From the NCBI GenBank assembly GCA_015056315.1, contig SVGN01000007.1, positions 1 through 64,000 of the forward strand: a DNA stretch of 64,000 bases. The letters are read 5' to 3'. The notes under the pieces are model-generated. The model was not told the origin of the DNA, ran no database searches, and saw only the letters and a program-made list of their open reading frames with translations. Position 1 is the first letter of the stretch. Every line of letters starts with the position of its first letter. Positions 1 to 64,000 of this stretch are shown here, one piece after another. Made by a program: the position numbers and the translations under genes. This DNA is from Clostridiales bacterium (GTDB lineage: Bacteria; Bacillota; Clostridia; Christensenellales; Aristaeellaceae).

Positions 1-13
1 ACCGCTACAAAAG

Positions 14-46
14 GAAAAACCCCGGAAACTCAGTGTTTCCGGGGCT
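14..46 (-). terminator. Rho-independent terminator of rplM-rpsI
   Basis: Ten-base-pair inverted repeat (20-29 with 35-44) followed, reading leftwards, by a run of five T. It lies 23 bases beyond the rpsI stop codon. Confidence 0.9.
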
Positions 47-68
47 TTCAGGCACTTTTCTGATGAAA

Positions 69-461
69 TTAGCGCTTGCTGAACTGGGGCGCGCGACGAG
101 CGGCTTTGAGGCCGTACTTCTTACGCTCCTTCATACGAGGATCGCGGGTGAGGAAACCGGCCTTCTTCAGGGCATCGCGCAGGTCGGGGTTAGCCTTGAT
201 GAGGGCGCGGCTGATGCCATGACGGATAGCACCGGCCTGGCCGCTGAGGCCACCGCCAACAACGTTGACGAGGATGTCCATATCGCCGCCGGCCTTGGTC
301 AGTTCCAGGGGCTGACGAACGGTCATCTTGAGGGTCTCCAGACCAAAGTAGTTGTCAAGCTCACGCTTGTTGATCAAAATCTTACCGTCGCCGGCGACCA
401 GACGGACGCGGGCAATAGCCTTCTTACGGCGGCCAACGGCATTGTACTCAACTTTTGCCAT
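69..461 (-). CDS. rpsI: 30S ribosomal protein S9
   Basis: Small-subunit ribosomal protein S9 (uS9), 130 residues, full length for the family. It carries the early family motif [12 protein letters not shown] and ends in the typical basic tail (RAPQFSKR) that reaches the P site and contacts tRNA. It lies directly downstream of rplM with a 22-base gap, the usual bacterial arrangement, and shares its promoter and leader. Nothing unusual is seen. Confidence 0.98.
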
Positions 462-483
462 TTTACTTTACGCTCCTTCCGTC

Positions 484-915
484 TTACTTGATCACGAGAA
501 CTTCGGGCTGCTGGGCGGCATGCTCGTGCTCGGCACCGGCATATACCTTCAGCTTCTTGGCCATCTTGCGGCCGAGGGGGCCCTTGGGCAGCATGCCCAC
601 CACTGCCTTCTTGACAGCGAACTCGGGCTTTTCGGCGATCAGGCGGCGATAGACGGTCTCCTTGAGGCCGCCAACGTAGCCGGTGTGATGGTAGTAGATC
701 TTCTGATCCAGCTTCTTACCGGTCAGCTTGATCTTGTCGGCATTAATGATGATGACATAGTCGCCAGTGTCCACATGAGGGGTATAGGTAGGCTTGTTCT
801 TACCGCGCAGGATAGCGGCAACCTGGCTTGCCAGACGGCCCAGAACGACGTCCTGAGCATCGACAATGTACCACTTGCGCTGTACATCCGCGGCCTTGGC
901 CATGTAGGTATTCAA
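484..915 (-). CDS. rplM: 50S ribosomal protein L13
   Basis: Large-subunit ribosomal protein L13 (uL13), 143 residues. Family motifs [18 protein letters not shown] and GMLPKGPLG are visible. I place the start at a TTG (position 915), because the Shine-Dalgarno AAGGAGG sits 8 bases before it but 20 bases before the first ATG (903); L13 proteins also commonly begin with a few residues ahead of MAK. First gene of the rplM-rpsI operon, preceded by a structured leader of about 110 nt. Confidence 0.97.
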
Positions 916-1029
916 GGCTAAGTCCTCCTTCAGGGAATCTGTGTTTGATGATGTGTGCGGCTGTTTGATGGTCGCAAACCTCCGCGAGTGTCAATAGGAT
1001 TCCGGGGCTGGCGGAGTCTATTGATGCCA
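916..1029 (-). promoter_or_regulatory. Structured 5' leader of rplM (L13-leader type)
   Basis: About 110 nt between the predicted transcription start and rplM. Reading on the minus strand, CTCCGC (1011-1016) can pair with GCGGAG (980-985), and CAATAG can alternatively pair with CTATTG in the same region. Firmicutes commonly carry an autoregulatory L13 leader here. The structure and position fit, but the Rfam match was not tested. Confidence 0.6.
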
Positions 1030-1035
1030 AAAATC

Positions 1036-1064
1036 ATTCTACCAAATACATCAACTTCTGTCAA
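1036..1064 (-). promoter_or_regulatory. Sigma-A promoter for rplM-rpsI
   Basis: TTGACA (1059-1064), 17-base spacer, TAGAAT (1036-1041) on the minus strand, about 120 bases ahead of the rplM start. Confidence 0.85.
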
Positions 1065-1136
1065 GCACAAAAACAAAGATTTTGCAGCTTTTCGAAAGAA
1101 TTTCTCCCCGCCGCCGCACCTTTGCCCCCCTGCGCG

Positions 1137-1167
1137 GCTCCCGGCAGGAATTTGCCTGCCCGGGAGC
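1137..1167 (+). other. GC-rich stem-loop upstream of the acyltransferase
   Basis: A 12-13-base inverted repeat (1137-1148 with 1155-1167, one bulged C) in the 160 bases between the rplM promoter and the acyltransferase start. No T run follows on either strand. I find no clear plus-strand promoter here, so the function (leader structure or weak barrier) is open. Confidence 0.45.
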
Positions 1168-1221
1168 GAAACAAACAGAAGAAAAACCGCGGCATACCGC
1201 CGCCTTGCCGGAGGTCTACCC

Positions 1222-2259
1222 ATGCAGCACCGCAACGCACTTACCGCACGCCGCGACCCCATTAAGGGCATCGCCATTCTCTGGGTGTGCTTCTTCCATG
1301 CCCGGCTGGGGCTGGAGAACACGCCGGTGCTGGGGGCGCTCCAGCAGGTGGGCTATCTGGGAGTGGATATCTTCACCCTGCTTTCCGGCTACGGGCTCTG
1401 GCATTCCCTTGCCAAGGCTCCCTCCGCCGCTGCTTACCTGAAGCGCCGCGCCGCCCGCCTGCTGCCTGCCTTCCTTCCGGTGGCGCTGCTGTGGTGCCTC
1501 TTGATGCTGCCCGGGCTTGGGCTCACCGGCCGGTCGGCTGTGCACACTGCGCTGGGCACCCTTACCATGACCGGCTACCTGACCCATGCGCCCTTCACCC
1601 TCAACTGGTACCTTTCGCTGCTGCTGGTCACCATCCTGCTGGCAATACCGGTATATGCGCTGCTGAAGAACGCCCCCCGTCCCTGGCTGGGCTGCCTGCT
1701 GCTGATGGCCGGGGCCGGGCTGTGCGGCGTTGCCTTTATCGGCAAAAACCAGCTGATGCTGGTCTCCCGCCTGCCCATCTTTGTGCTGGGCATGGGGCTG
1801 GCCGCCACCCGACCCGCCCGTCAGGACCGCAAAACCGCGGCGCTGCTGTGCCTTGCAGGCTTTCTGGCCGGTGTGGCTCTGCTGTGGTTCGGCTTCACCA
1901 AAAGGCCCGATTGGCTGCTGCGCTACGGCCTGTACTGGTACCCGGGGCTGCTGCTGGTGCCCGGGCTGTGTGCCGGGCTGGGCTTTCTGCTGGACGGGCC
2001 GAAGGAGAACGGCTTTCGCACGCCCCTGCTCACGGCGCTGGGCAAGGCATCCTTTGAGATCTTTCTGTTCAACGGCTGGTTCGAGCTGTACCTGAAGCGC
2101 GTGCTGAACAACAATACGCCCCTGTACCATCTGCTGTTCATGCTGCTGTCCATTCTGCTGGGGCTGGTATGGCACATGGCGGCAGAGCGGCTTCTCAGGC
2201 GGCTGAAAAAAACTGACAGTACCCCTTTGCCGGAGGAGAAAAAGGAGGAAGGTCAATGA
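1222..2259 (+). CDS. Acyltransferase 3 family membrane protein
   Basis: Integral-membrane acyltransferase of the Acyl_transf_3 family, which O-acylates extracytoplasmic glycans, peptidoglycan or lipids; the substrate here is unknown. The protein is 345 residues with about ten hydrophobic segments. The N-terminal signature is visible: IKGIAILWVCFFHAR, with the histidine usually held catalytic, then a Gly-Val-Asp-IF stretch near the second helix. I chose ATG 1222 because GGAGG lies 8 bases upstream and family homology starts there; the reading frame is open further upstream. Its stop overlaps the next start (ATGA), so the two genes are translationally coupled. Confidence 0.85.
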   Translation: MQHRNALTARRDPIKGIAILWVCFFHARLGLENTPVLGALQQVGYLGVDIFTLLSGYGLWHSLAKAPSAAAYLKRRAARLLPAFLPVALLWCLLMLPGLGLTGRSAVHTALGTLTMTGYLTHAPFTLNWYLSLLLVTILLAIPVYALLKNAPRPWLGCLLLMAGAGLCGVAFIGKNQLMLVSRLPIFVLGMGLAATRPARQDRKTAALLCLAGFLAGVALLWFGFTKRPDWLLRYGLYWYPGLLLVPGLCAGLGFLLDGPKENGFRTPLLTALGKASFEIFLFNGWFELYLKRVLNNNTPLYHLLFMLLSILLGLVWHMAAERLLRRLKKTDSTPLPEEKKEEGQ

Positions 2260-2699
2260 TCATCCGCAAGCTGGAAAGGCAGGATCTGCCCGCCTGTGCA
2301 GGCATACTGCAAAGCGTATACAACAACGAGCTGTGGCAGTGCCGGTGGCAGCAGGAGACCGCCGAAGCGTACCTTGGCGACTTCTTTGATATGAAGAAAT
2401 TCGTAGGCTATGCCGCCGAGGAGGATGGGCAGCTGCTGGGCGCGCTGTTCGCCCACGAAAAGGTATGGTGGAACAACAGCGAGGTCTTTGTGGAGGAGAT
2501 GTTCGTTCTGCCTGAGCGGCAGGGGCAGGGCATCGGCTCCCGGCTGATGGATGCCCTGTGGCAGTACGTGACCCAACACCGGCTGGCGGGCATCACGCTA
2601 TCCACCAACCGGTATGCACCCGCCCCCGCCTTCTACCGCAAGCACGGCTTTACCGATTGCGGCCATGTGCTCTTCATGGCAAAGGAAGCGCAGGAATAA
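2256..2699 (+). CDS. GNAT family N-acetyltransferase
   Basis: Acetyl-CoA-dependent N-acetyltransferase of the Gcn5 superfamily, 147 residues. The acetyl-CoA loop is visible as RQGQGIGSRLMDALW, followed by the usual beta5/alpha4 part with YRKHGF near the C-terminus. The substrate cannot be read from sequence. Shine-Dalgarno AAAGGAGG sits in the end of the acyltransferase gene, and start and stop overlap by four bases. The two genes form an operon ending at a strong terminator. Confidence 0.88.
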   Translation: MIIRKLERQDLPACAGILQSVYNNELWQCRWQQETAEAYLGDFFDMKKFVGYAAEEDGQLLGALFAHEKVWWNNSEVFVEEMFVLPERQGQGIGSRLMDALWQYVTQHRLAGITLSTNRYAPAPAFYRKHGFTDCGHVLFMAKEAQE

Positions 2700-2710
2700 C
2701 CCCCGCAGCA

Positions 2711-2749
2711 AAACCGTCGAAGCGCCAAACGGGCTTCGACGGTTTTTTC
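2711..2749 (+). terminator. Rho-independent terminator after the GNAT gene
   Basis: Perfect 13-base-pair stem (2711-2723 with 2733-2745), 9-base loop, run of six T. It lies between convergent genes. Confidence 0.92.
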
Positions 2750-2764
2750 TTTCAGCAATAACGT

Positions 2765-3478
2765 TTATGTTTTCTTTTTCCGCTTCGGAGTGGGCTTTTT
2801 GCCATGCTTGGCGGGCTGCTTCACATGGGCGTTCACCATGGCTTGCACATTGCTGAGCTCCTCCACCGGGCAGCGCACCGCCATCACCTGCCACCAGGAG
2901 GGGCGGTAGATCAGCAGTACGCCGTTTTCCTTCCAGAAATGGGTGCGGCGCACGTCCTTCCAGGCGATGAACTGGTGGCGGATCAGCGTCATATCCAGCA
3001 GGGCCCGCTCATCCCCTTCCAGCTGGGTGAGCATATCGGGGGTCAGCAGCCGGGCCTTGAGCTGCACCGGGCTGTAGTTTTCCAGATATGTCCATGCATG
3101 CAGACCCAGCTTATCCATCGCATAATGGATGCGTTCGCCCCCCTGCAGCCCCAGGGCGACCCAGCCCACAACCAGCGCCGCCACCAGCAGCGCCAGTATG
3201 ATGGGCAAGAAGCTGCTGCCCAGCAGCGCAAGGGCTGCTGCTGCACCGCCAAAGGCGTACTCCGCCGCAAACACACCTGCCGCCACCAGCACCGCCGCAG
3301 GCAGTGCGATGCGCAGCCAGCTGTTCCAGCAGAACCAATCCTTTACCGGCACATGGATCACATCGAACGCAAGGGTCTCGCTGTTGCGGCCCAGCCTGCC
3401 CCCGCAATGGGCGCAATGCTCCGACAGGGGCACTTCCCTGCGGCATTTTTTGCAATATTGTACCAACGGCAAAACCAT
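2765..3478 (-). CDS. Zinc-ribbon membrane protein of unknown function
   Basis: A 237-residue protein that I do not recognise. Residues 8-26 form a Cys4 zinc ribbon (CKKC ... CAHCG). Two long hydrophobic segments follow at about 55-75 and 82-112, then a cytoplasmic domain with a Trp-rich PH-like (bPH2-type) look (WKDVRRTHFWKENGVLLIY), and a Lys-rich tail (KRKKKT). Shine-Dalgarno AAAGGAG lies 5 bases before the ATG. It is convergent with the GNAT gene and divergent from the next small gene. The topology suggests membrane anchoring with a nucleic-acid- or protein-binding ribbon; the role is unknown. Confidence 0.75.
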   Translation of the reverse strand: MVLPLVQYCKKCRREVPLSEHCAHCGGRLGRNSETLAFDVIHVPVKDWFCWNSWLRIALPAAVLVAAGVFAAEYAFGGAAAALALLGSSFLPIILALLVAALVVGWVALGLQGGERIHYAMDKLGLHAWTYLENYSPVQLKARLLTPDMLTQLEGDERALLDMTLIRHQFIAWKDVRRTHFWKENGVLLIYRPSWWQVMAVRCPVEELSNVQAMVNAHVKQPAKHGKKPTPKRKKKT

Positions 3479-3555
3479 CCGCTCCTTTCCGGGGTCATTT
3501 TGGCTGTATAGGCAGATATCCGGGCGGGCAGCCTTACAGCGAGGTGATGATCAAA

Positions 3556-3735
3556 ATGAGTATGTACCCCACTTTGCAGGCCCTTATCAAGCATGATGCC
3601 CGGAGCAAGAGCCTCTTCGATGCCCTGCCCACCGATGTGCAGGTAGCGCTGCAGGAGCAGCAGCAGAGCATCGGCAGCTACGAGGAGCTGAAGCAACGGG
3701 CAAACGGTTTTTTGCGCAGGGAGGCGCAGCGGTAG
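3556..3735 (+). CDS. Small hypothetical protein (59 aa)
   Basis: A short, soluble, probably all-helical protein (YPTLQALIKHDARSKSLF ... RREAQR) with no Cys and no membrane segment. A good Shine-Dalgarno (GAGGTGAT) 7 bases before ATG 3556 supports translation. Small proteins of this kind occur in many Clostridia without a known role; I cannot assign a function. It lies just ahead of the LysM gene's promoter. Confidence 0.6.
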   Translation: MSMYPTLQALIKHDARSKSLFDALPTDVQVALQEQQQSIGSYEELKQRANGFLRREAQR

Positions 3736-3765
3736 GCAAATCTGCCCCCGGAGCCTCATAGGGTA
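3736..3765 (+). promoter_or_regulatory. Candidate sporulation (sigma-E-like) promoter of the LysM gene
   Basis: GCAAATC (3736-3742), 14-base spacer, CATAGGGTA (3757-3765). The sigma-E consensus of Bacillus is roughly KMATATT, 13-15 bases, CATACAHT, and sigma-K uses CATANNNTA. The match is good at the -10 and partial at the -35. It places the transcript start about 30 bases before the LysM start. Confidence 0.45.
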
Positions 3766-3800
3766 TAGGGACGATCCGTCTGAAAGGAGCTTTGATCCCT

Positions 3801-4655
3801 ATGACTCAGAGGCAAAACGGTTCCATCTGCGCAGAAGAATACGTGGTAAAGCGAGGCGACAGCTTCTACCTGATCGCCCACAAGCTGGGCGTTCCCCTGC
3901 GGGATCTGCTGGCCGCCAACCGGGATATCCACCCTGCAAGGCTGATGGTGGGCGATGTGCTGTGCATCCCCCGGGAGGAGGATGACCGGCCCCAAACCGG
4001 CGGCACGGCGGCTCCCGCTCCGGATGCGCCCTCGCTGGACAGCGGCAGCAGCGGCTCCGGCAATGCAGGCAACAGCGGTGCGAATGGCTCCGGCAATGCA
4101 GGCAACAGCGGTGCGAATGGCTCCGGCAGTAGCAGCAGTGCAGGAAACAGCAGTACGGGCAGTTCTGGCAACAACAGCAGCGCAGGCAACAGCGGTGCGA
4201 ACGGCTCCGGCAGTAGCAGCAGTGCAGGCAGCAGCGGCTCCGGCAACAGCGGCGCAACCAGCCCCGGCAGCAATGGCAATACCGGCAGCAGCGCCAGCCC
4301 CGATGCCTCCCCCACGCCCGTGCCTGCGCCTGCCTGCCCCCTGGAGGAACAGGTGACCGTGCGCCCGGGCGAGACCGTTGCGGATATCCAGCTGCAAAGC
4401 CTGCTGAGCCGCAACACCCTGCAGACCGCCAACCCCAGCGTGGATCTGGATGCGCTCCGTGCCGGGCAGACCCTGTGCGTACCCGCGGAGAACACCGCCT
4501 GTACGCTGCCCTCCACCTATACGCTGGTAGAGGGCGAAACGCTGGAATCTGTAGCCATGCGATTCAATCTGCCCCTTGGCAGCCTGCTGCGGGTGAACCC
4601 CTGTCTGGCCCCGCAGGATTTCGAGGAAGGCGTTACCGTGATCCTGCCGCGTTAA
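3801..4655 (+). CDS. LysM-repeat protein with Gly/Ser/Asn-rich linker, possible spore coat protein
   Basis: A 284-residue protein with one LysM at residues 13-58 (EEYVVKRGDSFYLIAHKLG), a low-complexity Gly/Ser/Asn/Ala linker of about 115 residues, and two more LysM-like units (about 180-230 and 234-284). LysM units bind peptidoglycan or chitin-like glycans. There is no signal peptide. Together with the sporulation-type promoter this recalls SafA-like coat proteins made in the mother cell, but that is inference. Start at ATG 3801, with AAAGGAG about 11 bases upstream; a TTG at 3792 would be too close to it. The stop overlaps the convergent SNF2 stop in a shared TTAA. Confidence 0.8.
   Translation: MTQRQNGSICAEEYVVKRGDSFYLIAHKLGVPLRDLLAANRDIHPARLMVGDVLCIPREEDDRPQTGGTAAPAPDAPSLDSGSSGSGNAGNSGANGSGNAGNSGANGSGSSSSAGNSSTGSSGNNSSAGNSGANGSGSSSSAGSSGSGNSGATSPGSNGNTGSSASPDASPTPVPAPACPLEEQVTVRPGETVADIQLQSLLSRNTLQTANPSVDLDALRAGQTLCVPAENTACTLPSTYTLVEGETLESVAMRFNLPLGSLLRVNPCLAPQDFEEGVTVILPR
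4053..4118 (+). repeat. 33-bp tandem repeat inside the LysM gene
   Basis: Two perfect 33-bp units (4053-4085 and 4086-4118), each encoding 11 residues (GSGNAGNSGAN), followed by about 130 bp of diverged versions of the same unit. A minisatellite in a linker, likely to vary in length between strains. Confidence 0.9.
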
Positions 4656-6415
4656 CCATTGCCGGCCAACAGGCGCTCCACCAGCTTTTCGATGTATTGG
4701 CGTGCCTCCTGGGCTGCCATGAGCGCATCGGTCTGGCTCTGGGGCGTATCGCCCATCAGGCCTACGAACTGGCTCACCTTCAGGCCCAGTGCATCCTGCA
4801 TCTCCTGGTCGCTGCCACCGGCGGAGACCAGGTAATAGCAAAGGATGGAGTCGGTCTGCCCCATACGGTGCGCCCGGTCCTCGGCCTGGGAATGCACGGC
4901 AGGCGACCAATCCAGTTCGCCAAAAACCACACAGCTGGCTCTTTGCAGGTTCAGGCCGGAAGCCGCCCGGAGAGAGATGCAGCAAAGATCTGTCTTGCCC
5001 GCCATGAAGCGCTCCACAGCGCGTTCCTTCATGGCGGGTGTTTCTCTGCCGGTAATGAATGCAGGCGAGAAGCTGTGCAGCTCCTTCTTATAGATATCCA
5101 TCACCTGATGGTGGTGGGCAAACAGCAGCACCTTCTCCCCCGCCTCCAAGAGTGCGCGCACGAATTGCGCCACAGAAGGGGCTTTGGCAACACCGGTGGC
5201 CTGCCGCTCGCCCTCCTCCACCTCCATGGCCCACAGGGCCCGCTGGGAGGGAGTGGCCTCCTCCTGCCGGAGGCGGGCAAGAGTCTCTGCCACAGGCTGC
5301 ATCAACTTGCGGTATATGCCCTCATCGCTGTCCACGGCCATGACCAGCCTGCGCTTGGGGGGCAGCTCGCTGAGCACCTCCTGCTTGGTGCGCCGCAGCA
5401 TCAGCCCGTCGGAGCGCAGGCGTTCGCCCAGCACATCCGGCTTGGCAACGATCCGGTTGCCGTAGCCGTAGCACCATTCCCGGGTAAAGCTCTCAAAATC
5501 GCCAAGGCAATGAAAATCCAGAATATTCACCACATTCCAGATCTCTGCGCCCTGGTTGTAGATGGGCGTACCGCTGAGGCCCACCACCCGGTTGGCCCCT
5601 TCGGCCAGCAGGCTGGCAGCGGAGTATTTCTCGGTGCCGCTGCGGCGCAGCTCCTGCACCTCGTCAAAGATCACGGTAGGGATGCCGCACTCGGGCAGGT
5701 ACTCCTTCCAGCCGCGGAGCAGCAGGTAATGCATCAGGTAGATATCCGCCTTGGGCAGCGCATAGGGCTTGAGGCCCTTGATCACATGCACGGTGAGCTT
5801 CTCCCCGTCCGGCTTCTGCACAAAGCGGTCGATCTCTTTCTCCCAGTTGCGCATCAAATGGGGCGGGGCAATGATGAGCGCCGGGTACTCGCCGGTGTGG
5901 CTGAGCATGGCCAGCGCCTGCACCGTTTTACCAAGGCCCATCTCGTCTGCCAGCAGGCAGCGCTCGGAGCGGAGCAGAAAACCCAGCCCCTCCTTCTGGA
6001 AATCGGTCAGCTTGCCCAGAAATGCCGTGGGGTGCGGCTCCACCTTATCCGGCAGGCGCAGGGAAAGCTCCCGCTTGATCACATACTCCCGTGCCTCGGA
6101 GACCGCACTCTGCCAGCGTTCCCAATCCTGCGAGCGCACCAGCAGCGGGTAGCGCAGCATGAGCCAGTTCAGGTCGCCGATGATGCGCTTATGGGCGGTG
6201 AAGCGCGCCTCGCCCCGGCGGCCCGTATCGGAGCCGGGAAACAGCCGCTTGCACAGCTCGGTAACGGTAGGGTCGCCCTTCACGGTCCAGCACTTGCGTT
6301 TTGCGTTGTAGCTGAGCGTGCCGTAGGTGCGGCGATGCTGCTCGGAGGCCACCTGCGCCCCGTCCGTATCCATCAGGTAGGGCGGTATGACCGCGTATTC
6401 GCTCTCATCGTACAT
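4652..6415 (-). CDS. SNF2-family DEAD/DEAH-box helicase-like ATPase
   Basis: Swi2/Snf2-type superfamily 2 ATPase, 587 residues. Motifs run in order: Walker A ADEMGLGKT (about 156-164), DEVQ Walker B, LSGTPIYN (motif III), SLRAASGLNLQ (motif V) and QAEDRAHRMGQT (motif VI). There is no extra nuclease, SWIM or bromo-type domain; about 130 residues precede the ATPase core. The start at 6415 has AAAGGAG 9 bases upstream. It follows a small PD-(D/E)XK nuclease gene by 41 bases in the same operon. SNF2-nuclease pairs are familiar from phage replication modules and some defence islands; here the pair sits behind housekeeping genes. No terminator follows; its stop overlaps that of the convergent LysM gene. 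Confidence 0.88.
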   Translation of the reverse strand: MYDESEYAVIPPYLMDTDGAQVASEQHRRTYGTLSYNAKRKCWTVKGDPTVTELCKRLFPGSDTGRRGEARFTAHKRIIGDLNWLMLRYPLLVRSQDWERWQSAVSEAREYVIKRELSLRLPDKVEPHPTAFLGKLTDFQKEGLGFLLRSERCLLADEMGLGKTVQALAMLSHTGEYPALIIAPPHLMRNWEKEIDRFVQKPDGEKLTVHVIKGLKPYALPKADIYLMHYLLLRGWKEYLPECGIPTVIFDEVQELRRSGTEKYSAASLLAEGANRVVGLSGTPIYNQGAEIWNVVNILDFHCLGDFESFTREWCYGYGNRIVAKPDVLGERLRSDGLMLRRTKQEVLSELPPKRRLVMAVDSDEGIYRKLMQPVAETLARLRQEEATPSQRALWAMEVEEGERQATGVAKAPSVAQFVRALLEAGEKVLLFAHHHQVMDIYKKELHSFSPAFITGRETPAMKERAVERFMAGKTDLCCISLRAASGLNLQRASCVVFGELDWSPAVHSQAEDRAHRMGQTDSILCYYLVSAGGSDQEMQDALGLKVSQFVGLMGDTPQSQTDALMAAQEARQYIEKLVERLLAGNG

Positions 6416-6456
6416 GGGGCACGCTCCTTTCTGCAGGTTTTCTCCGGCGGGGCCGT

Positions 6457-6834
6457 TCAGGGCAAAGCAATACCCCACAGCTGGCTCAGGGTGATGAGCC
6501 GCACCGGCTTGCCCAGAATGGTCTTTGGCAACCGTACGCTGCGCTCCGTAACAACGATCAAGCCGCCTACCGCATCGCAGGCTGCGTAGCGCTGAAGCTG
6601 CGCAGCCAGCGTTGCCGCAGACGGCTTGCCTTTTTTGATCTCCACGCCCACGGTGTCCACCAGGAAATCGATCCGGCAGCCCGGAGCCAGCCTGGCCTCG
6701 TGCGTAAAGGGCAGACCGGCTGCTGTGAGCCGCTGCCCTACGCAGGCGTGGATATCGGTTTCGTACATGGCGATGGGCGAGCGCAGCTCCATCAGGGCTG
6801 CTGCGACCTGTGCCATGGTAACTTGCTCAAGCAT
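6457..6834 (-). CDS. Small PD-(D/E)XK nuclease-fold protein
   Basis: A 125-residue protein with a compact PD-(D/E)XK pattern: a Glu in helix 1 (YETDIHACV, about 25), Asp56 in CRIDFLVD, the E-x-K pair Glu65 and Lys67 in GVEIKKGK, and a Gln-containing helix (AQLQRYA, about 78-84). All catalytic positions appear intact, so an active Mg-dependent nuclease or single-domain endonuclease is likely. It starts 3 bases after the yhbY stop, which implies translational coupling, and precedes the SNF2 gene. Functional partnership with the helicase is inferred from this linkage. VRR-NUC or Holliday-resolvase-like relatives are alternatives. Confidence 0.7.
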   Translation of the reverse strand: MLEQVTMAQVAAALMELRSPIAMYETDIHACVGQRLTAAGLPFTHEARLAPGCRIDFLVDTVGVEIKKGKPSAATLAAQLQRYAACDAVGGLIVVTERSVRLPKTILGKPVRLITLSQLWGIALP

Positions 6835-6837
6835 AAC

Positions 6838-7125
6838 TCAATCCAGAATGATCTGCTTGTTCTTGCGGCTCTCCCGGTACATAACGAACCGGCGGCCGAT
6901 GCACTGCACAGGCTCTGCGCCCAGGCGGCCGCACAGCTCGTCCAGCGCCTCACGGGCGGAAAGCTCGCAGTTCTGCTGCACCACACACTTGATAAGCTCG
7001 CGGGCCTCCAGTGCGTCGTAGGCCTCCTTTACGGTGCCGTCGGTAACGCCTTCCTTGCCGATGAAAAGGATGGGATCCATGGTATTGGCCATGCTGCGAA
7101 GCTTGGCTCTCTGCTTGCTGGTCAT
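6838..7125 (-). CDS. yhbY: YhbY family RNA-binding protein
   Basis: CRM-domain protein of 95 residues that binds pre-50S ribosomal particles in E. coli. It starts TSKQRAKLRSMAN and has the family GKEGVT loop and the C-terminal IGRRFVMYRES strand. It lies 16 bases after obg, a frequent neighbour in Firmicutes, consistent with a shared ribosome assembly role. Confidence 0.93.
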   Translation of the reverse strand: MTSKQRAKLRSMANTMDPILFIGKEGVTDGTVKEAYDALEARELIKCVVQQNCELSAREALDELCGRLGAEPVQCIGRRFVMYRESRKNKQIILD

Positions 7126-7141
7126 TGGGTTATCTCCTTAC

Positions 7142-8410
7142 TTATTCCACAAAATCGAATTCCATATCGCCGATGCAGATGGTGCTGCCCTCACCCGCGC
7201 CCTTCTGGCGCAGCGCATCGATGATGCCGCGATCCCTGAGGGTGCGGTGGAACCAGTTGAGGCTCTCCTCGTCGTCGAAGTTGACGCTGTCGATGAAGTG
7301 CTGCATGGCTGCGCCTTCCACGAAGAAGGTGTCGTTCTCCCGACGGATGGTGTAGCCATCGTCGGTAATGACGGGCACCTCCACCTCCTCCTCGGCAAAC
7401 ACGCGGGGCGGCGGCAGCTCGGGCAGCAGGTTGACCACCCGATCCAGCACCGCGTCGAAGCCCTGCACCGTGGCGGCGCTTACCGGGTAGGTCTCGTAGC
7501 CAAGGGCCTCGAAGGCATCCTCCAGCTTATCGATCTCGCAGGGGTCGGCGATCAGGTCGCACTTGTTGAGCAGCACCAGCTGGGGGCGGCCCTCCGGCTC
7601 GCCGTACTTCTGCAGCTCCAGATTGATGATGCGGAAATCCTCCAGCGGGTCGCGGCCCTCGCTGCCGGAGGCATCCACCACGTGCAGCAGCAGACGGGTG
7701 CGCTCCACATGGCGCAAAAAGTCGTGGCCAAGGCCAACGCCCTCGCTGGCACCCTCCACCAGACCGGGGATATCCGCCAGGACGAAATCGCTGCCGTGGC
7801 GCTTTACGATGCCCAGATTGGGGGTAAGGGTGGTAAAGTGATAGTTGGCGATCTTGGGCTTGGCAGCGGTCAGGGTGGCCAGGATGGTGCTCTTGCCCAC
7901 GTTGGGGAAGCCCACCAGGCCCACATCCGCAATGGTCTTCAGCTCCAGACGGAACACATGGGTCTCGGTCTTGATGCCGGGCTTGGCAAAGTTGGGAGCC
8001 TGACGGGTGGGGGTGGCAAAGTGCATATTGCCAAAGCCGCCGCGGCCGCCGTTCAGCAGCACCTTGGTCTGGCCCGGTTCGCTCATATCGGCTACCACTG
8101 CGCCATCGCTTTCCCGGAGGAACACGGTGCCCACAGGTACCTTGATGGTCAGATCCTGGCCCCGCTTGCCGTGGCAGCGGTTGGCGCTGCCGTCGCCGCC
8201 GTTTTCGGCCAGATACTTGGTATGGAAACGGAAATCCAGCAGGGTATGCATATTGGGGTCTGCATAGAGGATGATGTTGCCGCCGCGGCCGCCGTCGCCG
8301 CCATCGGGGCCGCCGTTCTGCACGAACTTCTCCCTGTGGAATGAAACGCAGCCGTTGCCGCCGTTGCCGGCCTTCACGGTAATGGAAACTCTGTCAACAA
8401 AAGACGCCAT
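7142..8410 (-). CDS. obg: GTPase Obg (CgtA)
   Basis: Essential Obg GTPase acting in late 50S assembly and stress response, 422 residues. The N-terminal Gly-rich OBG fold (about 1-158) is clear (GGNGCVSF, GGDGGRGGN). The G domain has P-loop GFPNVGKST, DIPGLVEGA (G3) and NKCD (G4), and an OCT domain occupies the last 80 residues. Situated between nth and yhbY in the minus-strand run beginning at folT. Confidence 0.97.
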   Translation of the reverse strand: MASFVDRVSITVKAGNGGNGCVSFHREKFVQNGGPDGGDGGRGGNIILYADPNMHTLLDFRFHTKYLAENGGDGSANRCHGKRGQDLTIKVPVGTVFLRESDGAVVADMSEPGQTKVLLNGGRGGFGNMHFATPTRQAPNFAKPGIKTETHVFRLELKTIADVGLVGFPNVGKSTILATLTAAKPKIANYHFTTLTPNLGIVKRHGSDFVLADIPGLVEGASEGVGLGHDFLRHVERTRLLLHVVDASGSEGRDPLEDFRIINLELQKYGEPEGRPQLVLLNKCDLIADPCEIDKLEDAFEALGYETYPVSAATVQGFDAVLDRVVNLLPELPPPRVFAEEEVEVPVITDDGYTIRRENDTFFVEGAAMQHFIDSVNFDDEESLNWFHRTLRDRGIIDALRQKGAGEGSTICIGDMEFDFVE

Positions 8411-8442
8411 AACTTACTCCTTTTTTCAACTGCGGCTGCGGA

Positions 8443-9156
8443 TCACGCACCGGCGGTTTCTGTCTTCTTTGCCGCTTTGGGGGCGGGCTTATCCTTCTTT
8501 GCCTTGGGCGAAGGCACCGGCAGACCGGTCTTCTTTGCCGCATCGAAGGCCTTGCACATGGCATTCAGCGTGCAGCTGCCGCAGGCAGGGCGCTGGGAGT
8601 GGCACACCCGCCGCCCGTGGAAGATGAGCCAGTGGTGGGCAGCTACCCAATCCTTCTTGGGAATGGCCGCCTTGAGCTGCTCCTCGGTCTTTTCCACATT
8701 GGCTGCATTGGCCAGCCCCAGCCGGTTGCTGACCCGGAACACATGGGTATCCACCGCGATGGTGGGCACACCGAAGGCGTTGGCCAAAACCACATTGGCG
8801 GTCTTCTGCCCAACGCCGGGCAGGGCAGTGAGGGCCTGCATATCGCCGGGCACCTGACCGCCGTGGCGGTGCAGGATGAGCCGGCAGGCCTCCACGATAT
8901 TGCCGGCCTTGGTCTTGAAGCCGCAGCTTTTGACCATGGGGTACACATCCTCCACAGAGGCTGCGGCCATGGCCTCCACATCCGGGTAGCGCTCGAACAG
9001 GGCGGGCGTTACCTTGTTTACCTGCTTATCGGTACACTGGGCGGAGAGCATGACCGCCACCAGCGTTTCGTAGGGGTTGCGGAAGTTCAGCTCCGGCCCC
9101 GCATCCGGGTATACCCTTGCCAGTTCTGCAAGAATGGCCTTTTTGCTTACTCGCAT
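8443..9156 (-). CDS. nth: Endonuclease III
   Basis: Bifunctional DNA glycosylase/AP lyase that removes oxidised pyrimidines, 237 residues. The helix-hairpin-helix LPGVGQKTAN holds the catalytic Lys, and the catalytic Asp is in AVDTHVFR. The [4Fe-4S] ligands follow the family spacing C-x6-C-x2-C-x5-C (CHSQRPACGSCTLNAMC). After the cluster there is a roughly 35-residue Lys/Ala/Pro-rich tail not found in E. coli Nth, probably a flexible nucleic-acid-binding extension. Lies 26 bases after folT. Confidence 0.95.
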   Translation of the reverse strand: MRVSKKAILAELARVYPDAGPELNFRNPYETLVAVMLSAQCTDKQVNKVTPALFERYPDVEAMAAASVEDVYPMVKSCGFKTKAGNIVEACRLILHRHGGQVPGDMQALTALPGVGQKTANVVLANAFGVPTIAVDTHVFRVSNRLGLANAANVEKTEEQLKAAIPKKDWVAAHHWLIFHGRRVCHSQRPACGSCTLNAMCKAFDAAKKTGLPVPSPKAKKDKPAPKAAKKTETAGA

Positions 9157-9182
9157 AGTTGCTCCTTATCGTGGGGCTGGGA

Positions 9183-9719
9183 TCAGTTACGCAGCGCCAT
9201 AAAGGCGGGCAGATTCACCTTGCTGAGGCCCTTAAGGCACAGGAATACCAGCACGATATTGGCAGGCACCTCCACCAGATAGTTGGGGCCGCGCAGCACC
9301 AGCCAGCCCATGAAGCCCTTGGAGGAGTACAGCAGGCTCAGCCAGAAGGAGTTGAGGGGCCAGTTGATGCACACCAGCGAGACCGCCACCGCAATAATGA
9401 CCCGCACCCAGTTGGGCTTGCGGCGGTGCAGCACCAGGCCGCACACCAGGCCCACCAACACATTGGTGAGGGTAAAGCCGGGGAAGTACGCCCCCTGCGG
9501 GAAGAGATGTGCGCCCAGCAGATCGCCCAGACCACCCACGATCATGGCAGAGGGTGCGCCCAGCAGCGCGCCTGCCACAGCGATGGGCAGAAAGCCGAAG
9601 TTGTACTGTTTCTCCATCAGCGGTACCTGCAAAAGATTGCCCAGCACCACCTGCAGCGCCACCAGCAGCGCGGTAAAGGTAATGGTCTCCACCCGGAAAG
9701 TGCCCTTGGTTTTTTGCAT
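9183..9719 (-). CDS. folT: Folate ECF transporter S component
   Basis: Substrate-binding membrane subunit of an energy-coupling factor transporter, 178 residues with about six membrane helices. The family signature FLPIAVAGALLG ... GGLGDLLGA ... FPQGAYFPGFTLT matches the FolT group. The THF riboswitch directly upstream confirms folate as the likely substrate. The start at 9719 has GGGAGG about 8 bases upstream. The EcfA/A'/T energising module is not in this window. Probably the first gene of a folT-nth-obg-yhbY-nuclease-SNF2 run. Confidence 0.93.
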   Translation of the reverse strand: MQKTKGTFRVETITFTALLVALQVVLGNLLQVPLMEKQYNFGFLPIAVAGALLGAPSAMIVGGLGDLLGAHLFPQGAYFPGFTLTNVLVGLVCGLVLHRRKPNWVRVIIAVAVSLVCINWPLNSFWLSLLYSSKGFMGWLVLRGPNYLVEVPANIVLVFLCLKGLSKVNLPAFMALRN

Positions 9720-9726
9720 AGAAAAA

Positions 9727-9761
9727 GCCTCCCTGTCATTTGTAGTCGACTCGCAGGAGGC
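9727..9761 (-). promoter_or_regulatory. Shine-Dalgarno-sequestering hairpin of folT
   Basis: Reading on the minus strand, GCCTCCTG (9754-9761) can pair with the Shine-Dalgarno CAGGGAGGC (9727-9735), leaving one bulged G. The adjoining CTGCC (9759-9763) is a perfect match to the 5' strand of riboswitch stem P1 (GGCAG), so the two pairings exclude each other. This suggests translational control. Confidence 0.6.
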
Positions 9762-9769
9762 AGCACCAA

Positions 9770-9869
9770 GACAGCGGGATGCGCCGCATACACCGCACCG
9801 GCTGTGCCGGTTTCGTTTCATGACAACTCCCCGTTCATGAACACTTAACGCGTTTGCAGCTACTCTGCC
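9770..9869 (-). promoter_or_regulatory. THF (tetrahydrofolate) riboswitch
   Basis: On the minus strand the leader contains the conserved THF riboswitch blocks in order: AGAGTAG, CGCGTTAAGTGT, GGGAGTTGTC, ACGAA, then a CGGTG...GCATCC block. P1 can form from GGCAG (9865-9869) and CTGTC (9770-9774), and P2 from CTGCA and TGCGG. It lies between a strong promoter and folT, the classic target of this riboswitch in Clostridia. Confidence 0.92.
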
Positions 9870-9893
9870 TGACACGAATCGCAGGACGAAGCT

Positions 9894-9922
9894 ATTATAC
9901 ATGGATGCGGCGCAAGATGCAA
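9894..9922 (-). promoter_or_regulatory. Sigma-A promoter of the folT operon
   Basis: TTGCAT (9917-9922), 17-base spacer, perfect TATAAT (9894-9899) on the minus strand, about 25 bases before the riboswitch. Confidence 0.85.
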
Positions 9923-9976
9923 GAATTTCTATGGTTTTCCTTCTATGGGCACACAGGGGGCGCAGCTGCGCCTCCC

Positions 9977-10489
9977 TCACACCCGCCAGAGAGCCCAGTC
10001 GCAATTTTCGGCCAGCAGCTGTGCCACCGCTTCCAGCCCCGTGCGATCCGCTTCATCGAAGCGGCCCACAAGGGGGCTGTCGATATCCAGAACGCCAAGA
10101 AGAGCGCCATCCCGGATCAGCGGCAGAACGATCTCGCTGTTGGAGGCGCTGTCGCAGGCGATATGCCCGGGAAACAGATGCACATCCCTTACCAGCTGCA
10201 CCCGGCGTTCTCTGGCAGCCGCGCCGCACACGCCCCGGCTGAAGGGGATGCGGATGCAGGCGGTCTTGCCCTGAAAGGGCCCCAGCAGCAGCTCCTCGTT
10301 GCCGGTATTCAAATAGAAGCCTACCCAGTTGATCTCTCCCATGGCCTGCCACAGAAGAGCGGCTGCATTGGCCAGCACGGGAAGCGGATGGCTTTCGCCC
10401 TCCATGAGGGCAGCAAGCTGACGTGCCAGCAAACCATACAGCTCCGTTTTTTCTTCAGGCCAGCATTCCGTATATTGTCCTTCCCGCAT
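9977..10489 (-). CDS. msrC: Free methionine-(R)-sulfoxide reductase (GAF domain)
   Basis: GAF-domain enzyme of the fRMsr family that reduces free methionine-R-sulfoxide, 170 residues. All three family cysteines are present: Cys78 (GKTAC), Cys88 (RGVCG) and Cys112 (GHIACD), with the strongly conserved stretches INWVGFYL, LGPFQGK and SNSEIVLPL. I prefer ATG 10489, which aligns with E. coli YebR and has an AAAGG 11-12 bases upstream; an in-frame ATG at 10528 would add 13 residues but lacks a ribosome site. Lies behind folT's promoter and is probably transcribed separately. Confidence 0.93.
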   Translation of the reverse strand: MREGQYTECWPEEKTELYGLLARQLAALMEGESHPLPVLANAAALLWQAMGEINWVGFYLNTGNEELLLGPFQGKTACIRIPFSRGVCGAAARERRVQLVRDVHLFPGHIACDSASNSEIVLPLIRDGALLGVLDIDSPLVGRFDEADRTGLEAVAQLLAENCDWALWRV

Positions 10490-10593
10490 GGCACAAACCG
10501 CCTTTCTGTCTTCAGGGGGGCTATACATTCTTCAGTCAAACCGCAGACCCTTACCAGTATACAATACTCCCGTGACCGTTGGAAAGCCCCCGC

Positions 10594-10638
10594 TGTACAA
10601 ATAAGCGAAAAAAGAATATAATATGGATCGAAATCCAT
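10594..10638 (+). promoter_or_regulatory. Promoter of ktrBA with adjacent small palindrome
   Basis: TGTACA (10594-10599), 17-base spacer, TATAAT (10617-10622). A perfect ATGGAT-CGAA-ATCCAT hairpin (10623-10638) follows at the expected transcription start, a possible operator or 5'-end stabilising stem. Confidence 0.75.
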
Positions 10639-10654
10639 CCATAGGGGGAATAGT

Positions 10655-12037
10655 GTGAGTCGCACCAAAACCGAGACCGCCGGTCTGCGGCCCAAGCAGC
10701 ATTTTCAGCCTGAGCAGGTGCTGGCGCTGGGCTTCCTGGTCGCCATCATGGTTGGCAGCCTGTTGCTTTCGCTGCCCTGCTGCGCAGCCGATGGTCGCTC
10801 CGTAGGGCTGATGGGTGCCGCCTTTACAGCCACCTCTGCCGTATGCGTCACAGGGCTCAACATTGTGGATATCGGCCTTGGATATTCCACGCTGGGGCAT
10901 GCGGTCATCATCGTTCTGATCCAGATGGGCGGTCTGGGCTTCATGATCTTTGCCACACTGGGCATGATGGCACTGGGCCGCCGCATTTCACTGCGCAGCC
11001 GGGTGTTGATCCGGGACAGCATGAACCAATCCAGCCTTTCCGGCCTGGTCCGCCTGACCAAGTGGACCACTGCACTGGTGGTGCTGATCGAAACGCTGGG
11101 CGCTTGCCTGCTGATGATACGCTTCATACCCACATACGGCATCGCCAAAGGCATTTGGTACAGTTTTTTCCATTCTATCAGTGCCTTCTGCAACGCAGGC
11201 TTCGACCTGTTGGGCAACTTCACCAGCATGGTGCCCCTGCAGAACGACCCGCTGATCATCGCAACGCTGACAGGCATCATCATCTGCGGCAGCATGGGCT
11301 TTGTTGTATTCGTGGAGCTTCTCAACAAGCCCTTTCAAAAGAGCAAACTGACCCTGCACACCAAGCTTGTGCTCATCTGCACCGGTGTGCTGCTGTTTGG
11401 CGGCACAGCTGTTTTTGCACTGCTGGAGTGGAACAACCCGGCCACCCTCGGAAGCATGACCGTTGGCAACAAGCTGCTGAATGCCCTGTTCCAATCCACC
11501 ACATGCCGTACCGCCGGTTTCTGCAGCGTGGATCAGCTGGCGCTGACCGACAGCTCCAAGCTGATCAGCTGTGTGCTGATGCTCATCGGCGCATCCCCTG
11601 CCTCTACCGGTGGCGGCGTGAAGACCACCACATTCGCCATGTTGCTGTTGATGATGGCCACCGTCATCAACGGCAGAGAGGATTATGTGCTGATGAAAAA
11701 GCGCATCGCCCGCGATGCAGTGGCCCGTGCCGTTACCATTGTTTTTATCGTGCTGGGGGCGATCATCGGCTGCACAGCTGTTATCTCCGCAATCGAGCGC
11801 AACCGCAGCTTTGATATGATCGACCTGCTGTTTGAAGTCACCTCGGCGGTCACCACCACCGGCCTCAGTTCCGTCGGCTCCGGCAACCTGTCCACTCCGT
11901 CGCAGCTGATCCTGATGCTGCTGATGTACCTTGGGCGCGTAGGGCCTTTGACGCTGGGCTTTGCCTTTGCCAAACGGCTGAACACAGCAGCGAAGAACCG
12001 CATTCACTACCCCGAGGAAACGATTATGATCGGTTAA
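10655..12037 (+). CDS. ktrB: Potassium uptake channel protein KtrB/TrkH
   Basis: Membrane K+ (or Na+-dependent K+) translocation subunit, 460 residues with the fourfold M1-P-M2 repeat of the SKT superfamily. Selectivity-filter-type segments are visible, such as SAVCVTGLN, SAFCNAGFDLLGN, TCRTAGF and SAVTTTGLSSVG. GTG start with AGGGGG about 6 bases upstream. It is followed after 15 bases by its regulatory subunit gene. Trk-type TrkH is the alternative name; size and the single-KTN partner favour Ktr. Confidence 0.93.
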   Translation: MSRTKTETAGLRPKQHFQPEQVLALGFLVAIMVGSLLLSLPCCAADGRSVGLMGAAFTATSAVCVTGLNIVDIGLGYSTLGHAVIIVLIQMGGLGFMIFATLGMMALGRRISLRSRVLIRDSMNQSSLSGLVRLTKWTTALVVLIETLGACLLMIRFIPTYGIAKGIWYSFFHSISAFCNAGFDLLGNFTSMVPLQNDPLIIATLTGIIICGSMGFVVFVELLNKPFQKSKLTLHTKLVLICTGVLLFGGTAVFALLEWNNPATLGSMTVGNKLLNALFQSTTCRTAGFCSVDQLALTDSSKLISCVLMLIGASPASTGGGVKTTTFAMLLLMMATVINGREDYVLMKKRIARDAVARAVTIVFIVLGAIIGCTAVISAIERNRSFDMIDLLFEVTSAVTTTGLSSVGSGNLSTPSQLILMLLMYLGRVGPLTLGFAFAKRLNTAAKNRIHYPEETIMIG

Positions 12038-12052
12038 GGGAGGAAACTTGTT

Positions 12053-12703
12053 ATGAGATCCAATTCTTATCTGGTATTTGGCCTGGGTCGTTTTGGTTCC
12101 AGCCTGGCCCGTTCCCTGTGCGAGCAAGGGCAGCAGGTAATGGCGATCGACACCAACGAGGAGCTGGTGCAGGACATCGCCCCCTACGTAACTGAGGCGA
12201 TTCAGTTGGATGCCACCGACGAAGTAGCCCTTGGCTCTCTTGGCATCAACAACTTCGACGGGGCTGTGGTCTCTATCGGCCAGAACATCCGGGACAGTAT
12301 CCTCATCTGCGTGCTGCTCAAGGAAATGGGCATCCCGCTGCTGATCGCCAAAGCCAGCGATGAGGTCCATGCCAAGGTGCTGCGCAAGATCGGCGTGGAT
12401 CGGGTAGTCTTTCCCGAGCGGGATATGGGCGAACGCGTTGCCCGTTCCCTCACCTCCCCCGGTGTGCTGGAGCTGATGCAGCTGGATAACGACTTCCAGA
12501 TCGTTGAGATCCGCATGCCGGAAAAATGGGCAGGAAGCTCCCTGATGGAGCTGAAGATACGCCGCCGCTACGGCATCAGCGTTCTGGCCATACATCGGGG
12601 CGGCAGCTACATCGTCTCTCCCGAGGCAGAGCAGCTGCTCCAGGAGGGCGATGTGCTGCTGGTGCTGGGCAAGCTGGAGGATATCGAAAAGCTGAACGCA
12701 TAA
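12053..12703 (+). CDS. ktrA: Potassium uptake regulatory subunit KtrA (RCK)
   Basis: Cytoplasmic gating ring subunit, 216 residues: an RCK_N Rossmann domain (VFGLGRFGSSLARSL, nucleotide-binding GxGxxG) at about 1-125 and an RCK_C domain at about 135-216. ATP/ADP (and in several Firmicutes c-di-AMP) binding to this subunit opens or closes KtrB. Shine-Dalgarno GGGAGG 9 bases upstream. Forms an operon with ktrB. Confidence 0.93.
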   Translation: MRSNSYLVFGLGRFGSSLARSLCEQGQQVMAIDTNEELVQDIAPYVTEAIQLDATDEVALGSLGINNFDGAVVSIGQNIRDSILICVLLKEMGIPLLIAKASDEVHAKVLRKIGVDRVVFPERDMGERVARSLTSPGVLELMQLDNDFQIVEIRMPEKWAGSSLMELKIRRRYGISVLAIHRGGSYIVSPEAEQLLQEGDVLLVLGKLEDIEKLNA

Positions 12704-12751
12704 CAGGGGTGAGCCCCGCATAGTTTTCTTTGTACAGAAAGGAGAATGGCG

Positions 12752-13522
12752 ATGGACTACACCTCCGTTTTTGATAGCGATGTATGCAGACCGTTTTTTC
12801 ACAAAGGCGGCGAGGACGGCATTCTCCTGATGCACGGCTTTACAGGGTCTGCGGCGCATATGCGCAAGCTGGCCGACGGGCTGGCGGCAAAGGGCTACAC
12901 GGTAATGAGCATCAACCTGCCCGGCCATGCCACCTCCGAAGAGGATATGGCCAAATGCACCTGGAAGGATTGGCTGGAGGCCGCCAAGCAAGGGGTACTG
13001 GAATTGAAAAAGCACGCAAAGCGGGTAACCGTATGCGGCCTCAGCATGGGCGGCGTGCTTTCGCTGCTGGTGGCGGAGCAGATGGAGGTGGATGGCTGCA
13101 TTCCCATCTCTGCGCCCATGGATGTAAAGAACAGGCTGCTGCCGCTGGCGGGCATCGCTGCGCCGCTTGTGCCCCGCATTCCCTGGGGCAAGGGCGGCGA
13201 ATACCATAAGGGGCTGGATAAGGCCTACGACCATGGCTATTCCGGCTTCCCCACCGCCAAGGGCGCCGATCTGCACAAGCTGATCCGGCTGGCCAGAAAG
13301 AACCTGTTCAGCGTGGTCTGCCCCATCCTGTGCGTGCAGAGCGAGCACGACGAGACCATCTGGGCGGGCAGTGCAGACTGCATCCTGGCCAATGTGAGCA
13401 GCGACACCCGGCAGAAGCTGTGGCTCAGCGGCGTGCCCCATGTATGCACCATCTCCCCAGAGGCTCCCGCCATTGTGGAGGGCATCCACAGACTGCTGCA
13501 GCACATTGCCCAAAAGGCCTGA
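12752..13522 (+). CDS. Alpha/beta hydrolase, carboxylesterase (Est30-like)
   Basis: Serine hydrolase of 256 residues resembling thermostable monoacyl carboxylesterases and monoglyceride lipases. The oxyanion region is LLMHGFTGS, the nucleophile is Ser98 in GLSMGG, and the acid and base are likely in SEHDETI and GVPHVC. No signal peptide, so cytoplasmic. I choose ATG 12752 because GGAG lies 7 bases before it; ATG 12746, two codons earlier, is too close to the ribosome site. It follows ktrA by 48 bases and may be co-transcribed. Confidence 0.85.
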   Translation: MDYTSVFDSDVCRPFFHKGGEDGILLMHGFTGSAAHMRKLADGLAAKGYTVMSINLPGHATSEEDMAKCTWKDWLEAAKQGVLELKKHAKRVTVCGLSMGGVLSLLVAEQMEVDGCIPISAPMDVKNRLLPLAGIAAPLVPRIPWGKGGEYHKGLDKAYDHGYSGFPTAKGADLHKLIRLARKNLFSVVCPILCVQSEHDETIWAGSADCILANVSSDTRQKLWLSGVPHVCTISPEAPAIVEGIHRLLQHIAQKA

Positions 13523-13544
13523 AACCCCTTATTTTACACAAACG

Positions 13545-13632
13545 CAACCGACGGTTGACAGATTGAAAAGCCGTCTTGATAGCATGCAACCGCCCGTCCG
13601 GCTATGATCATCTCATCAGCGGCGGGCGGTTG
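13545..13632 (+). promoter_or_regulatory. CAACCG/CGGTTG inverted repeats upstream of the XRE gene
   Basis: CAACCG-A-CGGTTG (13545-13557) overlaps a -35-like TTGACA (13555-13560). A second, wider palindrome (13587-13596 with 13623-13632) has arms beginning CAACCG and ending CGGTTG. Four copies of one half-site in front of an XRE regulator suggest an autoregulatory operator. The matching -10 (GATAGC, 17 bases on) is weak. Confidence 0.5.
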
Positions 13633-13669
13633 TCGTACCGCTGAAATACCACCCCGAGGTGAAGCACAC

Positions 13670-14668
13670 ATGATACTGGCAGACAAGATCATTTCATTAC
13701 GGAAGAAGAACGGTTGGTCGCAGGAGGAGCTGGCAGAGCAGCTGGGCGTATCCCGGCAGGCTGTTTCCAAATGGGAGGGGGCGCAATCTACGCCCGATCT
13801 GGAGCGGGTGCTGCGCATGTCCCACCTGTTTGGTGTGAGTACCGACTACCTCTTGAAGGATGAAGCGGAGGAGATCGATCCCGCTGCCCAGCCCGCCGGG
13901 GAGCTGCGGGAGGAGAGCGCAGCCCGCACCGTTACGCTGGAGGAGGCCAGCGCCTTTCTGAAGGCGAAGGAGGCCACCGTGGGGCGCATTGCGCTGGGCA
14001 CCCTGCTTTGCACGCTGGCACCGGTACCTCTGATACTGCTGGCGGGCCTCTCCACTTTTACAGAGCCGGGGCTGACTTCCGAAGAAGCCAGCCTGATCGG
14101 GCTCGTGCTGCTGTTCCTGTTCGTCGGCCTTGCGCTGGTGATTTTCTTCTCCTGCCGCAAGCATACCGCACCCTTTGACTATTTGGAGACCGAAGTGATC
14201 GATACCGCCTACGGTGTCAGCGGGCTGGTACGGCAGGAAAAGCAGAGAAGCGAGACCGCCCACATGCGCCTGGCTGTTTGGGCAACGCTGACGGCACTGT
14301 TGAGCCCGCTTCCGCTGCTGGCAAGCGCATTGCTGGAAACATCCCCGATGATGAATATCGCCGGGGTGTGCATGAGCATTCTGCTGGGCGGGCTTTGTGC
14401 GGTGCTGTTCATTCTGCGGGGCGTTCCCCGGGCCGCTTGGGACAAGCTGCTGGAGGAGGGCGACTACACCCGTGCCCGCAAGACCTCCCCGATCCCGCTG
14501 AGGGCTATCTCCACGGCCTTCTGGCTGGTGACCACTGCGGTTTATCTGGCCTGGAGCCTGACGGCCAACGATTGGGAGCACAGCTGGATCGTCTGGCCCG
14601 TGGCCGGGGTGCTGTATGCGGGGCTTTCCGCCATCCTCTCCAGCATCGCAGGCCGCAGGCTCAGCTGA
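13670..14668 (+). CDS. XRE-family regulator with C-terminal membrane domain
   Basis: A 332-residue protein: HTH_3 DNA-binding domain at residues 5-60 (WSQEELAEQLGVSRQAVSKWE), a linker, then about six hydrophobic helices between 105 and 332. Membrane-tethered XRE proteins of this build are common in Firmicutes and usually autoregulate or sense the envelope; the signal is unknown. GAGGTGA lies 7 bases ahead of ATG 13670. Inverted repeats upstream are candidate binding sites. Confidence 0.82.
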   Translation: MILADKIISLRKKNGWSQEELAEQLGVSRQAVSKWEGAQSTPDLERVLRMSHLFGVSTDYLLKDEAEEIDPAAQPAGELREESAARTVTLEEASAFLKAKEATVGRIALGTLLCTLAPVPLILLAGLSTFTEPGLTSEEASLIGLVLLFLFVGLALVIFFSCRKHTAPFDYLETEVIDTAYGVSGLVRQEKQRSETAHMRLAVWATLTALLSPLPLLASALLETSPMMNIAGVCMSILLGGLCAVLFILRGVPRAAWDKLLEEGDYTRARKTSPIPLRAISTAFWLVTTAVYLAWSLTANDWEHSWIVWPVAGVLYAGLSAILSSIAGRRLS

Positions 14669-14691
14669 ACCGTACAGTGATCAAGCAGGGG

Positions 14692-14725
14692 GCTGCTGCA
14701 TTTTTGCGGCAGCTCCTTTTCTTTT
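14692..14725 (+). terminator. Rho-independent terminator after the XRE membrane gene
   Basis: Nine-base-pair stem (14692-14700 with 14705-14713), TTTT loop, T-rich tail. Confidence 0.8.
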
Positions 14726-14766
14726 GGCTTCTTTTCTCATAGGCTGCAAAAAAACGCACAAACTAA

Positions 14767-14786
14767 CCGCATTACAGATGCGGAGG
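14767..14786 (+). promoter_or_regulatory. Hairpin overlapping the Shine-Dalgarno of the glucan synthase gene
   Basis: CCGCAT (14767-14772) pairs with ATGCGG (14778-14783) around a 5-base loop. The 3' arm runs into GGAGG (14782-14786), the ribosome site of the 2599-codon gene, so folding could limit initiation. Confidence 0.5.
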
Positions 14787-14794
14787 TTTTTGCT

Positions 14795-17700
14795 ATGCTA
14801 TGGTTCCTTCCGGCTGCGGGGCTGCTTTTCCTGCTTGGCTGGTTGTTCCTCTCCCTGCGCCCGCTGCCGCCGCAGCAGAGCCGCAATGCCCCTTTGGAGG
14901 ATGCTTTGCCCGGGTACCTTGCTACCCTCAGCGCCCGGCCCCAGCGGCGCAGCCCCCTGCCCCTCAGGTATGACCATCGCCTGCACCGGCAGCTGGAGGA
15001 GAGCCTGCGCCTGCTGAGCGAGCTGCCACCGGAGGAGCTGCTGCCCGCCTCCCGCTGGCTCAGCGACCACGGACGCATGCTGCAGGAGGCAGCCGCTGCT
15101 CTCAGCTGTGCCCTTGCCAACAGCCGACCCTTGCCCGCCACCGAGGAGGGCGAGACCCGCATCGGCTGCTTTGCGCGGGCTTTGCTGGCGCACACCAACG
15201 GAGTGCTCACCCCGGATGGATTGGAAAAGGCAGTGGAGGCCTGGCAGCAGCAGGTGCCGTTTTCCTTCCGGGAGCTGACGCTGCTCAAACCCGCCCTCAC
15301 CCATGCGCTGCTGGTGCTGCTGGGCGGGCTGGCGGAGCAGTGTGCCCAACAGCAGCAGCTCTGCCAAGCAGCGGACGATACCCTCGCCGCTTTGGAAAAG
15401 GGCCAGGAGCGCAGGGCCCGCAAGCTCTGCGAGCGCAACAAGCACAACAGCCTGTACCTGAGCCGCCTGTCTGCGGGGCTGCGCAAAGCCCCGGAGGGCG
15501 AAGCTGCCCTGTGGCAGCGGCAGCTTTCGCTGCTGCACGGCCTGTCTTTGCAGCAGCTGACCGATGAGCAGCGCACCCATCAAAGCGAGACCGTCTGCTG
15601 GGTGAGCAACGCCATCTCATCGCTGCGCTGCCTGGATCGGTTGCCCTGGGAGCGGCTTTTGGAGCAATGGGATCACACCCATCAGGCACTGCTGCGGGAT
15701 GAGACCTACCGCCGCATGGATCGGGAAAGCCGTACCGCCTACCGGCACCGCGTAAGCGAGATCGCAAGGATAGGCAGGCGTTCCCAGCATTCGGTATGCG
15801 AGGCGCTCTTTGCCCTGACAGATGGCTTTGAGCAGGAGGATGTACGTGCCCACATCGGCTATTACCTGTTGGACAGCGGTGTGGAGACCCTGCTTGCAGC
15901 ACTGAAGCTGCAACAGCTCCCCGGGCTGCGCCTGCGCTTCGGCCTCCGGCTGGATATGCCTGTGCGGCTGGTTTCGGCTACCCTTACCGTGCTGCTATGG
16001 CTGGGGCTGTGGCTCAGTGGCGGGCAGGTGGTGGCGGCGACTGCGTTGGCGCTGCCCTGCGGGCTCTGCATCGGGCAGCTCGTGCGCAGGCTGGTGTGCC
16101 GCTTTACCCTGCCGCGCATCGTGCCCCGCATGCGGCTGAAAAAGCTGCCGGATGCTGCCCGTACACTGGTGGTCTGCCCGGTGATGCTGCTGGATGCGGC
16201 CCATGCCCTGAAAATGGCCCGGCAGCTGTCCATCCTGCAAAAAGCGAACCCGGATCCCAACCTGCATTTTCTGCTTCTCGGCGATTTCCGGGACAGCATG
16301 ACCGGCACCCTGATGAACGACCAGGAGACCGTCTCTGCCATGGCTGCGGCGGTGCAGGCCCTTGCAGAGGATACCGGGCACCCCTTCTTTTATCTGCAAC
16401 GGGAGCGGGTCTACCATCTGCCGGATCACCTCCACATGAGCAGGGAGCGGAAACGGGGCTGGCTGGAGACCATCATGAAGCTGATGGAGGGCCAGCCCGT
16501 GGAGGATACCTTCACCTACGCCTCCCTGCCTCCGGAGGAGTTAGCGGGACGATACCGCTACCTGATCACCCTGGACAGCGACACCATGATGCCGCCGGGG
16601 GCCGCCCTGCGGTTGGTGGGGGCCATGCTGCACCCGCTCCAAAGGCGGCAGGCCTCCGCAGAGGGCATGCGGGGCGTGAGCATTCTTCAGCCAAGGATGG
16701 AGACCGCCCTTTCCGGCAGCCCCACCCTGTTTGCCCGCCTGATGAGCGCACCCGGCGGCCTTGGCCCCTACAGCGCGCTTCAGACAGACTACGAGCAGGA
16801 TGTATTGGGCAGCGGTTCCTTTCAGGGCAAGGGGATCATCGATCCGAAAGCCTTCCTGAATGCCACCCGGGGGCAGATCATACCTGGGGCGGTACTGAGC
16901 CACGACCTGCTGGAGGGGCTGCTGAGCGGCTGTGCCCGGGCAAGCGACATCGTTTTCTTCGAAACACAGCCCGCCACCGCCGGGGAGCTGCTGAACCGCC
17001 GCCACCGCTGGACGCGGGGCGATTGGCAGCTGCTGCCCTACCTGCTCCCCTTCCTGCCCAAAGAGATACGACCGGAGAAGAACGCCCTGCTCCGGGCCGA
17101 CCGGCGGCGCATCCGGCAGGCGCTTTTTGCCAGCCTGCTGCGCCCCATGCAGCTGTTTGCCGCCGTGCTGTGCACGGTGCTGGGGCAGGGCTGGTTGCTG
17201 GCGCTTTCGCTCATTTTGCCGGATGCACTGCTCGCCGGGCCGCGGGGCCTTCTGCTGCTGCCCCTTCGGCTGCTGCTGTTGCCGCAGGAGGCTCTCACCC
17301 AGGGGGATGCGGTACTTCGCACCCTGTACCGGCTTTTGGTCAGCCGCCGCCATCTGCTGGAGTGGACCACCGCTGCCGAAGCAGCGCAGAAAAACAAACA
17401 ACCGGATATGCGTTATTTCTACATGAGCATGGCTGCCGCAGGCGGGCTGGCTTTGCTGTGCCTGCTGCCGGGAGCGCTCCGGCTCAGCGGCGTTCTGCTG
17501 GCGGGCTTCTTTACGGCGGGGCCGTTCCTCATCCCCTTGACAGAAAGACCGGTGCAGACGCCCCTGCGCCCCACCGGTTATATGCAGGAGGTGCTCCGGC
17601 GGCTGGCCAAAAGCACCCTTCTGTTCTTTGAGACCGCCATCTCGCCGGAGGATCATGGTCTGCCGCCGGATAATGTACAGATCGAACCCAACAAGGGCAT

Positions 17701-20700
17701 CTCTCACCGCACCTCACCCACCAACATCGGGCTGTACCTGTGCGCGCTCATCTCTGCCCAGCGGCTGGGGCTGCTTACGCCGGAGGAACTGGCCGGGCGC
17801 ATCCGGGCAACGGTGGAGACCATGGAGCAGCTGCCCAAATGGCAGGGGCACCTGTACAACTGGTACGATACCCGCACCCTGCAGGTATTGAAGCCCACCT
17901 TCGTCTCCACGGTAGACAGCGGCAATCTGGCCGTATGCCTGGTAACGGCGGCACAGGGGCTGCGCTGCCTGCTGGGGGAGCTGCACCCCCATGACCACGA
18001 TCTGCCCCGGCGGCTGGATGCCCTGGCAGCAGCCATGCGCTTCCACCCCCTGTACGACCCGGATGCAGAGCTGTTCCGCATCGGACTGGATGCGGACAGC
18101 GGCGAGTATACGCAAGCCCATTACGATCTTCTGGCCAGCGAGAGCCGCCTGGCCTCCTTCTATGCGGTCATGACCGGGCAGGTGCCCCTGCGCCACTGGT
18201 ACCGGCTGGAGCGCACCCGGGTACATACCCGCCGGGGGCAGACCCTGCTTTCCGGCAGCGGCACCCTCTTTGAATACCTGATGCCCTTTCTCTTCCAGCC
18301 TCCCGCTCCCGGTTCGCTTTTGACCGATGCTGCCGTGAACGCCATCCGGCTGGCGACTGGCCACAGGCACCAGGATGTATGGGGCGTGAGCGAAAGCGGC
18401 TACTATGCCTTTGACCCGCATCTGTATTACCGCTACAAGGCCTTCGGTCTCAAGCAGTTGGCGCTGGATGCAGGTGCCGAGGCCGGAGTGATCGCGCCCT
18501 ATGCCACGCTGCTCTCACTGCCGCTGGTACCAAAGGAAGCCTTCCGCAATCTGCTGCATTTACAGAGCCTGGGGCTGGAGGGGCCGCTGGGCCTGTTTGA
18601 AGCAGCCGATTTCGACCCGGTGCGCATCGGGGACGGGCAGCCCATGCGGCTGGTGCACAGCCATATGGCGCACCACCAGGGCATGATCCTGTGTGCGATC
18701 TGCAATTTCCTGTGCGATAACGCACTGGCGGAGCTGTTTTTCCATCTGCCCGGGGTACAGGCCTACCGGCTTTTGCTGGAGGAGCCTATGCACCGCCTGC
18801 CCGGCGTGCTGCGCTCGCCCCTTCGCCGGGTGGAAAGTGTGCTGGAAAAGCCCTCGCTCCATGCTTCGAACAAAGTACACAGCCTGCGATTTCCCATCGA
18901 TGCCCATGTGCTCCACGGCGGCGGCACGACTTTGGTGGCCACCGGTTCAGGCGGCGGCTACCTGAGCAGGAACGGCGTCATGCTCACACGGTTCGAGGAA
19001 AGCTGCCACCTGCCCTCCGGCCTCCGCCTCTACCTGCGGGACAGCCAGACCGGCCGGTTCTGGCAAGCAGCGGAGCCCGCCGCCGAAGCGGTCTTTGAGA
19101 CTGCGCAGGCGGTCTATACCCTCAACCGCAGCGACATCCGCTCGGAGCTGCGCATCTTTGTGGATCCCCTCAGCGGAGCGGCGGTGCATGCGCTCACGGT
19201 GGAGAACCTGTGCAAGGGGCAGCGCATGCTGGAGGTGTGCAGCTATCTGGAGCCCGCGCTCTACCCGCAGAGCGCCTTCAACGCCCACCCGCTCTACCGG
19301 AAGCTGACCCTTGAAACAGAAAAGCTGGGCACCTACGGTGCAGCTGTGCACAGACGCCCCGCCTCGCCGGAGGAAGAGCCCCTGCGCCTGTGGCATACGC
19401 TGGCAGCGGATGTGCCCTTCAGCGTGTTCCACATCCAGACCGACCGTTCTGCCTTCTTGGGCCGGGGGCGCACGGTCTATGCGCCCCGGGAGCTTGAGAT
19501 GCCGCTGAGCGGCCTTGCCGATGTGGTGGGTGCAGTGATCGACCCCTGCCTGAGCCTGCGGGGGCAATTCGTGCTGCAGCCGGGCGGACAGGCGCGCTTC
19601 GTCTTTGTTACCCATCTGCCCAAGCAAAGAGAGACCGCCTCGGCCTTCCTGCTGCGCACCGACAGGCCGGAGGGCATACTGGCCTGGTACGAGGCCGCCC
19701 TCACCCAGGCGCTGGTCACCGCCCAGACGCTGGAGATCTCCCCTGAGGAGCAGGCGCTGTATGCGCCCCTGTGCGGCGCGATCTGCTACACGGGGCAGCC
19801 CTTCCAGACCCTTCATGCAGAGGGCAATGCCCTGCCCCTCAGCGCCCTTTCCCGCTGCCTGCCGGAAAGCGGTCTGCCCTTGCTCGTCTGGCAGACGGAT
19901 GACCGGGAGGGGCTTGCGGATGCGGCTCTGCTGCTCCGCTTCCACGCCCTCTGCCGCATGAGCGGCCTGTGGTTCGACCTGGTGCTGCTCACCGGCGAAA
20001 GCACCAAAACCGCCCTCCGGCGCAGCCTGAAGGAGCTGGTGGAGTGCAGCCCCTCCGCTGACCTTGCGGATGCCTCCGGCGGCGTGCACCTGCCGGAGCC
20101 GGACAAGCTGACCCCTGAGCTCAGGGCGCTTCTGTTTGCCGCTGCCCGGCTGGCGCTTCGCAGCGGCGAAGGCACGCTTGCCCAGCAGCTTGCCGGGCTG
20201 GAGCGGCCTGCCCAGACCCGCCCGGTCTACCACCAGAAGGCCCCCGCTGCCTGGAAGCTGGCTCTGCCCAGCATGGAGGAACCGTTGTTCTTCAACGGCT
20301 ACGGCGGCTTTACAAAGGAGGAAGGCAATTACGTCATCACCCTGCCGCCCGGCAGGCAGACTCCGGCCCCCTGGTGCTGCCCGCTGTGCAACGAGCGTTT
20401 CGGTACACTGGCCGGGGAAAGCGGGCTGCTCTTCACCTATGCGGAAAACAGCGGCACCGGCAGGCTGACCCGCTGGCCCAATGACAGTGTGAACCCGGTA
20501 GGCAGCGAAAACTTCTTTCTGCGGGATGAGAACCACCGCCTGCTCTGGTCGCTGACCCGGCAGCCGCTGGGCATCGGGCTGGCGGTACGGGTCAGCCACA
20601 GCCCCGGCGAAACGGTCTACGAGGCCTCCGGCTACGGCATCTACAGCCGTATGCACTGCTTTACCGACCGGGATGAGCCTCTGGGCATCCGGGTGATCCA

Positions 20701-22594
20701 TCTGCGCAACGAAGACAGTTCGGAGCGCATCCTCACCTTCTGCCACAGCCTGGTGTTGGGCGGCGGTGAGAGGCCCGAAGAGGCGCAGCTGTACCGCGTT
20801 GCCCGCATCGGAGGCGGTTTCCTGATGGATACGCCCCAGCGGGAGGAGGTCTTCGGGCTGTGCTTCCCGGAGCAGGAGGCCACCATCCTCTCTGCCATGA
20901 GCCCGGGAGCCTTTCAGGGACTGTGGGGCGTGGCACCCGCTGCCCTCAGCGGTGCGGAGCTGCCCCCGGGCGATGGCGGCAACGCCGCCCTGCTCTGCAC
21001 CACCGTACAGCTGAAGCCCGGAGAGACCCGTACGCTGGTCGGTGCGCTGGGCTGCGCCAAAAAGCGCAGCGAGCTGGCCAAGCGGTTCCAGCGGCTGCGC
21101 AGAGACGGAGCCACCCAGCGCCTGCATCGGGTAAAGCAATACTGGGAGCACCGGCTTTCCGCCCTGCGCTTCGACCTGCCGGATCCGGCCCTGTGCCTGA
21201 TGCTGAACCGCTGGCTGCCCTATCAGGTGAGCGCCTCCAGGCTGATGATGCGGGCAGGCCTGTACCAGGCAGGCGGCGGCATCGGCTTCCGGGATCAGCT
21301 GCAGGATATGCTTTCGCTGCTCTATACCGAGCCGGAGGCGGTACGGGCGCACCTGCTGCTGTGCGCCGCCCATCAGTTTGAGGAAGGGGACGTACAGCAT
21401 TGGTGGCACCCGGAGCGCTGGGGCGTTCGCACCTATTGCAGCGACGACCTGCTCTTTCTGCCCTATGTGGCAGCCCAGTATGTACACACCACCGGCGACC
21501 GGAGCCTGCTGCTGGAGCAGGTGCCGTTTCTGGTGGGAGAGCCGCTTGGCGAAAACGAACGGGAGCGGCTCTTTGAGCCGGAGGTGTCCGAGACCACAGC
21601 CACGGTGGCGGAGCACTGCCTGCGGGCCATCGCTCATGTGGAGGAAGGCCCCCACGGCCTGCCCCTGATGGGCAGCGGCGATTGGAACGACGGGCTGGAT
21701 CGGGTCGGCGGGGAGAGCGTATGGCTGGGCATGTTCCTGTGCGAGGTGCTGCGGCTGTTCGCACCTCTATGCGACGAGGAAACGGCTGCCCTGCTTAACA
21801 AGCGCCGTGTCGGGCTGCTGGAGCGGATCGACCGCTTCGGCTGGGATGGCGGCTGGTATCTGCGGGGCTGGTACCAGGACGGCACACCGCTGGGCAGCCA
21901 GCACAGCGAGGAATGCCGCCTGACACTGCTGCCCCAGGCATGGGCCGTACTCAGCGGTGCCTCCCGGGATCGGTGCCAGATCGCCATCGAAAACGTATGG
22001 CGCATGCTCTACCAGAGAAATCCCGGGCTGCTCCGGCTCTTTACGCCGCCCTTTGAGAGCGGTGGCCGGCCCGGGGCCATTGCGGCCTATGTGCCCGGAG
22101 TGCGCGAGAACGGCGGGCAGTATACCCACGCCCTGCCCTGGACGGTGGCAGCCCTGCACCAGCTGGGGCAGGATGACCGGGCCTGGGAGCTGGCTCTTGC
22201 CATGCTGCCGGTGAATCACACCGCAGGCCGTCAGCTGGCGCTGCGCTACCGTACCGAGCCCTATGTGCTGGCAGGGGATGTATACGATGCGCCCGTTCAG
22301 CGGGGCCGGGGCGGCTGGACATGGTACACCGGCAGCGCAGCCTGGTACCTGACCGTGATGACCGGGCAGCTGCTGGGCCTGACGAAAACCGGCGACCGGC
22401 TGAGATTCCGGCCCATATTGCCTGAGGGATGGGAAGAGATCCGCATCACATACCGCTACGGCAGCGCCACCTATCATCTGCACGCAGTCAGAAGCTGCAC
22501 CCAGCCTTCGGCAGACGGGCAGCCGCTGCCGGATTGCACGCTACCCCTGCTGGATGACGGGCGCATCCACGAGGCGGTGTTCCCGGCACGGTGA
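14795..22594 (+). CDS. Cyclic beta-1,2-glucan synthase-like protein (GT84-GH94)
   Basis: Giant membrane enzyme of 2599 residues, built like the NdvB/Cgs cyclic beta-1,2-glucan synthases. An N-terminal membrane anchor is followed by a second membrane pair near 390-430, then a GT84-type glycosyltransferase domain with the DxD metal site Asp594-Ser-Asp596 and the HRWTRGDW motif at 737-744. Further membrane helices follow (about 780-930). The second half is glycoamylase-like and GH94 phosphorylase-like; the latter has GDWNDG with likely catalytic Asp299-type residue at 2299. In characterised synthases the first part polymerises UDP-glucose and the GH94 part trims chain length before cyclisation. 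Product here is inferred. It is monocistronic, between two terminators. Confidence 0.88.
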   Translation: MLWFLPAAGLLFLLGWLFLSLRPLPPQQSRNAPLEDALPGYLATLSARPQRRSPLPLRYDHRLHRQLEESLRLLSELPPEELLPASRWLSDHGRMLQEAAAALSCALANSRPLPATEEGETRIGCFARALLAHTNGVLTPDGLEKAVEAWQQQVPFSFRELTLLKPALTHALLVLLGGLAEQCAQQQQLCQAADDTLAALEKGQERRARKLCERNKHNSLYLSRLSAGLRKAPEGEAALWQRQLSLLHGLSLQQLTDEQRTHQSETVCWVSNAISSLRCLDRLPWERLLEQWDHTHQALLRDETYRRMDRESRTAYRHRVSEIARIGRRSQHSVCEALFALTDGFEQEDVRAHIGYYLLDSGVETLLAALKLQQLPGLRLRFGLRLDMPVRLVSATLTVLLWLGLWLSGGQVVAATALALPCGLCIGQLVRRLVCRFTLPRIVPRMRLKKLPDAARTLVVCPVMLLDAAHALKMARQLSILQKANPDPNLHFLLLGDFRDSMTGTLMNDQETVSAMAAAVQALAEDTGHPFFYLQRERVYHLPDHLHMSRERKRGWLETIMKLMEGQPVEDTFTYASLPPEELAGRYRYLITLDSDTMMPPGAALRLVGAMLHPLQRRQASAEGMRGVSILQPRMETALSGSPTLFARLMSAPGGLGPYSALQTDYEQDVLGSGSFQGKGIIDPKAFLNATRGQIIPGAVLSHDLLEGLLSGCARASDIVFFETQPATAGELLNRRHRWTRGDWQLLPYLLPFLPKEIRPEKNALLRADRRRIRQALFASLLRPMQLFAAVLCTVLGQGWLLALSLILPDALLAGPRGLLLLPLRLLLLPQEALTQGDAVLRTLYRLLVSRRHLLEWTTAAEAAQKNKQPDMRYFYMSMAAAGGLALLCLLPGALRLSGVLLAGFFTAGPFLIPLTERPVQTPLRPTGYMQEVLRRLAKSTLLFFETAISPEDHGLPPDNVQIEPNKGISHRTSPTNIGLYLCALISAQRLGLLTPEELAGRIRATVETMEQLPKWQGHLYNWYDTRTLQVLKPTFVSTVDSGNLAVCLVTAAQGLRCLLGELHPHDHDLPRRLDALAAAMRFHPLYDPDAELFRIGLDADSGEYTQAHYDLLASESRLASFYAVMTGQVPLRHWYRLERTRVHTRRGQTLLSGSGTLFEYLMPFLFQPPAPGSLLTDAAVNAIRLATGHRHQDVWGVSESGYYAFDPHLYYRYKAFGLKQLALDAGAEAGVIAPYATLLSLPLVPKEAFRNLLHLQSLGLEGPLGLFEAADFDPVRIGDGQPMRLVHSHMAHHQGMILCAICNFLCDNALAELFFHLPGVQAYRLLLEEPMHRLPGVLRSPLRRVESVLEKPSLHASNKVHSLRFPIDAHVLHGGGTTLVATGSGGGYLSRNGVMLTRFEESCHLPSGLRLYLRDSQTGRFWQAAEPAAEAVFETAQAVYTLNRSDIRSELRIFVDPLSGAAVHALTVENLCKGQRMLEVCSYLEPALYPQSAFNAHPLYRKLTLETEKLGTYGAAVHRRPASPEEEPLRLWHTLAADVPFSVFHIQTDRSAFLGRGRTVYAPRELEMPLSGLADVVGAVIDPCLSLRGQFVLQPGGQARFVFVTHLPKQRETASAFLLRTDRPEGILAWYEAALTQALVTAQTLEISPEEQALYAPLCGAICYTGQPFQTLHAEGNALPLSALSRCLPESGLPLLVWQTDDREGLADAALLLRFHALCRMSGLWFDLVLLTGESTKTALRRSLKELVECSPSADLADASGGVHLPEPDKLTPELRALLFAAARLALRSGEGTLAQQLAGLERPAQTRPVYHQKAPAAWKLALPSMEEPLFFNGYGGFTKEEGNYVITLPPGRQTPAPWCCPLCNERFGTLAGESGLLFTYAENSGTGRLTRWPNDSVNPVGSENFFLRDENHRLLWSLTRQPLGIGLAVRVSHSPGETVYEASGYGIYSRMHCFTDRDEPLGIRVIHLRNEDSSERILTFCHSLVLGGGERPEEAQLYRVARIGGGFLMDTPQREEVFGLCFPEQEATILSAMSPGAFQGLWGVAPAALSGAELPPGDGGNAALLCTTVQLKPGETRTLVGALGCAKKRSELAKRFQRLRRDGATQRLHRVKQYWEHRLSALRFDLPDPALCLMLNRWLPYQVSASRLMMRAGLYQAGGGIGFRDQLQDMLSLLYTEPEAVRAHLLLCAAHQFEEGDVQHWWHPERWGVRTYCSDDLLFLPYVAAQYVHTTGDRSLLLEQVPFLVGEPLGENERERLFEPEVSETTATVAEHCLRAIAHVEEGPHGLPLMGSGDWNDGLDRVGGESVWLGMFLCEVLRLFAPLCDEETAALLNKRRVGLLERIDRFGWDGGWYLRGWYQDGTPLGSQHSEECRLTLLPQAWAVLSGASRDRCQIAIENVWRMLYQRNPGLLRLFTPPFESGGRPGAIAAYVPGVRENGGQYTHALPWTVAALHQLGQDDRAWELALAMLPVNHTAGRQLALRYRTEPYVLAGDVYDAPVQRGRGGWTWYTGSAAWYLTVMTGQLLGLTKTGDRLRFRPILPEGWEEIRITYRYGSATYHLHAVRSCTQPSADGQPLPDCTLPLLDDGRIHEAVFPAR

Positions 22595-22603
22595 ATACGC
22601 AAG

Positions 22604-22636
22604 AGCCCCGCCCGGGCAATGCCGGGCGGGGCTTTC
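22604..22636 (+). terminator. Rho-independent terminator after the glucan synthase gene
   Basis: Perfect 12-base-pair GC-rich stem (22604-22615 with 22622-22633) with TTTCT tail, between convergent genes. Confidence 0.9.
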
Positions 22637-22650
22637 TGTGTTCGCTATGT

Positions 22651-24486
22651 TTACTCCACCGTAACGCTCTTGGCCAAGTTGCGGGGCTTATCCACGTCGC
22701 AGCCACGGCTGACCGCCATGCAGTAGGCGAACAGCTGCAAGGGGATCACCGCCAGCAGCGGAGCCAGCAGATCGTCTGCATCAGGGATGGGAATGATCTG
22801 CTCCACGCTGCCTTCCACCTTCTCCACCAGGCTTTCCCGGCAGACCGCCACCACAGTGGCACCACGGGCGGTCACCTCCCGAAGGTTGCTGATGGTCTTT
22901 TCCAGCAGCGCGGGCTGGGTGATGGTGGCCACCACCAGCCTGCCGGGCTGCAAAAGGGCGATGGGGCCATGCTTCAGTTCGCCCGCCGCATAAGCCTCAC
23001 TGAAGATGTAGCTGACCTCCTTCAGCTTGAGGGCGGCCTCCATGGAGAGAGCGTAGTCCAGCCCGCGGCCCACGAAGAACACATGCTTCTTCTGGCTGGC
23101 ACCGGCAGCAAAGCGCTGCAGCAGCGGCTCGCTCTCCAGCGCCTGATGGGCTTTGGCGGGCAGCTGGGCCAGCTCCCTGAGCATACGGTCTGCCTCCTGC
23201 CTTGGCAAAGTGCCCCGCAGCTCGCCCAGGGCAATGGCCAGCATCACCATCATCTCCACCTGGGTCATATAGGCTTTGGTGCTGGCCACGGCGATCTCCG
23301 GGCCTGCATAGGTGTAGAGGGTGCCGACTTCGCCAACCTCCCGGGCAATGGTGGAGCCCACCACATTGCACACCGCCATCACCCTTGCACCCCGCCGCTT
23401 GGCCTCCCGGAGGGCAGCCAGCGTATCGGCGGTCTCGCCGCTCTGGCTGACGGCGATGAACAGCTCCTCCTCGCCGATGATGGGATCCCGGTAACGGTAT
23501 TCGCTGGCGATCTCTGCCTCCACCGGCAGGCGGGCCAGCCGCTCGATGGCATACTTGCCGATGACCCCCGCGTGGTACGCCGTGCCGCAAGCCACGATAC
23601 TGATCTTGCGCAGCCTGCGGGCCTCCTCCGGGCTGAGAGGCAGCCATTCATACACACCGGGTGTCTGGGGGCGGCGGGGCGCAAAGGTCTTTTGCAGCGC
23701 CTCCGGCTGCTCGTGGATCTCCTTGAGCATATAGTGGGCGTAGCCGCCCTTTTCGGCGCTGTCGATATCCCAATCCACATGAAAAAGCTCGTGGTGGCTG
23801 GGGGTGCCGTAGGCATCGTATACGCTTACGCCGCCGAGATCCAGCCGAGCGATCTCCTTGTCCTCCAGAAAGAGCACATCCCGGGTGTGGCTCAGAAGGG
23901 CGGGGATATCCGACGCGATGAAGCCCTCACCATCCCGGAAGCCCACCACCAGGGGGCTGTCGTTGCGGGCGCAGTAGAGCACGCCCGGCTCCGCATCGCA
24001 CACAACGCCCAGGGCATAGCTGCCCTCCAGCATGGCGATGGCCCGAAGCAGGGCCTCCTTCATATCGCCCCGGTACAGGTGCTTGAGCAAATGAGCGATG
24101 ACCTCCGTATCGGTCTGGCTGACGAACACAGCCCCTTCGGCGGTCAAAAAACGGCGCAGCGCCTCGTGGTTCTCGATGATGCCGTTATGCACCACGGCAA
24201 TGCCGCCCTTCACATCGGTATGGGGGTGGGCGTTCAGGTCGCTGGGCTCGCCGTGGGTGGCCCAGCGGGTGTGCCCGATGCCCACGCAGCCCTCCGCCGG
24301 AGAAGCCGCCAGCAACGCGGCCAGGTTTTCCAGCCTGCCCTTGGCTTTGCGCACGGTGATCCTGTCCCCCGCTCCGATCACCGCAATGCCTGCACTGTCG
24401 TAACCCCGGTAGGAGAGCTTCTCCAGCCCATCCATCAGAATAGGGGCTGCATTCCGTTTGCCGATATAGCCTACGATCCCACACAT
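22651..24486 (-). CDS. glmS: Glutamine-fructose-6-phosphate aminotransferase (isomerizing)
   Basis: First enzyme of UDP-GlcNAc synthesis: fructose-6-P plus glutamine gives glucosamine-6-P. 611 residues: N-terminal glutaminase domain with catalytic Cys2 (MCGIVGYIG) and RGYDSAG, two SIS isomerase domains, and the diagnostic C-terminus KSVTVE. Shine-Dalgarno CGGAGG about 10 bases upstream. No glmS ribozyme is present: only about 50 bases separate it from the next gene. An inverted repeat sits at its promoter instead. Confidence 0.97.
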   Translation of the reverse strand: MCGIVGYIGKRNAAPILMDGLEKLSYRGYDSAGIAVIGAGDRITVRKAKGRLENLAALLAASPAEGCVGIGHTRWATHGEPSDLNAHPHTDVKGGIAVVHNGIIENHEALRRFLTAEGAVFVSQTDTEVIAHLLKHLYRGDMKEALLRAIAMLEGSYALGVVCDAEPGVLYCARNDSPLVVGFRDGEGFIASDIPALLSHTRDVLFLEDKEIARLDLGGVSVYDAYGTPSHHELFHVDWDIDSAEKGGYAHYMLKEIHEQPEALQKTFAPRRPQTPGVYEWLPLSPEEARRLRKISIVACGTAYHAGVIGKYAIERLARLPVEAEIASEYRYRDPIIGEEELFIAVSQSGETADTLAALREAKRRGARVMAVCNVVGSTIAREVGEVGTLYTYAGPEIAVASTKAYMTQVEMMVMLAIALGELRGTLPRQEADRMLRELAQLPAKAHQALESEPLLQRFAAGASQKKHVFFVGRGLDYALSMEAALKLKEVSYIFSEAYAAGELKHGPIALLQPGRLVVATITQPALLEKTISNLREVTARGATVVAVCRESLVEKVEGSVEQIIPIPDADDLLAPLLAVIPLQLFAYCMAVSRGCDVDKPRNLAKSVTVE

Positions 24487-24508
24487 AGCAGAAACGCCTC
24501 CGATTTGT

Positions 24509-24553
24509 TATGATACGTATTGTAATGTATCATAATGTATTATTGTTTGTCAA
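24509..24553 (-). promoter_or_regulatory. glmS promoter with inverted repeat
   Basis: Minus-strand TTGACA (24548-24553, inside the end of the upstream gene), 18-base spacer, TACATT (24524-24529). A perfect TATGATAC...GTATCATA inverted repeat (24509-24516 with 24527-24534) covers the -10 and start region and could be a repressor site. Confidence 0.6.
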
Positions 24554-25238
24554 TGCCCAAAAATACCAACAGCGGATCCACCGGCACCCCCTGCCTGCGC
24601 ACCTCGAAATGCAGATGGGGGCCGTCTGCCCCCTCCGCCAGCACGCCATTGCCCGCAAGCCCGATGGTCTGCCCCTGCTGCACCGGGTCGCCGGAGCGGA
24701 CGAGCGCCGTTTCGGAAAGCCCTGCATAGAAGGTGCTGTAGCCGTTGCCGTGGTCGATCTCCACACATTGCCCCATGCTGCCGCTTTCCCCTGCCAGCAC
24801 AACCGTGCCGGAGGCGGCGGCAGCTACGGCCTGGCCGTAGTCGGTCTGCAGATCCACGCCGGGGTGCACCTGCCAGGTGTTGGAGGCAGAAAAGAACTGA
24901 GGCTCCTCTGCGGAAAACAGCCGAATGGTGACGCCTGCCACCGGCTGAGCAAAGCGGAGCGGCGTTTCGGTGGGCACGGTAAGCGGCACCGAAGGGCTGC
25001 TGCTCTCCACCAGCGCCTCCGACAGGGTCTGGGCATTCTGGCTGCCGCCCACCGGCTCCGCCTCCTCCACCACCACGGGGATCTGTGCCTCCCTGCGCTG
25101 GCCGAAGGTGATCACCGCGCTGACCACGATGATCAGCACACATACAGTGAGCACCACATAAAAGCCCTGCTTCTCCATCATGCGGTCGTAGCGGCGGTAT
25201 GCGCTGCGCATCCTGTCCCAAAAGGTTTGTCTTTCCAT
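24540..25238 (-). CDS. spoIIQ: M23 (LytM) family peptidase, SpoIIQ-type
   Basis: A 232-residue type II membrane protein: short cytoplasmic N-terminus, one membrane helix (FYVVLTVCVLIIVVSAVI, about 31-48), a Ser/Pro/Glu-rich stalk and a C-terminal LytM domain. Zinc ligands appear intact (HPGVD and HLHFEV), unlike Bacillus SpoIIQ but like clostridial ones. It follows spoIID by 52 bases, a conserved clostridial pair; SpoIIQ in the forespore membrane partners SpoIIIAH and, with SpoIID, drives engulfment. Start chosen at 25238, with GGGAGGG upstream. Name rests on context. Confidence 0.78.
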   Translation of the reverse strand: MERQTFWDRMRSAYRRYDRMMEKQGFYVVLTVCVLIIVVSAVITFGQRREAQIPVVVEEAEPVGGSQNAQTLSEALVESSSPSVPLTVPTETPLRFAQPVAGVTIRLFSAEEPQFFSASNTWQVHPGVDLQTDYGQAVAAAASGTVVLAGESGSMGQCVEIDHGNGYSTFYAGLSETALVRSGDPVQQGQTIGLAGNGVLAEGADGPHLHFEVRRQGVPVDPLLVFLGIDKQ

Positions 25239-25256
25239 GGCGATCCCTCCCATGAA

Positions 25257-25285
25257 AAGGCTGCCCGGAGGCGGTGTTTTTATAC
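25257..25285 (-). promoter_or_regulatory. Possible forespore (sigma-F-like) promoter of spoIIQ
   Basis: Minus strand: GTATA (25281-25285), 14-base spacer, GGGCAGCCTT (25257-25266), against the Bacillus sigma-F form GYWTA, about 15, GGNNANAHTR. It would start transcription at the ribosome site, which is tight. Low confidence. Confidence 0.3.
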
Positions 25286-25290
25286 GCCCG

Positions 25291-26397
25291 TCAATGCTTC
25301 TCCAGCGTGGTGCCCGGGTAGTAGTGGGCAAGGATCTGCGGGCAGGTGCTGCCCCCTGCCGCCATACGGTTGGCCCCGGCCTGGCTCATACCCACGCCGT
25401 GCCCGTAGCCGGTCTGGTGAAAGGTGATGCCCTCATCATCCATCGAGAAGGTGAACAGGGTGCTGCGCAGCCCAAGTGCACGGCGGAAGTCGGTACCGCT
25501 CACTTGTCCGCTGCCCACCAGCAGGCTCTCCACCCGCCCGGTGGGGGTATGAGCAGCCACCGTCAGGGTACGGCGCAGGTTCTCCTCCGTAATGCCATGG
25601 GCGGGAAAAGCCTCTGTCAGCAGCCGGGCCGCCTCGCCGTAGATAAAGAACGCATCCTGCCGGAAGCCCCGCACATCCTCCTCCCCTGCACTCTCCACGC
25701 TGACCAGATAGGGCAGCGCCTGCGAAAACACCGCCTCCACCGCCTCGGTACGCCCACCGCTGATGGCGTGGTACATCACTGTGATGGGCTCCCCCTCCCA
25801 GGTGAGGATCTGCCCCGCTGTGGCAGCTACTGCCTCCAGCACCCGATCCCGGTAGAGGGGGTACTCGCTCCCCCACTTTTCATGAAGGCTTTCCTCCTGG
25901 GCAAAGGCCTGACAATGCCCACTGCCGGTGCACACATCCGCGCCCGGGTGATCGGTACAGCCGTTTGCCTGCTGCTGTGCCACCGCTCTGGTGCGGGCCG
26001 CCACCGCCTGAGCCTTCAGCGCTTCCAGATGGTAGGCAGCGGGCATCTCTGCCGCCACCACGGAGAACACGTAGCTCTCCAGCGGCATTTCCTCTACGCG
26101 GCCCAAGGCTTCATCCCATACCCGGAGCATGAGCTGCTGCTCCGCACCGGCAGAGAGCAGCGTAAGTGCCTCCTGCCCGGCTGCTCCTGCAGTCTCCTGC
26201 CCGAGCATAGAGAGCGGCGGCAGCCACAGCCGCAGCACACGCCCCAGCCTGCCCGGCAGCAGCGTGCGGGCCTGCCACAGGGGCACATCCAGCGCCCGCC
26301 ACTCCCCGATCGTTACCGGTGCGCCCAGCATGCGCCACAGAAGAGCCAGCACCACCAGAAAAGCCGCCAGCCTCAGTGGCGGATATCCACGTTTCAT
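25291..26397 (-). CDS. spoIID: Stage II sporulation protein D
   Basis: Lytic transglycosylase of the engulfment machinery, 368 residues. An N-terminal membrane helix (LAAFLVVLALLW) precedes a family region with PLESYVFSVVAAEMP (about 105-119, containing the catalytic Glu), ALKAQAVAARTRAVA, ISGGRTE and the C-terminal GYGHGVGMSQAGA. Start taken at 26397, 6 bases after GGAGGG; an ATG two codons upstream abuts it. Divergent from dacA and followed by the SpoIIQ-type gene. A sigma-E-type promoter is visible. Confidence 0.93.
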   Translation of the reverse strand: MKRGYPPLRLAAFLVVLALLWRMLGAPVTIGEWRALDVPLWQARTLLPGRLGRVLRLWLPPLSMLGQETAGAAGQEALTLLSAGAEQQLMLRVWDEALGRVEEMPLESYVFSVVAAEMPAAYHLEALKAQAVAARTRAVAQQQANGCTDHPGADVCTGSGHCQAFAQEESLHEKWGSEYPLYRDRVLEAVAATAGQILTWEGEPITVMYHAISGGRTEAVEAVFSQALPYLVSVESAGEEDVRGFRQDAFFIYGEAARLLTEAFPAHGITEENLRRTLTVAAHTPTGRVESLLVGSGQVSGTDFRRALGLRSTLFTFSMDDEGITFHQTGYGHGVGMSQAGANRMAAGGSTCPQILAHYYPGTTLEKH

Positions 26398-26414
26398 AAG
26401 CATCCCTCCGGCTA

Positions 26415-26443
26415 AAGGTATGCAGCCGGGCAAGGAAATATGG
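26415..26443 (-). promoter_or_regulatory. Sigma-E-type promoter of spoIID
   Basis: Minus strand: CCATATT (26437-26443), 14-base spacer, CATACCTT (26415-26422), close to the Bacillus sigma-E consensus KMATATT, 13-15, CATACAHT. It would give a very short leader ahead of GGAGGG. In B. subtilis spoIID is a sigma-E gene. Confidence 0.65.
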
Positions 26444-26460
26444 ATCATGGCAGCAGGGTT

Positions 26461-26490
26461 TTGCGTTTTTTGCTCGTTATATGTTACAAT
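26461..26490 (+). promoter_or_regulatory. Possible promoter of the carboxypeptidase gene
   Basis: TTGCGT (26461-26466), 18-base spacer, TACAAT (26485-26490), with the GTG start 24 bases on. Back to back with the spoIID promoter. Confidence 0.5.
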
Positions 26491-26514
26491 AGAATTACAG
26501 GGAGGTGAACCCAG

Positions 26515-27867
26515 GTGAAACAATTCTGTTGTCTTCTGCTCTGCGCCCTTTTGGCGCTGCTGCCCATCGCAGGCTCTGCGGAGCTGAAAAGCGGCAGCAG
26601 CGGCGAGGAGGTGCGCCTTTTGCAGCAGCGGCTGATCACGCTGGGGCTTCTGGAGGGCACTGCGGACGGTGCCTACGGCAAAAAGACCGAAAGCGCGGTA
26701 AAGGAGGCCCAGCGGCTCCTGGCCTTCGCCGGGCAGCCCCTCACCCCCACCGGCATTGCCAATGATATGACCCTTGCGCTGCTGTTTGACGAAAGCGCCG
26801 AAAATGCGCTGCTCACTCTGTGCGAAGGTTCTTCCGGCCAGCGGGTGAAGGAGGTACAGAACCGCCTGATCGACCTGAAGCTGCTGGAGCCGCCAGCGGA
26901 TGGCGACTACGGTGCCGATACCGCCCTTGCGGTGCAGCAGTTCCAGCAGATCATGACCCAGCTGAGCGCCTTTGTGACCCGAACCGATGGTGTGCTGGAT
27001 ACTGCCAGCCAGCAGCTGCTGTTTTCCGACCTGTCGATCTACCACTACCCTGCTCCCGTCTGTTTTGACGATTCCCAGCCCCTGAGCCTGACCGGCGATT
27101 ACCTGTACGGCGATGCCTGCCTGGTGATGGAGGCCACCTCCGGGCGTGTGCTGTTTGAGAAAAGCAGCCGCCAGCCCATGTACCCAGCCAGCACCACGAA
27201 GATCCTTACGCTGCTGCTGGCGCTGGAGACCGCCGACCTGAACGCCACCGTGACCATTCCCGCAAGCGCCGCAGAGGTGCCTGCGGACAGCTCCCTGGTG
27301 CCGGTGACCCCCGGCGAGCGCATGACCATGGAGGATCTGCTCCACGGCCTGATGATCCGCTCCGGCAACGACGCAGCCAATGCGGTGGCCACCCTGTGCT
27401 GCGGCAGCGTAGAGGCCTTTGTGGAGAAAATGAACCAAAAGGCCGCTGCGCTGGGAGCCAACGATACCCATTTCGTCAACCCGCACGGATACCACGCCCA
27501 GGAGCACCGCACCACCGCCTACGATCTGGCGCTGATGGCCCGGGCAGGACTCACCAATGCGGATTTCTGCCGCATCGTTACCTGCCTCCATTACACCATG
27601 CAGCCCACCGCCAAGCGGGATGCGCTGGCGGTGGGCTGCACCCATGAACTGTTCGACCCCCAGAGCGAATTCTATATTCCCTATGCGGCGGGCATCAAGA
27701 GCGGCTACACCTCCATGGCGGGTTTCTGCTACGTAGGCGCTGCCCAGACCCAGCAGGGCACGCTGATCGCCGTGGTGCTGCACGCCCCCACCCGTAACCG
27801 GGCATGGATGGATCTGGACAGGCTCTTCAGCTACGGCTACGCCGCCCTTTCGGAAGCAGCGGAATAA
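26515..27867 (+). CDS. D-alanyl-D-alanine carboxypeptidase with two peptidoglycan-binding domains
   Basis: Secreted S11-family penicillin-binding protein, 450 residues. Signal peptide 1-22, two PG_binding_1 helical domains (about 26-90 and 104-170; KSGSSGEEVRLLQQRL and EGSSGQRVKEVQNRL), then a DacA-type domain with Ser226-Thr-Thr-Lys229, Ser283-Gly-Asn285 and Lys395-Ser-Gly397. It trims the terminal D-Ala of stem peptides. Clostridial sporulation DacF-like enzymes are relatives, but PG-binding domains ahead of the catalytic part are less usual. GTG start with GGGAGGTG about 8 bases upstream. Divergent from spoIID. Confidence 0.92.
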   Translation: MKQFCCLLLCALLALLPIAGSAELKSGSSGEEVRLLQQRLITLGLLEGTADGAYGKKTESAVKEAQRLLAFAGQPLTPTGIANDMTLALLFDESAENALLTLCEGSSGQRVKEVQNRLIDLKLLEPPADGDYGADTALAVQQFQQIMTQLSAFVTRTDGVLDTASQQLLFSDLSIYHYPAPVCFDDSQPLSLTGDYLYGDACLVMEATSGRVLFEKSSRQPMYPASTTKILTLLLALETADLNATVTIPASAAEVPADSSLVPVTPGERMTMEDLLHGLMIRSGNDAANAVATLCCGSVEAFVEKMNQKAAALGANDTHFVNPHGYHAQEHRTTAYDLALMARAGLTNADFCRIVTCLHYTMQPTAKRDALAVGCTHELFDPQSEFYIPYAAGIKSGYTSMAGFCYVGAAQTQQGTLIAVVLHAPTRNRAWMDLDRLFSYGYAALSEAAE

Positions 27868-27877
27868 CAAGCCAGGC

Positions 27878-27924
27878 AAACAGAGGCCCCCGATCGGAGC
27901 ATTTCCGGTCGGGGGCCTCTGTTT
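27878..27924. terminator. Bidirectional terminator between dacA-like gene and MATE gene
   Basis: Perfect 16-base-pair stem (27878-27893 with 27909-27924) with A-rich and T-rich ends, serving both convergent genes. Confidence 0.93.
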
Positions 27925-27926
27925 AC

Positions 27927-29309
27927 TTATGCAATTTGCATTTCTGCCTTCTGTGCCGCTTCTGCCTCGAAACGTCTGCGCAGCTTTCGCATCACATAGA
28001 AATAAGCGGGGATCAGGAACAGGTCTGCGGCGATCCATGCAGCCGGGTTGGCGAAGCAGGCACCCACAAAACCCATTGCGGGCACCAGCGTAAAGGCCAC
28101 GCCTGCCCGGGCGATCATCTCCAGCACACCGGCAACGATCGCCAGCTTGGAAAAGCCCAGCCCCTGTATCAAAAAACGAACGATGTTCACAAATGCCAGA
28201 AAGATGTACATCGAGCTGTTGATGATCAAATGGGTACGGGCATTGGCCAGCACCTGGGTCTCGGCTGCCTCTACGAACATCAGCGTCAGCTGGCGGCTGA
28301 AAAAGAAAATGACCGCAAAGGCAAACAGCGCATACACGATGCCCATTACAGAGCAGCTCTTCAGGCCCTTGGATACACGATCCAGCCTGCGGGCACCCAT
28401 GTTCTGGCCGCCGTAGGTAGCCATGGTGGAGCCCATGGCATCGAAGGGGCAGACCAGGAACTGGCTCACCTTGCCGCCTGCGGCAATGGAGGCCACCGCC
28501 GTGGAGCCAAGACCGTTGACCGCCGCCTGCAAAATGATGGCACCCACCGCCGTGATGGAGTACTGCAGCCCCGTGGGGATGCCCATACCGATCAGCTTTT
28601 TGATGCAATCGCCGCTGAGTTTCCAATCCTTCTTTTGCAAAAACAGCGCATCACTGCGAAAGATGTAGTTGACGCACAGAAGCGTGGAGGCGCACTGGGA
28701 GATGACCGTTGCCCAGGCGGCACCGGAAACGCCCATATCAAACCCAAGAATGAACAGCACATCCAGCGCCACATTCAAGAGGGAGCTGAAAATGAGGTAC
28801 AGCACAGGGGTCCGGCTGTCGCCCAGGGAGCGGATGATGCCGAAGAACACATTGTAGAGAAACACGATGGGGATGCCCAGAAACACCACGAAGATGTAAT
28901 CGTAGGCGTACTCGAAAATATCCGCCGGAGTGTTCATCCAGCGCAGAAAGGTGCTGCACAGGAGGCAGACCAGGGTGGTCATTACGGCGGCAAAGATCAT
29001 GGAGAGCATGATGGCGTTGGTCACAAAGCGCTTCATGCCCTGGTAATCCCGCTCGCCGAATTTCTGCGCCACGGGGATCACAAAGCCGTTGCACACGCCC
29101 ATGCAGAAGCCCAGCACCAGGAAGTTGAGCGAGCCGGTGGAGCCAACGCCCGCCAGCGCATCAACACCAAGAAATTTGCCCACAACGATGGTATCCACCA
29201 TGTTGTAGATCTGCTGGAACAGCATACCCAGCAAAAGCGGGATCAGAAACCCGAAGATCAGCTTCGTGGGCGACCCCTCGGTCATATCACGTACCGCACC
29301 GCGGCTCAT
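27927..29309 (-). CDS. MATE family efflux transporter
   Basis: Multidrug/toxin extrusion antiporter, 460 residues with about 12 membrane helices in two homologous halves. The N-terminal half has the typical FLIPLLLGMLFQQIYNMVDT and VGKFLGVDALAGVG; the second half begins around 240 (GIPTGLQYSITAVGAIILQ). Probably exports drugs or metabolites with Na+ or H+ exchange; substrate unknown. AGGAGG lies about 9 bases before the ATG. Clear DinF/NorM-type full length. Confidence 0.95.
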   Translation of the reverse strand: MSRGAVRDMTEGSPTKLIFGFLIPLLLGMLFQQIYNMVDTIVVGKFLGVDALAGVGSTGSLNFLVLGFCMGVCNGFVIPVAQKFGERDYQGMKRFVTNAIMLSMIFAAVMTTLVCLLCSTFLRWMNTPADIFEYAYDYIFVVFLGIPIVFLYNVFFGIIRSLGDSRTPVLYLIFSSLLNVALDVLFILGFDMGVSGAAWATVISQCASTLLCVNYIFRSDALFLQKKDWKLSGDCIKKLIGMGIPTGLQYSITAVGAIILQAAVNGLGSTAVASIAAGGKVSQFLVCPFDAMGSTMATYGGQNMGARRLDRVSKGLKSCSVMGIVYALFAFAVIFFFSRQLTLMFVEAAETQVLANARTHLIINSSMYIFLAFVNIVRFLIQGLGFSKLAIVAGVLEMIARAGVAFTLVPAMGFVGACFANPAAWIAADLFLIPAYFYVMRKLRRRFEAEAAQKAEMQIA

Positions 29310-29431
29310 TGCACATGCCTCCTGCCAAAAGATATCCGGACTAGCTTACTCGCATCGCTGCGCTTTTGCAAGGGGGGAAATACAATTTTACAATCCCTTT
29401 TTTGACAACACCGAAAACCGTTGTATCGTAC

Positions 29432-29472
29432 CAAAAAGCGCCCGGAGGCGCATTGCTGCTGCCTCCGGGCGC
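29432..29472 (-). terminator. Terminator of the secreted-protein gene
   Basis: Perfect 12-base-pair stem (29438-29449 with 29461-29472) followed on the minus strand by TTTTT. About 120 bases of unassigned AT-rich sequence separate it from the MATE start. Confidence 0.88.
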
Positions 29473-29489
29473 AGGGGGTACCGGGGTCT

Positions 29490-30671
29490 TTACTGGGCAT
29501 TCGTTACAGGAGCGCAATCGCTGATGCGGATGATCAGGGCATCCTGTAGCTCCAGGTCGGTCTGGCGGTCGTTGATGCGGTTGGCCTGCCGCTCTGCATC
29601 CGCATGGAACCAGGCTTCGCCGTTCAGGGTGAACAGCTCCGCCCCGAAGAGCAGATCCTGACGCTTTTCCGCCATGCGCTGCTCAATGATGGTGCCATCC
29701 TTGCCCACAAGGGTAAAGAGGAAGTGGGTGTAGGTCTTTTCCATCCAGGTCTTTTTGAACATCCAGCCTGCATCGGTAATGGTAAAGTTACCGCAGACAT
29801 CCTTGGGCAGCACTACCTGCCACAGCTCCTTGCCCTCCGTATCCAGGCAGATCATGCGGCTTTCCAGCACGGTATCGTTTTCCCAGTCGGGCTTGTACCA
29901 GTTCACCAGCATGGTGCCATCCTGCTGGAAGCAGGGGTCGCTGAAGATGCCGTCGGCCAGTTCCTGGGGAGCATAGCGCCACAGCCGCTTGCCGTTGCCA
30001 TCAAAAGCCGCCACAGCCACGAAGGCATTCTCATCCCGGGTGCGTCCGGCAGCTACCCAACCTTCGCCCCAGGGGATCATGCCCTCCACCGCACCGGTGA
30101 GGATGCCTTCCTCCTTGGTCAGCTCCAGGGTACGCAGTGTGCCGTCCAGACTGGCGGCCGTGTAGCCCTTCTCCCAATCATAGAAGACGAAGCCATCGGT
30201 CATGATGCCCTCTACCAGACCCACCTCCAGGGGCAGGGGCACTTTTTCTTTCAGCTGGCCATCCATAGAGTAGATATGGATGGCGACCTCGGTGGTCACC
30301 TGGCTGGGTGCGTTGTAGAACAAAACGGCGATATCGCCGCCGGAGGTGATCAGCGGAGACACATAACGGGTGGTGCCCTTGGTCTCATCCACCGCCTCCC
30401 AGAGGATGCTGCCATCCGGCTTCAGGCACAGGAGCCATGCGCGGGTCTGGCGGGGTGCGCCGGTGACCATCTCCCGGCCGTTGCGGCCCAGCTGAGTGTA
30501 GCCGGTCAGCAACAGATTGCCGGTGGGCAGGGGCGTTGCTACATAAATGGTATCCTGTCCGGTACCGCCGAAGTACCAGCTGTCGGCAGTGCGTTCATCC
30601 GCAAGGGCGGGCAGGGCTGCGGTAAGGCACAGCAGCGCCAGCAGCAGAGCAAGCATTCTTTGTTTCTTCAT
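29490..30671 (-). CDS. Secreted beta-propeller-like protein of unknown function
   Basis: A 393-residue protein with a standard signal peptide (MKKQRMLALLLALLCLTAALPALA, cleavage near 24) and no lipobox. The mature part is rich in repeating Trp/Gly/Asp strand patterns such as GSILWEAVDE, GKRLWRYAPQ and GKELWQVVLP, spaced through the chain as in PQQ/WD-like beta-propellers. No enzyme motif found. It is divergent from a BlaI/BlaR1-type pair, and its promoter carries the same operator at the same position as theirs, so it is probably the regulated target: an envelope or antibiotic-response protein. Confidence 0.72.
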   Translation of the reverse strand: MKKQRMLALLLALLCLTAALPALADERTADSWYFGGTGQDTIYVATPLPTGNLLLTGYTQLGRNGREMVTGAPRQTRAWLLCLKPDGSILWEAVDETKGTTRYVSPLITSGGDIAVLFYNAPSQVTTEVAIHIYSMDGQLKEKVPLPLEVGLVEGIMTDGFVFYDWEKGYTAASLDGTLRTLELTKEEGILTGAVEGMIPWGEGWVAAGRTRDENAFVAVAAFDGNGKRLWRYAPQELADGIFSDPCFQQDGTMLVNWYKPDWENDTVLESRMICLDTEGKELWQVVLPKDVCGNFTITDAGWMFKKTWMEKTYTHFLFTLVGKDGTIIEQRMAEKRQDLLFGAELFTLNGEAWFHADAERQANRINDRQTDLELQDALIIRISDCAPVTNAQ

Positions 30672-30732
30672 AGGTGGTTTTCCCTCCTTAACAGCAAAGG
30701 CTTATTTTTCCTGTAAGCGTGCCGTCGCCTAT

Positions 30733-30761
30733 ATACTACATTCCGTCTTACATCCTGTCAA
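30733..30761 (-). promoter_or_regulatory. Promoter of the secreted-protein gene with BlaI-type operator
   Basis: Minus strand: TTGACA (30756-30761), 17-base spacer, TAGTAT (30733-30738). Within the spacer, 3 bases after the -35, lies TGTAAGACG (30744-30752), one mismatch from the boxes on the other side. Confidence 0.82.
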
Positions 30762-30807
30762 CCCATGAAGGGCTTTTGTTACAAAAGCAACAATCCCGCC
30801 GCCGGGG

Positions 30808-30855
30808 TTGACATGCTGTAAGACAGGTTGTATGATAAAGCCATCCTGTAAGACA
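30808..30855 (+). promoter_or_regulatory. Promoter of blaI-blaR-type operon with two operator boxes
   Basis: TTGACA (30808-30813), 17-base spacer, TATGAT (30831-30836). TGTAAGACA occurs in the spacer 3 bases after the -35 (30817-30825) and again exactly 30 bases later (30847-30855) in the untranslated leader. BlaI/MecI/CopY repressors bind TGT/ACA dyads of this kind. Confidence 0.85.
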
Positions 30856-30891
30856 AGCCGTCTTTCGACGAACCAAGGAGGATATGGACCA

Positions 30892-31278
30892 ATGAAATCG
30901 CAGCGTTTACCCGACACCGAGTTTGAGATCATGGATTACCTGTGGAGCCTCACGCCCCCGGTGACCACCGGCATGGTAATGGAAAAGATGGGCCGGGAGC
31001 GGGGCTGGAAGATCCAGACCGTGGTAACGCTTTTTGCGCGGCTCACCGAGCGCGGCTTCCTGCGCGTAGAAAGAGGAAGCGGGCGCGAACGGGCCTTCTA
31101 CCCCCTCATTACCCGGGAAGAATACCTGCGCATGGAGACCGAAAGCTTCGTGGAGCGCTACCACAAGAACAGCTTTACCAGCCTGCTGGCTGCCCTGCAC
31201 CGGGAGCAGCTCACCGATACCGATCTGGATGAGCTTACCCAGTGGCTCAGCAGCATGAAAGAAGGGAAGGAGCAATGA
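30892..31278 (+). CDS. blaI: BlaI/MecI/CopY family transcriptional repressor
   Basis: Winged-helix repressor of 128 residues: LPDTEFEIMDYLWSL at the start, winged helix to about 75 (IQTVVTLFARLTERGFL), then a helical dimerisation region (SFTSLLAALHREQ). In the family, a BlaR1-type membrane protease triggers cleavage of the repressor and so induction. ATG 30892 has AGGAGG 11 bases upstream. The last codons overlap the start of the M56 gene (ATGA). No beta-lactamase gene is next door, so the inducer need not be a beta-lactam; the symbol denotes family only. Confidence 0.88.
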   Translation: MKSQRLPDTEFEIMDYLWSLTPPVTTGMVMEKMGRERGWKIQTVVTLFARLTERGFLRVERGSGRERAFYPLITREEYLRMETESFVERYHKNSFTSLLAALHREQLTDTDLDELTQWLSSMKEGKEQ

Positions 31279-33398
31279 AGACCGTTCTGCTTTGCGTACT
31301 TTCCACCTCAGCGGCGCTGTCGCTGATCACGCTGGTATGCCTGGTGCTTTCGCCCATGCTGGAAAAGCGCTACTCCCCCAAGGGGCTGTACACCGCAGCC
31401 GTGGTGCTGATGCTGGGCTTTCTGGTGCCGTTTTCGTTGCTGATCCCCAAGCCGCTGGTAACGGTAGAACTGCCCACGGAGCTTTCCCAGCCGCTGTTCT
31501 ATCGCCCGGCCATCACCTGGTCGGCAGGCAGCATCCAAACGGCACCGGCAACAGAAGCAGTCACCGGCAGCGAGACCGCCGCATCTGCCATTGCCACCGC
31601 TGTGCCCACCGTGCAGGAAGCACTGCCCGCCCCCGCCCCCATCCAGGCCACCGAGCAGGGGATCCTATACGAAGAGGCCCCCTCCGCCGGTCTGTGGCAG
31701 CGGCTGAGGAACATCAACTGGCTCAGCCTGCTGGGCTGGGTGTGGCTGGGCGGTGCCATCGTTACGCTGATGTGGCAGCTTCTGCGCCACAGGTGTTTTC
31801 TGCGCACCCTGCGCCGCTGGCGGGAGCACTGCGGCAACACGCTCTACCTGCATACCCTCTCCGAAGTACAGGAGGATATGGGCATTGAGCGCAGCCCTGC
31901 GCTGTTCCTGTGCCCCGGTGTGCCCAGCCCCATGCTGATCGGGCTGAAAAGCCCTGCCATCTATCTGCCGGACGAAGCCCTCACCGCCGATGAGCTGGCA
32001 CTGGTGCTTCGCCACGAGCTTACCCACTACCAACGCCGGGATCTGCTGGTGAAAGCCGCCCTGCTCCTCTGCCGGGCCATACACTGGTTCAATCCCATCA
32101 TGCTGCCCCTGAGCCGCTGGCTGTGCTACTGCCAGGAGGCCTCCTGCGACAGCTGCGTTACCCATAACGCCTCGCAGGAGGAACGCCGCTTCTACTCCGA
32201 AACCATCATCCGGGTCATCCGGCGGCAGGTTCAGGCGCGCACACAGCTTTGCACGTCTTTTTACGGAGGTAAAGAAGGTATGAAGAAACGAATTCTGTCC
32301 ATTATGAACACCGCCAAGCGCCGCGCTGGCGTGGTGCTGTGCATCTGTCTGCTGGCAGCCACGCTGGTCTGCGGCGGCGCGCTGGCGCTGGACGGCGATA
32401 TGCTGCTGTCCTTCCCCCAGGCGGCTTGGGTGCAGGCCCAGAACGGCACCGGTGCCTATCTGCTCACCTGCCCCTCTGCCAACGATCTCTCCTGCCCCAT
32501 GGGCATCTACCTCAACGGTACCCCGGTGATCATCGAGCAGGTGGTCTCCGGCGGCTCCCTCAAGGAGTGGGGCCAGGAGGAGGGCGAACTGAACTGGGCC
32601 GAGGTGCTCATCGGCGGCGATGGCTACGAGCAGGGCATCCACGGCTGGATGCCCCTGCGGGATCTGGCCCATGCAAGCGCCGAACGGCTGCCCGCCGCCA
32701 CCCTGAAGGCCGCCAGCGACAGCGGCTACACCGATCTCTATGCCATCAACGACCGGGAGAGCGAGGTGACCGCCCTGCGCCCCGGCGGCACGGAGGTTCG
32801 TGTGCTGGGCCAGCTGAACCACTGGCTGCACGTTGCGCTGGAGGAAGAAAGCTACTTCGTGCTGCTGACGGATACCGAACTGAGCCAGGAGGCCGACAAG
32901 CGGCTTTGGGAGCTGCTGCCGGAGCGCTTTGGCGGCACCACCCGCATCGAATACGATGCCCAGCACATCTACAGCAAGCTGCTCGAAGAAAAGCAGCAGG
33001 TCTACGGCGATCTGGATGTGATCTTCTGGTCTGTGGCGGATAAAGCCTACTACGGCGAGCTGGAGGAGCAGTATGTGGGCATGCACGACCTTTACTACCT
33101 GCTGCCCGGCAAAGACGACATGACCGAGCAGGAGGCAGTGGAAACAGCGCTGGCTGCCTACGCCAAGGCAGCCCAGCTGGAAACCGTGACCACAGAGCAG
33201 GTGGATGTATACCCCGGCTTCTACCGCATTGGCTATACCGAGCCCACCTACTGGGATGTGATCATCACCTTCAAGGGCAGCTATGACTATATCGCCTGGG
33301 TGGTCATCGACAACGCTACCGGCGAGGTGCTGAACATCAACGGCACTGCCCCTGAGCTGATCATCGAGCCCATGGTCTCGCCCGAGGGCAACGGCTGA
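31275..33398 (+). CDS. BlaR1-type M56 sensor protease with unusual C-terminal sensor
   Basis: A 707-residue antirepressor-type protein. The N-terminal four-helix membrane part contains the M56 zinc protease motif His247-Glu-Leu-Thr-His251 in LRHELTHY. A further membrane helix lies at about 350-370 (VVLCICLLAATLVCGGAL). The remaining ~335 extracytoplasmic residues are not a penicillin-binding domain: they look like one or two SH3-like barrels (about 380-540), a middle segment, and a C-terminal PepSY-like stretch (YIAWVVIDNATGEVLNI). Such a sensor might read wall fragments or peptides rather than beta-lactams. Translationally coupled to the repressor gene. Confidence 0.85.
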   Translation: MKTVLLCVLSTSAALSLITLVCLVLSPMLEKRYSPKGLYTAAVVLMLGFLVPFSLLIPKPLVTVELPTELSQPLFYRPAITWSAGSIQTAPATEAVTGSETAASAIATAVPTVQEALPAPAPIQATEQGILYEEAPSAGLWQRLRNINWLSLLGWVWLGGAIVTLMWQLLRHRCFLRTLRRWREHCGNTLYLHTLSEVQEDMGIERSPALFLCPGVPSPMLIGLKSPAIYLPDEALTADELALVLRHELTHYQRRDLLVKAALLLCRAIHWFNPIMLPLSRWLCYCQEASCDSCVTHNASQEERRFYSETIIRVIRRQVQARTQLCTSFYGGKEGMKKRILSIMNTAKRRAGVVLCICLLAATLVCGGALALDGDMLLSFPQAAWVQAQNGTGAYLLTCPSANDLSCPMGIYLNGTPVIIEQVVSGGSLKEWGQEEGELNWAEVLIGGDGYEQGIHGWMPLRDLAHASAERLPAATLKAASDSGYTDLYAINDRESEVTALRPGGTEVRVLGQLNHWLHVALEEESYFVLLTDTELSQEADKRLWELLPERFGGTTRIEYDAQHIYSKLLEEKQQVYGDLDVIFWSVADKAYYGELEEQYVGMHDLYYLLPGKDDMTEQEAVETALAAYAKAAQLETVTTEQVDVYPGFYRIGYTEPTYWDVIITFKGSYDYIAWVVIDNATGEVLNINGTAPELIIEPMVSPEGNG

Positions 33399-33405
33399 TG
33401 CCTGC

Positions 33406-33437
33406 GGTTGCGGCAGCCCCCTGCCGCAACCCTCTTG
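33406..33437 (+). terminator. Terminator after the M56 sensor gene
   Basis: Perfect 11-base-pair stem (33406-33416 with 33421-33431) with CCCC loop and a short T-containing tail. Confidence 0.75.
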
Positions 33438-33440
33438 TGT

Positions 33441-33475
33441 AACGAAAAGCTGCCACAGGATATTTCTGCGGCAGC
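33441..33475 (-). terminator. Terminator of the sugar ABC/lacI operon
   Basis: Ten-base-pair stem (33449-33458 with 33466-33475, one G-U pair), then TTTTCGTT on the minus strand, 12 bases beyond the lacI stop. Confidence 0.82.
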
Positions 33476-33487
33476 CTTTGTTGTCTG

Positions 33488-34495
33488 TTATTCGTTTTCG
33501 CCAAGAGCCCGGTCGCTTTCGCGGTAGACGGGGTAACCGCCCACCACCACACGCCCGCACAGACGCACCACACCGTTGCAGCGATCCACGATCAGCTTTA
33601 CGGCGGTATCGATGATGGTCTGGTAATCCAGCCGGAAGGTGGAAAGGGCAGGCTGGATGGCACCGCCGGGCAGGTAGTCGTCGAAGCCGACGACGGATAC
33701 ATCCTCCGGCACACGGATGCCCTCCTGCTTCAGCTGCTCGATCAGGTGCCGGGCCACGTTGTCGCAATTGCAGACAAAGGCGGTGGGCAGCTTTTCGGGC
33801 AGCTCCAGATGGATGTAGTTGCCGTGATCGTCCCGCTCCTTGACCACGCACTCGGGCCGGATGGGCAGATCGTGGGTGATCATGGCGCGCATGAAGCCCA
33901 GATAGCGGTCCATGATGCTGCTGGTGGCCCGGGTATCGCCGATAAAGCCGATATCCTTGTGGCCGTTCTTGATCAGGTGGCTGGTAAGCCGGTAGCAGCC
34001 GTAGGTGTTATCGCCCACCACCGCATCGGCACGGGCCTGATCGTCGTAGAAGTCCAGAAAGACCACCGGGGTGGTCTGGGAGGCGATCAGCTGCAGGTAA
34101 GCCTTGCTGGGCTGGCCCAGAAGAATGAGGCCATCCACCCGGCGGTTGCGGAGCAGATTGGGCTGCACCAGGGCCTGCTCCTCGGCCTCCTCCAGCAGCT
34201 CCAGCAGGCAGAAATGGCCTGCATCCGCCAGAGATTGCACCAGCAGCTTATACAGCATGGCATAGTAGGTGCCCTCGCCGAAAAAGCGCTCGGGAATGAG
34301 CACGCCGATATCCATGCCCCGTTTTTCCTGATGCTTGGCCGTGTTGGGGTTTACATAGCCCATCTCCGCCGCCACTTCCAGGATCTTCTGCCGCACAGCA
34401 TCGCTGACGCCGCTTTCGCCTGCCATGGCTTTGGATACCGTTACCGCACTGACACCGACAGCCTTGCCGATATCCCTCATGGTTACTTTCTTCAT
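33488..34495 (-). CDS. LacI family transcriptional regulator
   Basis: Sugar-responsive repressor of 335 residues. HTH at 4-25 (TMRDIGKAVGVSAVTVSKAM), hinge helix around 50-58, then a periplasmic-binding-protein-like ligand domain (IGVLIPERF ... GFIGDTRATSS ... SVVGFDDY). Last gene of the operon that starts with the sugar-binding protein, so it probably represses its own operon through the perfect palindrome at 38743-38764. GGAG lies 7 bases before the ATG. Confidence 0.93.
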   Translation of the reverse strand: MKKVTMRDIGKAVGVSAVTVSKAMAGESGVSDAVRQKILEVAAEMGYVNPNTAKHQEKRGMDIGVLIPERFFGEGTYYAMLYKLLVQSLADAGHFCLLELLEEAEEQALVQPNLLRNRRVDGLILLGQPSKAYLQLIASQTTPVVFLDFYDDQARADAVVGDNTYGCYRLTSHLIKNGHKDIGFIGDTRATSSIMDRYLGFMRAMITHDLPIRPECVVKERDDHGNYIHLELPEKLPTAFVCNCDNVARHLIEQLKQEGIRVPEDVSVVGFDDYLPGGAIQPALSTFRLDYQTIIDTAVKLIVDRCNGVVRLCGRVVVGGYPVYRESDRALGENE

Positions 34496-34529
34496 GGGTG
34501 CTCCTATCTCATCTCAAGGATGGGTACGA

Positions 34530-35485
34530 TCAGCCCTGGGATGCCTCCCTTTCGGCGATCGCTTTGCTGTAAGCCTTGAGTACTTCCCCTGCGGGTTTCC
34601 CGTAGACACAGTAGCCATCGTTGGTAGCTGCCTTCTCCAGCGGGTACAGGCGCACGGCGCTCCAATCCCACCATACGCAGCCGCGCACCCAGGGGTGCCG
34701 GATGAGCGCATCGGTAAAGGCCCGGTACCATGCTGCCTGCGCCTCATTGCTCTGCGCACCGCCATAGCTCCAGTTGTTGGGAATGAACTCGCTGCCGCTG
34801 CGGGAGGGGCAGCCGCTCTCCATAAACAGGAAGGGACGGTCGAAACGTTTGGCTACTTCTGCGATCCGCTGGAAATTCTCCTCCAGCGCATTAATTGGAT
34901 AATACCCCGAAGCGGAGATGCTGTCAAGTGCATCCCACCAGGTTACACGATCTTCCTGATATTTATCGCAGTTGTAGTAACGTGACCGGAGTAGCAGGCA
35001 CGTACATCGCTCACCAGCTTGCGCCATTCGGCATCGCGGTGGTCTGCGCCGACCATTTCGCAGCCGACGCAGAACATTTCCGCCTGTACCTCCTGGGCCA
35101 CCTTGGCCAGCTCGCACACGAAGCGGCCGTAGCTTTCGAACCATTCGCCCCAGGTGGGCTCGGAGGGTACATAGTTATCGATAAAGTGGATGTAAGCACG
35201 CCAGTACCCATCACGGCAGTTGACCATGGCCTTGAGGATGATGCGCAGCCCCAGCTCCCTTGCATAGGCGCATACGGCGCGTACATCGTCCATGCTCATT
35301 ACGTCGGGGGTCTCGAAATCCACCTGAGTGGAATAGGCGTGATCCTGCAATGCGCCTACGGGCAAAAGTAGGGTATCGCAGCCGGTGGTCTCCACCATTT
35401 TGTGCATGGAATCCTTCCAGCCGTCGCGCCGGGTAAAGCCCCGGGGGCTCATAAAGCCATAGGTACAACCGTTGAAGTACTGCAT
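34530..35485 (-). pseudogene. Frameshifted GH-A clan glycoside hydrolase (GH113-like)
   Basis: Homology runs through two frames: residues 1-172 in the frame starting at ATG 35485, and the rest in the next frame down to the stop at 34530. The switch lies at about 34976-34980, where one base seems to be missing (...YSGHVT / YNCDKYQEDR...). Joined, it makes a roughly 317-residue TIM barrel with a family acid/base Glu in FCVGCEM and a nucleophile Glu in FLFMESGCPS, resembling GH113 beta-mannanases. No signal peptide, so it would act on imported oligosaccharides. Either a recent inactivating deletion or a sequencing/assembly error; the site is not a classic slippery sequence. Confidence 0.82.
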
Positions 35486-35489
35486 ACTG

Positions 35490-36338
35490 TTACCCCTTTA
35501 CTGCGCCATTGGTCATGCCGTTGTAGATCTGCTTCTGGAAGAGAACGAAGATGATCAGAATAGGCAGGATGCAGATGAGAACGCCCGCACAGATAATCTC
35601 ATACTGGCTCTTGGTGGGGCCCAGATAGGTATACAGAGCCGTGGAGACCGTCTTGTAGAGCTTCTTATCCTGCAGGTACAGGCTGGCGTTGTAATATTCG
35701 TTGTAGATACCTACACCTTTGAGAATCATACACGTTACCATGGCCGGGCGCAAGAGGGGGAGCAAAATTTTAAAGAAAACGCCATAGTAGGTGCAGCCCT
35801 CGATAATGGCGGATTCATCCAGCGCACGGGGCAGGTTCTCGAAGTATTGCAGCAGGATGTAGATGGAGATCACGTCCGTGCCCGCCATCATGAGCACATA
35901 GCCGAACAGGCTGTTGACCAGCTTCAGCTGGGCCATCATCTTGTAGATGGTCACCTGCATGGCAAGGCCGGGGATGAGGCTGGCCATGTAGAACGCGCCG
36001 CGGATGAGCCCGTTGCCGAAGAACTTGAAGCGATCCAGCACATAGGCCAGCATGCTGCCCAGCATAACGGAGATGCAGACAACCACCACCATTACGCCGA
36101 CAGAGGTAACGAAGCCCTGCAGGAAGCCGCTCTCGTTCCAGAAGTCGATAAAGTTATCCAGATGGCCCCAGTTCTGCGGCGGTGCCACTTTACTGGTCAT
36201 GCTGAATTCTTCCTTGGTCTTGAAGGCCGCAAACACGCAGCTGACCAGCGGCAGCAGACAGATGACAGAAGTAACGATCAGCGTAAGATGCTTGAAAAAT
36301 TTGCAGACATAGTCCTTAAACGTACGTTCAACGCCCAC
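35490..36338 (-). CDS. Carbohydrate ABC transporter permease (MalG/UgpE type)
   Basis: CUT1-family inner-membrane permease, 282 residues, six helices. The cytoplasmic EAA loop is visible (ALDESAIIEGCTYYGVFFKILLP). Starts with GTG at 36338 directly after the partner's stop codon (no gap). Pairs with the upstream permease and the binding protein. No ATPase gene lies in the cluster, so a shared MsmK-type ATPase encoded elsewhere is likely. Confidence 0.93.
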   Translation of the reverse strand: MGVERTFKDYVCKFFKHLTLIVTSVICLLPLVSCVFAAFKTKEEFSMTSKVAPPQNWGHLDNFIDFWNESGFLQGFVTSVGVMVVVVCISVMLGSMLAYVLDRFKFFGNGLIRGAFYMASLIPGLAMQVTIYKMMAQLKLVNSLFGYVLMMAGTDVISIYILLQYFENLPRALDESAIIEGCTYYGVFFKILLPLLRPAMVTCMILKGVGIYNEYYNASLYLQDKKLYKTVSTALYTYLGPTKSQYEIICAGVLICILPILIIFVLFQKQIYNGMTNGAVKG

Positions 36339-37310
36339 TTACTTCGCCCCCTTTACAGCCTTGGTCTCGGTGGTCGCATTGCGGAAGGCATACTTGAACA
36401 GCAGCTTCTGGAAGATGGTGCATACCGCAATGATCAGCACCAGCACCACCGCCATGGCGCAGGCCAGGCCCACACGGTGCTCCACATGCGCTGTCTGGTG
36501 CATCTGGATGAAGTAGGTAGCCGTGCCGTTGCCGCCCATGGAGGTGATTACGTACGGCGGCTCAAAGGCGCTCAGAGAGCCGGTGATGGAAAGGATCACA
36601 TTGAGGGTGAGCACGGTGGAGATGCTGGGCAGAATGATGTAGCGGAACTGGTGCCACTTGTTGGCACCATCGATGGCGGCGGCCTCGTAGAGGTTGGGGT
36701 CAACGCTCATGATGGCACCGGAGAAAAGCACCATGTTCTGGCCCATGTACTTCCAAACGGAGGTAGCCACCAGCGACCAGTTGTTGATGCGCACATCGCG
36801 CAGCCAGTAGGGCAGTTTCTCCAGCGGGATGCCCAGAAAGCCAAGGGTGGTATCCAGCACATAGCCGCGGGTATAGAAGAACTTGAAGATGAAGCCGATG
36901 GCAATGCCGTTTACAAGGAACGGGAAGAACATGATGCCCTTGTAGAAAGCCGTGCCCTTGGTGCGGAAGCTGAGGATGGTGGCAAAATACAGCGCCAGGG
37001 CGATCTGTACCAGCGCACCCACCATGTAGTACAGGCTGATGCGGAAGGTGGAGAACAGCTCATCCTTGGTAAAAACGCTGATGTAGTTCTTCAGCCCGAT
37101 AAAGCCGCGGTTCTTGGTGTAGCTCATGTTGAAAAAGCTGAACTCCACCATCTTGGCAAAGGGGAAGTAGGTGAACATGATGAGCAGGAACACCGGCACC
37201 ACCGCAAAGGTGAAAATGACCAGCCGCTGCTGGTTCTTCGGCAGTGCGAACCATTCCTTGAAGGTCTTGCGCCCGGCCTGACGGGGCACAGCATTGTTGA
37301 CAACAGACAT
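36339..37310 (-). CDS. Carbohydrate ABC transporter permease (MalF/UgpA type)
   Basis: First CUT1 permease, 323 residues. A cytoplasmic N-terminus of about 25 residues precedes six helices. The EAA loop reads EAAAIDGANKWHQFRYIILP. It follows the binding-protein gene after a hairpin that probably lowers its transcription. Substrate probably an oligosaccharide matched to the neighbouring glycoside hydrolase (inference). Confidence 0.93.
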   Translation of the reverse strand: MSVVNNAVPRQAGRKTFKEWFALPKNQQRLVIFTFAVVPVFLLIMFTYFPFAKMVEFSFFNMSYTKNRGFIGLKNYISVFTKDELFSTFRISLYYMVGALVQIALALYFATILSFRTKGTAFYKGIMFFPFLVNGIAIGFIFKFFYTRGYVLDTTLGFLGIPLEKLPYWLRDVRINNWSLVATSVWKYMGQNMVLFSGAIMSVDPNLYEAAAIDGANKWHQFRYIILPSISTVLTLNVILSITGSLSAFEPPYVITSMGGNGTATYFIQMHQTAHVEHRVGLACAMAVVLVLIIAVCTIFQKLLFKYAFRNATTETKAVKGAK

Positions 37311-37333
37311 GCGTGAGACGCTCCTTCCTTTGG

Positions 37334-37367
37334 AAAAAGGGAGGCTGGAGACGGGCTCCAGCCTCCC
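37334..37367 (-). terminator. Intra-operon stem-loop after the sugar-binding protein gene
   Basis: Perfect 12-base-pair stem (37339-37350 with 37356-37367) followed on the minus strand by TTTTT. Such partial terminators or mRNA-stabilising stems allow more binding protein than permease. Confidence 0.82.
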
Positions 37368-37386
37368 TTGAGAGGTTTGGGATCAA

Positions 37387-38721
37387 TTACTGAGCGGTGA
37401 TGCTCAGGGTCTCCTGAGCCTCGGCCCAATCGGCGTTCCAATCAGCCATGATCTCATCGAAGGTAGCGGTCTGGTTGAAGGCAGCCTCGATGATCTTCTG
37501 GATCTTGGCGTCGCCGGCGCGGTTGATGAGCAGGCCGCTCTCGTTGTTCAGGTCGTCTACCAGCTGCTGGTCCACAGCGGCGGTGTCGGGCACGAACTCG
37601 ATGCCGTCAAAGGCAGCGTACAGATCGGGGTACTTGCCATCCTTGTTGATCGGGATGCCGCCCTCGTTGTAAGCGAAGCCGCTCTCGTGGGTCATCCACT
37701 TTACGAATACCATGGCAGCGATCTGGTTGTTCAGCTCGGCCTTGGTGTTGATGGCGTAGCAGTAGTCGGCACCGGCGGAAGCATACTGCTTGCCGTCAAC
37801 GGTGATGGGGAAGCTCATGTAGCCGATATCGGCGCCGTTGGGGCCGGCATCACGCATCTGGGAGAAAGCCCAGGAGCCCAGCACCATGCAGCCGATCTGG
37901 CCGTTGTTGATCATGCCCTTGCAGCCTTCCCAGTCGGTGGTGGTGTAGTCATCCTCGATGAGGCCGTTGGCAACTGCATCGTAGAGGATCTTGTACACAG
38001 CGTAGGGGCCGGTGCCGTTGCCGTTGTCGGCAAAGGGAGCGGGGTTGGTGATCATGTCGATGTTGATGAAGTTGGCGTTACCGGTAGCGGAGCCGCCGAT
38101 GTAAGCATCCCAGGCGCCCATGGTCCAGCCGGCAGCGTAGTTGGTGTACAGGGGGATAGCATCGGTGTTGTCCTTGATGGCCTTCAGCGCAGCGATGAAG
38201 GCATCGGGGGTCTTGGGCAGCTCGGTGATGCCGGCCTTTTCGAACACGGCCTTGTTGTACACGATGCCCTGAGCATTGCCGGTGGAGGGGATGCCGTAGA
38301 CCACGTTCTCGAAGGCCTTGGCATCGGCGAAGTTGTAGCTCTCAGCCAGGGTGGCCAGATCGCCGTAGGGGGCGAAGTAGGTGGCGTACTCGCTGGCTTC
38401 TACCTGAGGCAGCATCATGATATCGCCCCAGTCGTCGGAACCGGTGAGGCGGGTGAGGCTGTCCTGAGCGTAGTCGGTGATGCCTTCGAACTCAACGGTG
38501 ATGTTGGGGTACACCTTGTTGAACTCAGCGATGTAGTTGGCCAGAGCGCCGTTCTCGACCAGGTCGGTACGGTGGGTGAGCCACTTGATGGTAGCGGTGA
38601 CGTCGGTGTAGCTTTCGCCCAGAACGATAGCATCGAAGGTGGGCAGGGTCTCCGCGGAGGCAAAGCCGAACGCGGACAGGATGAGCATGAGGCTCAGAGC
38701 CATAGCCAGGATCTTTTTCAT
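37387..38721 (-). CDS. Extracellular sugar-binding protein of ABC transporter
   Basis: Solute-binding protein family 1, 444 residues. A signal peptide (about 1-23, MKKILAMALSLMLILSAFGF) lacks a lipobox cysteine, unusual for a Gram-positive binding protein; it may be tethered by an uncleaved signal or released. The body has the typical two-lobed pattern (ITVEFEGITDYAQDS, GYMSFPITVDGKQYASAGAD). First gene of the operon, with a textbook promoter and palindromic operator upstream. Confidence 0.92.
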   Translation of the reverse strand: MKKILAMALSLMLILSAFGFASAETLPTFDAIVLGESYTDVTATIKWLTHRTDLVENGALANYIAEFNKVYPNITVEFEGITDYAQDSLTRLTGSDDWGDIMMLPQVEASEYATYFAPYGDLATLAESYNFADAKAFENVVYGIPSTGNAQGIVYNKAVFEKAGITELPKTPDAFIAALKAIKDNTDAIPLYTNYAAGWTMGAWDAYIGGSATGNANFINIDMITNPAPFADNGNGTGPYAVYKILYDAVANGLIEDDYTTTDWEGCKGMINNGQIGCMVLGSWAFSQMRDAGPNGADIGYMSFPITVDGKQYASAGADYCYAINTKAELNNQIAAMVFVKWMTHESGFAYNEGGIPINKDGKYPDLYAAFDGIEFVPDTAAVDQQLVDDLNNESGLLINRAGDAKIQKIIEAAFNQTATFDEIMADWNADWAEAQETLSITAQ

Positions 38722-38742
38722 AGTTACGTTCCTCCCTTTTAT

Positions 38743-38764
38743 TTAACAGTTAGCTAACTGTTAA
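38743..38764 (-). promoter_or_regulatory. 22-bp perfect palindromic operator (LacI-type)
   Basis: Arms TTAACAGTTAG and CTAACTGTTAA. Each arm itself contains a TAAC-N-GTTA dyad. It lies at about +5 to +26 from the predicted transcript start, where a bound repressor would block elongation. The LacI regulator encoded at the operon's end is the obvious candidate ligand. Confidence 0.85.
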
Positions 38765-38775
38765 CCTGTGATTGC

Positions 38776-38804
38776 ATTATAATCTTGTTAGAAACGGATG
38801 TCAA
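38776..38804 (-). promoter_or_regulatory. Consensus sigma-A promoter of the sugar operon
   Basis: Perfect TTGACA (38799-38804), 17-base spacer, perfect TATAAT (38776-38781) on the minus strand; strength implies tight repression. Confidence 0.93.
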
Positions 38805-38879
38805 TACCCCACAAACAACATTTTTGACTTTTTCAGAAAATGTTTCGTCCGAAAGTTTCGGAAAATAAGGATTTGTCTA

Positions 38880-38914
38880 TAAAAACACCCTCCCAACTTT
38901 TTTGGGAGGGTGTT
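38880..38914 (-). terminator. Terminator of the two-component operon
   Basis: Stem 38884-38896 with 38902-38914, then TTTTT on the minus strand, 16 bases beyond the kinase stop. Confidence 0.92.
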
Positions 38915-38930
38915 AACGATTAGGTAACGA

Positions 38931-40370
38931 TTATCCTTCGGCAGGCAGCAGCACCGAGAAGGTGGTGCCTACATCCACCTTGCTGCGCACGCGGATCTTG
39001 CCCCCATGTGCCACAGCGATGATGCGGGCGATGGAAAGGCCCAGGCCGTGGCCGCTGGTCTGGGATTTTCGGGAGACATCGCAGCGGTAGAAGCGGTCGA
39101 AAACACGGGTCAGCTCCTCGGGCGGGATGCCCATGCCCGTATCGGTAACAGACAGCACGCACTGCCCTTTCTCCTTGCGCATTTTCAGCGTGATGGTGCC
39201 GCCCTCGGGGGTATACTTGATGGCATTATCCACCAATATGCGCATCAGCTGCTTGATCATGCCCTTATCGCCGTTGATGAGGATGTTTTCGGCAGGCACC
39301 AGCTCGAAGGTATGGGCAGAGGAAAGCATCTTGGCTTCCCGGTTCAGCTCGCTCATTACCTCCAGGGGGTCGAAGACCTCCATTTCCAGCATGAGGGTCT
39401 TTTTATCGTGGCGGGCCAAAAAGAGCAGGCGCTCCACCAGCTCCTTCATGCCGGAGGCCTCCTGAGAGATGGCGGTGATGCCCTCATCCAGGATCTCCGG
39501 GTCGGTCTTGCCCCAGCGCTCCAGCATGCTCACATAGCCCTGAATGACCGCAATGGGCGTGCGCAGCTCGTGGGAAGCATCGCTGACGAACTGCTTCTGA
39601 CTGTTGTAGCTCAGCTCGATGCGGTCCAGCATGCCGTTGATGACCAGCGCCAGATCTCTCAGCTCGTTCTTTGCGCCATCCACGCTGATGCGGTCGCTCA
39701 GGTTGTTGGCGCTGAGGGTGGCAGCGGTCTCCGCCATATCAGAGATGGGCTTGAGCACCTTTTTGTTGAGCCGGTTGCGGTTCTGGATCAAATACAGGAT
39801 GCGCAGAAGGTCTGCGCAGAGCAGCACCCAGAACATGACCCGCATGGAATGGCGCAGGCTGTTCAGCGGGTAGCGGATCACCAGCCCGCTCTCCCCCTTC
39901 AGCCCATAGAGCAGCATGCCTGCGGCATCCTTGCGGGAGCCAAAGGAAAGCGCCACCTTTTGGGTAAAGCCGTTCCACCCGGCAGGGTAGGGGGCTTCGG
40001 TCAGGTAGGCCTCGGAAGCCTTGAGCCCCAACAGCTGCTCGGGGGTGTAGACAAGGCCGTTGGCAGGCTCCAGCGCAGCCACCTCGTTCATCGCCTCCCG
40101 GGCAGGGGCCACCTCCAAAAGGCACAGGGTGATGGTCACCGCCAAAAGCAGGGGCAGGGTGGTCAGCAGCAGCTGGCCTGCATAGTGCAGCGCAATGCGC
40201 AGCGTAAGCGACAGCCGCAGGTGGCTGAAAAGCTCCACCAGCGTGCCGTGGAGCCAATCCGAAAGCCGGTTGATGCTGAATTTGGGAAGCCGGATCTGTT
40301 TCTTTTCACGCTGGGCGGGTTGCTCTTCCTCCAGCCCCTCCAGCGTGACCTCCTTATGCGTCTTGCTCAT
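38931..40370 (-). CDS. Two-component sensor histidine kinase
   Basis: Membrane kinase of 479 residues. First helix at about 63-83, extracytoplasmic sensor region of about 90 residues, second helix at about 178-195, HAMP (about 200-255), HisKA with phospho-acceptor His267 (SDASHELRTP), and an HATPase domain (NAIKYTPEGG, DTGMGIPPEE, GHGLGLSI). A Lys-rich cytoplasmic start (about 40 residues) precedes the first helix. ATG 40370 overlaps the response-regulator gene by 17 bases. Signal unknown; the architecture resembles OmpR-partner kinases of the CssS/YkoH group. Confidence 0.92.
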   Translation of the reverse strand: MSKTHKEVTLEGLEEEQPAQREKKQIRLPKFSINRLSDWLHGTLVELFSHLRLSLTLRIALHYAGQLLLTTLPLLLAVTITLCLLEVAPAREAMNEVAALEPANGLVYTPEQLLGLKASEAYLTEAPYPAGWNGFTQKVALSFGSRKDAAGMLLYGLKGESGLVIRYPLNSLRHSMRVMFWVLLCADLLRILYLIQNRNRLNKKVLKPISDMAETAATLSANNLSDRISVDGAKNELRDLALVINGMLDRIELSYNSQKQFVSDASHELRTPIAVIQGYVSMLERWGKTDPEILDEGITAISQEASGMKELVERLLFLARHDKKTLMLEMEVFDPLEVMSELNREAKMLSSAHTFELVPAENILINGDKGMIKQLMRILVDNAIKYTPEGGTITLKMRKEKGQCVLSVTDTGMGIPPEELTRVFDRFYRCDVSRKSQTSGHGLGLSIARIIAVAHGGKIRVRSKVDVGTTFSVLLPAEG

Positions 40371-41043
40371 AGCGGAACATGTACCCCACTGCACGAATGG
40401 TATGGATGGTCTTGATCTGGAACTTATCATCGATCTTCTGGCGCAGATAGCGGATGTACACATCCACGATGTTGGTATCGCCGGTAAACTCGTAGCCCCA
40501 CACGTTGGTGAGCAGCTCATCGCGGGTGATGGCGTGGTTCTCGTGCTGCCAGAGGTAGTTGAGCAGGTCGAACTCCTTCTTGGTAAGGGTGATGGGCGTA
40601 CCGTCGAAACTGGCGGAGTAGCTGGCGGGATCGATCCGCAGACCGCCCACTTCCTTGGCGCCGCTGTCCTCAGCCACATCCGCACGGTGCTTCTTGAGGC
40701 AAACACGGATGCGGGCCAACAGCTCTTCGATGGCGAAGGGCTTGGTCATATAATCGTCCGCGCCCATATCCAGGCCCATCACCTTGTCGCTCACGTCGTC
40801 CTTGGCGGTGAGCATGATGATGGGCAGGTCGCTGGTCTGCCGGAGGCGGCGGCACACCTCGATGCCGCTGAGACCGGGCAGCATCAGGTCCAGGATCATC
40901 AGATCCGGCTTCCAGCTCTGGGCCATCTCCAGGCCGGTGCGGCCATCGTGGGCGGCCTGCACCTCGTAGCCCTCGTGCTGCAGCTCAAGCGTAACAAAAC
41001 GGGCGATCTTTACCTCGTCCTCAACGATCAGGATCCTGCTCAT
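40354..41043 (-). CDS. OmpR-family response regulator
   Basis: DNA-binding response regulator of 229 residues. Receiver domain with phospho-acceptor Asp52 (MILDLMLPG), acidic pair in VEDE and Lys in LTAKDD; C-terminal winged helix (LTKKEFDLLNYLWQHENHAIT ... YIRYLRQKID). ATG 41043 has GGAGGAG 6 bases upstream; upstream ATGs lie inside the preceding gene's end. Operon: DUF4342-type gene, regulator, kinase. Confidence 0.95.
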   Translation of the reverse strand: MSRILIVEDEVKIARFVTLELQHEGYEVQAAHDGRTGLEMAQSWKPDLMILDLMLPGLSGIEVCRRLRQTSDLPIIMLTAKDDVSDKVMGLDMGADDYMTKPFAIEELLARIRVCLKKHRADVAEDSGAKEVGGLRIDPASYSASFDGTPITLTKKEFDLLNYLWQHENHAITRDELLTNVWGYEFTGDTNIVDVYIRYLRQKIDDKFQIKTIHTIRAVGYMFRYEQDA

Positions 41044-41063
41044 ACGTATCTCCTCCCAGTTCA

Positions 41064-41699
41064 TCAACCGATATCGGCTTCGTGGTAACCGTCATCGCCC
41101 ACGTGCACATCCACCTGGCTGCCGCCGGGGAACTGCACATTTACCGGGCGGGTGCCGCTGGCAGCGCCCTGGCTGTGGGGGTGTTCGGGCTGCTCACCGC
41201 TCTCGGGCTGTGCGCCCTCCTGCGTAAAGCCGCGGGAGAAGCTCTGCACCGTGTTCTGTACATTGCTTTTGGCGGTGCTCACAACGCTGTCGAAGGTCTC
41301 GTTGGCAAAGGCCTGGCTCTTGCGGTCTACAGAGATGCGGTAGCCCAGCACCAGCGAAGCGATCAGGCCGATGATGGCGATATGAGGCGCGATCAGCAGG
41401 CTGACGAGCATAAACAGTACGCTCAGGTTGGCCACCACCACGGTCTTGTTGCGCACCATCAGGCGGGTGCGGTACAGGGTGTTGAACAGCTTCTTGAGCC
41501 CGGCGTGGCCGCCGCTGCTGCCGGTGGCGGCGGCGCGGGTGGTGGGGCCGTTCTCGTTCAGGCGGCCGTTGCGCTCCAGATCTACCAGAGAGCGGGCCAG
41601 GCTGCCGTTGTGGTACTCCAGCAAATTGACGGCCTCTTCATAGGTGATGCCGCTTTTCTTTCGCAGAATCTCGATATCGTCAATGGTGTAGTTTGCCAT
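41064..41699 (-). CDS. DUF4342-type protein with UBA-like N-terminus
   Basis: A 211-residue protein. Residues 1-45 form a UBA/EF-Ts-like helical domain (TIDDIEILRKKSGITYEEAV); a disordered linker follows, then a basic stretch and one hydrophobic hairpin (VVVANLSVLFMLVSLLIAPHIAIIGLIASLVLGY, given here in pieces: about 100-133), and a Gly/Pro/Glu-rich tail ending VDVHVGDDGYHEADIG. Lies 20 bases ahead of the response regulator, an association common in this lineage and suggesting a role in the same envelope response. Function unknown. Confidence 0.75.
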   Translation of the reverse strand: MANYTIDDIEILRKKSGITYEEAVNLLEYHNGSLARSLVDLERNGRLNENGPTTRAAATGSSGGHAGLKKLFNTLYRTRLMVRNKTVVVANLSVLFMLVSLLIAPHIAIIGLIASLVLGYRISVDRKSQAFANETFDSVVSTAKSNVQNTVQSFSRGFTQEGAQPESGEQPEHPHSQGAASGTRPVNVQFPGGSQVDVHVGDDGYHEADIG

Positions 41700-41726
41700 A
41701 GGGCATTCCCTCCTTATCACGCTGCT

Positions 41727-41769
41727 ATTGTAGCACAGAAACCGCACCCATGCTTGAGGATTTCCTCAA
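41727..41769 (-). promoter_or_regulatory. Possible promoter of the two-component operon with dyad
   Basis: Minus-strand TACAAT (41727-41732) about 30 bases before the start, but no convincing -35. A TTGAGG-ATTT-CCTCAA dyad (41754-41769) lies where the -35/operator would be, suggesting an activator-dependent promoter. Inference only. Confidence 0.4.
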
Positions 41770-41817
41770 AGATTTCTTAGAAAATGATGAGGAAGCAGCA
41801 AACCTTCCCTGTATGCC

Positions 41818-41844
41818 ATTTTGTGCCCTCCGGCTGCATATGCT
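41818..41844 (+). promoter_or_regulatory. Possible sigma-E-like promoter of spoIIID
   Basis: CATTTT-type -35 (ATTTT at 41818-41822), 14-base spacer, CATATGCT (41837-41844). Weak match, but spoIIID of B. subtilis is sigma-E dependent and the spacing fits. Confidence 0.35.
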
Positions 41845-41869
41845 TTCCAAAACGCCGGGAGGGGTTCAT

Positions 41870-42157
41870 GTGCAGAAAGACATCCGGGAGCGATGCATCG
41901 CCATCGGGCAGTATATTGCCGATACGGGAGCCACCGTGCGCAGTGCGGCGCAGCATTTCGGGGTGAGCAAATCCTCCGTGCATAAGGATATGAAGCAGCG
42001 CCTGCCGCAGCTGAACCGCACGCTGGCGATGCAGGTGCGGGCGGTGCTCAGCTACAACAAAGCCGTGCGGCACCTGCGCGGAGGCGCTGCCACGCGCAGG
42101 AAATACCGTGCGAGAGCAGACGAGCGGGCATTCCCGCACCCGAACGCCGATCAATGA
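41870..42157 (+). CDS. spoIIID: Sporulation transcriptional regulator SpoIIID
   Basis: Mother-cell DNA-binding protein that activates and represses parts of the sigma-E regulon, 95 residues. Conserved blocks: DIRERCIAIGQYI, TVRSAAQHFGVSKSSVHKD (HTH), RLPQLN and KAVRHLRGGAAT. GTG start at 41870, with GGAGGGG 5-6 bases upstream; the frame is open further 5' but without homology. Followed by the MreB-like gene mbl, the same neighbour as in Bacillus. Confidence 0.96.
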   Translation: MQKDIRERCIAIGQYIADTGATVRSAAQHFGVSKSSVHKDMKQRLPQLNRTLAMQVRAVLSYNKAVRHLRGGAATRRKYRARADERAFPHPNADQ

Positions 42158-42312
42158 AAAACCACCAAAGGGAGCTTTGGTGGGCAACGGTCTCCGGCAG
42201 GCGCCTGAGCTCCTGCATCTCTTTTAGCCTACAAGGCGTGTGGTAGCAACGAAATCTACCACCTCAAAAACCTTTGCAGGAACAGTGTATCACCATGATA
42301 CAGCCCTGTAAA
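42157..42312 (-). ncRNA. Candidate small structured RNA, antisense to the spoIIID-mbl intergenic region
   Basis: Minus strand shows a plausible transcription unit without a protein: TTGTTA (42342-42347), 17 bases, TATGAA (42319-42324), then hairpins (GTGGTAG/CTACCAC at 42240-42262, GCAGG/CCTGC) and a perfect 9-base-pair stem (42162-42170 with 42175-42183) followed by TTTTT (42157-42161). No minus-strand gene needs this terminator. No Rfam family recognised. The plus strand could use the same stems as mbl leader. Confidence 0.35.
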
Positions 42313-42332
42313 CAAAAATTCATATATTCTGC

Positions 42333-42361
42333 CCTGCTTCGTAACAAAAAGCAGGAGTTTT
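42333..42361 (+). other. Stem-loop in the mbl leader
   Basis: CCTGCTT (42333-42339) with AAGCAGG (42349-42355) followed by AGTTTT: a weak terminator-like or leader structure between spoIIID and mbl. A GTATCA-CCA-TGATAC hairpin lies about 40 bases upstream. Confidence 0.35.
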
Positions 42362-42446
42362 CCCGCCTATGGCGAATACATCCAGATAAGGCTGCGAAGA
42401 CAGCACTTCTTTGTGTACCGCAAAGCAAGGAGGCCAGGCAAAGGTA

Positions 42447-43466
42447 ATGGCACGAGTCAGTGATATCGGCATCGATCTGGGTACTTCCCGGGTATTGATC
42501 TACATGAAGGGCAGGGGCATCCAGCTCAACGAGCCCGCCGTTGTAGCCGTAGACAGGGATACCCGCAACATTCTCGCCATTGGCGACGAAGCGGAGAAAA
42601 TGATCGGCCGCACCCCCAGCAACATCCTCGCCATCAGCCCGCTGCGTACAGGCGCGATCGTGGATTTCGACCTGGTGAGCACCATGCTCAAGGCCTTTGT
42701 GAGCCAGGTGATCGGCAAGCACTATTTTGCGCGCCCCCGCGCGGTGATGGCTGTGCCCAGCGGCGTTAACGAGACCGAGCGCCGCTCCCTCATCTCCACC
42801 ATGTTCGACGTGGGCATGAAGCGCACCCAGCTGATCCACCGTTCGCTGGCGGCTGCGCTGGGCGCAGGTCTGCCCATCGACAGCTCCTACGGCACGCTGA
42901 TCGTGGATATCAGCGCAGGCGTTACCGATCTGGGCGTTATCTCCATGAACCGCGTTCTGGTGGAGGACAGCGTCAAGGTTGGCGGCGATGCCTTCAGCGA
43001 TGCCATCATCAGGCATCTGCGGCGCAAGCATAACCTGTACATCGGCGAGCGCACCGCCGACGAGCTGAAGATCAACCTGGGCTCTGCCATTCCCCGTACG
43101 GAGCAGACCTACATGGATGTAACGGGCCGTAACCTGATTTCCGGCCTGCCCAAGACCATGCGTATCTACAGCGACGACATCACCGAAGCCATCGACGAGC
43201 CGCTGCGCCAGCTCACCGAGAGCATCCAGGGCGTGCTGGAGCACACCCCTGCCGAGCTGGCCTCCGACATTTTCGAGTACGGCATCCTGCTCACCGGCGG
43301 CGGTGCCCAGATGTTCGGCCTGTGCGAGGCCATCGCCGATGCGTTGAAGGTGCCCTGCTCCTGCGCAGAGGACCCGCAAAACAACGTGGTGGTCGGCTGC
43401 GGCCGCGTGCTGGAGAACCCCCAGGAGCTGAAGAAGTACCTGGACGACGGCAGAAAGCGCAGATAA
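42447..43466 (+). CDS. mbl: MreB/Mbl rod-shape-determining protein
   Basis: Actin-like cell-shape protein, 339 residues. ATPase signatures IGIDLGTSRV (phosphate 1), LIVDISAGVTDLGVIS (phosphate 2) and ILLTGGGAQMFGLCEAI (adenosine motif). Organises wall elongation beneath the membrane. Start ATG 42447; an AAGGAGG lies 13 bases upstream and an AAAGG nearer. It sits behind spoIIID, the position of mbl in Bacillus, so it may also be made during sporulation. Confidence 0.95.
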   Translation: MARVSDIGIDLGTSRVLIYMKGRGIQLNEPAVVAVDRDTRNILAIGDEAEKMIGRTPSNILAISPLRTGAIVDFDLVSTMLKAFVSQVIGKHYFARPRAVMAVPSGVNETERRSLISTMFDVGMKRTQLIHRSLAAALGAGLPIDSSYGTLIVDISAGVTDLGVISMNRVLVEDSVKVGGDAFSDAIIRHLRRKHNLYIGERTADELKINLGSAIPRTEQTYMDVTGRNLISGLPKTMRIYSDDITEAIDEPLRQLTESIQGVLEHTPAELASDIFEYGILLTGGGAQMFGLCEAIADALKVPCSCAEDPQNNVVVGCGRVLENPQELKKYLDDGRKRR

Positions 43467-43483
43467 GCAAAAAACGCAAACAG

Positions 43484-43514
43484 AACCGTGCAGAAAACGC
43501 TCTGCACGGTTTTT
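43484..43514 (+). terminator. Terminator of mbl
   Basis: Eleven-base-pair stem (43484-43494 with 43501-43511), 6-base loop, TTTTT. Confidence 0.92.
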
Positions 43515-43531
43515 GGTTGCCAAAGAGCAGC

Positions 43532-43578
43532 AAAAGCCGCCGTGGGCCCGGCTGCACCGAGCCTGCACGGCGGCTTTT
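43532..43578. terminator. Terminator between mbl and nfnB
   Basis: Thirteen-base arms (43532-43544 with 43566-43578) ending in AAAA/TTTT, usable from both sides; immediately beyond the nfnB stop on the minus strand. Confidence 0.88.
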
Positions 43579-43580
43579 CT

Positions 43581-44969
43581 TTACTTATTGCTCAGGTACT
43601 CATCGATGGCAGCAGCAGCGGTCTTGCCTGCGCCCATGGCCAGGATGACCGTTGCCGCACCGGTGACCGCATCGCCGCCTGCATAGATGCCCTCGCGGGA
43701 GGTCCTGCCGGTCTCCTCCTCAACGATGATGCCGCCCCAGCGCTGGGTATCCAGCCCCTGAGTAGTGGCCTTGATGAGGGGGTTGGGCGAGGTGCCCAGC
43801 GCCATGATGACACAATCCACCGGCAGCTCGCTCTCGCTGCCCTCCACAGCCACGGGGCTGCGGCGACCGGAGGCATCCGGCTCGCCAAGGGTCATCTGCT
43901 GGCAGCGCATGGCGCTTACCCAGCCTTCTTCGTTGCCGGAGATGGAAAGCGGATTGGTCAAGAAGCGGAACTCGATGCCCTCCTCCATGGCATGCTCCAC
44001 TTCCTCCCGGCGTGCGGGAAGCTCCGCTTCGGTGCGGCGGTACAAGATGGATACCTCCGCGCCCAGACGGCGGGCGCAGCGGGCAGCATCCATGGCCACA
44101 TTGCCGCCGCCCACCACCGCCACACGCTTACCGCGCTGGATGGGGGTGCTGCTGTCGGGCTTATAGGCCTTCATCAAATTGATGCGGGTGAGGAATTCGT
44201 TGGCGGAGTACACGCCCTTCAGGTTCTCGCCGGGGATGCGCATGAACCGGGGCAAACCGGCACCGGAGCCGATAAACACAGCCTCGAAGCCGTATTCCTG
44301 CATCAGCTCATCGATGGTGATGGTCTTACCGATGACCACATTGGTCTCGATCTTTACGCCCAGCTGGCTGAGGGTATCCACTTCCTTCTGCACGATGGCC
44401 TTGGGCAAGCGGAACTCGGGAATGCCGTAGACCAGCACGCCGCCCGCCAGATGCAGCGCCTCAAAGACCGTTACCTCATAGCCCTTCTTGGCCAGATCGC
44501 CCGCACAGGTGAGGCCGGAGGGGCCGGAGCCCACCACAGCTACCTTATGGCCGTTGGAGGCAGGTCTTTTTGCGGGTTCGGTGGCGTTGGCGTTGTGCCA
44601 GTCGGCCACAAAGCGCTCCAGGCGGCCAATGGCCACCGGCTCGCCCTTGATGCCGCGCACGCACTTGCTCTCGCACTGGCTCTCCTGCGGGCATACGCGG
44701 CCGCAGACCGCAGGCAGAGAGCTGGCCTCCGAGATGATTTGGTAAGCGGCTTCAAAATCGCCCTTAGCCACCTGCTGGATAAATGCAGGGATGTAGATCT
44801 TTACCGGGCAACCCGCCACGCAGGGCTTGTGCTTGCAGTTGAGGCAGCGGTTGGCCTCCGCAACGGCCTGCGCCTCGGTATAGCCCAGCGCCACTTCGTT
44901 GAAATTCCGGCTGCGCTCCGCAGCATCCTGCGTGGGCATGGGATTCTTTTGCATTGCCATATCAGGCAT
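43581..44969 (-). CDS. nfnB: NADPH-side subunit NfnB / glutamate synthase small-subunit-like flavoprotein
   Basis: GltD-like FAD protein of 462 residues. N-terminal [4Fe-4S] ligands lie in CLNCKHKPCVAGCP and CGRVCPQESQCESKC; two Rossmann motifs follow (VAVVGSGPSGLTCAGDLA and VAVVGGGNVAMDAAR). Often annotated gltA, but no large glutamate synthase subunit is nearby; the partner is a PyrK-like protein, as in NADH-dependent ferredoxin:NADP+ oxidoreductase (NfnAB), which bifurcates electrons between NADPH, ferredoxin and NAD. ATG 44969 overlaps the partner's stop by eight bases. Sulfide dehydrogenase SudAB is the close alternative. Confidence 0.9.
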   Translation of the reverse strand: MPDMAMQKNPMPTQDAAERSRNFNEVALGYTEAQAVAEANRCLNCKHKPCVAGCPVKIYIPAFIQQVAKGDFEAAYQIISEASSLPAVCGRVCPQESQCESKCVRGIKGEPVAIGRLERFVADWHNANATEPAKRPASNGHKVAVVGSGPSGLTCAGDLAKKGYEVTVFEALHLAGGVLVYGIPEFRLPKAIVQKEVDTLSQLGVKIETNVVIGKTITIDELMQEYGFEAVFIGSGAGLPRFMRIPGENLKGVYSANEFLTRINLMKAYKPDSSTPIQRGKRVAVVGGGNVAMDAARCARRLGAEVSILYRRTEAELPARREEVEHAMEEGIEFRFLTNPLSISGNEEGWVSAMRCQQMTLGEPDASGRRSPVAVEGSESELPVDCVIMALGTSPNPLIKATTQGLDTQRWGGIIVEEETGRTSREGIYAGGDAVTGAATVILAMGAGKTAAAAIDEYLSNK

Positions 44970-45810
44970 CGGTTTCCACTCCCTTGAACAGATTACAGGC
45001 TTCCTCGTAGGCATGGCGCTCAAAATCGCGGTAGGTGGCACCGCGGGCCATAGCCTCGTCAAAATCGATCAGGTGACCGTCGAACTCAGGGCCGTCCACA
45101 CAGGCGAACTTGGTCTCGCCGCCCACGGTAAGGCGGCAGCCGCCGCACATACCGGTACCGTCGATCATGATGGGGTTCATGCTGGCAACAGTCTTGATGC
45201 CGTACTCCTTGGTGAGCTTGCAGACGAATTTCATCATGATCAGCGGCCCGATGGTGATGACCTCGTCGTACGCCTCGCCGCTTTCGATCAGCTTTTTGAG
45301 GGCATCGGTCACAAGGCCCTTTTCGCCCCAGCTGCCATCATCGCTCATGCGCACCAGCTTGGTGCAGGCGTTGGAGAACTCTTCTTCCAGAATGACCAGA
45401 TCCTTGTTGCGGAAGCCCACGATGGCATGCACCTCACAGCCCTGCCGGTGCAGCTTCTTGGCAACCGGGTAGGCAATAGCGCAGCCTACGCCGCCGCCCA
45501 CCACAGCCACCTTGCGCAGACCCTCGGTATGGGTGGCGCGCCCCAGCGGGCCCACGAAATCGTGGATGAAGTCGCCCTCGCTGAGGTGGTTGAGCTTTTC
45601 GGTGGTAGCGCCCACCACCTGAAAAATGATGGTGACGCTCCCTTTTTCCCGGTCATAATCCGCGATCGTCAGGGGGATGCGTTCACCCTCGCCATCCGCA
45701 CGCAGAATGATAAACTGACCCGGCTCCGCCTTTTTGGCCACCAGCGGGGCTTCCACCTCCATCAGGGTGACGGTGGGGTTCAGTACCTTCTTTACAAGGA
45801 TCCGATTCAT
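44962..45810 (-). CDS. nfnA: Ferredoxin-NADP reductase subunit alpha NfnA (PyrK-like)
   Basis: FAD/NAD-binding electron-transfer subunit, 282 residues. FNR-type FAD domain with ERIPLTIAD, NAD domain with VAVVGGGVGCAIAYPVAK, and a C-terminal [2Fe-2S] site (GTGMCGGCRLTVGGETKFAC). Holds the site of flavin-based bifurcation with NADH in characterised NfnAB. ATG 45810 with AAGGAC 7 bases upstream. Confidence 0.92.
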   Translation of the reverse strand: MNRILVKKVLNPTVTLMEVEAPLVAKKAEPGQFIILRADGEGERIPLTIADYDREKGSVTIIFQVVGATTEKLNHLSEGDFIHDFVGPLGRATHTEGLRKVAVVGGGVGCAIAYPVAKKLHRQGCEVHAIVGFRNKDLVILEEEFSNACTKLVRMSDDGSWGEKGLVTDALKKLIESGEAYDEVITIGPLIMMKFVCKLTKEYGIKTVASMNPIMIDGTGMCGGCRLTVGGETKFACVDGPEFDGHLIDFDEAMARGATYRDFERHAYEEACNLFKGVETDA

Positions 45811-45915
45811 GGTAGTCCTTCCCTTCAACGGCCCGGCATCGCACCGGACAGGCTGACGGTCGATCCGCTGCCCTGCGGCTTGGGCATAAGCGCCAACAGA
45901 TGACCTAATTATGAT

Positions 45916-45944
45916 AGGGTACCCTCCGCGAGCCGGTTTGTCAA
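45916..45944 (-). promoter_or_regulatory. Promoter of nfnAB
   Basis: Perfect TTGACA (45939-45944), 17-base spacer, TACCCT (45916-45921) on the minus strand. About 105 bases of GC-rich leader follow, with small stems but no recognised riboswitch. Confidence 0.62.
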
Positions 45945-45962
45945 GAACAAGACAAGAATCAT

Positions 45963-45999
45963 ACAAAACAGGGAATGCTGTCGGATGGGCAGCATTCCC
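45963..45999 (-). terminator. Terminator of the choice-of-anchor-A gene
   Basis: Perfect 10-base-pair stem (45971-45980 with 45990-45999) followed on the minus strand by TGTTTTGT. Confidence 0.85.
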
Positions 46000-46004
46000 T
46001 CCGC

Positions 46005-47354
46005 TCACCCCCGCAGGGTGAGTGAGCGTACGCAGAGCCGGTTCAGCCGGATCTCGTAATGGCAGCAGGTCTCCGCCAGCAGAAGGTAATCCTCCTCCGG
46101 CTCCACCTCAAAGGTGAAGGGCTGCAGCCCGCAGCCCTGCCAGACCGACAGCACCTGCCGGCTGCTGAGCAGCTGCAGCTTGAGCCGCCACTGGCAATGG
46201 CCGCTGGGCAGCATGATACCGGAGATGATGCCGTTCTCGCAGCACACCGGGCACTGCGGGCAAGCCGGGCATTCCGGGCTTTGGGGCACCTCCGGCGCAG
46301 GCTGCTGATCCGCCTGGGGCGGCGCTTCGGGCAGGGCCTCCGGCTGGCAGCTGCCGAGGCCCGTCATACCGCCCACAAAGGGGAACCAATGCAGCTCAAA
46401 GCCGCTGCCCTGGGGCACCCGAAGCCCGGCCAGCACCGTGTTGCCGTTGATGTTGCCGCCGGTGGGGTGGGCATTCCACACCGTTCCGGGGGCCAGCAGG
46501 CTGCCGTAGATGGCAGCGGCCACCGGCATGGATACCTCCTGGGCATCCATCAGCACATAGAGGGTATGGGCAGCCCTTGCTTCGCTGCCCCACAGCCCGT
46601 TGGTGATGCGGAGGCTTTTGCCGCTGCGGATGCGCACGATGCTGAGGCTGCCCTCCGGCGTATCGATGGCGATGGGGCCGGTCAGGGAACCGTCTTCGGG
46701 CCATTCCAGATCGAACACGTTCTGCAGGCTGTCGCTGCCGGTAAGGGTAACGCCGCCATCGGCCCACCGGGTGGTGCCGGCGGGCGGCAGAGCGGCTATG
46801 TTCTGCATGCGGCACAGAAGGCTGCTCCGCGCATCGGCAAAGAAGGCGGGCACATCTGCGCTCAGCCTTGGGGCAGGGATGTATCGGGGCGTATCGTAGC
46901 CGGATATGACCCAGCGGCTGCCGTCATCCTGGGGCATCCAGTAGGGGCTGCCGTTGGCGGCGTACAGGGCTGCCAGTTCCTGCCGCTGATCCGGGGCATC
47001 GCTTTTACCGATCAGGTAGGTGCTGCCCAGCCCCGCCTGAAAGCTGCCGTTGCCCACCACATTGCCCACCACCGTCTGCGCCCCGGCGATGCTCACATTA
47101 CCGCCCGCCAGAAAACGCACCGCAAAGGGGTCGTAGGGAATGGTCTGCTGTCCCCTCCGCCCGAAGCCCACCGACATGCCCCGGTTGCTGGTCACGCTGC
47201 CCTCAACAGCAATGGCGCCCTCTGTATCGATCAAATTGCTCACATCGCCCAGGATCAGGCCATTGTAGCCCACACCGTTGCCGAAAGGCTGGCCCTCCAT
47301 CTCCTGCCACCTGAGTGCCTGATAGGGAACACCGCTCAACACTGCCAATTGCAT
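46005..47354 (-). CDS. Choice-of-anchor A (collagen-binding-like) domain protein, no signal peptide
   Basis: A 449-residue protein. Its first ~330 residues match the choice-of-anchor-A pattern (YNGLILGDVSNLIDTEGAIAVEGSV ... TVWNAHPTGGNINGNTVLAGL, in separated blocks), a beta-helical surface-adhesin module. A Pro/Gln/Glu linker and a Cys cluster (CPACPQCPVCC, about 370-380) lead into a C-terminal beta-rich domain of about 70 residues. Unlike most such proteins it has no signal peptide and no sortase motif, which would suit a spore coat or exosporium protein made in the mother cell. Divergent from two ATP-grasp genes. AAAGGAG lies 5-6 bases before the ATG. Confidence 0.78.
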   Translation of the reverse strand: MQLAVLSGVPYQALRWQEMEGQPFGNGVGYNGLILGDVSNLIDTEGAIAVEGSVTSNRGMSVGFGRRGQQTIPYDPFAVRFLAGGNVSIAGAQTVVGNVVGNGSFQAGLGSTYLIGKSDAPDQRQELAALYAANGSPYWMPQDDGSRWVISGYDTPRYIPAPRLSADVPAFFADARSSLLCRMQNIAALPPAGTTRWADGGVTLTGSDSLQNVFDLEWPEDGSLTGPIAIDTPEGSLSIVRIRSGKSLRITNGLWGSEARAAHTLYVLMDAQEVSMPVAAAIYGSLLAPGTVWNAHPTGGNINGNTVLAGLRVPQGSGFELHWFPFVGGMTGLGSCQPEALPEAPPQADQQPAPEVPQSPECPACPQCPVCCENGIISGIMLPSGHCQWRLKLQLLSSRQVLSVWQGCGLQPFTFEVEPEEDYLLLAETCCHYEIRLNRLCVRSLTLRG

Positions 47355-47370
47355 CCGCTCCTTTCTGTGG

Positions 47371-47398
47371 CATCCTATGCGGAAAAATACAGACTGTG
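47371..47398 (-). promoter_or_regulatory. Possible late-sporulation (sigma-K-like) promoter of the anchor-A gene
   Basis: Minus strand: CACA (47395-47398), 15-base spacer, CATAGGATG (47371-47379), against the sigma-K form MACM, about 16, CATANNNTA (one mismatch in the -10). Very short leader predicted. Low confidence. Confidence 0.35.
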
Positions 47399-47412
47399 CG
47401 CAGCCGGAGGGA

Positions 47413-47441
47413 TTGAATGCCGTCCCCGCTTTTGCTATGAT
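47413..47441 (+). promoter_or_regulatory. Promoter of the tandem ATP-grasp operon
   Basis: TTGAAT (47413-47418), 17-base spacer, TATGAT (47436-47441), about 48 bases ahead of the first start. Confidence 0.8.
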
Positions 47442-47489
47442 AGGATGCGTACCGGGAGCTTAGGTACACTACGCCTGTGAGGTGAGGGT

Positions 47490-48359
47490 ATGATCCGTGG
47501 TCTGTTGGTGGTGAACGCCTTTTTGCGCACCGGCAAATTCGATGAGCTGTATACATTTCTTTCCGAGGCTGCCGAGGCAGAGGGGCTCTGCCTGGAGGTA
47601 ATGACCAATGCAGAGCTGGTCTGTGCCCTTGCAGGTGACTTCCGGCCCGAAGACTATACCTTTGTGGTCTATTGGGATAAGGACATCCTTCTGGCGCAGC
47701 GGCTGGAGCAGCTGGGCATGCGGCTGTTCAACAGCGCCCGCAGCATTGCCCTGTGCGATGATAAATCCCTTACATGGCTGGCGCTGGCCCAGAGCGGGCT
47801 GCCCATGCCCCGCACCATACCGGCCCCCAAGACCTTTCCCGCCATCGGTTACCCCACGCTGGATTTTGCCGCCAGGATCGGGCGGGAGCTGGGTTACCCT
47901 GTGGTAGTAAAGGAATGCTGCGGCTCCTTCGGGCAGCAGGTCTACCTGTGCCAAAATGAGGAGGAACTGCTGCAAAAGACCGCTGCGCTGGCCGGGGTGC
48001 CCATCCTGTACCAGCAGGCGATCACCGAAAGCATGGGGCGGGATGTGCGCATCAATGTGGTGGGCGGCAGGGTGGTGGCCTCCATCCTGCGGCAGAGCAC
48101 CGGGGGCGATTTCCGCAGCAACCTGACACTGGGCGGTACCATGGCCCCCTATACCCCCACCGAAGCGGAAGCACAGCTGGCTCTGCGCGCCACCCAGCTT
48201 CTGGGGCTGGATTTTGCCGGGGTGGACGTGCTCTTCGGCAAAAACGGCCCCCTGCTCTGCGAGGTGAACAGCAACGCCCATTTCAAGACCACACTGGCCT
48301 GCACGGGCGTGAACATGGCGCAGCACATTATGCACTATATAAAGGAACAGCTCAGGTGA
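47490..48359 (+). CDS. RimK-like ATP-grasp ligase (first of tandem pair)
   Basis: ATP-dependent carboxylate-amine ligase of 289 residues. N-terminal pre-ATP-grasp domain (to about 95), then the ATP-grasp fold: YPVVVKECCGSFGQQVYL (Lys and Gly-rich loop), YQQAI, DVRINVVGGRVVASILRQ and the Mg-binding DVLF ... CEVNSNAHF. Family members add amino acids to proteins, peptides or cofactors; the substrate is unknown. GAGGTGAGGG precedes ATG 47490. It shares its overall fold but little sequence with the next gene. Confidence 0.88.
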   Translation: MIRGLLVVNAFLRTGKFDELYTFLSEAAEAEGLCLEVMTNAELVCALAGDFRPEDYTFVVYWDKDILLAQRLEQLGMRLFNSARSIALCDDKSLTWLALAQSGLPMPRTIPAPKTFPAIGYPTLDFAARIGRELGYPVVVKECCGSFGQQVYLCQNEEELLQKTAALAGVPILYQQAITESMGRDVRINVVGGRVVASILRQSTGGDFRSNLTLGGTMAPYTPTEAEAQLALRATQLLGLDFAGVDVLFGKNGPLLCEVNSNAHFKTTLACTGVNMAQHIMHYIKEQLR

Positions 48360-49222
48360 AGCAGATGAAAACATGCTGGCTTTTGTACGATGCCCCCGAC
48401 CTTTCGGTCAACCGGGATTTTGCCGCTATGATGCGGGAATATGGTCTGCGCTACGGGCTGGATGTGGAGGCAGTCACCCTCGACCGGCTCACCCTTGGCA
48501 TGGACGGCAGCGGGCAGCCCTATGCCCTGCTGGACGGGCAGCCCGCCAGGCCCGATGCGGTGCTGGCCCGCATGCGGCTGGATCTGGTCAGCGAGCACCT
48601 GGAGCGGATGGGCATACCGGTCTTCAACAACAGCAGGGTATGCCGCATCTGCAACGACAAGCGGCGCACCCACCTGTTTTTGCAGGGGCTGCCCATGGCA
48701 GATACGGTATTCCTGACCGATGCCTGCCAGCAGCCGGGGGCTCTGCCCCGGGTGCTGAAGCCCGCCGACGGCCACGGCGGCGAGGCGGTGCAGCTGATCG
48801 AAACCGAGGCCCAATGGCTGGCTGCTTCGGAAGCCCTGCACAAAGGCGGCCTCCGGCCTGCGCTGCACCAGGCGGTAGCCGGGAAGCCCGGCTGCGACCT
48901 GCGGGTGTACGTGCTCTTCGGGCAGATCCTGGCCGGGGTGATGCGCACCGCCAAAGAGGGCGTGGTGAGCAACTTCAAGCTGGGCGGCCATGTGGCGCTG
49001 CACACCCTTACCGATGCCGAACGTGCGCTGGCCCAGGCGGTGATCGACCGCTTTGAGGCGGCGGGCGCGCCCCTGTGCATGGCCGGGGTGGATCTGCTCT
49101 ATGACGAGGCAGGCCCCCTGATCAGCGAAGTGGAGGATGTGGTGGGCAGCCGGATGCTCTACAAGGTATCGGACATCGACCTGGCAGACCTGTACCTGCA
49201 GGGCATCGCCGAGCGGCTGTAA
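48356..49222 (+). CDS. ATP-grasp ligase (second of tandem pair)
   Basis: Second ATP-grasp ligase, 288 residues (285 if ATG 48365 is used; GTG 48356 overlaps the previous stop as GTGA and has AAAGGA 9 bases ahead). Motifs: [17 protein letters not shown] (ATP loop), [30 protein letters not shown], and metal-site region [22 protein letters not shown]. The asparagine of the last motif in RimK (EVN) is replaced here (SEVEDV), so metal coordination or substrate may differ from its neighbour. Coupled translation implies the two ligases act together. Confidence 0.86.
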
Positions 49223-49267
49223 ACCGCCCGCAGGTGCTGGTTTTCTGCTGTACAGCCGGGAAAACCC

Positions 49268-49296
49268 TTGACATTTACCCCCTGTACGGCTATGAT
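49268..49296 (+). promoter_or_regulatory. Promoter of glyS
   Basis: Perfect TTGACA (49268-49273), 17-base spacer, TATGAT (49291-49296); start codon 40 bases on, so no room for a T-box. Confidence 0.88.
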
Positions 49297-49335
49297 GAAA
49301 CAGATTACGATTATTTACCAGGGGAGGCACTTCCA

Positions 49336-50715
49336 ATGGCAGCTTTGACTATGGACAAGTTGGTTGCGCTCTGTAAGGGGCGCGGTTTTATCTATCCCGG
49401 CAGCGAGATCTACGGCGGTCTGGCCAACAGCTGGGACTACGGCCCTCTGGGCGTTGAGTTCAAGAACAACGTCAAGAAGGCCTGGTGGCAGAAGTTTGTT
49501 CAGGAAAGCAAGTACAACGTAGGTCTGGACGCCGCCATCCTCATGAACCGTGAGGTGTGGGTAGCATCCGGTCACGTGGGCGGCTTCAACGATCCCCTGA
49601 TGGATTGCAAGGCCTGCAAGGCCCGTTTCCGTGCCGATAAGCTGATCGAAGACTTCACCGAGGGCGCTGAGACCGGCGACGGCTGGACCAACGCCGAGCT
49701 GGAAGCCTACATCAACGAGCACGACATCGTCTGCCCCACCTGCGGCAAGAAGGATTTCACCGGCATCCGTCAGTTCAACCTGATGTTCAAGACCCATGCG
49801 GGCGTTACCGAGAACTCCACCAACGAGATCTACCTGCGCCCCGAGACCGCCCAGGGCATCTTCGTCAACTTCCAGAACGTGATGCGCGCCACCCGCAAGA
49901 AGCTGCCCGCCGGCATTGCCCAGATCGGTAAGAGCTTCCGTAACGAGATCACCCCCGGCAACTTCATCTTCCGTGTGCGCGAGTTCGAGCAGATGGAGCT
50001 GGAGTTCTTCTGCAAGCCCGGCGAGGATCTTGAGTGGTTCAACTACTGGCGCGCCTTCTGCCGCGATTGGCTGCTGAGCCTCGGCATCAAGGAAGAGAGC
50101 CTGCGCCTGCGCGACCACGAGCCCGAGAAGCTGGCCTTCTACTCCAAGGCGACCACCGACTTTGAGTACCTTTTCCCCTTCGGCTGGGGCGAGCTGTGGG
50201 GCATTGCCGACCGCACCGACTACGACCTTACCCAGCACCAGAACCATTCCGGCAAGGGTATGGAGTACATGGACCCCACCACCAACGAGAAGTTCGTGCC
50301 CTACTGCATCGAGCCCTCTCTGGGTGTGGATCGTATGGTGCTTGCCTTCCTGTGCAACGCTTACGAAGAAGAAGAGCTGGAGGGCGGCGATGTGCGCACC
50401 GTGCTGCACCTGCATCCTGCGCTGGCTCCCTACAAGTGCGCTGTGCTGCCCCTGCAGAAGAACAAGCTGGGCGGCCTGGCCACCGAGATCTACGAGAAGC
50501 TGGCCAAGCACTTCATGGTGGAGTACGACGAGACCGGCTCCATCGGCAAGCGCTACCGCCGCCAGGACGAGATCGGTACTCCCTTCTGCATCTGCGTAGA
50601 CTTCGAGACCGAAGAGACCCAGTCCGTCACCGTGCGCGACCGCGACACCATGACCCAGGAGCGCGTCAAGATCGAGGATCTGCCCGCTTACATCCAGAGC
50701 AAGATGGAGTTCTGA
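49336..50715 (+). CDS. glyS: Glycine-tRNA ligase (dimeric type)
   Basis: Class II aminoacyl-tRNA synthetase of the eukaryote/archaeon-like alpha2 type, 459 residues. Start of the catalytic domain [11 protein letters not shown]; zinc-binding insertion with C-x2-C pairs ([17 protein letters not shown]); motif 2 [11 protein letters not shown] and motif 3 [16 protein letters not shown]; anticodon-binding domain from about 360 ([13 protein letters not shown]). ATG 49336 with GGGGAGG 9 bases upstream. Symbol follows common Firmicute usage for the single-chain enzyme. Confidence 0.97.
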
Positions 50716-50729
50716 TCCTGCTGAATAGT

Positions 50730-50769
50730 AAACGCCCGTTCCAGCCAATATGGATGGAACGGGCGTTTT
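50730..50769 (+). terminator. Terminator of glyS
   Basis: Perfect 13-base-pair stem (50731-50743 with 50755-50767) then TTTTC. Confidence 0.93.
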
Positions 50770-50780
50770 CGTATGCGCTG

Positions 50781-50816
50781 AAAAACCTCCGACCCGGTGC
50801 TGCCGGATCGGAGGTT
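50781..50816 (-). terminator. Terminator of htrA
   Basis: Nine-base-pair stem (50784-50792 with 50808-50816) with an inner CCGG/CCGG stem, followed on the minus strand by TTTTT. Confidence 0.9.
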
Positions 50817-50824
50817 CTGTTCTG

Positions 50825-52108
50825 TTACTGTGCCACGCTGTCCAGAATGGCCAACTCAACGACCATATCCATGTATTCGCCCTCGGGGATATCATCGAAG
50901 GTCTCCATATCGTTGAGGCCCTCCACACGGTACACCTTTACGTTGGCGGTATCGCCTGCCTGCTTGTTCTGCAGGAGGTTGATCATCTCCGTGGTGCTCT
51001 TGACCACGGTACCATCGATCTCCACCACGATATCACCGGCCACCAGACCGGCCTTCTCGGCGGGGGAGCCTGCCTCCACCTCGGTGATATACGCACCGTT
51101 GGGCAGGATGCCGTTGGCCACGGCATACAGCTTGGGGTTCAGATTGGCCACCGTTACGCCGATACGGGGCTTTTCGGCAGTGGTCAGGGTGTTGCCGCTC
51201 TGCTGGCTGGCCTGTGCCTCGGGGGTCTTGCCGCTGAGCACATCCTCCAGAAGGGGCTTGGCCACATTGATCGGGATGGCCATACCGATGCCCTCCACAG
51301 AGGTGGCGGACATGTAGCTGCCGGTGTACTTCATAGAAGGCACGCCGATCAGCTCACCGGCCACGTTGAACATACCGCCGCCGCTGTTGCCTGCATTGAT
51401 GGCAGCATCGGTCTGGATCATCAGGTTAACGCTCTCGATACGGCGGCCGTACAGGTCGGTGGTGGAATTGGTGATCTCCCGGTTCAGCGCAGACACGATG
51501 CCCACCGTAGTGGTGCCGGTAAAGCTGAGGGGGTTGCCGATGCAGATGGCCCAGTCGCCTACGTTGAGCAGGTCGCTGTCGCCCAGCACAACGGGCTGGA
51601 CGGGGAAATCGCCCTGGATCTTGAGCACGGCCAGATCCAGCGACTCATCGGAGCCCGCCAGGATCGCTTCGTAAGCATCCTCACCGGAGGTGACCTCCAG
51701 GCGGGTGGCATCCTCTACCACGTGGAAGTTGGTGAGCACATAGCCGGGAGCCACCACCACGCCGCTGCCGCTGCCTGCCAGCACCTCTTCGGGCTCCCGG
51801 TCACGGTCGCTGCCGTAGGGGTAGCCATAGCCGTAGCCAAAGCCGAAATCGAAGGGGAAGCCAAAGCTGCCGTAGCTGTCGTAACCGGTAGACATGGCGT
51901 AGTTGTTAACGCCCACTACGCTGCCGTGCACCTTGTTGACTGCCTCGGTAAAGGGGCTTGCCACCACGGTAGCGCCCTGAGACAGGGTAACGCTCTCTGC
52001 ACCCGCAACGGTGTACTGCTGAAGCAGGGAGGTGCCCAGGCTGATGGCCAGCGCAAGGGTCAAAACAATGGAAAGGGTACGGAAAAACTTTTGTTTGTTG
52101 TTCATCAT
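50825..52108 (-). CDS. htrA: HtrA-like serine protease with PDZ domain
   Basis: Membrane-anchored trypsin-like protease and chaperone for misfolded envelope proteins, 427 residues. N-terminal signal anchor (about 9-30), then a Gly/Tyr/Phe-rich stretch (79-100). Protease domain has His129 (LTNFHVV), Asp159 (SLDLAVL) and Ser242 (NAGNSGGGMF). One PDZ domain spans about 320-405. AAGGAGGG lies 9-10 bases before ATG 52108. The aromatic Gly-rich insert before the protease core is unusual. No partner in the same operon. Confidence 0.94.
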   Translation of the reverse strand: MMNNKQKFFRTLSIVLTLALAISLGTSLLQQYTVAGAESVTLSQGATVVASPFTEAVNKVHGSVVGVNNYAMSTGYDSYGSFGFPFDFGFGYGYGYPYGSDRDREPEEVLAGSGSGVVVAPGYVLTNFHVVEDATRLEVTSGEDAYEAILAGSDESLDLAVLKIQGDFPVQPVVLGDSDLLNVGDWAICIGNPLSFTGTTTVGIVSALNREITNSTTDLYGRRIESVNLMIQTDAAINAGNSGGGMFNVAGELIGVPSMKYTGSYMSATSVEGIGMAIPINVAKPLLEDVLSGKTPEAQASQQSGNTLTTAEKPRIGVTVANLNPKLYAVANGILPNGAYITEVEAGSPAEKAGLVAGDIVVEIDGTVVKSTTEMINLLQNKQAGDTANVKVYRVEGLNDMETFDDIPEGEYMDMVVELAILDSVAQ

Positions 52109-52213
52109 GTAGTGATCCCTCCTTACTACAGCTTTATGATAACACAGAGATTTGTCCATTCTGTGAACAGAGGGTAAATAGCGTTTGCACAATCCACAAA
52201 CAAGCGTTTACAT

Positions 52214-53575
52214 TCACTTGTTTGCAGCCTGCTCCTGCTCGATGGCATAGATGGCCATGGCGCACTCCAGGCGCTTCTGCTCCAGGCGGCACTCCATCTC
52301 GTAGGGCTTGGAGATATCGCCGTTGAAGGCATGGGCATTGGCAGCGCAGCCGCCGCTGCAATAGAAGCGTGCCCAGCATTTTGCGCACTTATCCTTATTG
52401 AGCACGTTGTTCTGCTGGAATTTGCGCTGGATCTCCCGGTCGAAGCTGCCATCCACCACAGAGCCCATCTGCATGCCTTCGCGGCCCACAAACTGGTGGC
52501 AGGGGTAGATATCGCCATCGGCGGTAACGGCTACATACTCGTTGCCGCTGCCGCAGCCGGTGAGGCGCTTTTTGAGGCAGGGGCCGCCGGTCAGATCCAC
52601 CATAAAGTGGAAGAAGCTGAACCACTTGCCCTCCCGGCGGTACTTGATGTACTCCCGGCCCAGCCGCTCGTACTCATCATACACGGTGGGCAGGTCGCTC
52701 TCCTTGATGGCGTAGGGACACTTTTCATCGGTGACCACGGGCTCGATGGAGAGCTGCTCAAAGCCCAGATCGGCCAGGTGCAGCACATCGTTGCCAAAAT
52801 CCAGATTGTAGCCGGTAAAGGTGCCGCGCAGGTAATAGCGCTGCTGGCCGCGCTTTTCCACGAACTTCTTGGCCCGGTCGATGATCAGGTCGTAGCTGCC
52901 CTTGCCGTTGGGGGTGGGGCGCATACGGTCGTGCACCTCCCGGCGGCCATCGATAGAGATGACCACGTTATCCATCTCGGCGTTGAGGAAATCCATCATT
53001 TCCTCGTTGAGCAGCACCGCATTGGTGGTGGTGGTGAACTTGAACACCTTGCCATGCTTCTTTTCCAGCTCGCGGCCATAGGCAACTACATCCTTGATGA
53101 CCTGGAAATTCATCAGCGGTTCGCCGCCGAAGAAGTCTACCTCCAGGTTCTTGCGGTTGCCGCTGTGGGCCACCAGCCAATCCAGCGCCTTGCGGCCCGT
53201 CTCGGCAGAGAGCATGGTGCGGCTGGCCATATGGTATTCGCCGGTATCGGCAAAGCAATATTTGCAGCGCAGGTTGCAATCGTGGGCCACCAGCAGGCAC
53301 ATGGCCTTTACCACGCCGGTATCCACAGGCTCTACGTGGCTGTAGTCGTCGTCGGTGTTCAGGTAGCCCATCTCCATGAGCTGTTTGAGCTCGGCGACGG
53401 TCTCCTCCACCTCGGTCTTATCGTACTTGTGGGCAAGGGCGGCGGCCACATCCGCGTCCGCATCCTCTACCAGCATAGCAAGGGCATCGTAAGCGATGGC
53501 ATCCAGCGACAGAACAGCGCCGCTGCCCACATCCAGCGCCATGCGCTTGCCGAGGGATTCAAACAAATGGATCAT
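52214..53575 (-). CDS. scfB: SCIFF radical SAM maturase (thioether-forming)
   Basis: Radical SAM/SPASM enzyme that builds thioether (sactionine-like) bridges in the SCIFF peptide, 453 residues. [4Fe-4S]-SAM motif Cys100-x3-Cys104-x2-Cys107 (CNLRCKYC), EVDFFGGEPLMNF, and SPASM auxiliary-cluster cysteines in GPCLKK ... CGSG ... YPCHQF ... CAKCWARFYCSGGC. The N-terminal ~85 residues form the leader-binding region. ATG 53575 with AAGGAG 7 bases upstream. It sits 89 bases after the precursor gene, the invariant clostridial arrangement. Confidence 0.95.
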   Translation of the reverse strand: MIHLFESLGKRMALDVGSGAVLSLDAIAYDALAMLVEDADADVAAALAHKYDKTEVEETVAELKQLMEMGYLNTDDDYSHVEPVDTGVVKAMCLLVAHDCNLRCKYCFADTGEYHMASRTMLSAETGRKALDWLVAHSGNRKNLEVDFFGGEPLMNFQVIKDVVAYGRELEKKHGKVFKFTTTTNAVLLNEEMMDFLNAEMDNVVISIDGRREVHDRMRPTPNGKGSYDLIIDRAKKFVEKRGQQRYYLRGTFTGYNLDFGNDVLHLADLGFEQLSIEPVVTDEKCPYAIKESDLPTVYDEYERLGREYIKYRREGKWFSFFHFMVDLTGGPCLKKRLTGCGSGNEYVAVTADGDIYPCHQFVGREGMQMGSVVDGSFDREIQRKFQQNNVLNKDKCAKCWARFYCSGGCAANAHAFNGDISKPYEMECRLEQKRLECAMAIYAIEQEQAANK

Positions 53576-53608
53576 GCTTCTTCTCTCCTTATTGACCACG
53601 GGGAAAAC

Positions 53609-53650
53609 CAAAAAAGCACCGCATGGCAGCAAGTGCTCATGCGGTAGCTT
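53609..53650 (-). terminator. Intercistronic terminator-like hairpin between scfA and scfB
   Basis: Stem 53615-53625 with 53638-53649 (one bulge) followed on the minus strand by TTTTTT. It probably reduces read-through from the peptide gene to the enzyme gene. Confidence 0.8.
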
Positions 53651-53664
53651 TTCATGAATGGAAA

Positions 53665-53859
53665 TTACTTGCCAAAGGAATGGTTCACCTTGCCATCGCG
53701 GCCGGCGAGGATCTGGTTTTCCTTATTGGCGCAGCTCTGATTGGCTACAGTGCAGCTGGTCTTGCAGGCGCTCTGGCAGGAGCTCTGGCACTCGCCGCAG
53801 CCACCATGGGCCAGGGACTGACGCAGGCAGGGCTGAGAAACGGTCTGAATATGCTTCAT
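53665..53859 (-). CDS. scfA: SCIFF family ribosomal peptide precursor, C-terminally extended
   Basis: Precursor of a radical-SAM-modified peptide, 64 residues. The conserved core GGCGECQSSCQSACKTSC plus NQSC supplies the six family cysteines (21, 24, 28, 32, 36, 43), with leader MKHIQTVSQ. Two departures from the usual ~46-residue SCIFF: a seventh cysteine at 11, and about 18 residues after the normal end (ENQILAGRDGKVNHSFGK), with no frameshift or stop between. ATG 53859 has GGAGGG 10 bases upstream. Own promoter, then scfB. The biological role of SCIFF is still unknown. Confidence 0.93.
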   Translation of the reverse strand: MKHIQTVSQPCLRQSLAHGGCGECQSSCQSACKTSCTVANQSCANKENQILAGRDGKVNHSFGK

Positions 53860-53905
53860 AATGATTGTTCCCTCCATGAAATTCGTTGGGGTTATTATCA
53901 AAACA

Positions 53906-53934
53906 ATTATACATGATAGCCACCGCTATTTCAA
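53906..53934 (-). promoter_or_regulatory. Promoter of scfAB
   Basis: TTGAAA (53929-53934), 17-base spacer, perfect TATAAT (53906-53911) on the minus strand, 47 bases before scfA. Confidence 0.88.
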
Positions 53935-54068
53935 GAGGGAACAGGGAAAAAACCTCCCCACTTTCGCAAAAGCAGGATTTTTCGCCCCTCTCTGCCGAAA
54001 CAGCCATCCTGCCCGCCGCACTCCCCCACTGCCGCCTGTGCATCCGGGGAGGTTTTCTGAAAAAAAAC

Positions 54069-54097
54069 GTTGACAAACCGTGAGACCTTCTGTATAA
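54069..54097 (+). promoter_or_regulatory. Promoter of tRNA-Leu
   Basis: Perfect TTGACA (54069-54074), 17-base spacer, perfect TATAAT (54092-54097), 27 bases before the tRNA. Confidence 0.93.
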
Positions 54098-54124
54098 TAA
54101 ACGATGTTGTCAGCAAGGCAGCAT

Positions 54125-54209
54125 GCGATCGTGGCGGAATTGGCATACGCGCACGTTTGAGGGGCGTGTTCTTAACCGAGTACGGGTTCAAGTCCCGTCG
54201 ATCGCACCA
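54125..54209 (+). tRNA. tRNA-Leu (anticodon GAG)
   Basis: 85-nt class II tRNA with acceptor stem GCGATCG/CGATCGC, anticodon loop TTGAGGG (anticodon GAG, decoding CUC/CUU), long variable arm, T-arm GGGTTCAAGTCCC and encoded CCA (54207-54209). Monocistronic, between its own promoter and terminator. Confidence 0.97.
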
Positions 54210-54210
54210 G

Positions 54211-54241
54211 ATCGAGTGTTCAAACGAACACTCGATTTTTT
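54211..54241 (+). terminator. Terminator of tRNA-Leu
   Basis: Perfect 11-base-pair stem (54211-54221 with 54226-54236), AAAC loop (54222-54225), run of six T, starting two bases after CCA. Confidence 0.95.
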
Positions 54242-54284
54242 ATTGCCCACACCCCAGCTGTGCCCGGGTCCCTTCTGCCCCGGC

Positions 54285-54314
54285 TGGACGAGCACAGCCC
54301 TGAAATGGTATAAT
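54285..54314 (+). promoter_or_regulatory. Promoter of rlmA
   Basis: TGGACG (54285-54290), 18-base spacer, perfect TATAAT (54309-54314). The predicted transcript start excludes the furthest upstream in-frame start codons of rlmA. Confidence 0.72.
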
Positions 54315-54363
54315 GCCCAAGACGATACCCACGCATCCCGGGCTAAGGATGGAGGTACACCCC

Positions 54364-55218
54364 TTGAACATAAAGACCCTGACCGGCATACTGCAAAACG
54401 ACCTTTCCCTGCTGGCCTGCCCCCGCTGCGGGCAGCCGTTTTCGCTCAATGGGGGCAGCCTCCGGTGCAATGGCAACCATTGCTACGATCTGGCCGCCAA
54501 GGGCTATGTGAACCTTGCCCCCCAGCGCGACCAGAGCAAGGAAAAATACGATGCGGCGCTGTTCGAAAGCCGCAGCGTGGTGCTGGAAAGCGGCTTCTAT
54601 GCCCCGGTGCTGGAGGCTGTTGCCCAGCTGCTTTCCGCCCGTTTTGGCGATGCCCCTTTCTCCCTGCTGGATGCAGGCTGCGGCGAGGGCTACTATGCCC
54701 GCAGCCTTGCGGGGCGTTTTCCCCAAAGCCGTGTGATCGGCATCGACCTGAGCCGGGACGGCATCCTGGCTGCTGCCCGGAAGCCCGGCAATGTGCTTTG
54801 GCTGGTGGCCGACCTGAAGCAGCTGCCTCTTGGCGACGAGCGCATCGACGTGGTGCTGGATGTGCTCACCCCGGCCAGCTACGATGCCTTCCGGCGGGTG
54901 CTGAAGCCCGGCGGCGAGCTGATCAAGGTGATCCCGGACAGTGACTATCTCTGCGAGATCCGCTCCGCATTCCAGCCCTACCTGCGGCAGGAGGGCTACA
55001 GCAACCGGCAGGTGCTGGAGCATCTGGGCAAGCATGCGCAGATCCTGGAGCAGCGTGAGGTGCGCTCGACTCTGCCCCTCACCCCGGAGCAGGCCAGTGC
55101 CTTCCTGCGCATGACTCCCATGGGCTTCTCCGTGCCCGAAGCGGTGCTGGAGGAGACCCGCCTTGATGAGATCACCCTGCATTTACAGGTGATCCGCTGC
55201 AGGTTCGGAGACGAATGA
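54364..55218 (+). CDS. rlmA: 23S rRNA (guanine-N1)-methyltransferase, RlmA family
   Basis: SAM-dependent rRNA methyltransferase, 284 residues. N-terminal zinc site Cys19, Cys22, Cys35, His39 (CPRCG ... RCNGNHCYDLA), the RlmA signature, then a class I Rossmann domain (LLDAGCGEGYYARSL, motif I; GIDLSRDGI, motif II). RlmA enzymes methylate G745 or G748 of 23S rRNA and can affect tylosin-type macrolide susceptibility. I prefer TTG 54364, 7 bases after GGAGGT; ATG 54349 overlaps that site. Confidence 0.88.
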   Translation: MNIKTLTGILQNDLSLLACPRCGQPFSLNGGSLRCNGNHCYDLAAKGYVNLAPQRDQSKEKYDAALFESRSVVLESGFYAPVLEAVAQLLSARFGDAPFSLLDAGCGEGYYARSLAGRFPQSRVIGIDLSRDGILAAARKPGNVLWLVADLKQLPLGDERIDVVLDVLTPASYDAFRRVLKPGGELIKVIPDSDYLCEIRSAFQPYLRQEGYSNRQVLEHLGKHAQILEQREVRSTLPLTPEQASAFLRMTPMGFSVPEAVLEETRLDEITLHLQVIRCRFGDE

Positions 55219-55284
55219 AGCAAAGAGGCTCCCCGGCGGGTCGGATACCCTCTCCCCGCAGCCAAAACCGCAAGACAAACAGCG

Positions 55285-55318
55285 TGAGCATCCGGCATAA
55301 AGCCGGATGCTCATTTTT
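55285..55318 (+). terminator. Terminator of rlmA
   Basis: Perfect 12-base-pair stem (55285-55296 with 55302-55313), 5-base loop, TTTTT. The 110 bases beyond, up to the XRE stop, hold nothing I recognise. Confidence 0.93.
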
Positions 55319-55429
55319 GAATGCCGGTTTGCCGACCATCCTTTCTCTCGTGGCCCGGAGCATGCCCGGCGATACAGAGGGCGGCACTGCCCTGCCTGTC
55401 TGCGGTGCCATACGCAGCCCTGCTTTTCC

Positions 55430-56233
55430 TTACGGGGTGAAATAATGACCGTTCCCGGCGAAATAGCAATGGCAGGGTACATATTCCGCATACTCCCCGG
55501 CAAACAGCAGGGCCGCCAAAAGCAAATACAGCTTCTGCTCCCCCTGGGTCAGCTCGTAATAGGTCATGGTGCTTTCGTCTATGGCCAGGGTCTTGCAGGC
55601 AAACAGGCCGCTTTCCTCCACCAGCTGCTCCAGGCGGGCAGCATCCGCTACTCCGGCCACTTTACAGAGTGCGGGCATGGTAAAGGTGAGCATCCGCTTT
55701 TTCAGGATCGCTGCCATGGCCTTACGGAAGTCCTCATCCGCCAGCAGAACGAGCATCCGCCGGTTGTTTTCGTTGCTGAACAGGCTGCTCCAGCCCTGCT
55801 CCGGGCGCTTGATGGCCATGGTGCCCACCGGCTCCCGCATATAGATGATGCTGCCGTTGCCGCTCTGGATCACACTGCGGGAAACACCATCCTTCAGCGA
55901 GGCCTGCAGCTCATCCGCCAGCTCATCCACATCGGCCTTGCTGTCTCCACCGTAAAAGCAGCGCACGATCACCCGGCGCATCTGCTCCATGGCTGCATCC
56001 CAGGCATCCTCCCGGTGGATGCGCTTTTCCACGGTGCTCCTGCCGTAGAGCGCATCCACGGTAACGCCGAAGAAATCTGCCAGTACCGGCAGCAGCATCA
56101 CATCCGGGCAGGTGGTGCTGTTCTCCCATTTGGAGATGGTCTGTGCGGACACGCCCATGCATTCCGCCAAAGCCTCCTGGGTCATGCCGCGCTCCCTGCG
56201 GAGCCGGGCGAGGGTCTCTCCGATCTGGGTCAT
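55430..56233 (-). CDS. XRE-family transcriptional regulator with C-terminal effector domain
   Basis: A 267-residue regulator. HTH_3 domain at 3-60 (MTQEALAECMGVSAQTISKWE), then about 200 residues of unknown alpha/beta domain (GNGSIIYMREPVGTMAIKR ... LLLAALLFAGEYAEYVPC), which may bind a ligand. ATG 56233 with AGGAGG 7 bases upstream. Repeated ACAACACAGC elements in its promoter suggest autoregulation. It is in tail-to-tail orientation with rlmA. Confidence 0.82.
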   Translation of the reverse strand: MTQIGETLARLRRERGMTQEALAECMGVSAQTISKWENSTTCPDVMLLPVLADFFGVTVDALYGRSTVEKRIHREDAWDAAMEQMRRVIVRCFYGGDSKADVDELADELQASLKDGVSRSVIQSGNGSIIYMREPVGTMAIKRPEQGWSSLFSNENNRRMLVLLADEDFRKAMAAILKKRMLTFTMPALCKVAGVADAARLEQLVEESGLFACKTLAIDESTMTYYELTQGEQKLYLLLAALLFAGEYAEYVPCHCYFAGNGHYFTP

Positions 56234-56248
56234 GGTGTTTCCTCCTCT

Positions 56249-56289
56249 GCTGTGTTGTGGCTTTATCATACAACATACAGCTGTGTTGT
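56249..56289 (-). promoter_or_regulatory. Promoter and candidate operator of the XRE gene
   Basis: Minus-strand TATGAT (56265-56270). ACAACA...TGTTGT dyad (56270-56288) abuts it, and the 10-mer ACAACACAGC occurs twice (56249-56258 and 56280-56289), 31 bases apart, flanking the -10. Likely autoregulatory sites. Confidence 0.6.
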
Positions 56290-56418
56290 TCCAGCGCCCG
56301 GAAAGCGGACAGCTCGCTTTTTCGGCAAGTTGCTCGCCGGGGAGGGTGAGAACGGCGCAGGGCATACACCGCTGCCCGGACGCAGAGAAAAGACTCCGTT
56401 GCCGGAAGCCTTCCCCTC

Positions 56419-56856
56419 TCAGCAGCGGAGCCTGAGCTCTTCCATATTGTTTTCCACCAGGCCGGTGGGCGCGAAGCCCTCGGAAAGGTACAGCCGTTTG
56501 GCGTTTTCATTGCCCAGCAGCACACCTGTATACACCTCGTTCGCACCCTTGACCTCCTGCAGCCAGCGGATGGCCAGCTGCAGCGCCTGCCTGCCGTAGC
56601 CCCTGTGCTGGTGCGCCGCATCGATCAGAAATTTCCAGAGGGTGTACTGCTGCCGAGGGGCATAATAGCCCAGCATCACAAAGCCGACCGGCTCATCCCC
56701 GGCATACACGGCAAAGGGAAAGGCCGTATCCCTGTACACCCAGGCCTGTGCCAGCGAAGCCGCCACGGTGGAAACGTAGCTTTTCTGCGCTGGTGAGACC
56801 TTCAATGCAAGAACGCTTTCCAGATTTTCGGCGGTGATTGGGCGCAGGGTGAGCAT
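56419..56856 (-). CDS. GNAT family N-acetyltransferase
   Basis: Acetyl-CoA-dependent acetyltransferase, 145 residues, resembling the spermidine/diamine acetyltransferase (PaiA/BltD-like) branch: RPITAENLESVLALKV at the start, EPVGFVMLGYY, HRGYGRQALQLAI (CoA loop) and NENAKRLYLSEGF. ATG 56856 lies 7 bases after GGGAGG; the ATG two codons upstream is too close. Substrate assignment is tentative. About 185 bases without a gene separate it from the XRE start. Confidence 0.85.
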   Translation of the reverse strand: MLTLRPITAENLESVLALKVSPAQKSYVSTVAASLAQAWVYRDTAFPFAVYAGDEPVGFVMLGYYAPRQQYTLWKFLIDAAHQHRGYGRQALQLAIRWLQEVKGANEVYTGVLLGNENAKRLYLSEGFAPTGLVENNMEELRLRC

Positions 56857-56930
56857 GAGCATTCCTCCCTCTTGCGGTTCTCGGTCGATCGTTATGCAGG
56901 GCTTTGCCCCGGCGGGCTGCTCCCATAAGC

Positions 56931-56964
56931 AAGACCCACCGCATCCGAAAACGCAGTGGGTCTT
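56931..56964 (-). terminator. Stem-loop after divIVA
   Basis: Nine-base-pair arms (56931-56939 with 56956-56964) 14 bases beyond the divIVA stop; T tract is poor, so termination may be incomplete. Confidence 0.6.
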
Positions 56965-56977
56965 GAGTTGAAACAGA

Positions 56978-57496
56978 TCAGGCTTCTTCCTCGGCAAAAA
57001 TACCGTTGGTCTCCTCCAGGGCCTGGCGGTGCTTCTCCAGCATCTCCAGATAGCTCTGGCGGTAAGCGGCAGCAGAGGCTTTCAGGTCGCCCAGGCTCTT
57101 GCGGATGGTCTCCCGCTCTTCGATGGCTTCATCCAGGATCTGAGAGGCCTTCTCCTCGGCTTCCTTCACGATGCCGGTGGCCTTTTCTTCGGCTTCCTTC
57201 ACGGTATCATCAGCCACCATACCGGCACGGCGGAACATGCTTTCCAGCGTGGCGCCAAGGTTGGGCTGCTCGGGAGCGGTCTGCTCCTGTGCGGGAGCGG
57301 CAGCGGCCTCCTCCTGAGCCTGCTGAAGAGCAGCCTCGGTGTTGGCCAGCTTCTGCTGCAGCTCGTTGATGCTGTTATGCAGATTGGTCATCTCATCGCA
57401 GATCTCATCCAGGAACTGGTCTACATCGTCACGGTCATATCCGCCGCCTTTGAGGCCAAACTCTTTATCCAGAATATCATCGATCGTCAAAGCCAT
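56978..57496 (-). CDS. divIVA: DivIVA-like cell division/polarity protein
   Basis: Coiled-coil membrane-curvature protein, 172 residues. N-terminal DivIVA domain (ALTIDDILDKEFGLK, then GYDRDDVDQFLDEI), an Ala/Gln/Glu linker with heptads, and a second coiled coil (VKEAEEKATGIVKEAEEKA) to the C-terminus. ATG 57496 is 7 bases after GGAG. Last gene of the minus-strand division cluster. GpsB-like or DivIVA assignment is by context. Confidence 0.9.
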   Translation of the reverse strand: MALTIDDILDKEFGLKGGGYDRDDVDQFLDEICDEMTNLHNSINELQQKLANTEAALQQAQEEAAAAPAQEQTAPEQPNLGATLESMFRRAGMVADDTVKEAEEKATGIVKEAEEKASQILDEAIEERETIRKSLGDLKASAAAYRQSYLEMLEKHRQALEETNGIFAEEEA

Positions 57497-57526
57497 GTTC
57501 ATTCTCCTTTCAGATTCCCGAAGGTT

Positions 57527-58282
57527 CTATTTACGCTCGCCGAAGCGGAGCATACTGAGCGGGTAGCGGCCTTTACGGGTCGGCTGCCCGATCTCGCACA
57601 ATTGAAGCCTGCCAAGACCGCGAACAGAGATCGCGTCGCCCTCGGCCACATGGGCGTCGGTGCGCAGGCAGGGGATGTGCCGGAGCTTTACATGCCCGGC
57701 GTTGATCAGGTCGGCGGCTTTGCTGCGGGAGACAGAAAACCCGGCAGCCACCACCGCATCCAATCTGGGAGAGGATACGGTATCCCTAACGGGCCTGCCC
57801 TCGGGCGGGGTGGGCACGGGCAGCTCATCCAGCAGCGCCACCTGCAGATGCACCCGGCCTGCGCCGGTGAGCACCGAGGCGATATGCTCTGCCATGGCGG
57901 CCTCTGCAAACAGGTATGCTTTCTCGGCCTCCACCACGATATCGCCCACCAGACCTCGGCGGATGCCCAGCCCCATCACGCTGCCAAGCAGATCCCGATG
58001 GGTAGGGGCGCTCTGGTGCGGCCATTGCAGCTCCAGCGCCCGGATGGGCCAGGGCTCCTCCCAGCAATCGGGCGGAGCAAAGCGGGCCATAACACGCTCC
58101 GCATCCTCGTAGCCGCCGGAAAGCTGTGCGGTAACGCCTGCTTCTTTGGCAGCCGAAAGGGCCATGGGTGCCTGAGCGGGGGTGAGAAACTCGGTAAAGG
58201 TGGGGCAGCCGGTGCGGTCGGCCCGTTGGGCCAGCTCGGTAAGCCGCCGCCGGAGCAGGGCTTCATCGTCTCCGTAGGGCAT
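57527..58282 (-). CDS. ylmH: YlmH-type S4 RNA-binding protein
   Basis: Ribosome-associated S4-domain protein, 251 residues, of the family implicated in rescue of stalled 50S complexes and earlier in septum placement. N-terminal ~165-residue domain (EFLTPAQAPMALSAAKEAG), then an S4 domain at about 175-240 (LDAVVAAGFSVSRSKAADLI, VAEGDAISVRGLGR). GGGAGG lies 8 bases before the ATG. Placed between sepF and divIVA; the ylmG membrane gene usually found here is absent. Confidence 0.93.
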   Translation of the reverse strand: MPYGDDEALLRRRLTELAQRADRTGCPTFTEFLTPAQAPMALSAAKEAGVTAQLSGGYEDAERVMARFAPPDCWEEPWPIRALELQWPHQSAPTHRDLLGSVMGLGIRRGLVGDIVVEAEKAYLFAEAAMAEHIASVLTGAGRVHLQVALLDELPVPTPPEGRPVRDTVSSPRLDAVVAAGFSVSRSKAADLINAGHVKLRHIPCLRTDAHVAEGDAISVRGLGRLQLCEIGQPTRKGRYPLSMLRFGERK

Positions 58283-58300
58283 GGATGCCTCCCTGCTCGA

Positions 58301-59344
58301 TCACTGAGCGTTGTAGCGCTGAGACTGTACAGCGCGGTAGGTGCTGGTCAGGCTGCCTGCCATGGCGGTGGAAAAGCTCATGGGCATGCCCTGCGCACCC
58401 TGAGACTGGAAACGCTGGGTGGGAGAGCCGGAGGAAAAGCCGCTGCTCTGCACGCTCTCCACAGGCTCCTCGGGCATGGTCTGCCGTGCGGTGTAGCTTG
58501 CGTGCACCTGCTCGGGCTCGTAGCTCTGGCGGGCAAAGCTGCGCACCTCGGGGCTGGAGGCCAGCTTCTGGGTGGCGCTGTCCATCATGACCCGCACAGA
58601 GGGAGAGGAGATCAGGTACACACCGCGGGGAGAGATGCGGTTGAGGGCGCAGCCCAGCGCATAGGCAGCACCGCTGAGCATATCTACGCAGCGCTGGCGC
58701 TCGCTGGGGTTCTCGATGGCTTCCATGTTCAGGAAAACGGAAGCATTGGTGCGGATGTAGTCGATCACCGTGCGGCACTCGTTGCGGCTGGTCAGCTGCA
58801 CGATGTACTCCACATGGGCGTACACGGAACCGTCCGCAGCGCTCTGCATACCGGGGAAGGGGATCACATTGGCCTGATTGTAGCCCTGCTGAGCAGTGTA
58901 CTGCTGCTCCTGCTGGTACTGCATCTGCTGCTGATACTGAGCCTGCTGCTGGGCAGCGTACTGCTCCTGCTGGTACTGGGCCTGCTGCTGGGCAGCATAC
59001 TGCTCCTGCTGGTACTGCAGCTGCTCCTGAGGGTAAACGCCGGTCTGCTGCATCTGCTCCTGCTGAGCCTGCAGCTGGGCCTGATAGGCTTCTGCTTCCT
59101 GCTGGGCACGGATGGCAGCCTTGCGCTCGGCTTCGGCTTCCAGATCCTCGCGGCTGCGATAGGGCTGACGGCCGCCGTACTTGCGGTCGCCATCGCCAAA
59201 GGGATCCAGACCGTTGCCGGAGACCTCGCTGGCATCGGCGGTTGCCTGCAGCGGCTCGTATTCCGGCTCCGGCTGATTATTCTGCCCGCCGCGGATGAAG
59301 GAATCGCTCCTGTCGGTCACCCATTGGCTGATCTTACGAAACAT
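58301..59344 (-). CDS. sepF: SepF-family cell division protein with long Gln-rich linker
   Basis: FtsZ-binding septum protein, 347 residues against about 150 in Bacillus. The N-terminal membrane-targeting stretch is MFRKISQWVTDR; residues about 80-155 are a Gln/Glu/Tyr-rich linker with two perfect 13-residue repeats (YQQEQYAAQQQAQ, 111-136). The SepF core lies at 174-250 (LTSRNECRTVIDYIRTNASVF ... GCALNRISPRGVYLISSPSV, in blocks), followed by a ~95-residue Ser/Gln-rich tail. Start: ATG 59344; TTG 59350 has better spacing to GGGAGG and would add two residues. Confidence 0.88.
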   Translation of the reverse strand: MFRKISQWVTDRSDSFIRGGQNNQPEPEYEPLQATADASEVSGNGLDPFGDGDRKYGGRQPYRSREDLEAEAERKAAIRAQQEAEAYQAQLQAQQEQMQQTGVYPQEQLQYQQEQYAAQQQAQYQQEQYAAQQQAQYQQQMQYQQEQQYTAQQGYNQANVIPFPGMQSAADGSVYAHVEYIVQLTSRNECRTVIDYIRTNASVFLNMEAIENPSERQRCVDMLSGAAYALGCALNRISPRGVYLISSPSVRVMMDSATQKLASSPEVRSFARQSYEPEQVHASYTARQTMPEEPVESVQSSGFSSGSPTQRFQSQGAQGMPMSFSTAMAGSLTSTYRAVQSQRYNAQ

Positions 59345-59377
59345 ATCCAAACTACCCGTACCTCCCAAAATGATCGG

Positions 59378-60103
59378 TCACCGGCCCGAGGGCTGATACA
59401 ATGCTGTGCCGATCCTTACCATAGTTGCGCCTTCCCGGGCTGCGATGGCGTAATCGCCGCTCATGCCCATGGAGAGTTCGCGCATCTCCACACCCTCAAC
59501 GGCCTCCTGCGCCAGCTGATCGAACAAGCGGCGCATGCCCCGGAACAGACCGGTAAGCTCCTCCTCGGAGGCTCTGGCGGGCATGATGCTCATCAGGCCC
59601 TGGATGTGGATGTTGGAAAAACCTTTCATTTGCCGGAGGAAGGGAAGCACCTCTTCGGGAGGCATACCGCCCTTCTGCTCCTCGCCGGAGATGTTTACCT
59701 GCACCAGCGCAGGGATCACCCGGCCGCATTCCGCTGCGCGGCGCTGCACCTCCTGCGCAAGGGCGAGGCGATCCAGCGTATGCAGCATATATACAGAATC
59801 TATTATATATTTAACTTTGTTGGTTTGCAACCTTCCGATCCAATGGAGGCGAAAATCCGGCTCCAGCAGGGGCATTTTGGGCATGGCCACCTGGGCCCGG
59901 TTTTCGCCGATATCAAGGATCTGCAAGGGTTTCAGAAGATTGATCACTTCTGGTGTAACGGTCTTGGTAACGGCGATGAGCCGTGCCGGTTGAGAATTTT
60001 TGTACCGATTTTTGGCTAAATCGTCCAATATGCGCTGCACATTGCTCTGGAGGCATTCTGCGCTCACCTGTTCGCCGGTGAGCAGCGGCGCCGGGGTATT
60101 CAT
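59378..60103 (-). CDS. yggS: YggS family pyridoxal phosphate homeostasis protein
   Basis: PLP-binding TIM-barrel protein (PLPBP/YlmE), 241 residues, which buffers vitamin B6 pools. PLP lysine in LIAVTKTV, then ENRAQ, LHWIGRLQTNK, VQVNISGEEQKGG and the phosphate site SMGMSGDYAIAAREGATMVRIG. GGGAGGG about 7 bases before ATG 60103. Upstream of sepF as in Firmicutes. Confidence 0.96.
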   Translation of the reverse strand: MNTPAPLLTGEQVSAECLQSNVQRILDDLAKNRYKNSQPARLIAVTKTVTPEVINLLKPLQILDIGENRAQVAMPKMPLLEPDFRLHWIGRLQTNKVKYIIDSVYMLHTLDRLALAQEVQRRAAECGRVIPALVQVNISGEEQKGGMPPEEVLPFLRQMKGFSNIHIQGLMSIMPARASEEELTGLFRGMRRLFDQLAQEAVEGVEMRELSMGMSGDYAIAAREGATMVRIGTALYQPSGR

Positions 60104-60128
60104 TGGCTTTCCCTCCCCTGTTTGTGGA

Positions 60129-61724
60129 TCAATGGAACAGCTGTACCAGCTTGCCTTCCTCCAGCACGCCGGCCTGAATGGCCTGGATGTAGGCCAGGCC
60201 ATCCTCACGCTTGAGGATGGTGACCGGCACAAAGCTGGGCACACCGTTCTGATCGATCACGACGCCCTCGGCATCGTTCTGGGTATAGATGGCTTCCACG
60301 GGCACCGTCATGCACCGCACAGACTCGCTGATGGTGGCTTCGCAGGTGCGCATGTAGAGCACATTGGCCACATCATCCACCACCGCAAGGCGGATGAGCA
60401 GCTCGCCGCCGGAGCGGGCGTAGGAAAGTACCTTGGCCTGTACCCGGGTATCGGTAAACTGCTCCAGGGTAAGGTCGTAGATACCATCCTTGGTGGGGTT
60501 CCAGTTCTTTTCGTTCACCAGCAGCAGCACCGCATAATTATCCTTCTTGATCAAGCGGTACAGATCGATCTTACCGCGCTCGGCTGCGCTGGTCTCGGGC
60601 TTTTCGCCGTTGATCATGGCCCGCACCTGAGAGGGGGTGTAGCCCTCGTACAATTCGGGAGACAGGGCATGCTCAAAGCCGTCGGTATAGAAGCTGACGA
60701 TGCTCTCCTGCGCAGCCAGCTTGGGCTTGATCCAGCTCTCGATGCGCTGCTGCTGGGTGTTCTCGTCGTCGTAGAGGCGGCTGAGACGGGTATCGGTGGA
60801 GTACTTGCTGCGGAAATAGTTCTGCCGCTGGGTAATGGCCGTGGCCAGGATCTTTTCCTGATTGATCAGGTTGCCTCTTGCGCCCTGCACCAGGCTGCGC
60901 ACCTCCAGGCCCCGCTCCAGCACCTCGGTCTCCAGCATATCCATACGCTGATCGTAGGCGGTCTCTGCACTGAGCAGGGTCTGCTGGTAGTCGTTGATCT
61001 GGTCGCGGTAATCCTGCAGGGCGTTCATTTCGCCGGTGGAATAGCCGGTGGAGTACACATAACAGAGCGGGTCGCCGCGGTAGACCACGCTGCCCTCGGC
61101 CACCTCGTAATCGATATCCTGCACGCCTTCTTCGTTATAGGCGGTCTCGTTGCGCACGATGAGCGCATCGCCCTTGAACACGTTGCCCATGTAGCCCAGC
61201 TCGATGCGGGCGGTGCCTGGCTTGCCGGTATTGCCCCGGAAGAACAGGAAGTACACACCCACGCCGATGAGGGCAGCGATCAGCACCAGCACAAGGAATG
61301 CCTTGCCGCTGAGGCCGCCCTGACGGTTCCCGCCCTGCTGCCTGGGGGGCTTGGGGGCTTTGGGTGCCTTGGGCTTCTTCTGCTTACGCACGGGCTGGTT
61401 CAGGTTCTGCAGCTGAGCCTGCTGGTACTGCCAGGCCTCGTACTGCATCTGCTGCATGGCCTCAGGGGTCATGGCCTGCTGGGCGCCGGGCGGGGGCCAC
61501 TGCTGAGGCTGCACCGGCATCTGCATGGGCTGCTGCAGCCCAAAGGGATCGGGCTGCGCCGCGAAGGGGTTCTGAGGCATGGAAGGCTGCGGGAAGGGGC
61601 AGCCGCCCTGCATGCCTGGCTGCCCGAAGGGATTGCCCGCAGGCTGCTGCATGCCGAAGGGAGGCATGGTATTCTGCTGGGGCCACTGGGGCTGATTCAT
61701 GCCCTGAAACGGGTTTTGCTGCAT
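60129..61724 (-). CDS. HlyD-like membrane protein with Pro/Gln-rich cytoplasmic tail
   Basis: A 531-residue single-span protein. Residues 1-110 are Pro/Gln/Met/Phe-rich and disordered, then a basic block (RKQKKPKAPKAPKPPRQ), one membrane helix (about 141-160, AFLVLVLIAALIGVGVYFLFF) and an extracytoplasmic part that looks like a HlyD/MFP barrel-coil-barrel (KGDALIVRNETAYN, coiled coil 225-290, VPVEAIY near the end). No ABC partner is adjacent, so rather than a secretion adaptor it may be a division- or wall-associated scaffold. Lies between the sigma factor gene and yggS-sepF. Confidence 0.75.
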   Translation of the reverse strand: MQQNPFQGMNQPQWPQQNTMPPFGMQQPAGNPFGQPGMQGGCPFPQPSMPQNPFAAQPDPFGLQQPMQMPVQPQQWPPPGAQQAMTPEAMQQMQYEAWQYQQAQLQNLNQPVRKQKKPKAPKAPKPPRQQGGNRQGGLSGKAFLVLVLIAALIGVGVYFLFFRGNTGKPGTARIELGYMGNVFKGDALIVRNETAYNEEGVQDIDYEVAEGSVVYRGDPLCYVYSTGYSTGEMNALQDYRDQINDYQQTLLSAETAYDQRMDMLETEVLERGLEVRSLVQGARGNLINQEKILATAITQRQNYFRSKYSTDTRLSRLYDDENTQQQRIESWIKPKLAAQESIVSFYTDGFEHALSPELYEGYTPSQVRAMINGEKPETSAAERGKIDLYRLIKKDNYAVLLLVNEKNWNPTKDGIYDLTLEQFTDTRVQAKVLSYARSGGELLIRLAVVDDVANVLYMRTCEATISESVRCMTVPVEAIYTQNDAEGVVIDQNGVPSFVPVTILKREDGLAYIQAIQAGVLEEGKLVQLFH

Positions 61725-61760
61725 GGATACCTGCCTCCTTTCGTTTATTGATGATGGTCG

Positions 61761-62501
61761 TTATACGCTGCCTGCGGTGGCCAGGGTCTGCAGGCGGCCC
61801 AAAATGCGCCTTTCCAGGCGGCTCACCTGCATCTGGCTCACGCCCAGCCTGCCTGCGGTCTCCCGCTGGCCCAGCTGATGCACATAGCGCAGTTCCAGAA
61901 GCTCCCGCTCCTGCGGGGCAAGTTTTTCCAAAAGCCAGTTGAGCAACTGGGAGCGTTCCATTTGCTCAAAGCCCTTATCCTCTCTGCCAAGAAAGCTCTC
62001 CAGGGTGCTTTCCCCATCCTCGCCCACGGCGCTGTCCAAAGAAACGGCATTCTGCCGCTGGGCTGCATCCAGCAGCGTGAGCAGCTCATCGGGCGAGATG
62101 CCCATATAGGCTGCCAGCTGATAAGCCGAGGGGGTGCAGCCGTAGGCCTGCTCGTAGGCGGCCTGCGCCTTCTGCATCCTGTACAGCTGCTGGCGGATAT
62201 CCCTGGGCATACGCATGCCGTCGCCCCGGTCGCGGATGTGGTTGCGCAGCGCACCGGCGATGGTGGGCACCGCAAAGGAAGAGAAGCGGTTGCCCATGGC
62301 AGGGTCGAAGCGTTCCAAGGCAGAAAGCATCGCCATGGCCGCCACCTGCTCCAGATCGTCCCGCTCGATGCCGCGGCCGATGAATTTGGCCGCTACCGCG
62401 CGGGAAAGGGGCAGGTAGTTTTCCAGAAGCTCGTCCCGCACAGCAGGGTCGTGATCGGCTGCATAAGCGGCATGCAGGCTTGCAATGCGTTCGTCACTCA
62501 T
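61761..62501 (-). CDS. SigB/SigF/SigG-type RNA polymerase sigma factor
   Basis: Sigma-70 family group 3 factor, 246 residues. Region 2 (ENYLPLSRAVAAKFIGRGIERDDLEQVA, FDPAMGNRFSSFAVPTIAGAL), region 3 (PRDIRQQLYRMQKAQ) and region 4 HTH (GQRETAGRLGVSQMQVSRLERRIL) are all clear. This resembles the stress/sporulation branch. It overlaps an RsbW-like gene, but no SpoIIAA/RsbV antagonist gene is nearby, so this is not the standard spoIIA locus. ATG 62501 is 9 bases after GGAG; ATG 62510 is the alternative. Confidence 0.9.
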   Translation of the reverse strand: MSDERIASLHAAYAADHDPAVRDELLENYLPLSRAVAAKFIGRGIERDDLEQVAAMAMLSALERFDPAMGNRFSSFAVPTIAGALRNHIRDRGDGMRMPRDIRQQLYRMQKAQAAYEQAYGCTPSAYQLAAYMGISPDELLTLLDAAQRQNAVSLDSAVGEDGESTLESFLGREDKGFEQMERSQLLNWLLEKLAPQERELLELRYVHQLGQRETAGRLGVSQMQVSRLERRILGRLQTLATAGSV

Positions 62502-62889
62502 GGGCCTCATCTCCGGCTACGGGCATCGAGCAGATGATCTCCACAATGCCCAGCTCATCCTCCCGAAGGAATACTTCGGGCATCAGCGTGGAAAGGATGC
62601 CGTAGGCGATATCCCGGTCCACGGGCTGGCCCTCGCCCTCCCCCACGCCCTGGGCGGTAAAGGTGAGCACCAGTCTGCCATCCCGGAGCGCAGCATCGGC
62701 AACGAGGGTCTCCGGCACACGGGCACGGCCCAGCAGACAATCGCAGCACTCGCCGGTAACGGCGCGCAGATCGCCGATCAGGTCTACCTCCAGCCCGCAA
62801 AGCATGCCCATGCCGCTTACAGCCATGCGCATGATGAGCACATTGCTCGCAGCGGCGGGAATTGCCAGGTGCATCTCGTGTTGTGCCAT
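62494..62889 (-). CDS. RsbW/SpoIIAB-like anti-sigma protein, degenerate ATPase
   Basis: A 131-residue protein with the start of an RsbW-type HATPase domain (LAIPAAASNVLIMRMAVSGMGMLCGLEVDLIGDLRAVTGECCDC, in blocks). Where kinases of this family have E-x3-N (as in EACTNA), it has GECCDC, and the later D-x-G-x-G and G2 boxes are missing. The C-terminal third still has the final beta strand region. It probably binds the sigma factor encoded immediately downstream (8-base overlap) but cannot act as a normal kinase. ATG 62889 with GGAGG 7 bases upstream. Confidence 0.75.
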   Translation of the reverse strand: MAQHEMHLAIPAAASNVLIMRMAVSGMGMLCGLEVDLIGDLRAVTGECCDCLLGRARVPETLVADAALRDGRLVLTFTAQGVGEGEGQPVDRDIAYGILSTLMPEVFLREDELGIVEIICSMPVAGDEAHE

Positions 62890-62927
62890 AAGCTCGCCTC
62901 CGGATCTCCCCAGTATTGGGGAGTATA

Positions 62928-62957
62928 ATTGTAACACATTTGTAATTAACTTGGCAA
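62928..62957 (-). promoter_or_regulatory. Promoter of the anti-sigma/sigma operon
   Basis: Minus strand TTGCCA (62952-62957), 18-base spacer, TACAAT (62928-62933). A CCCC-AGTATT-GGGG palindrome (62909-62922) lies in the leader just before the ribosome site, a possible operator. Confidence 0.65.
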
Positions 62958-63010
62958 GTATTTGAAGATTATTTCTGAAAAGTGTTGTAAAATCTTTGTT
63001 CTAAGAACGA

Positions 63011-64000
63011 TCATTCGGTAACATTTTCGCTTTGCCAACACAGTGCAAGCACCACCGGCAGCGCAATGGCAGGCACGAACTGGAAGAAACGGGCATCATT
63101 GCCGCAGAGCAGCAGCATGGTAGCCAGATCGTAGATCAGTGTCGGGAAGCCCAGCGCCAGCACCTGCGGGCCCTTGCGCCAAAGGGCTACCAGTACGCCC
63201 AGCAGCAGCAGGAGCTGTGCAACGCCGATGTTTCGGGTGAGCCAGCGCAGAGGCAGCAGCTGCATGGGTGCATCCAGCACGGTGCAGATCCGGCTGCCCA
63301 GATCGTTGAAAAACGGCTGGCCGATGCTTTCCTCCGGCAGATGGCCGGAATTGGATACCGTTACCACGCCCCGATCCTCGCCGGAAATATCCATTACCAA
63401 ACCGGTAACACCGGTAAAGGTCTCAAAGGCCAGCCGGGGGTCCCGCAGGGCGGTACGGCCCGCCATACCCAGCAGTGTGAGGGGCTCCTGCTGGGCGATC
63501 AGCTCCCGGGGATAGGTGAACTTAATGGCATTGTAATCGTTGCGGCGGTAAACGCTGCGCCATGCCTCCTCATCGGCCAGGGTGAGCAGGAAGGTACGGG
63601 TCTCTTCGTCCAGCGCGGCGGGGTTTTGCTGCATGGCATTGCCCAGCAGCGTCATGGGCAGGCCCACTGCTTCTTCTACAGTATTCTCCGGATACACCAC
63701 ATCCAACGCGCCATATACAGGGCCGCGAACCAGCAGCACACAGACCGCCATCACCGCCGCTGCCAGCGCAGCCATGCGCCGGGCGTTGCCCCAGCTCAAC
63801 AGCACGATGACCAGCAGCGGCAGCGTGAACAGAATGGCATTGTGCCTCACCAGCGTGGTAAAGGCCAGCACCAGCCCGAAGCAGACCGCATTGCGCCACT
63901 TGCGCAGCCATTCGCCCCGGCTGTTCAGCATGCTGAGGCTCTGGGCGGTAAGCACCATAACGCCGATGGTCATGGCGTTATCCTTCCAGACATACATGAG
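63011..64000 (-). CDS. Polytopic membrane protein (GT-C/DUF6020-like), 5'-truncated by the window
   Basis: At least 328 C-terminal residues are in the window; the frame is open to its right edge, so the true start lies beyond. About eight hydrophobic helices surround a soluble segment (about 105-235) with FNDLGSRICTVLDAPMQLLP. The early RHNAILFTLPLLVIVLL and final GNDARFFQFVPAIALPVVLAL recall GT-C glycosyltransferases and DUF6020 proteins that use polyprenyl sugar donors. No specific activity can be assigned. Confidence 0.75.
   Translation of the reverse strand, partial: LMYVWKDNAMTIGVMVLTAQSLSMLNSRGEWLRKWRNAVCFGLVLAFTTLVRHNAILFTLPLLVIVLLSWGNARRMAALAAAVMAVCVLLVRGPVYGALDVVYPENTVEEAVGLPMTLLGNAMQQNPAALDEETRTFLLTLADEEAWRSVYRRNDYNAIKFTYPRELIAQQEPLTLLGMAGRTALRDPRLAFETFTGVTGLVMDISGEDRGVVTVSNSGHLPEESIGQPFFNDLGSRICTVLDAPMQLLPLRWLTRNIGVAQLLLLLGVLVALWRKGPQVLALGFPTLIYDLATMLLLCGNDARFFQFVPAIALPVVLALCWQSENVTE

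Follow-up and report, generated by a model that had tools for sequence, protein, structure and literature searches.

What does a BlaR1/BlaI-type pair, best known as a penicillin sensor, respond to and control in a setting where neither a beta-lactam-binding domain nor a beta-lactamase is detected? In the 64,000-nucleotide stretch of Clostridiales DNA analysed here (the window), a three-gene cassette combines a BlaI-family repressor and a BlaR1/M56-type membrane protease, whose genes overlap by 4 bp, with a divergent gene for a secreted beta-propeller (Table 1). Judged from sequence, its genes, promoters and operators form a conserved unit, with protease motifs, an estimated membrane topology and no detectable beta-lactam domain. 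We think it quite probable that this is a divergon of the bla type in which both input and output have been exchanged.

Strong sensor and propeller orthologues occur in the same seven of 17 genomes of the genus and are adjacent in every case. The propeller gene adjoins and diverges in 7/7 cassettes, and the repressor shares 78%–88% identity with its six orthologues. The cassette is confirmed as real, far beyond chance. Its only detected target is the propeller, and none of the three genes encodes a beta-lactamase or PBP; the window's genome is 80% complete, so further targets may be missing.

Table 1. Genes and regulatory elements of the cassette, in window coordinates
Feature	Positions	Strand	Basis
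Divergent target P0002, 393-aa beta-propeller, signal-peptide-like N-terminus	29490..30671	-	Open reading frame and translation
Target promoter -10, TAGTAT	30733..30738	-	Sequence; 6/6 positions invariant, 7 genomes
Operator L, TAAGACGGAATGTAGTA	30734..30750	-	12/17 positions invariant, 7 genomes
Target promoter -35, TTGACA	30756..30761	-	6/6 invariant
Central element TTGTTACAA, between both -35 boxes	30776..30784	.	9/9 invariant, 7 genomes
Regulator promoter -35, TTGACA	30808..30813	+	5/6 invariant
Operator R1, TAAGACAGGTTGTATGA, overlaps -10	30819..30835	+	11/17 invariant
Regulator promoter -10, TATGAT	30831..30836	+	4/6 invariant
Operator R2, TAAGACAAGCCGTCTTT, downstream of regulator promoter	30849..30865	+	10/17 invariant
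BlaI/MecI-family repressor P0003, 128 aa	30892..31278	+	Pfam Penicillinase_R 5.7e-25
BlaR1-like sensor protease P0001, 707 aa	31275..33398	+	M56 domain, 4 hydrophobic segments

The Sensor and the Repressor

The sensor matches PF05569 at 134 bits (cut-off 31) and has the four-TM M56 organisation of BlaR1/MecR1, with protease motifs HELTH at 247–251 and E288xxxD292. The first-pass annotation had the HELTH protease kept, and HExxH is indeed invariant in 7/7 sensors, as are ExxxD, the D256 and Y307 equivalents and LCxS-F. A putative autocleavage site, S328-F329, aligns to LSHS-F284 of BlaR1, with L325, S328 and F329 invariant in all seven; the sensor has the residue pattern of the BlaR1 autocleavage loop (P4 Leu, P1 Ser, P1' Phe). 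Because the protease motifs and the autocleavage site LxxS-F are conserved, signal transfer as in BlaR1/BlaI is very likely. In a Foldseek search with the sensor model, BlaR1 ranks at the top and supplies the sole matches at E <= 0.001.

The extracytoplasmic tail (376–707) appears to have SH3-like regions and a PepSY-like end. The annotation had called the sensor non-penicillin-binding, to be given up if its C-terminus aligned to a beta-lactam-binding domain; the tail matches none. No Pfam match to a penicillin-binding (class-D-like) sensor domain is seen in the tails of the seven sensors, and SxxK occurs in just one of them and is not conserved, so penicillin sensing by the tail was rejected; the blaR1_generic score is 94 bits against a cut-off of 400. 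PepSY is the only Pfam match in the P0001 tail (9.8 bits, cut-off 24), with weak matches in orthologues. The SH3_3/SH3_16 and PepSY tail matches exceed the Pfam cut-off in a related sensor (L133), and other related M56 sensors have the same tail. The structural model of the sensor has low confidence (pLDDT 54.6, falling under 50 over most of 367–562), so it is weak profile matches that point to SH3 folds.

The repressor belongs to the BlaI/MecI family (88.3 bits to PF03965, curated cut-off 22.6), and it matches MecI/BlaI chains in the PDB. The classical N101-F102 cleavage site is not conserved in P0003, where the alignment with MecI/BlaI shows A/A/L; cleavage at another point is possible. The genome has two other BlaI/M56 modules, on contigs C80 and C68. 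A fourth PF03965 match, on C49, barely passes (22.7 versus 22.6 bits); with this marginal score and no M56 match found on that contig, it was left out of the BlaI modules.

Promoters and Operators

One repressor had been expected to shut both divergent promoters through a TGTAAGACR box. The box is real and forms the left arm of the operator, but it is only half of it: the full operator is TAAGACR-N3-YGTMKTA, with the core ACA-N3-TGT. Three such dyads are found in 7/7 intergenic regions (shuffle means 0–0.04), in each region over the propeller -10, over the regulator -10 and just downstream. Operators over both -10 elements in all seven regions bear out the single repressor, the third box noticed on the regulator side is operator R2, and the anticipated conservation beside orthologues is seen at 6/6 orthologous cassettes. 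R2 is completely symmetric in one genome (G104, L026). Across the seven genomes, invariant positions make up 55/74 within the elements versus 19/146 elsewhere. The operator centre is N3 at 3/3 sites in 7/7 genomes, so these sites are not ACA-N2-TGT, although the core letters otherwise fit.

In the window's genome the exact dyad occurs at operator L only, in keeping with the self-contained circuit first proposed. One mismatch admits R1 and R2, and also sites on C4 and C97. With at most two mismatches the genome-wide count is 29 forward versus 278 for the reversed control; the control being commoner than the forward pattern, specificity would come from place rather than number. A stricter pattern, AAGACANNNTGTMKTA, which misses the window's own genome, G097 and G101, has 24 matches across 308 family genomes, 19 of them near the start of a P0003-like repressor and the remaining five apparently inside genes. 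TGTAAGACR as a genome-wide regulon was discarded, its other four copies lying on contigs (C14, C23, C57, C62) without a PF03965 match. The central element TTGTTACAA shows no enrichment in the genome (14 occurrences versus 23 for the reversed control). C95 has a two-mismatch dyad ahead of a gene that presumably begins like dnaN; this dyad was judged a chance product of TAC repeats.

Proposed Circuit and Known Systems

We infer repressor binding, repressor cleavage, the cue and the propeller's task as follows. At rest, BlaI-family repressor dimers would sit on the three ACA-N3-TGT dyads and keep the propeller and repressor-sensor promoters both shut. An envelope cue (peptidoglycan or a different wall polymer is probable) would act on the four-TM M56 protease at its SH3/PepSY-like tail outside the cytoplasm; the protease would be activated, probably via autocleavage at S328-F329, and would then cut the repressor. 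Both promoters would open, more sensor would be made and the beta-propeller would be secreted into the envelope, where it may be a binding or protective effector or may feed back by docking on the sensor or its ligand. The predicted role is envelope sensing.

The annotation had recognised no described system here, a view that comparison does not support: the bla divergon has this layout (PMC3305447), and small BlaI regulons are described in Clostridium thermocellum (PMC8457756). In the bla divergon of B. licheniformis and S. aureus (BlaI-BlaR1-BlaP/BlaZ) a target likewise diverges from a repressor-protease operon, in B. licheniformis with three intervening operators, OP1–OP3 (PMC3305447), and BlaR1 is likewise a four-TM M56 protease with HEXXH/EXXXD and S-F autocleavage (PMC9834060). 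Unlike the bla divergon, the cassette has a 3-bp operator centre, no N-F repressor site and no beta-lactam-binding domain that we could find, and its target is a propeller, whereas that of the bla/mec divergons is a beta-lactamase or PBP2a. The autoregulated C. thermocellum regulons have targets not annotated as beta-lactamases, and the authors favour a beta-lactam response; the BlaI_0696 motif, described as inverted GTCTAT repeats with a five-nucleotide gap, possibly has the cassette's spacing. The accessible part of that report differs from the cassette in describing BlaR1-annotated sensors, two operator pairs per promoter and no divergent propeller (PMC8457756). No description of the cassette was found in the open-licence literature, by title or abstract start, among the matches listed. 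With the three genes kept together in related bacteria, the general idea is therefore known, while the parts and the sensed cue are new.

Together with the related M56 sensors that have the same tail, the cassette suggests that BlaR1/BlaI is an envelope-sensing chassis on which both the input domain and the target are replaceable. For BlaR1, how outside sensing controls inside cleavage is described as an outstanding question (PMC9834060), and the cassette offers a test case for switching of an M56 protease by something besides covalent acylation. It is a compact test object, with three genes, three operators and no further target found in the 80%-complete genome.

The Propeller and Alternative Readings

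That the target is a secreted propeller, as first annotated, agrees with the signal-peptide-like N-terminus (hydrophobic segment 4–26), an all-beta model (pLDDT 84.5) and PDB matches to beta-propellers with Z up to 21.6. PF13360 (BamB/PQQ_2) scores 16.7 bits, under its curated cut-off of 27.6, with a best E of 1.5e-5 among the seven propeller orthologues. A stretch of L103 (562–1284), divergent from the G086 repressor and propeller-like by eye, was set aside, having no match to the propeller profile or Pfam at E <= 1.

We rate as somewhat unlikely that the propeller, instead of being an effector, is a signalling partner docking on the sensor's PepSY/SH3-like tail, be it as a co-sensor, a feedback inhibitor or a secreted ligand. 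Where the orthologous sensor is missing from a genome of the genus, strong propeller matches are missing too (weak ones occur in G095, G096 and G105), and propeller relatives follow envelope proteins elsewhere: in G101 (L074) one comes after two secreted PepSY-like proteins, and in 12/24 loci fetched from outside the genus, distant relatives are preceded by an ECF sigma factor and a large membrane protein. Against it, the profiles used found no such partner in the other 12/24 loci, L075, L076 or L154–L158, and the sensor tail is only weakly similar to the ECF partner. Profile comparison gives 93% probability when rows found through the tail are included, and 20% (E = 0.0011) without them. Tail-profile matches on incomplete partner ORFs (L169, 4.5e-4; L176, 4.3e-7) are absent from full-length proteins at E <= 0.01 or 0.001, and the PepSY profile matched 1/6 ECF partners, below cut-off.

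The propellers themselves are homologous (E = 1.6e-34, the query's own rows excluded). In genera g4 and g32 the ECF operons run ECF sigma, single-TM protein, propeller; like the cassette they join a homologous propeller to an envelope-facing partner, with a sigma factor as output in place of repressor proteolysis. These loci hint, through a weak link, that an envelope-sensing partnership has been put to use again with a different output. We therefore advance only tentatively, and would not expect to see upheld, the broader idea that a secreted propeller and an SH3/PepSY-type sensor are a conserved pair mounted on two unrelated machines, BlaI/M56 proteolysis in the genus and ECF sigma/single-TM partner elsewhere, with a BlaI that reads a centre of 3 bp rather than 2 bp on the repressor side. 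That propellers of this family also occur behind ECF sigma factors is a lead to the sensed cue.

A little less probable again is that the divergon still serves a beta-lactam or wall-damage response, with released muropeptides signalling at the SH3-like tail or by direct repressor binding. Pfam describes SH3_16 as the SH3 domain of a bacterial dipeptidyl-peptidase. Dipeptidyl-peptidases with this domain act on wall peptides. Furthermore, gamma-D-Glu-m-A2pm dissociates BlaI and MecI from their operators and binds B. licheniformis BlaI (PMC3305447). The M. tuberculosis BlaR1 homologue, like P0001, is an M56 protease that lacks the penicillin sensor domain, and beta-lactam detection there is called unclear; unlike in the cassette sensor, the accessible text mentions no SH3/PepSY tail (PMC9834060). 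The gene content argues the other way, with no beta-lactamase or PBP and the propeller as sole detected target.

A CopY-like metal-responsive repressor is highly improbable and was rejected: NCBIfam CopY_TcrY matches P0003 at 1.8e-14 and the TACA/TGTA core is common to CopY and BlaI/MecI (PMC7253601), but the score (54.1 bits) is far under the cut-off of 121.95, the gene partner is a protease, and P0003 has zero cysteines and hence no CXC, the Cys-X-Cys metal site of CopY/TcrY, whereas CopY has C-terminal CXC motifs (PMC7253601). The CopR-CopY operator family (RNYKACANNTGTMRNY) has the KACA..TGTM core in common with the cassette and differs in its 2-bp centre and copper-sensing CXC motifs (PMC7253601). 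Just as improbable are conserved promoters beside neighbouring genes with no circuit, a reading rejected on the shuffles: L and R1 each reach with the right arm into a -10 element, conserved anyway, but R2 keeps its invariant positions outside any promoter hexamer.

Operator Spacing across Repressors

The extra base pair between half-sites raises the question of how a BlaI dimer fits it. Of the genome's other BlaI/M56 modules, that on C80 clearly has N2, and that on C68 reads as N2 by eye, while the scan ranks N2 and N4 equal. We labelled a tree of 36 repressors by spacing as N3 (21), N2 (8) or unassigned (7), taking L046 as N3 by eye and L005 as N2 even though the scan did not separate N2 from N4. 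The N3 label changes five times on the tree and N2 twice, compared to shuffled means of 11.7 and 7.4 (0/500 shuffles as low). Both labels are clustered on the tree, in groups that are not clean clades and with long branches flagged.

Conservation and Context of the Cassette

The cassette is a real, conserved circuit, apparently self-contained, and its most likely mode of action is that of a bla-type switch. Its novelty lies above all in three features: input and output have been exchanged, the operator centre spans 3 bp, and the propeller recurs behind ECF sigma factors. Strong orthologues of the sensor (E<=1e-200) and of the propeller (E<=1e-84) occur in the same 7 of 17 genus genomes, the window's own included, and in each of the seven the three genes sit side by side. 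The repressor and protease genes overlap by 4 bp. Compared with the window proteins, the repressors of the other cassettes are 78-88% identical, the sensors 49-63% and the propellers 39-65%; three further genomes (G095, G096, G105) have weak propeller matches.

Coordinates of the cassette and its regulatory elements
Feature	Position	Strand	Remarks
Three-gene cassette	29490-33398
Divergent protein (propeller), 393 aa	29490-30671	-	N-terminus signal-peptide-like
Operator L	30734-30750	-	dyad TAAGACR-NNN-YGTMKTA
Central TTGTTACAA	30776-30784		between the two -35 boxes; invariant in 7 genomes
Operator R1	30819-30835	+	dyad TAAGACR-NNN-YGTMKTA
Operator R2	30849-30865	+	dyad TAAGACR-NNN-YGTMKTA
BlaI-family repressor, 128 aa	30892-31278	+	Pfam Penicillinase_R 5.7e-25
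Membrane protease (sensor), 707 aa	31275-33398	+	Peptidase_M56 7.1e-39

The window shares its flanking MATE, carboxypeptidase-like and LacI genes with G100 and G101. They were not found in the sequence fetched around the cassettes of G097, G093 and G107 (the contig in G104 is too short for a verdict), so that at least two genomic contexts hold the cassette. In the window, it adjoins at 26515-29309 a MATE transporter (Pfam) and a gene that by eye resembles a D-Ala-D-Ala carboxypeptidase and has peptidoglycan-binding repeats; two of six relatives have these neighbors too. At 33488-37310 (minus strand) lie a LacI-family regulator (Pfam), then sugar ABC transporter- and glycosidase-like genes (by eye). 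Elsewhere in this genome, contig C58 (L008/L071) encodes an M56 protein and has no PF03965 match.

Operators

The first-pass annotation described two divergent promoters of one geometry (TTGACA, 3 bp, a repressor box, 5 bp, then TATGAT or TAGTAT), and both are present between the propeller and repressor genes. TGTAAGACR occurs three times in the window versus 0.31 expected, and seven times genome-wide, three of these at the cassette. The orthologous intergenic regions of six other genus genomes can be aligned with the window's; across the seven regions, TGTAAGAC is exact at 13 of 21 sites, and what is conserved as the operator is a 17-bp imperfect dyad, TAAGACR-NNN-YGTMKTA. Allowing up to two mismatches, every region has exactly three dyads, whereas 100 dinucleotide shuffles per region average 0-0.04. 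Invariant positions make up 55/74 of the elements versus 19/146 of the remaining intergenic sequence. Spacing between R1 and R2 is 30 bp in four genomes and 29 bp in three. The central TTGTTACAA has 13 other copies in the genome, one of them upstream of the promoter of the BlaI module on contig C68.

Over the 308 family genomes, AAGACANNNTGTMKTA gives 24 matches in 16 genomes, or 21 places, as three sites are hit on both strands. Nineteen matches, in 11 genomes, lie within ~200 bp of the start of a P0003-like repressor (P0003 being the window's own); the other five (G057, G126, G166, G251, G258) appear intragenic, by reading rather than annotation, with no such repressor in their fetched flanks. 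This pattern is stricter than the dyad and misses the window's genome, G097 and G101, whose sites differ by 1-2 bases. When the window's genome (80% complete) is searched with the looser dyad, operator L alone matches exactly, and R1, R2 and intragenic-looking sites on contigs C4 and C97 have one mismatch. At up to two mismatches the reversed control is far commoner than the forward dyad (278 vs 29), so the case for the operators rests on position.

The published core is ACA-N2-TGT, with CopY consensus RNYKACANNTGTMRNY, and TACA/TGTA is described as used by BlaI and MecI as well (PMC7253601); the cassette operators differ in reading ACA-N3-TGT. The genome has two other BlaI/M56 modules: the one on C80 has an N2 dyad, and the one on C68 is N2 by eye, the scan giving a tie with N4. 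Among 36 repressors in fetched loci, the centre is N3 for 21, N2 for eight and unassigned for seven. These labels are clustered on the repressor tree, though not as single clades (N3, five changes vs 11.7 when shuffled; N2, two vs 7.4). A possible precedent for N3 is Clostridium thermocellum BlaI_0696, whose motif, going by its description in the text, consists of inverted GTCTAT repeats with five nucleotides between them (PMC8457756).

Sensor, Repressor and Proposed Mechanism

Four hydrophobic segments (residues 1-31, 37-64, 152-170 and 347-375) place the M56 domain inside and residues 376-707, the tail, outside, the same topology as BlaR1. HExxH (247-251) and E288xxxD292 are invariant in 7/7 sensors, as are D256 and Y307, counterparts of the BlaR1 reference residues Asp210 and Tyr261 (PMC9834060). 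The BlaR1 autocleavage segment LSHS/F284 aligns with sensor LCTS328/F329, a putative site whose L, C, S and F are invariant among orthologues. The sensor had been proposed not to bind penicillin, and this is supported: no tail of the seven matches a beta-lactam-binding domain in Pfam, and SxxK occurs in only one. The tails' own domain matches are all weak: SH3_16 (4.6e-4) and SH3_3 (0.015) in one of seven each, PepSY in six (best 0.049). The tail also occurs in a more remote M56 sensor, L133, where SH3_3 (1.7e-7) and PepSY (1.9e-7) both match above cut-off.

The tail profile has matches in 47 of 308 family genomes. Of 23 tail-bearing proteins examined in fetched loci, eight have HExxH, 14 do not, and one (L145) is a cut view of the M56 sensor of G069. 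The 14 include protease-free proteins of ~580-610 aa from genus g46 (L132, L135, L136, L138-L140, L144), which carry the SH3/PepSY-like tail behind a signal-peptide-like start, and three (L150, L152, L153) with a single hydrophobic segment near the N-terminus.

The repressor contains no cysteine and is hence not CopY-like. The MecI cleavage residues N101/F102 are not conserved at its aligned position. Its S94-F95 pair, which is similar to the putative autocleavage site of the sensor, is invariant; that the repressor might be cut there is speculation.

The Bacillus licheniformis bla divergon has the same three-operator, divergent layout (PMC3305447). By analogy, repressor dimers on the three dyads would keep both promoters shut; an envelope cue would be perceived by the outer SH3/PepSY-like tail, the M56 protease would cut itself and the repressor, and sensor and propeller levels would then rise together. 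Both cue and propeller role we infer; cell-wall material would be the favored cue, because of the SH3_16 match and because BlaI is described as responding to a peptidoglycan dipeptide (PMC3305447).

Propeller Relatives and ECF Loci

A propeller profile matches relatives in 31 of 308 family genomes, and 23 of these genomes lie outside the genus. We collected 24 loci from 22 of the 23 (G291 left out), the first nine picked for a visible large neighbor and the other 15 afterwards. Twelve loci, all in genera g4 and g32 (the first nine and three of the later 15), have an ECF sigma factor and a large protein directly ahead of the propeller; in the other 12 neither turned up. Sigma70_r2 and r4 domains were found in 4/4 sigma factors tested, and the partner, ~640-820 aa, has one transmembrane segment near residues 40-79 in 9/9 tested. 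These operons (L177-L187, L195) consist of sigma factor, single-TM protein and one or two secreted propellers; in L195 the partner ORF is split. By profile comparison, homology between the window-type and ECF-locus propellers is firm (E 1.6e-34).

For a resemblance between the sensor tail and the outer part of the partner, the evidence is no more than suggestive. PepSY was found in one of six partners tested (3.4e-4, below cut-off), tail-profile matches came from two truncated partner ORFs and from none of the full-length proteins, and the profile comparison free of circular rows gave a probability of 20%.

A propeller relative in G101 is preceded by two secreted PepSY-like proteins, of which one passes the Pfam cut-off, and in G100 (L158, 3456-4624) a relative in two ORFs is apparently a decayed copy. 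The protein divergent from the G086 repressor (L103, 562-1284, minus strand) is secreted and propeller-like by eye, with no match to the propeller profile or Pfam. In G178 a Cthe_2159-type carbohydrate-binding protein (L110, 419-1375; 1.5e-69) is encoded upstream of the BlaI/M56 pair and is a possible alternative target.
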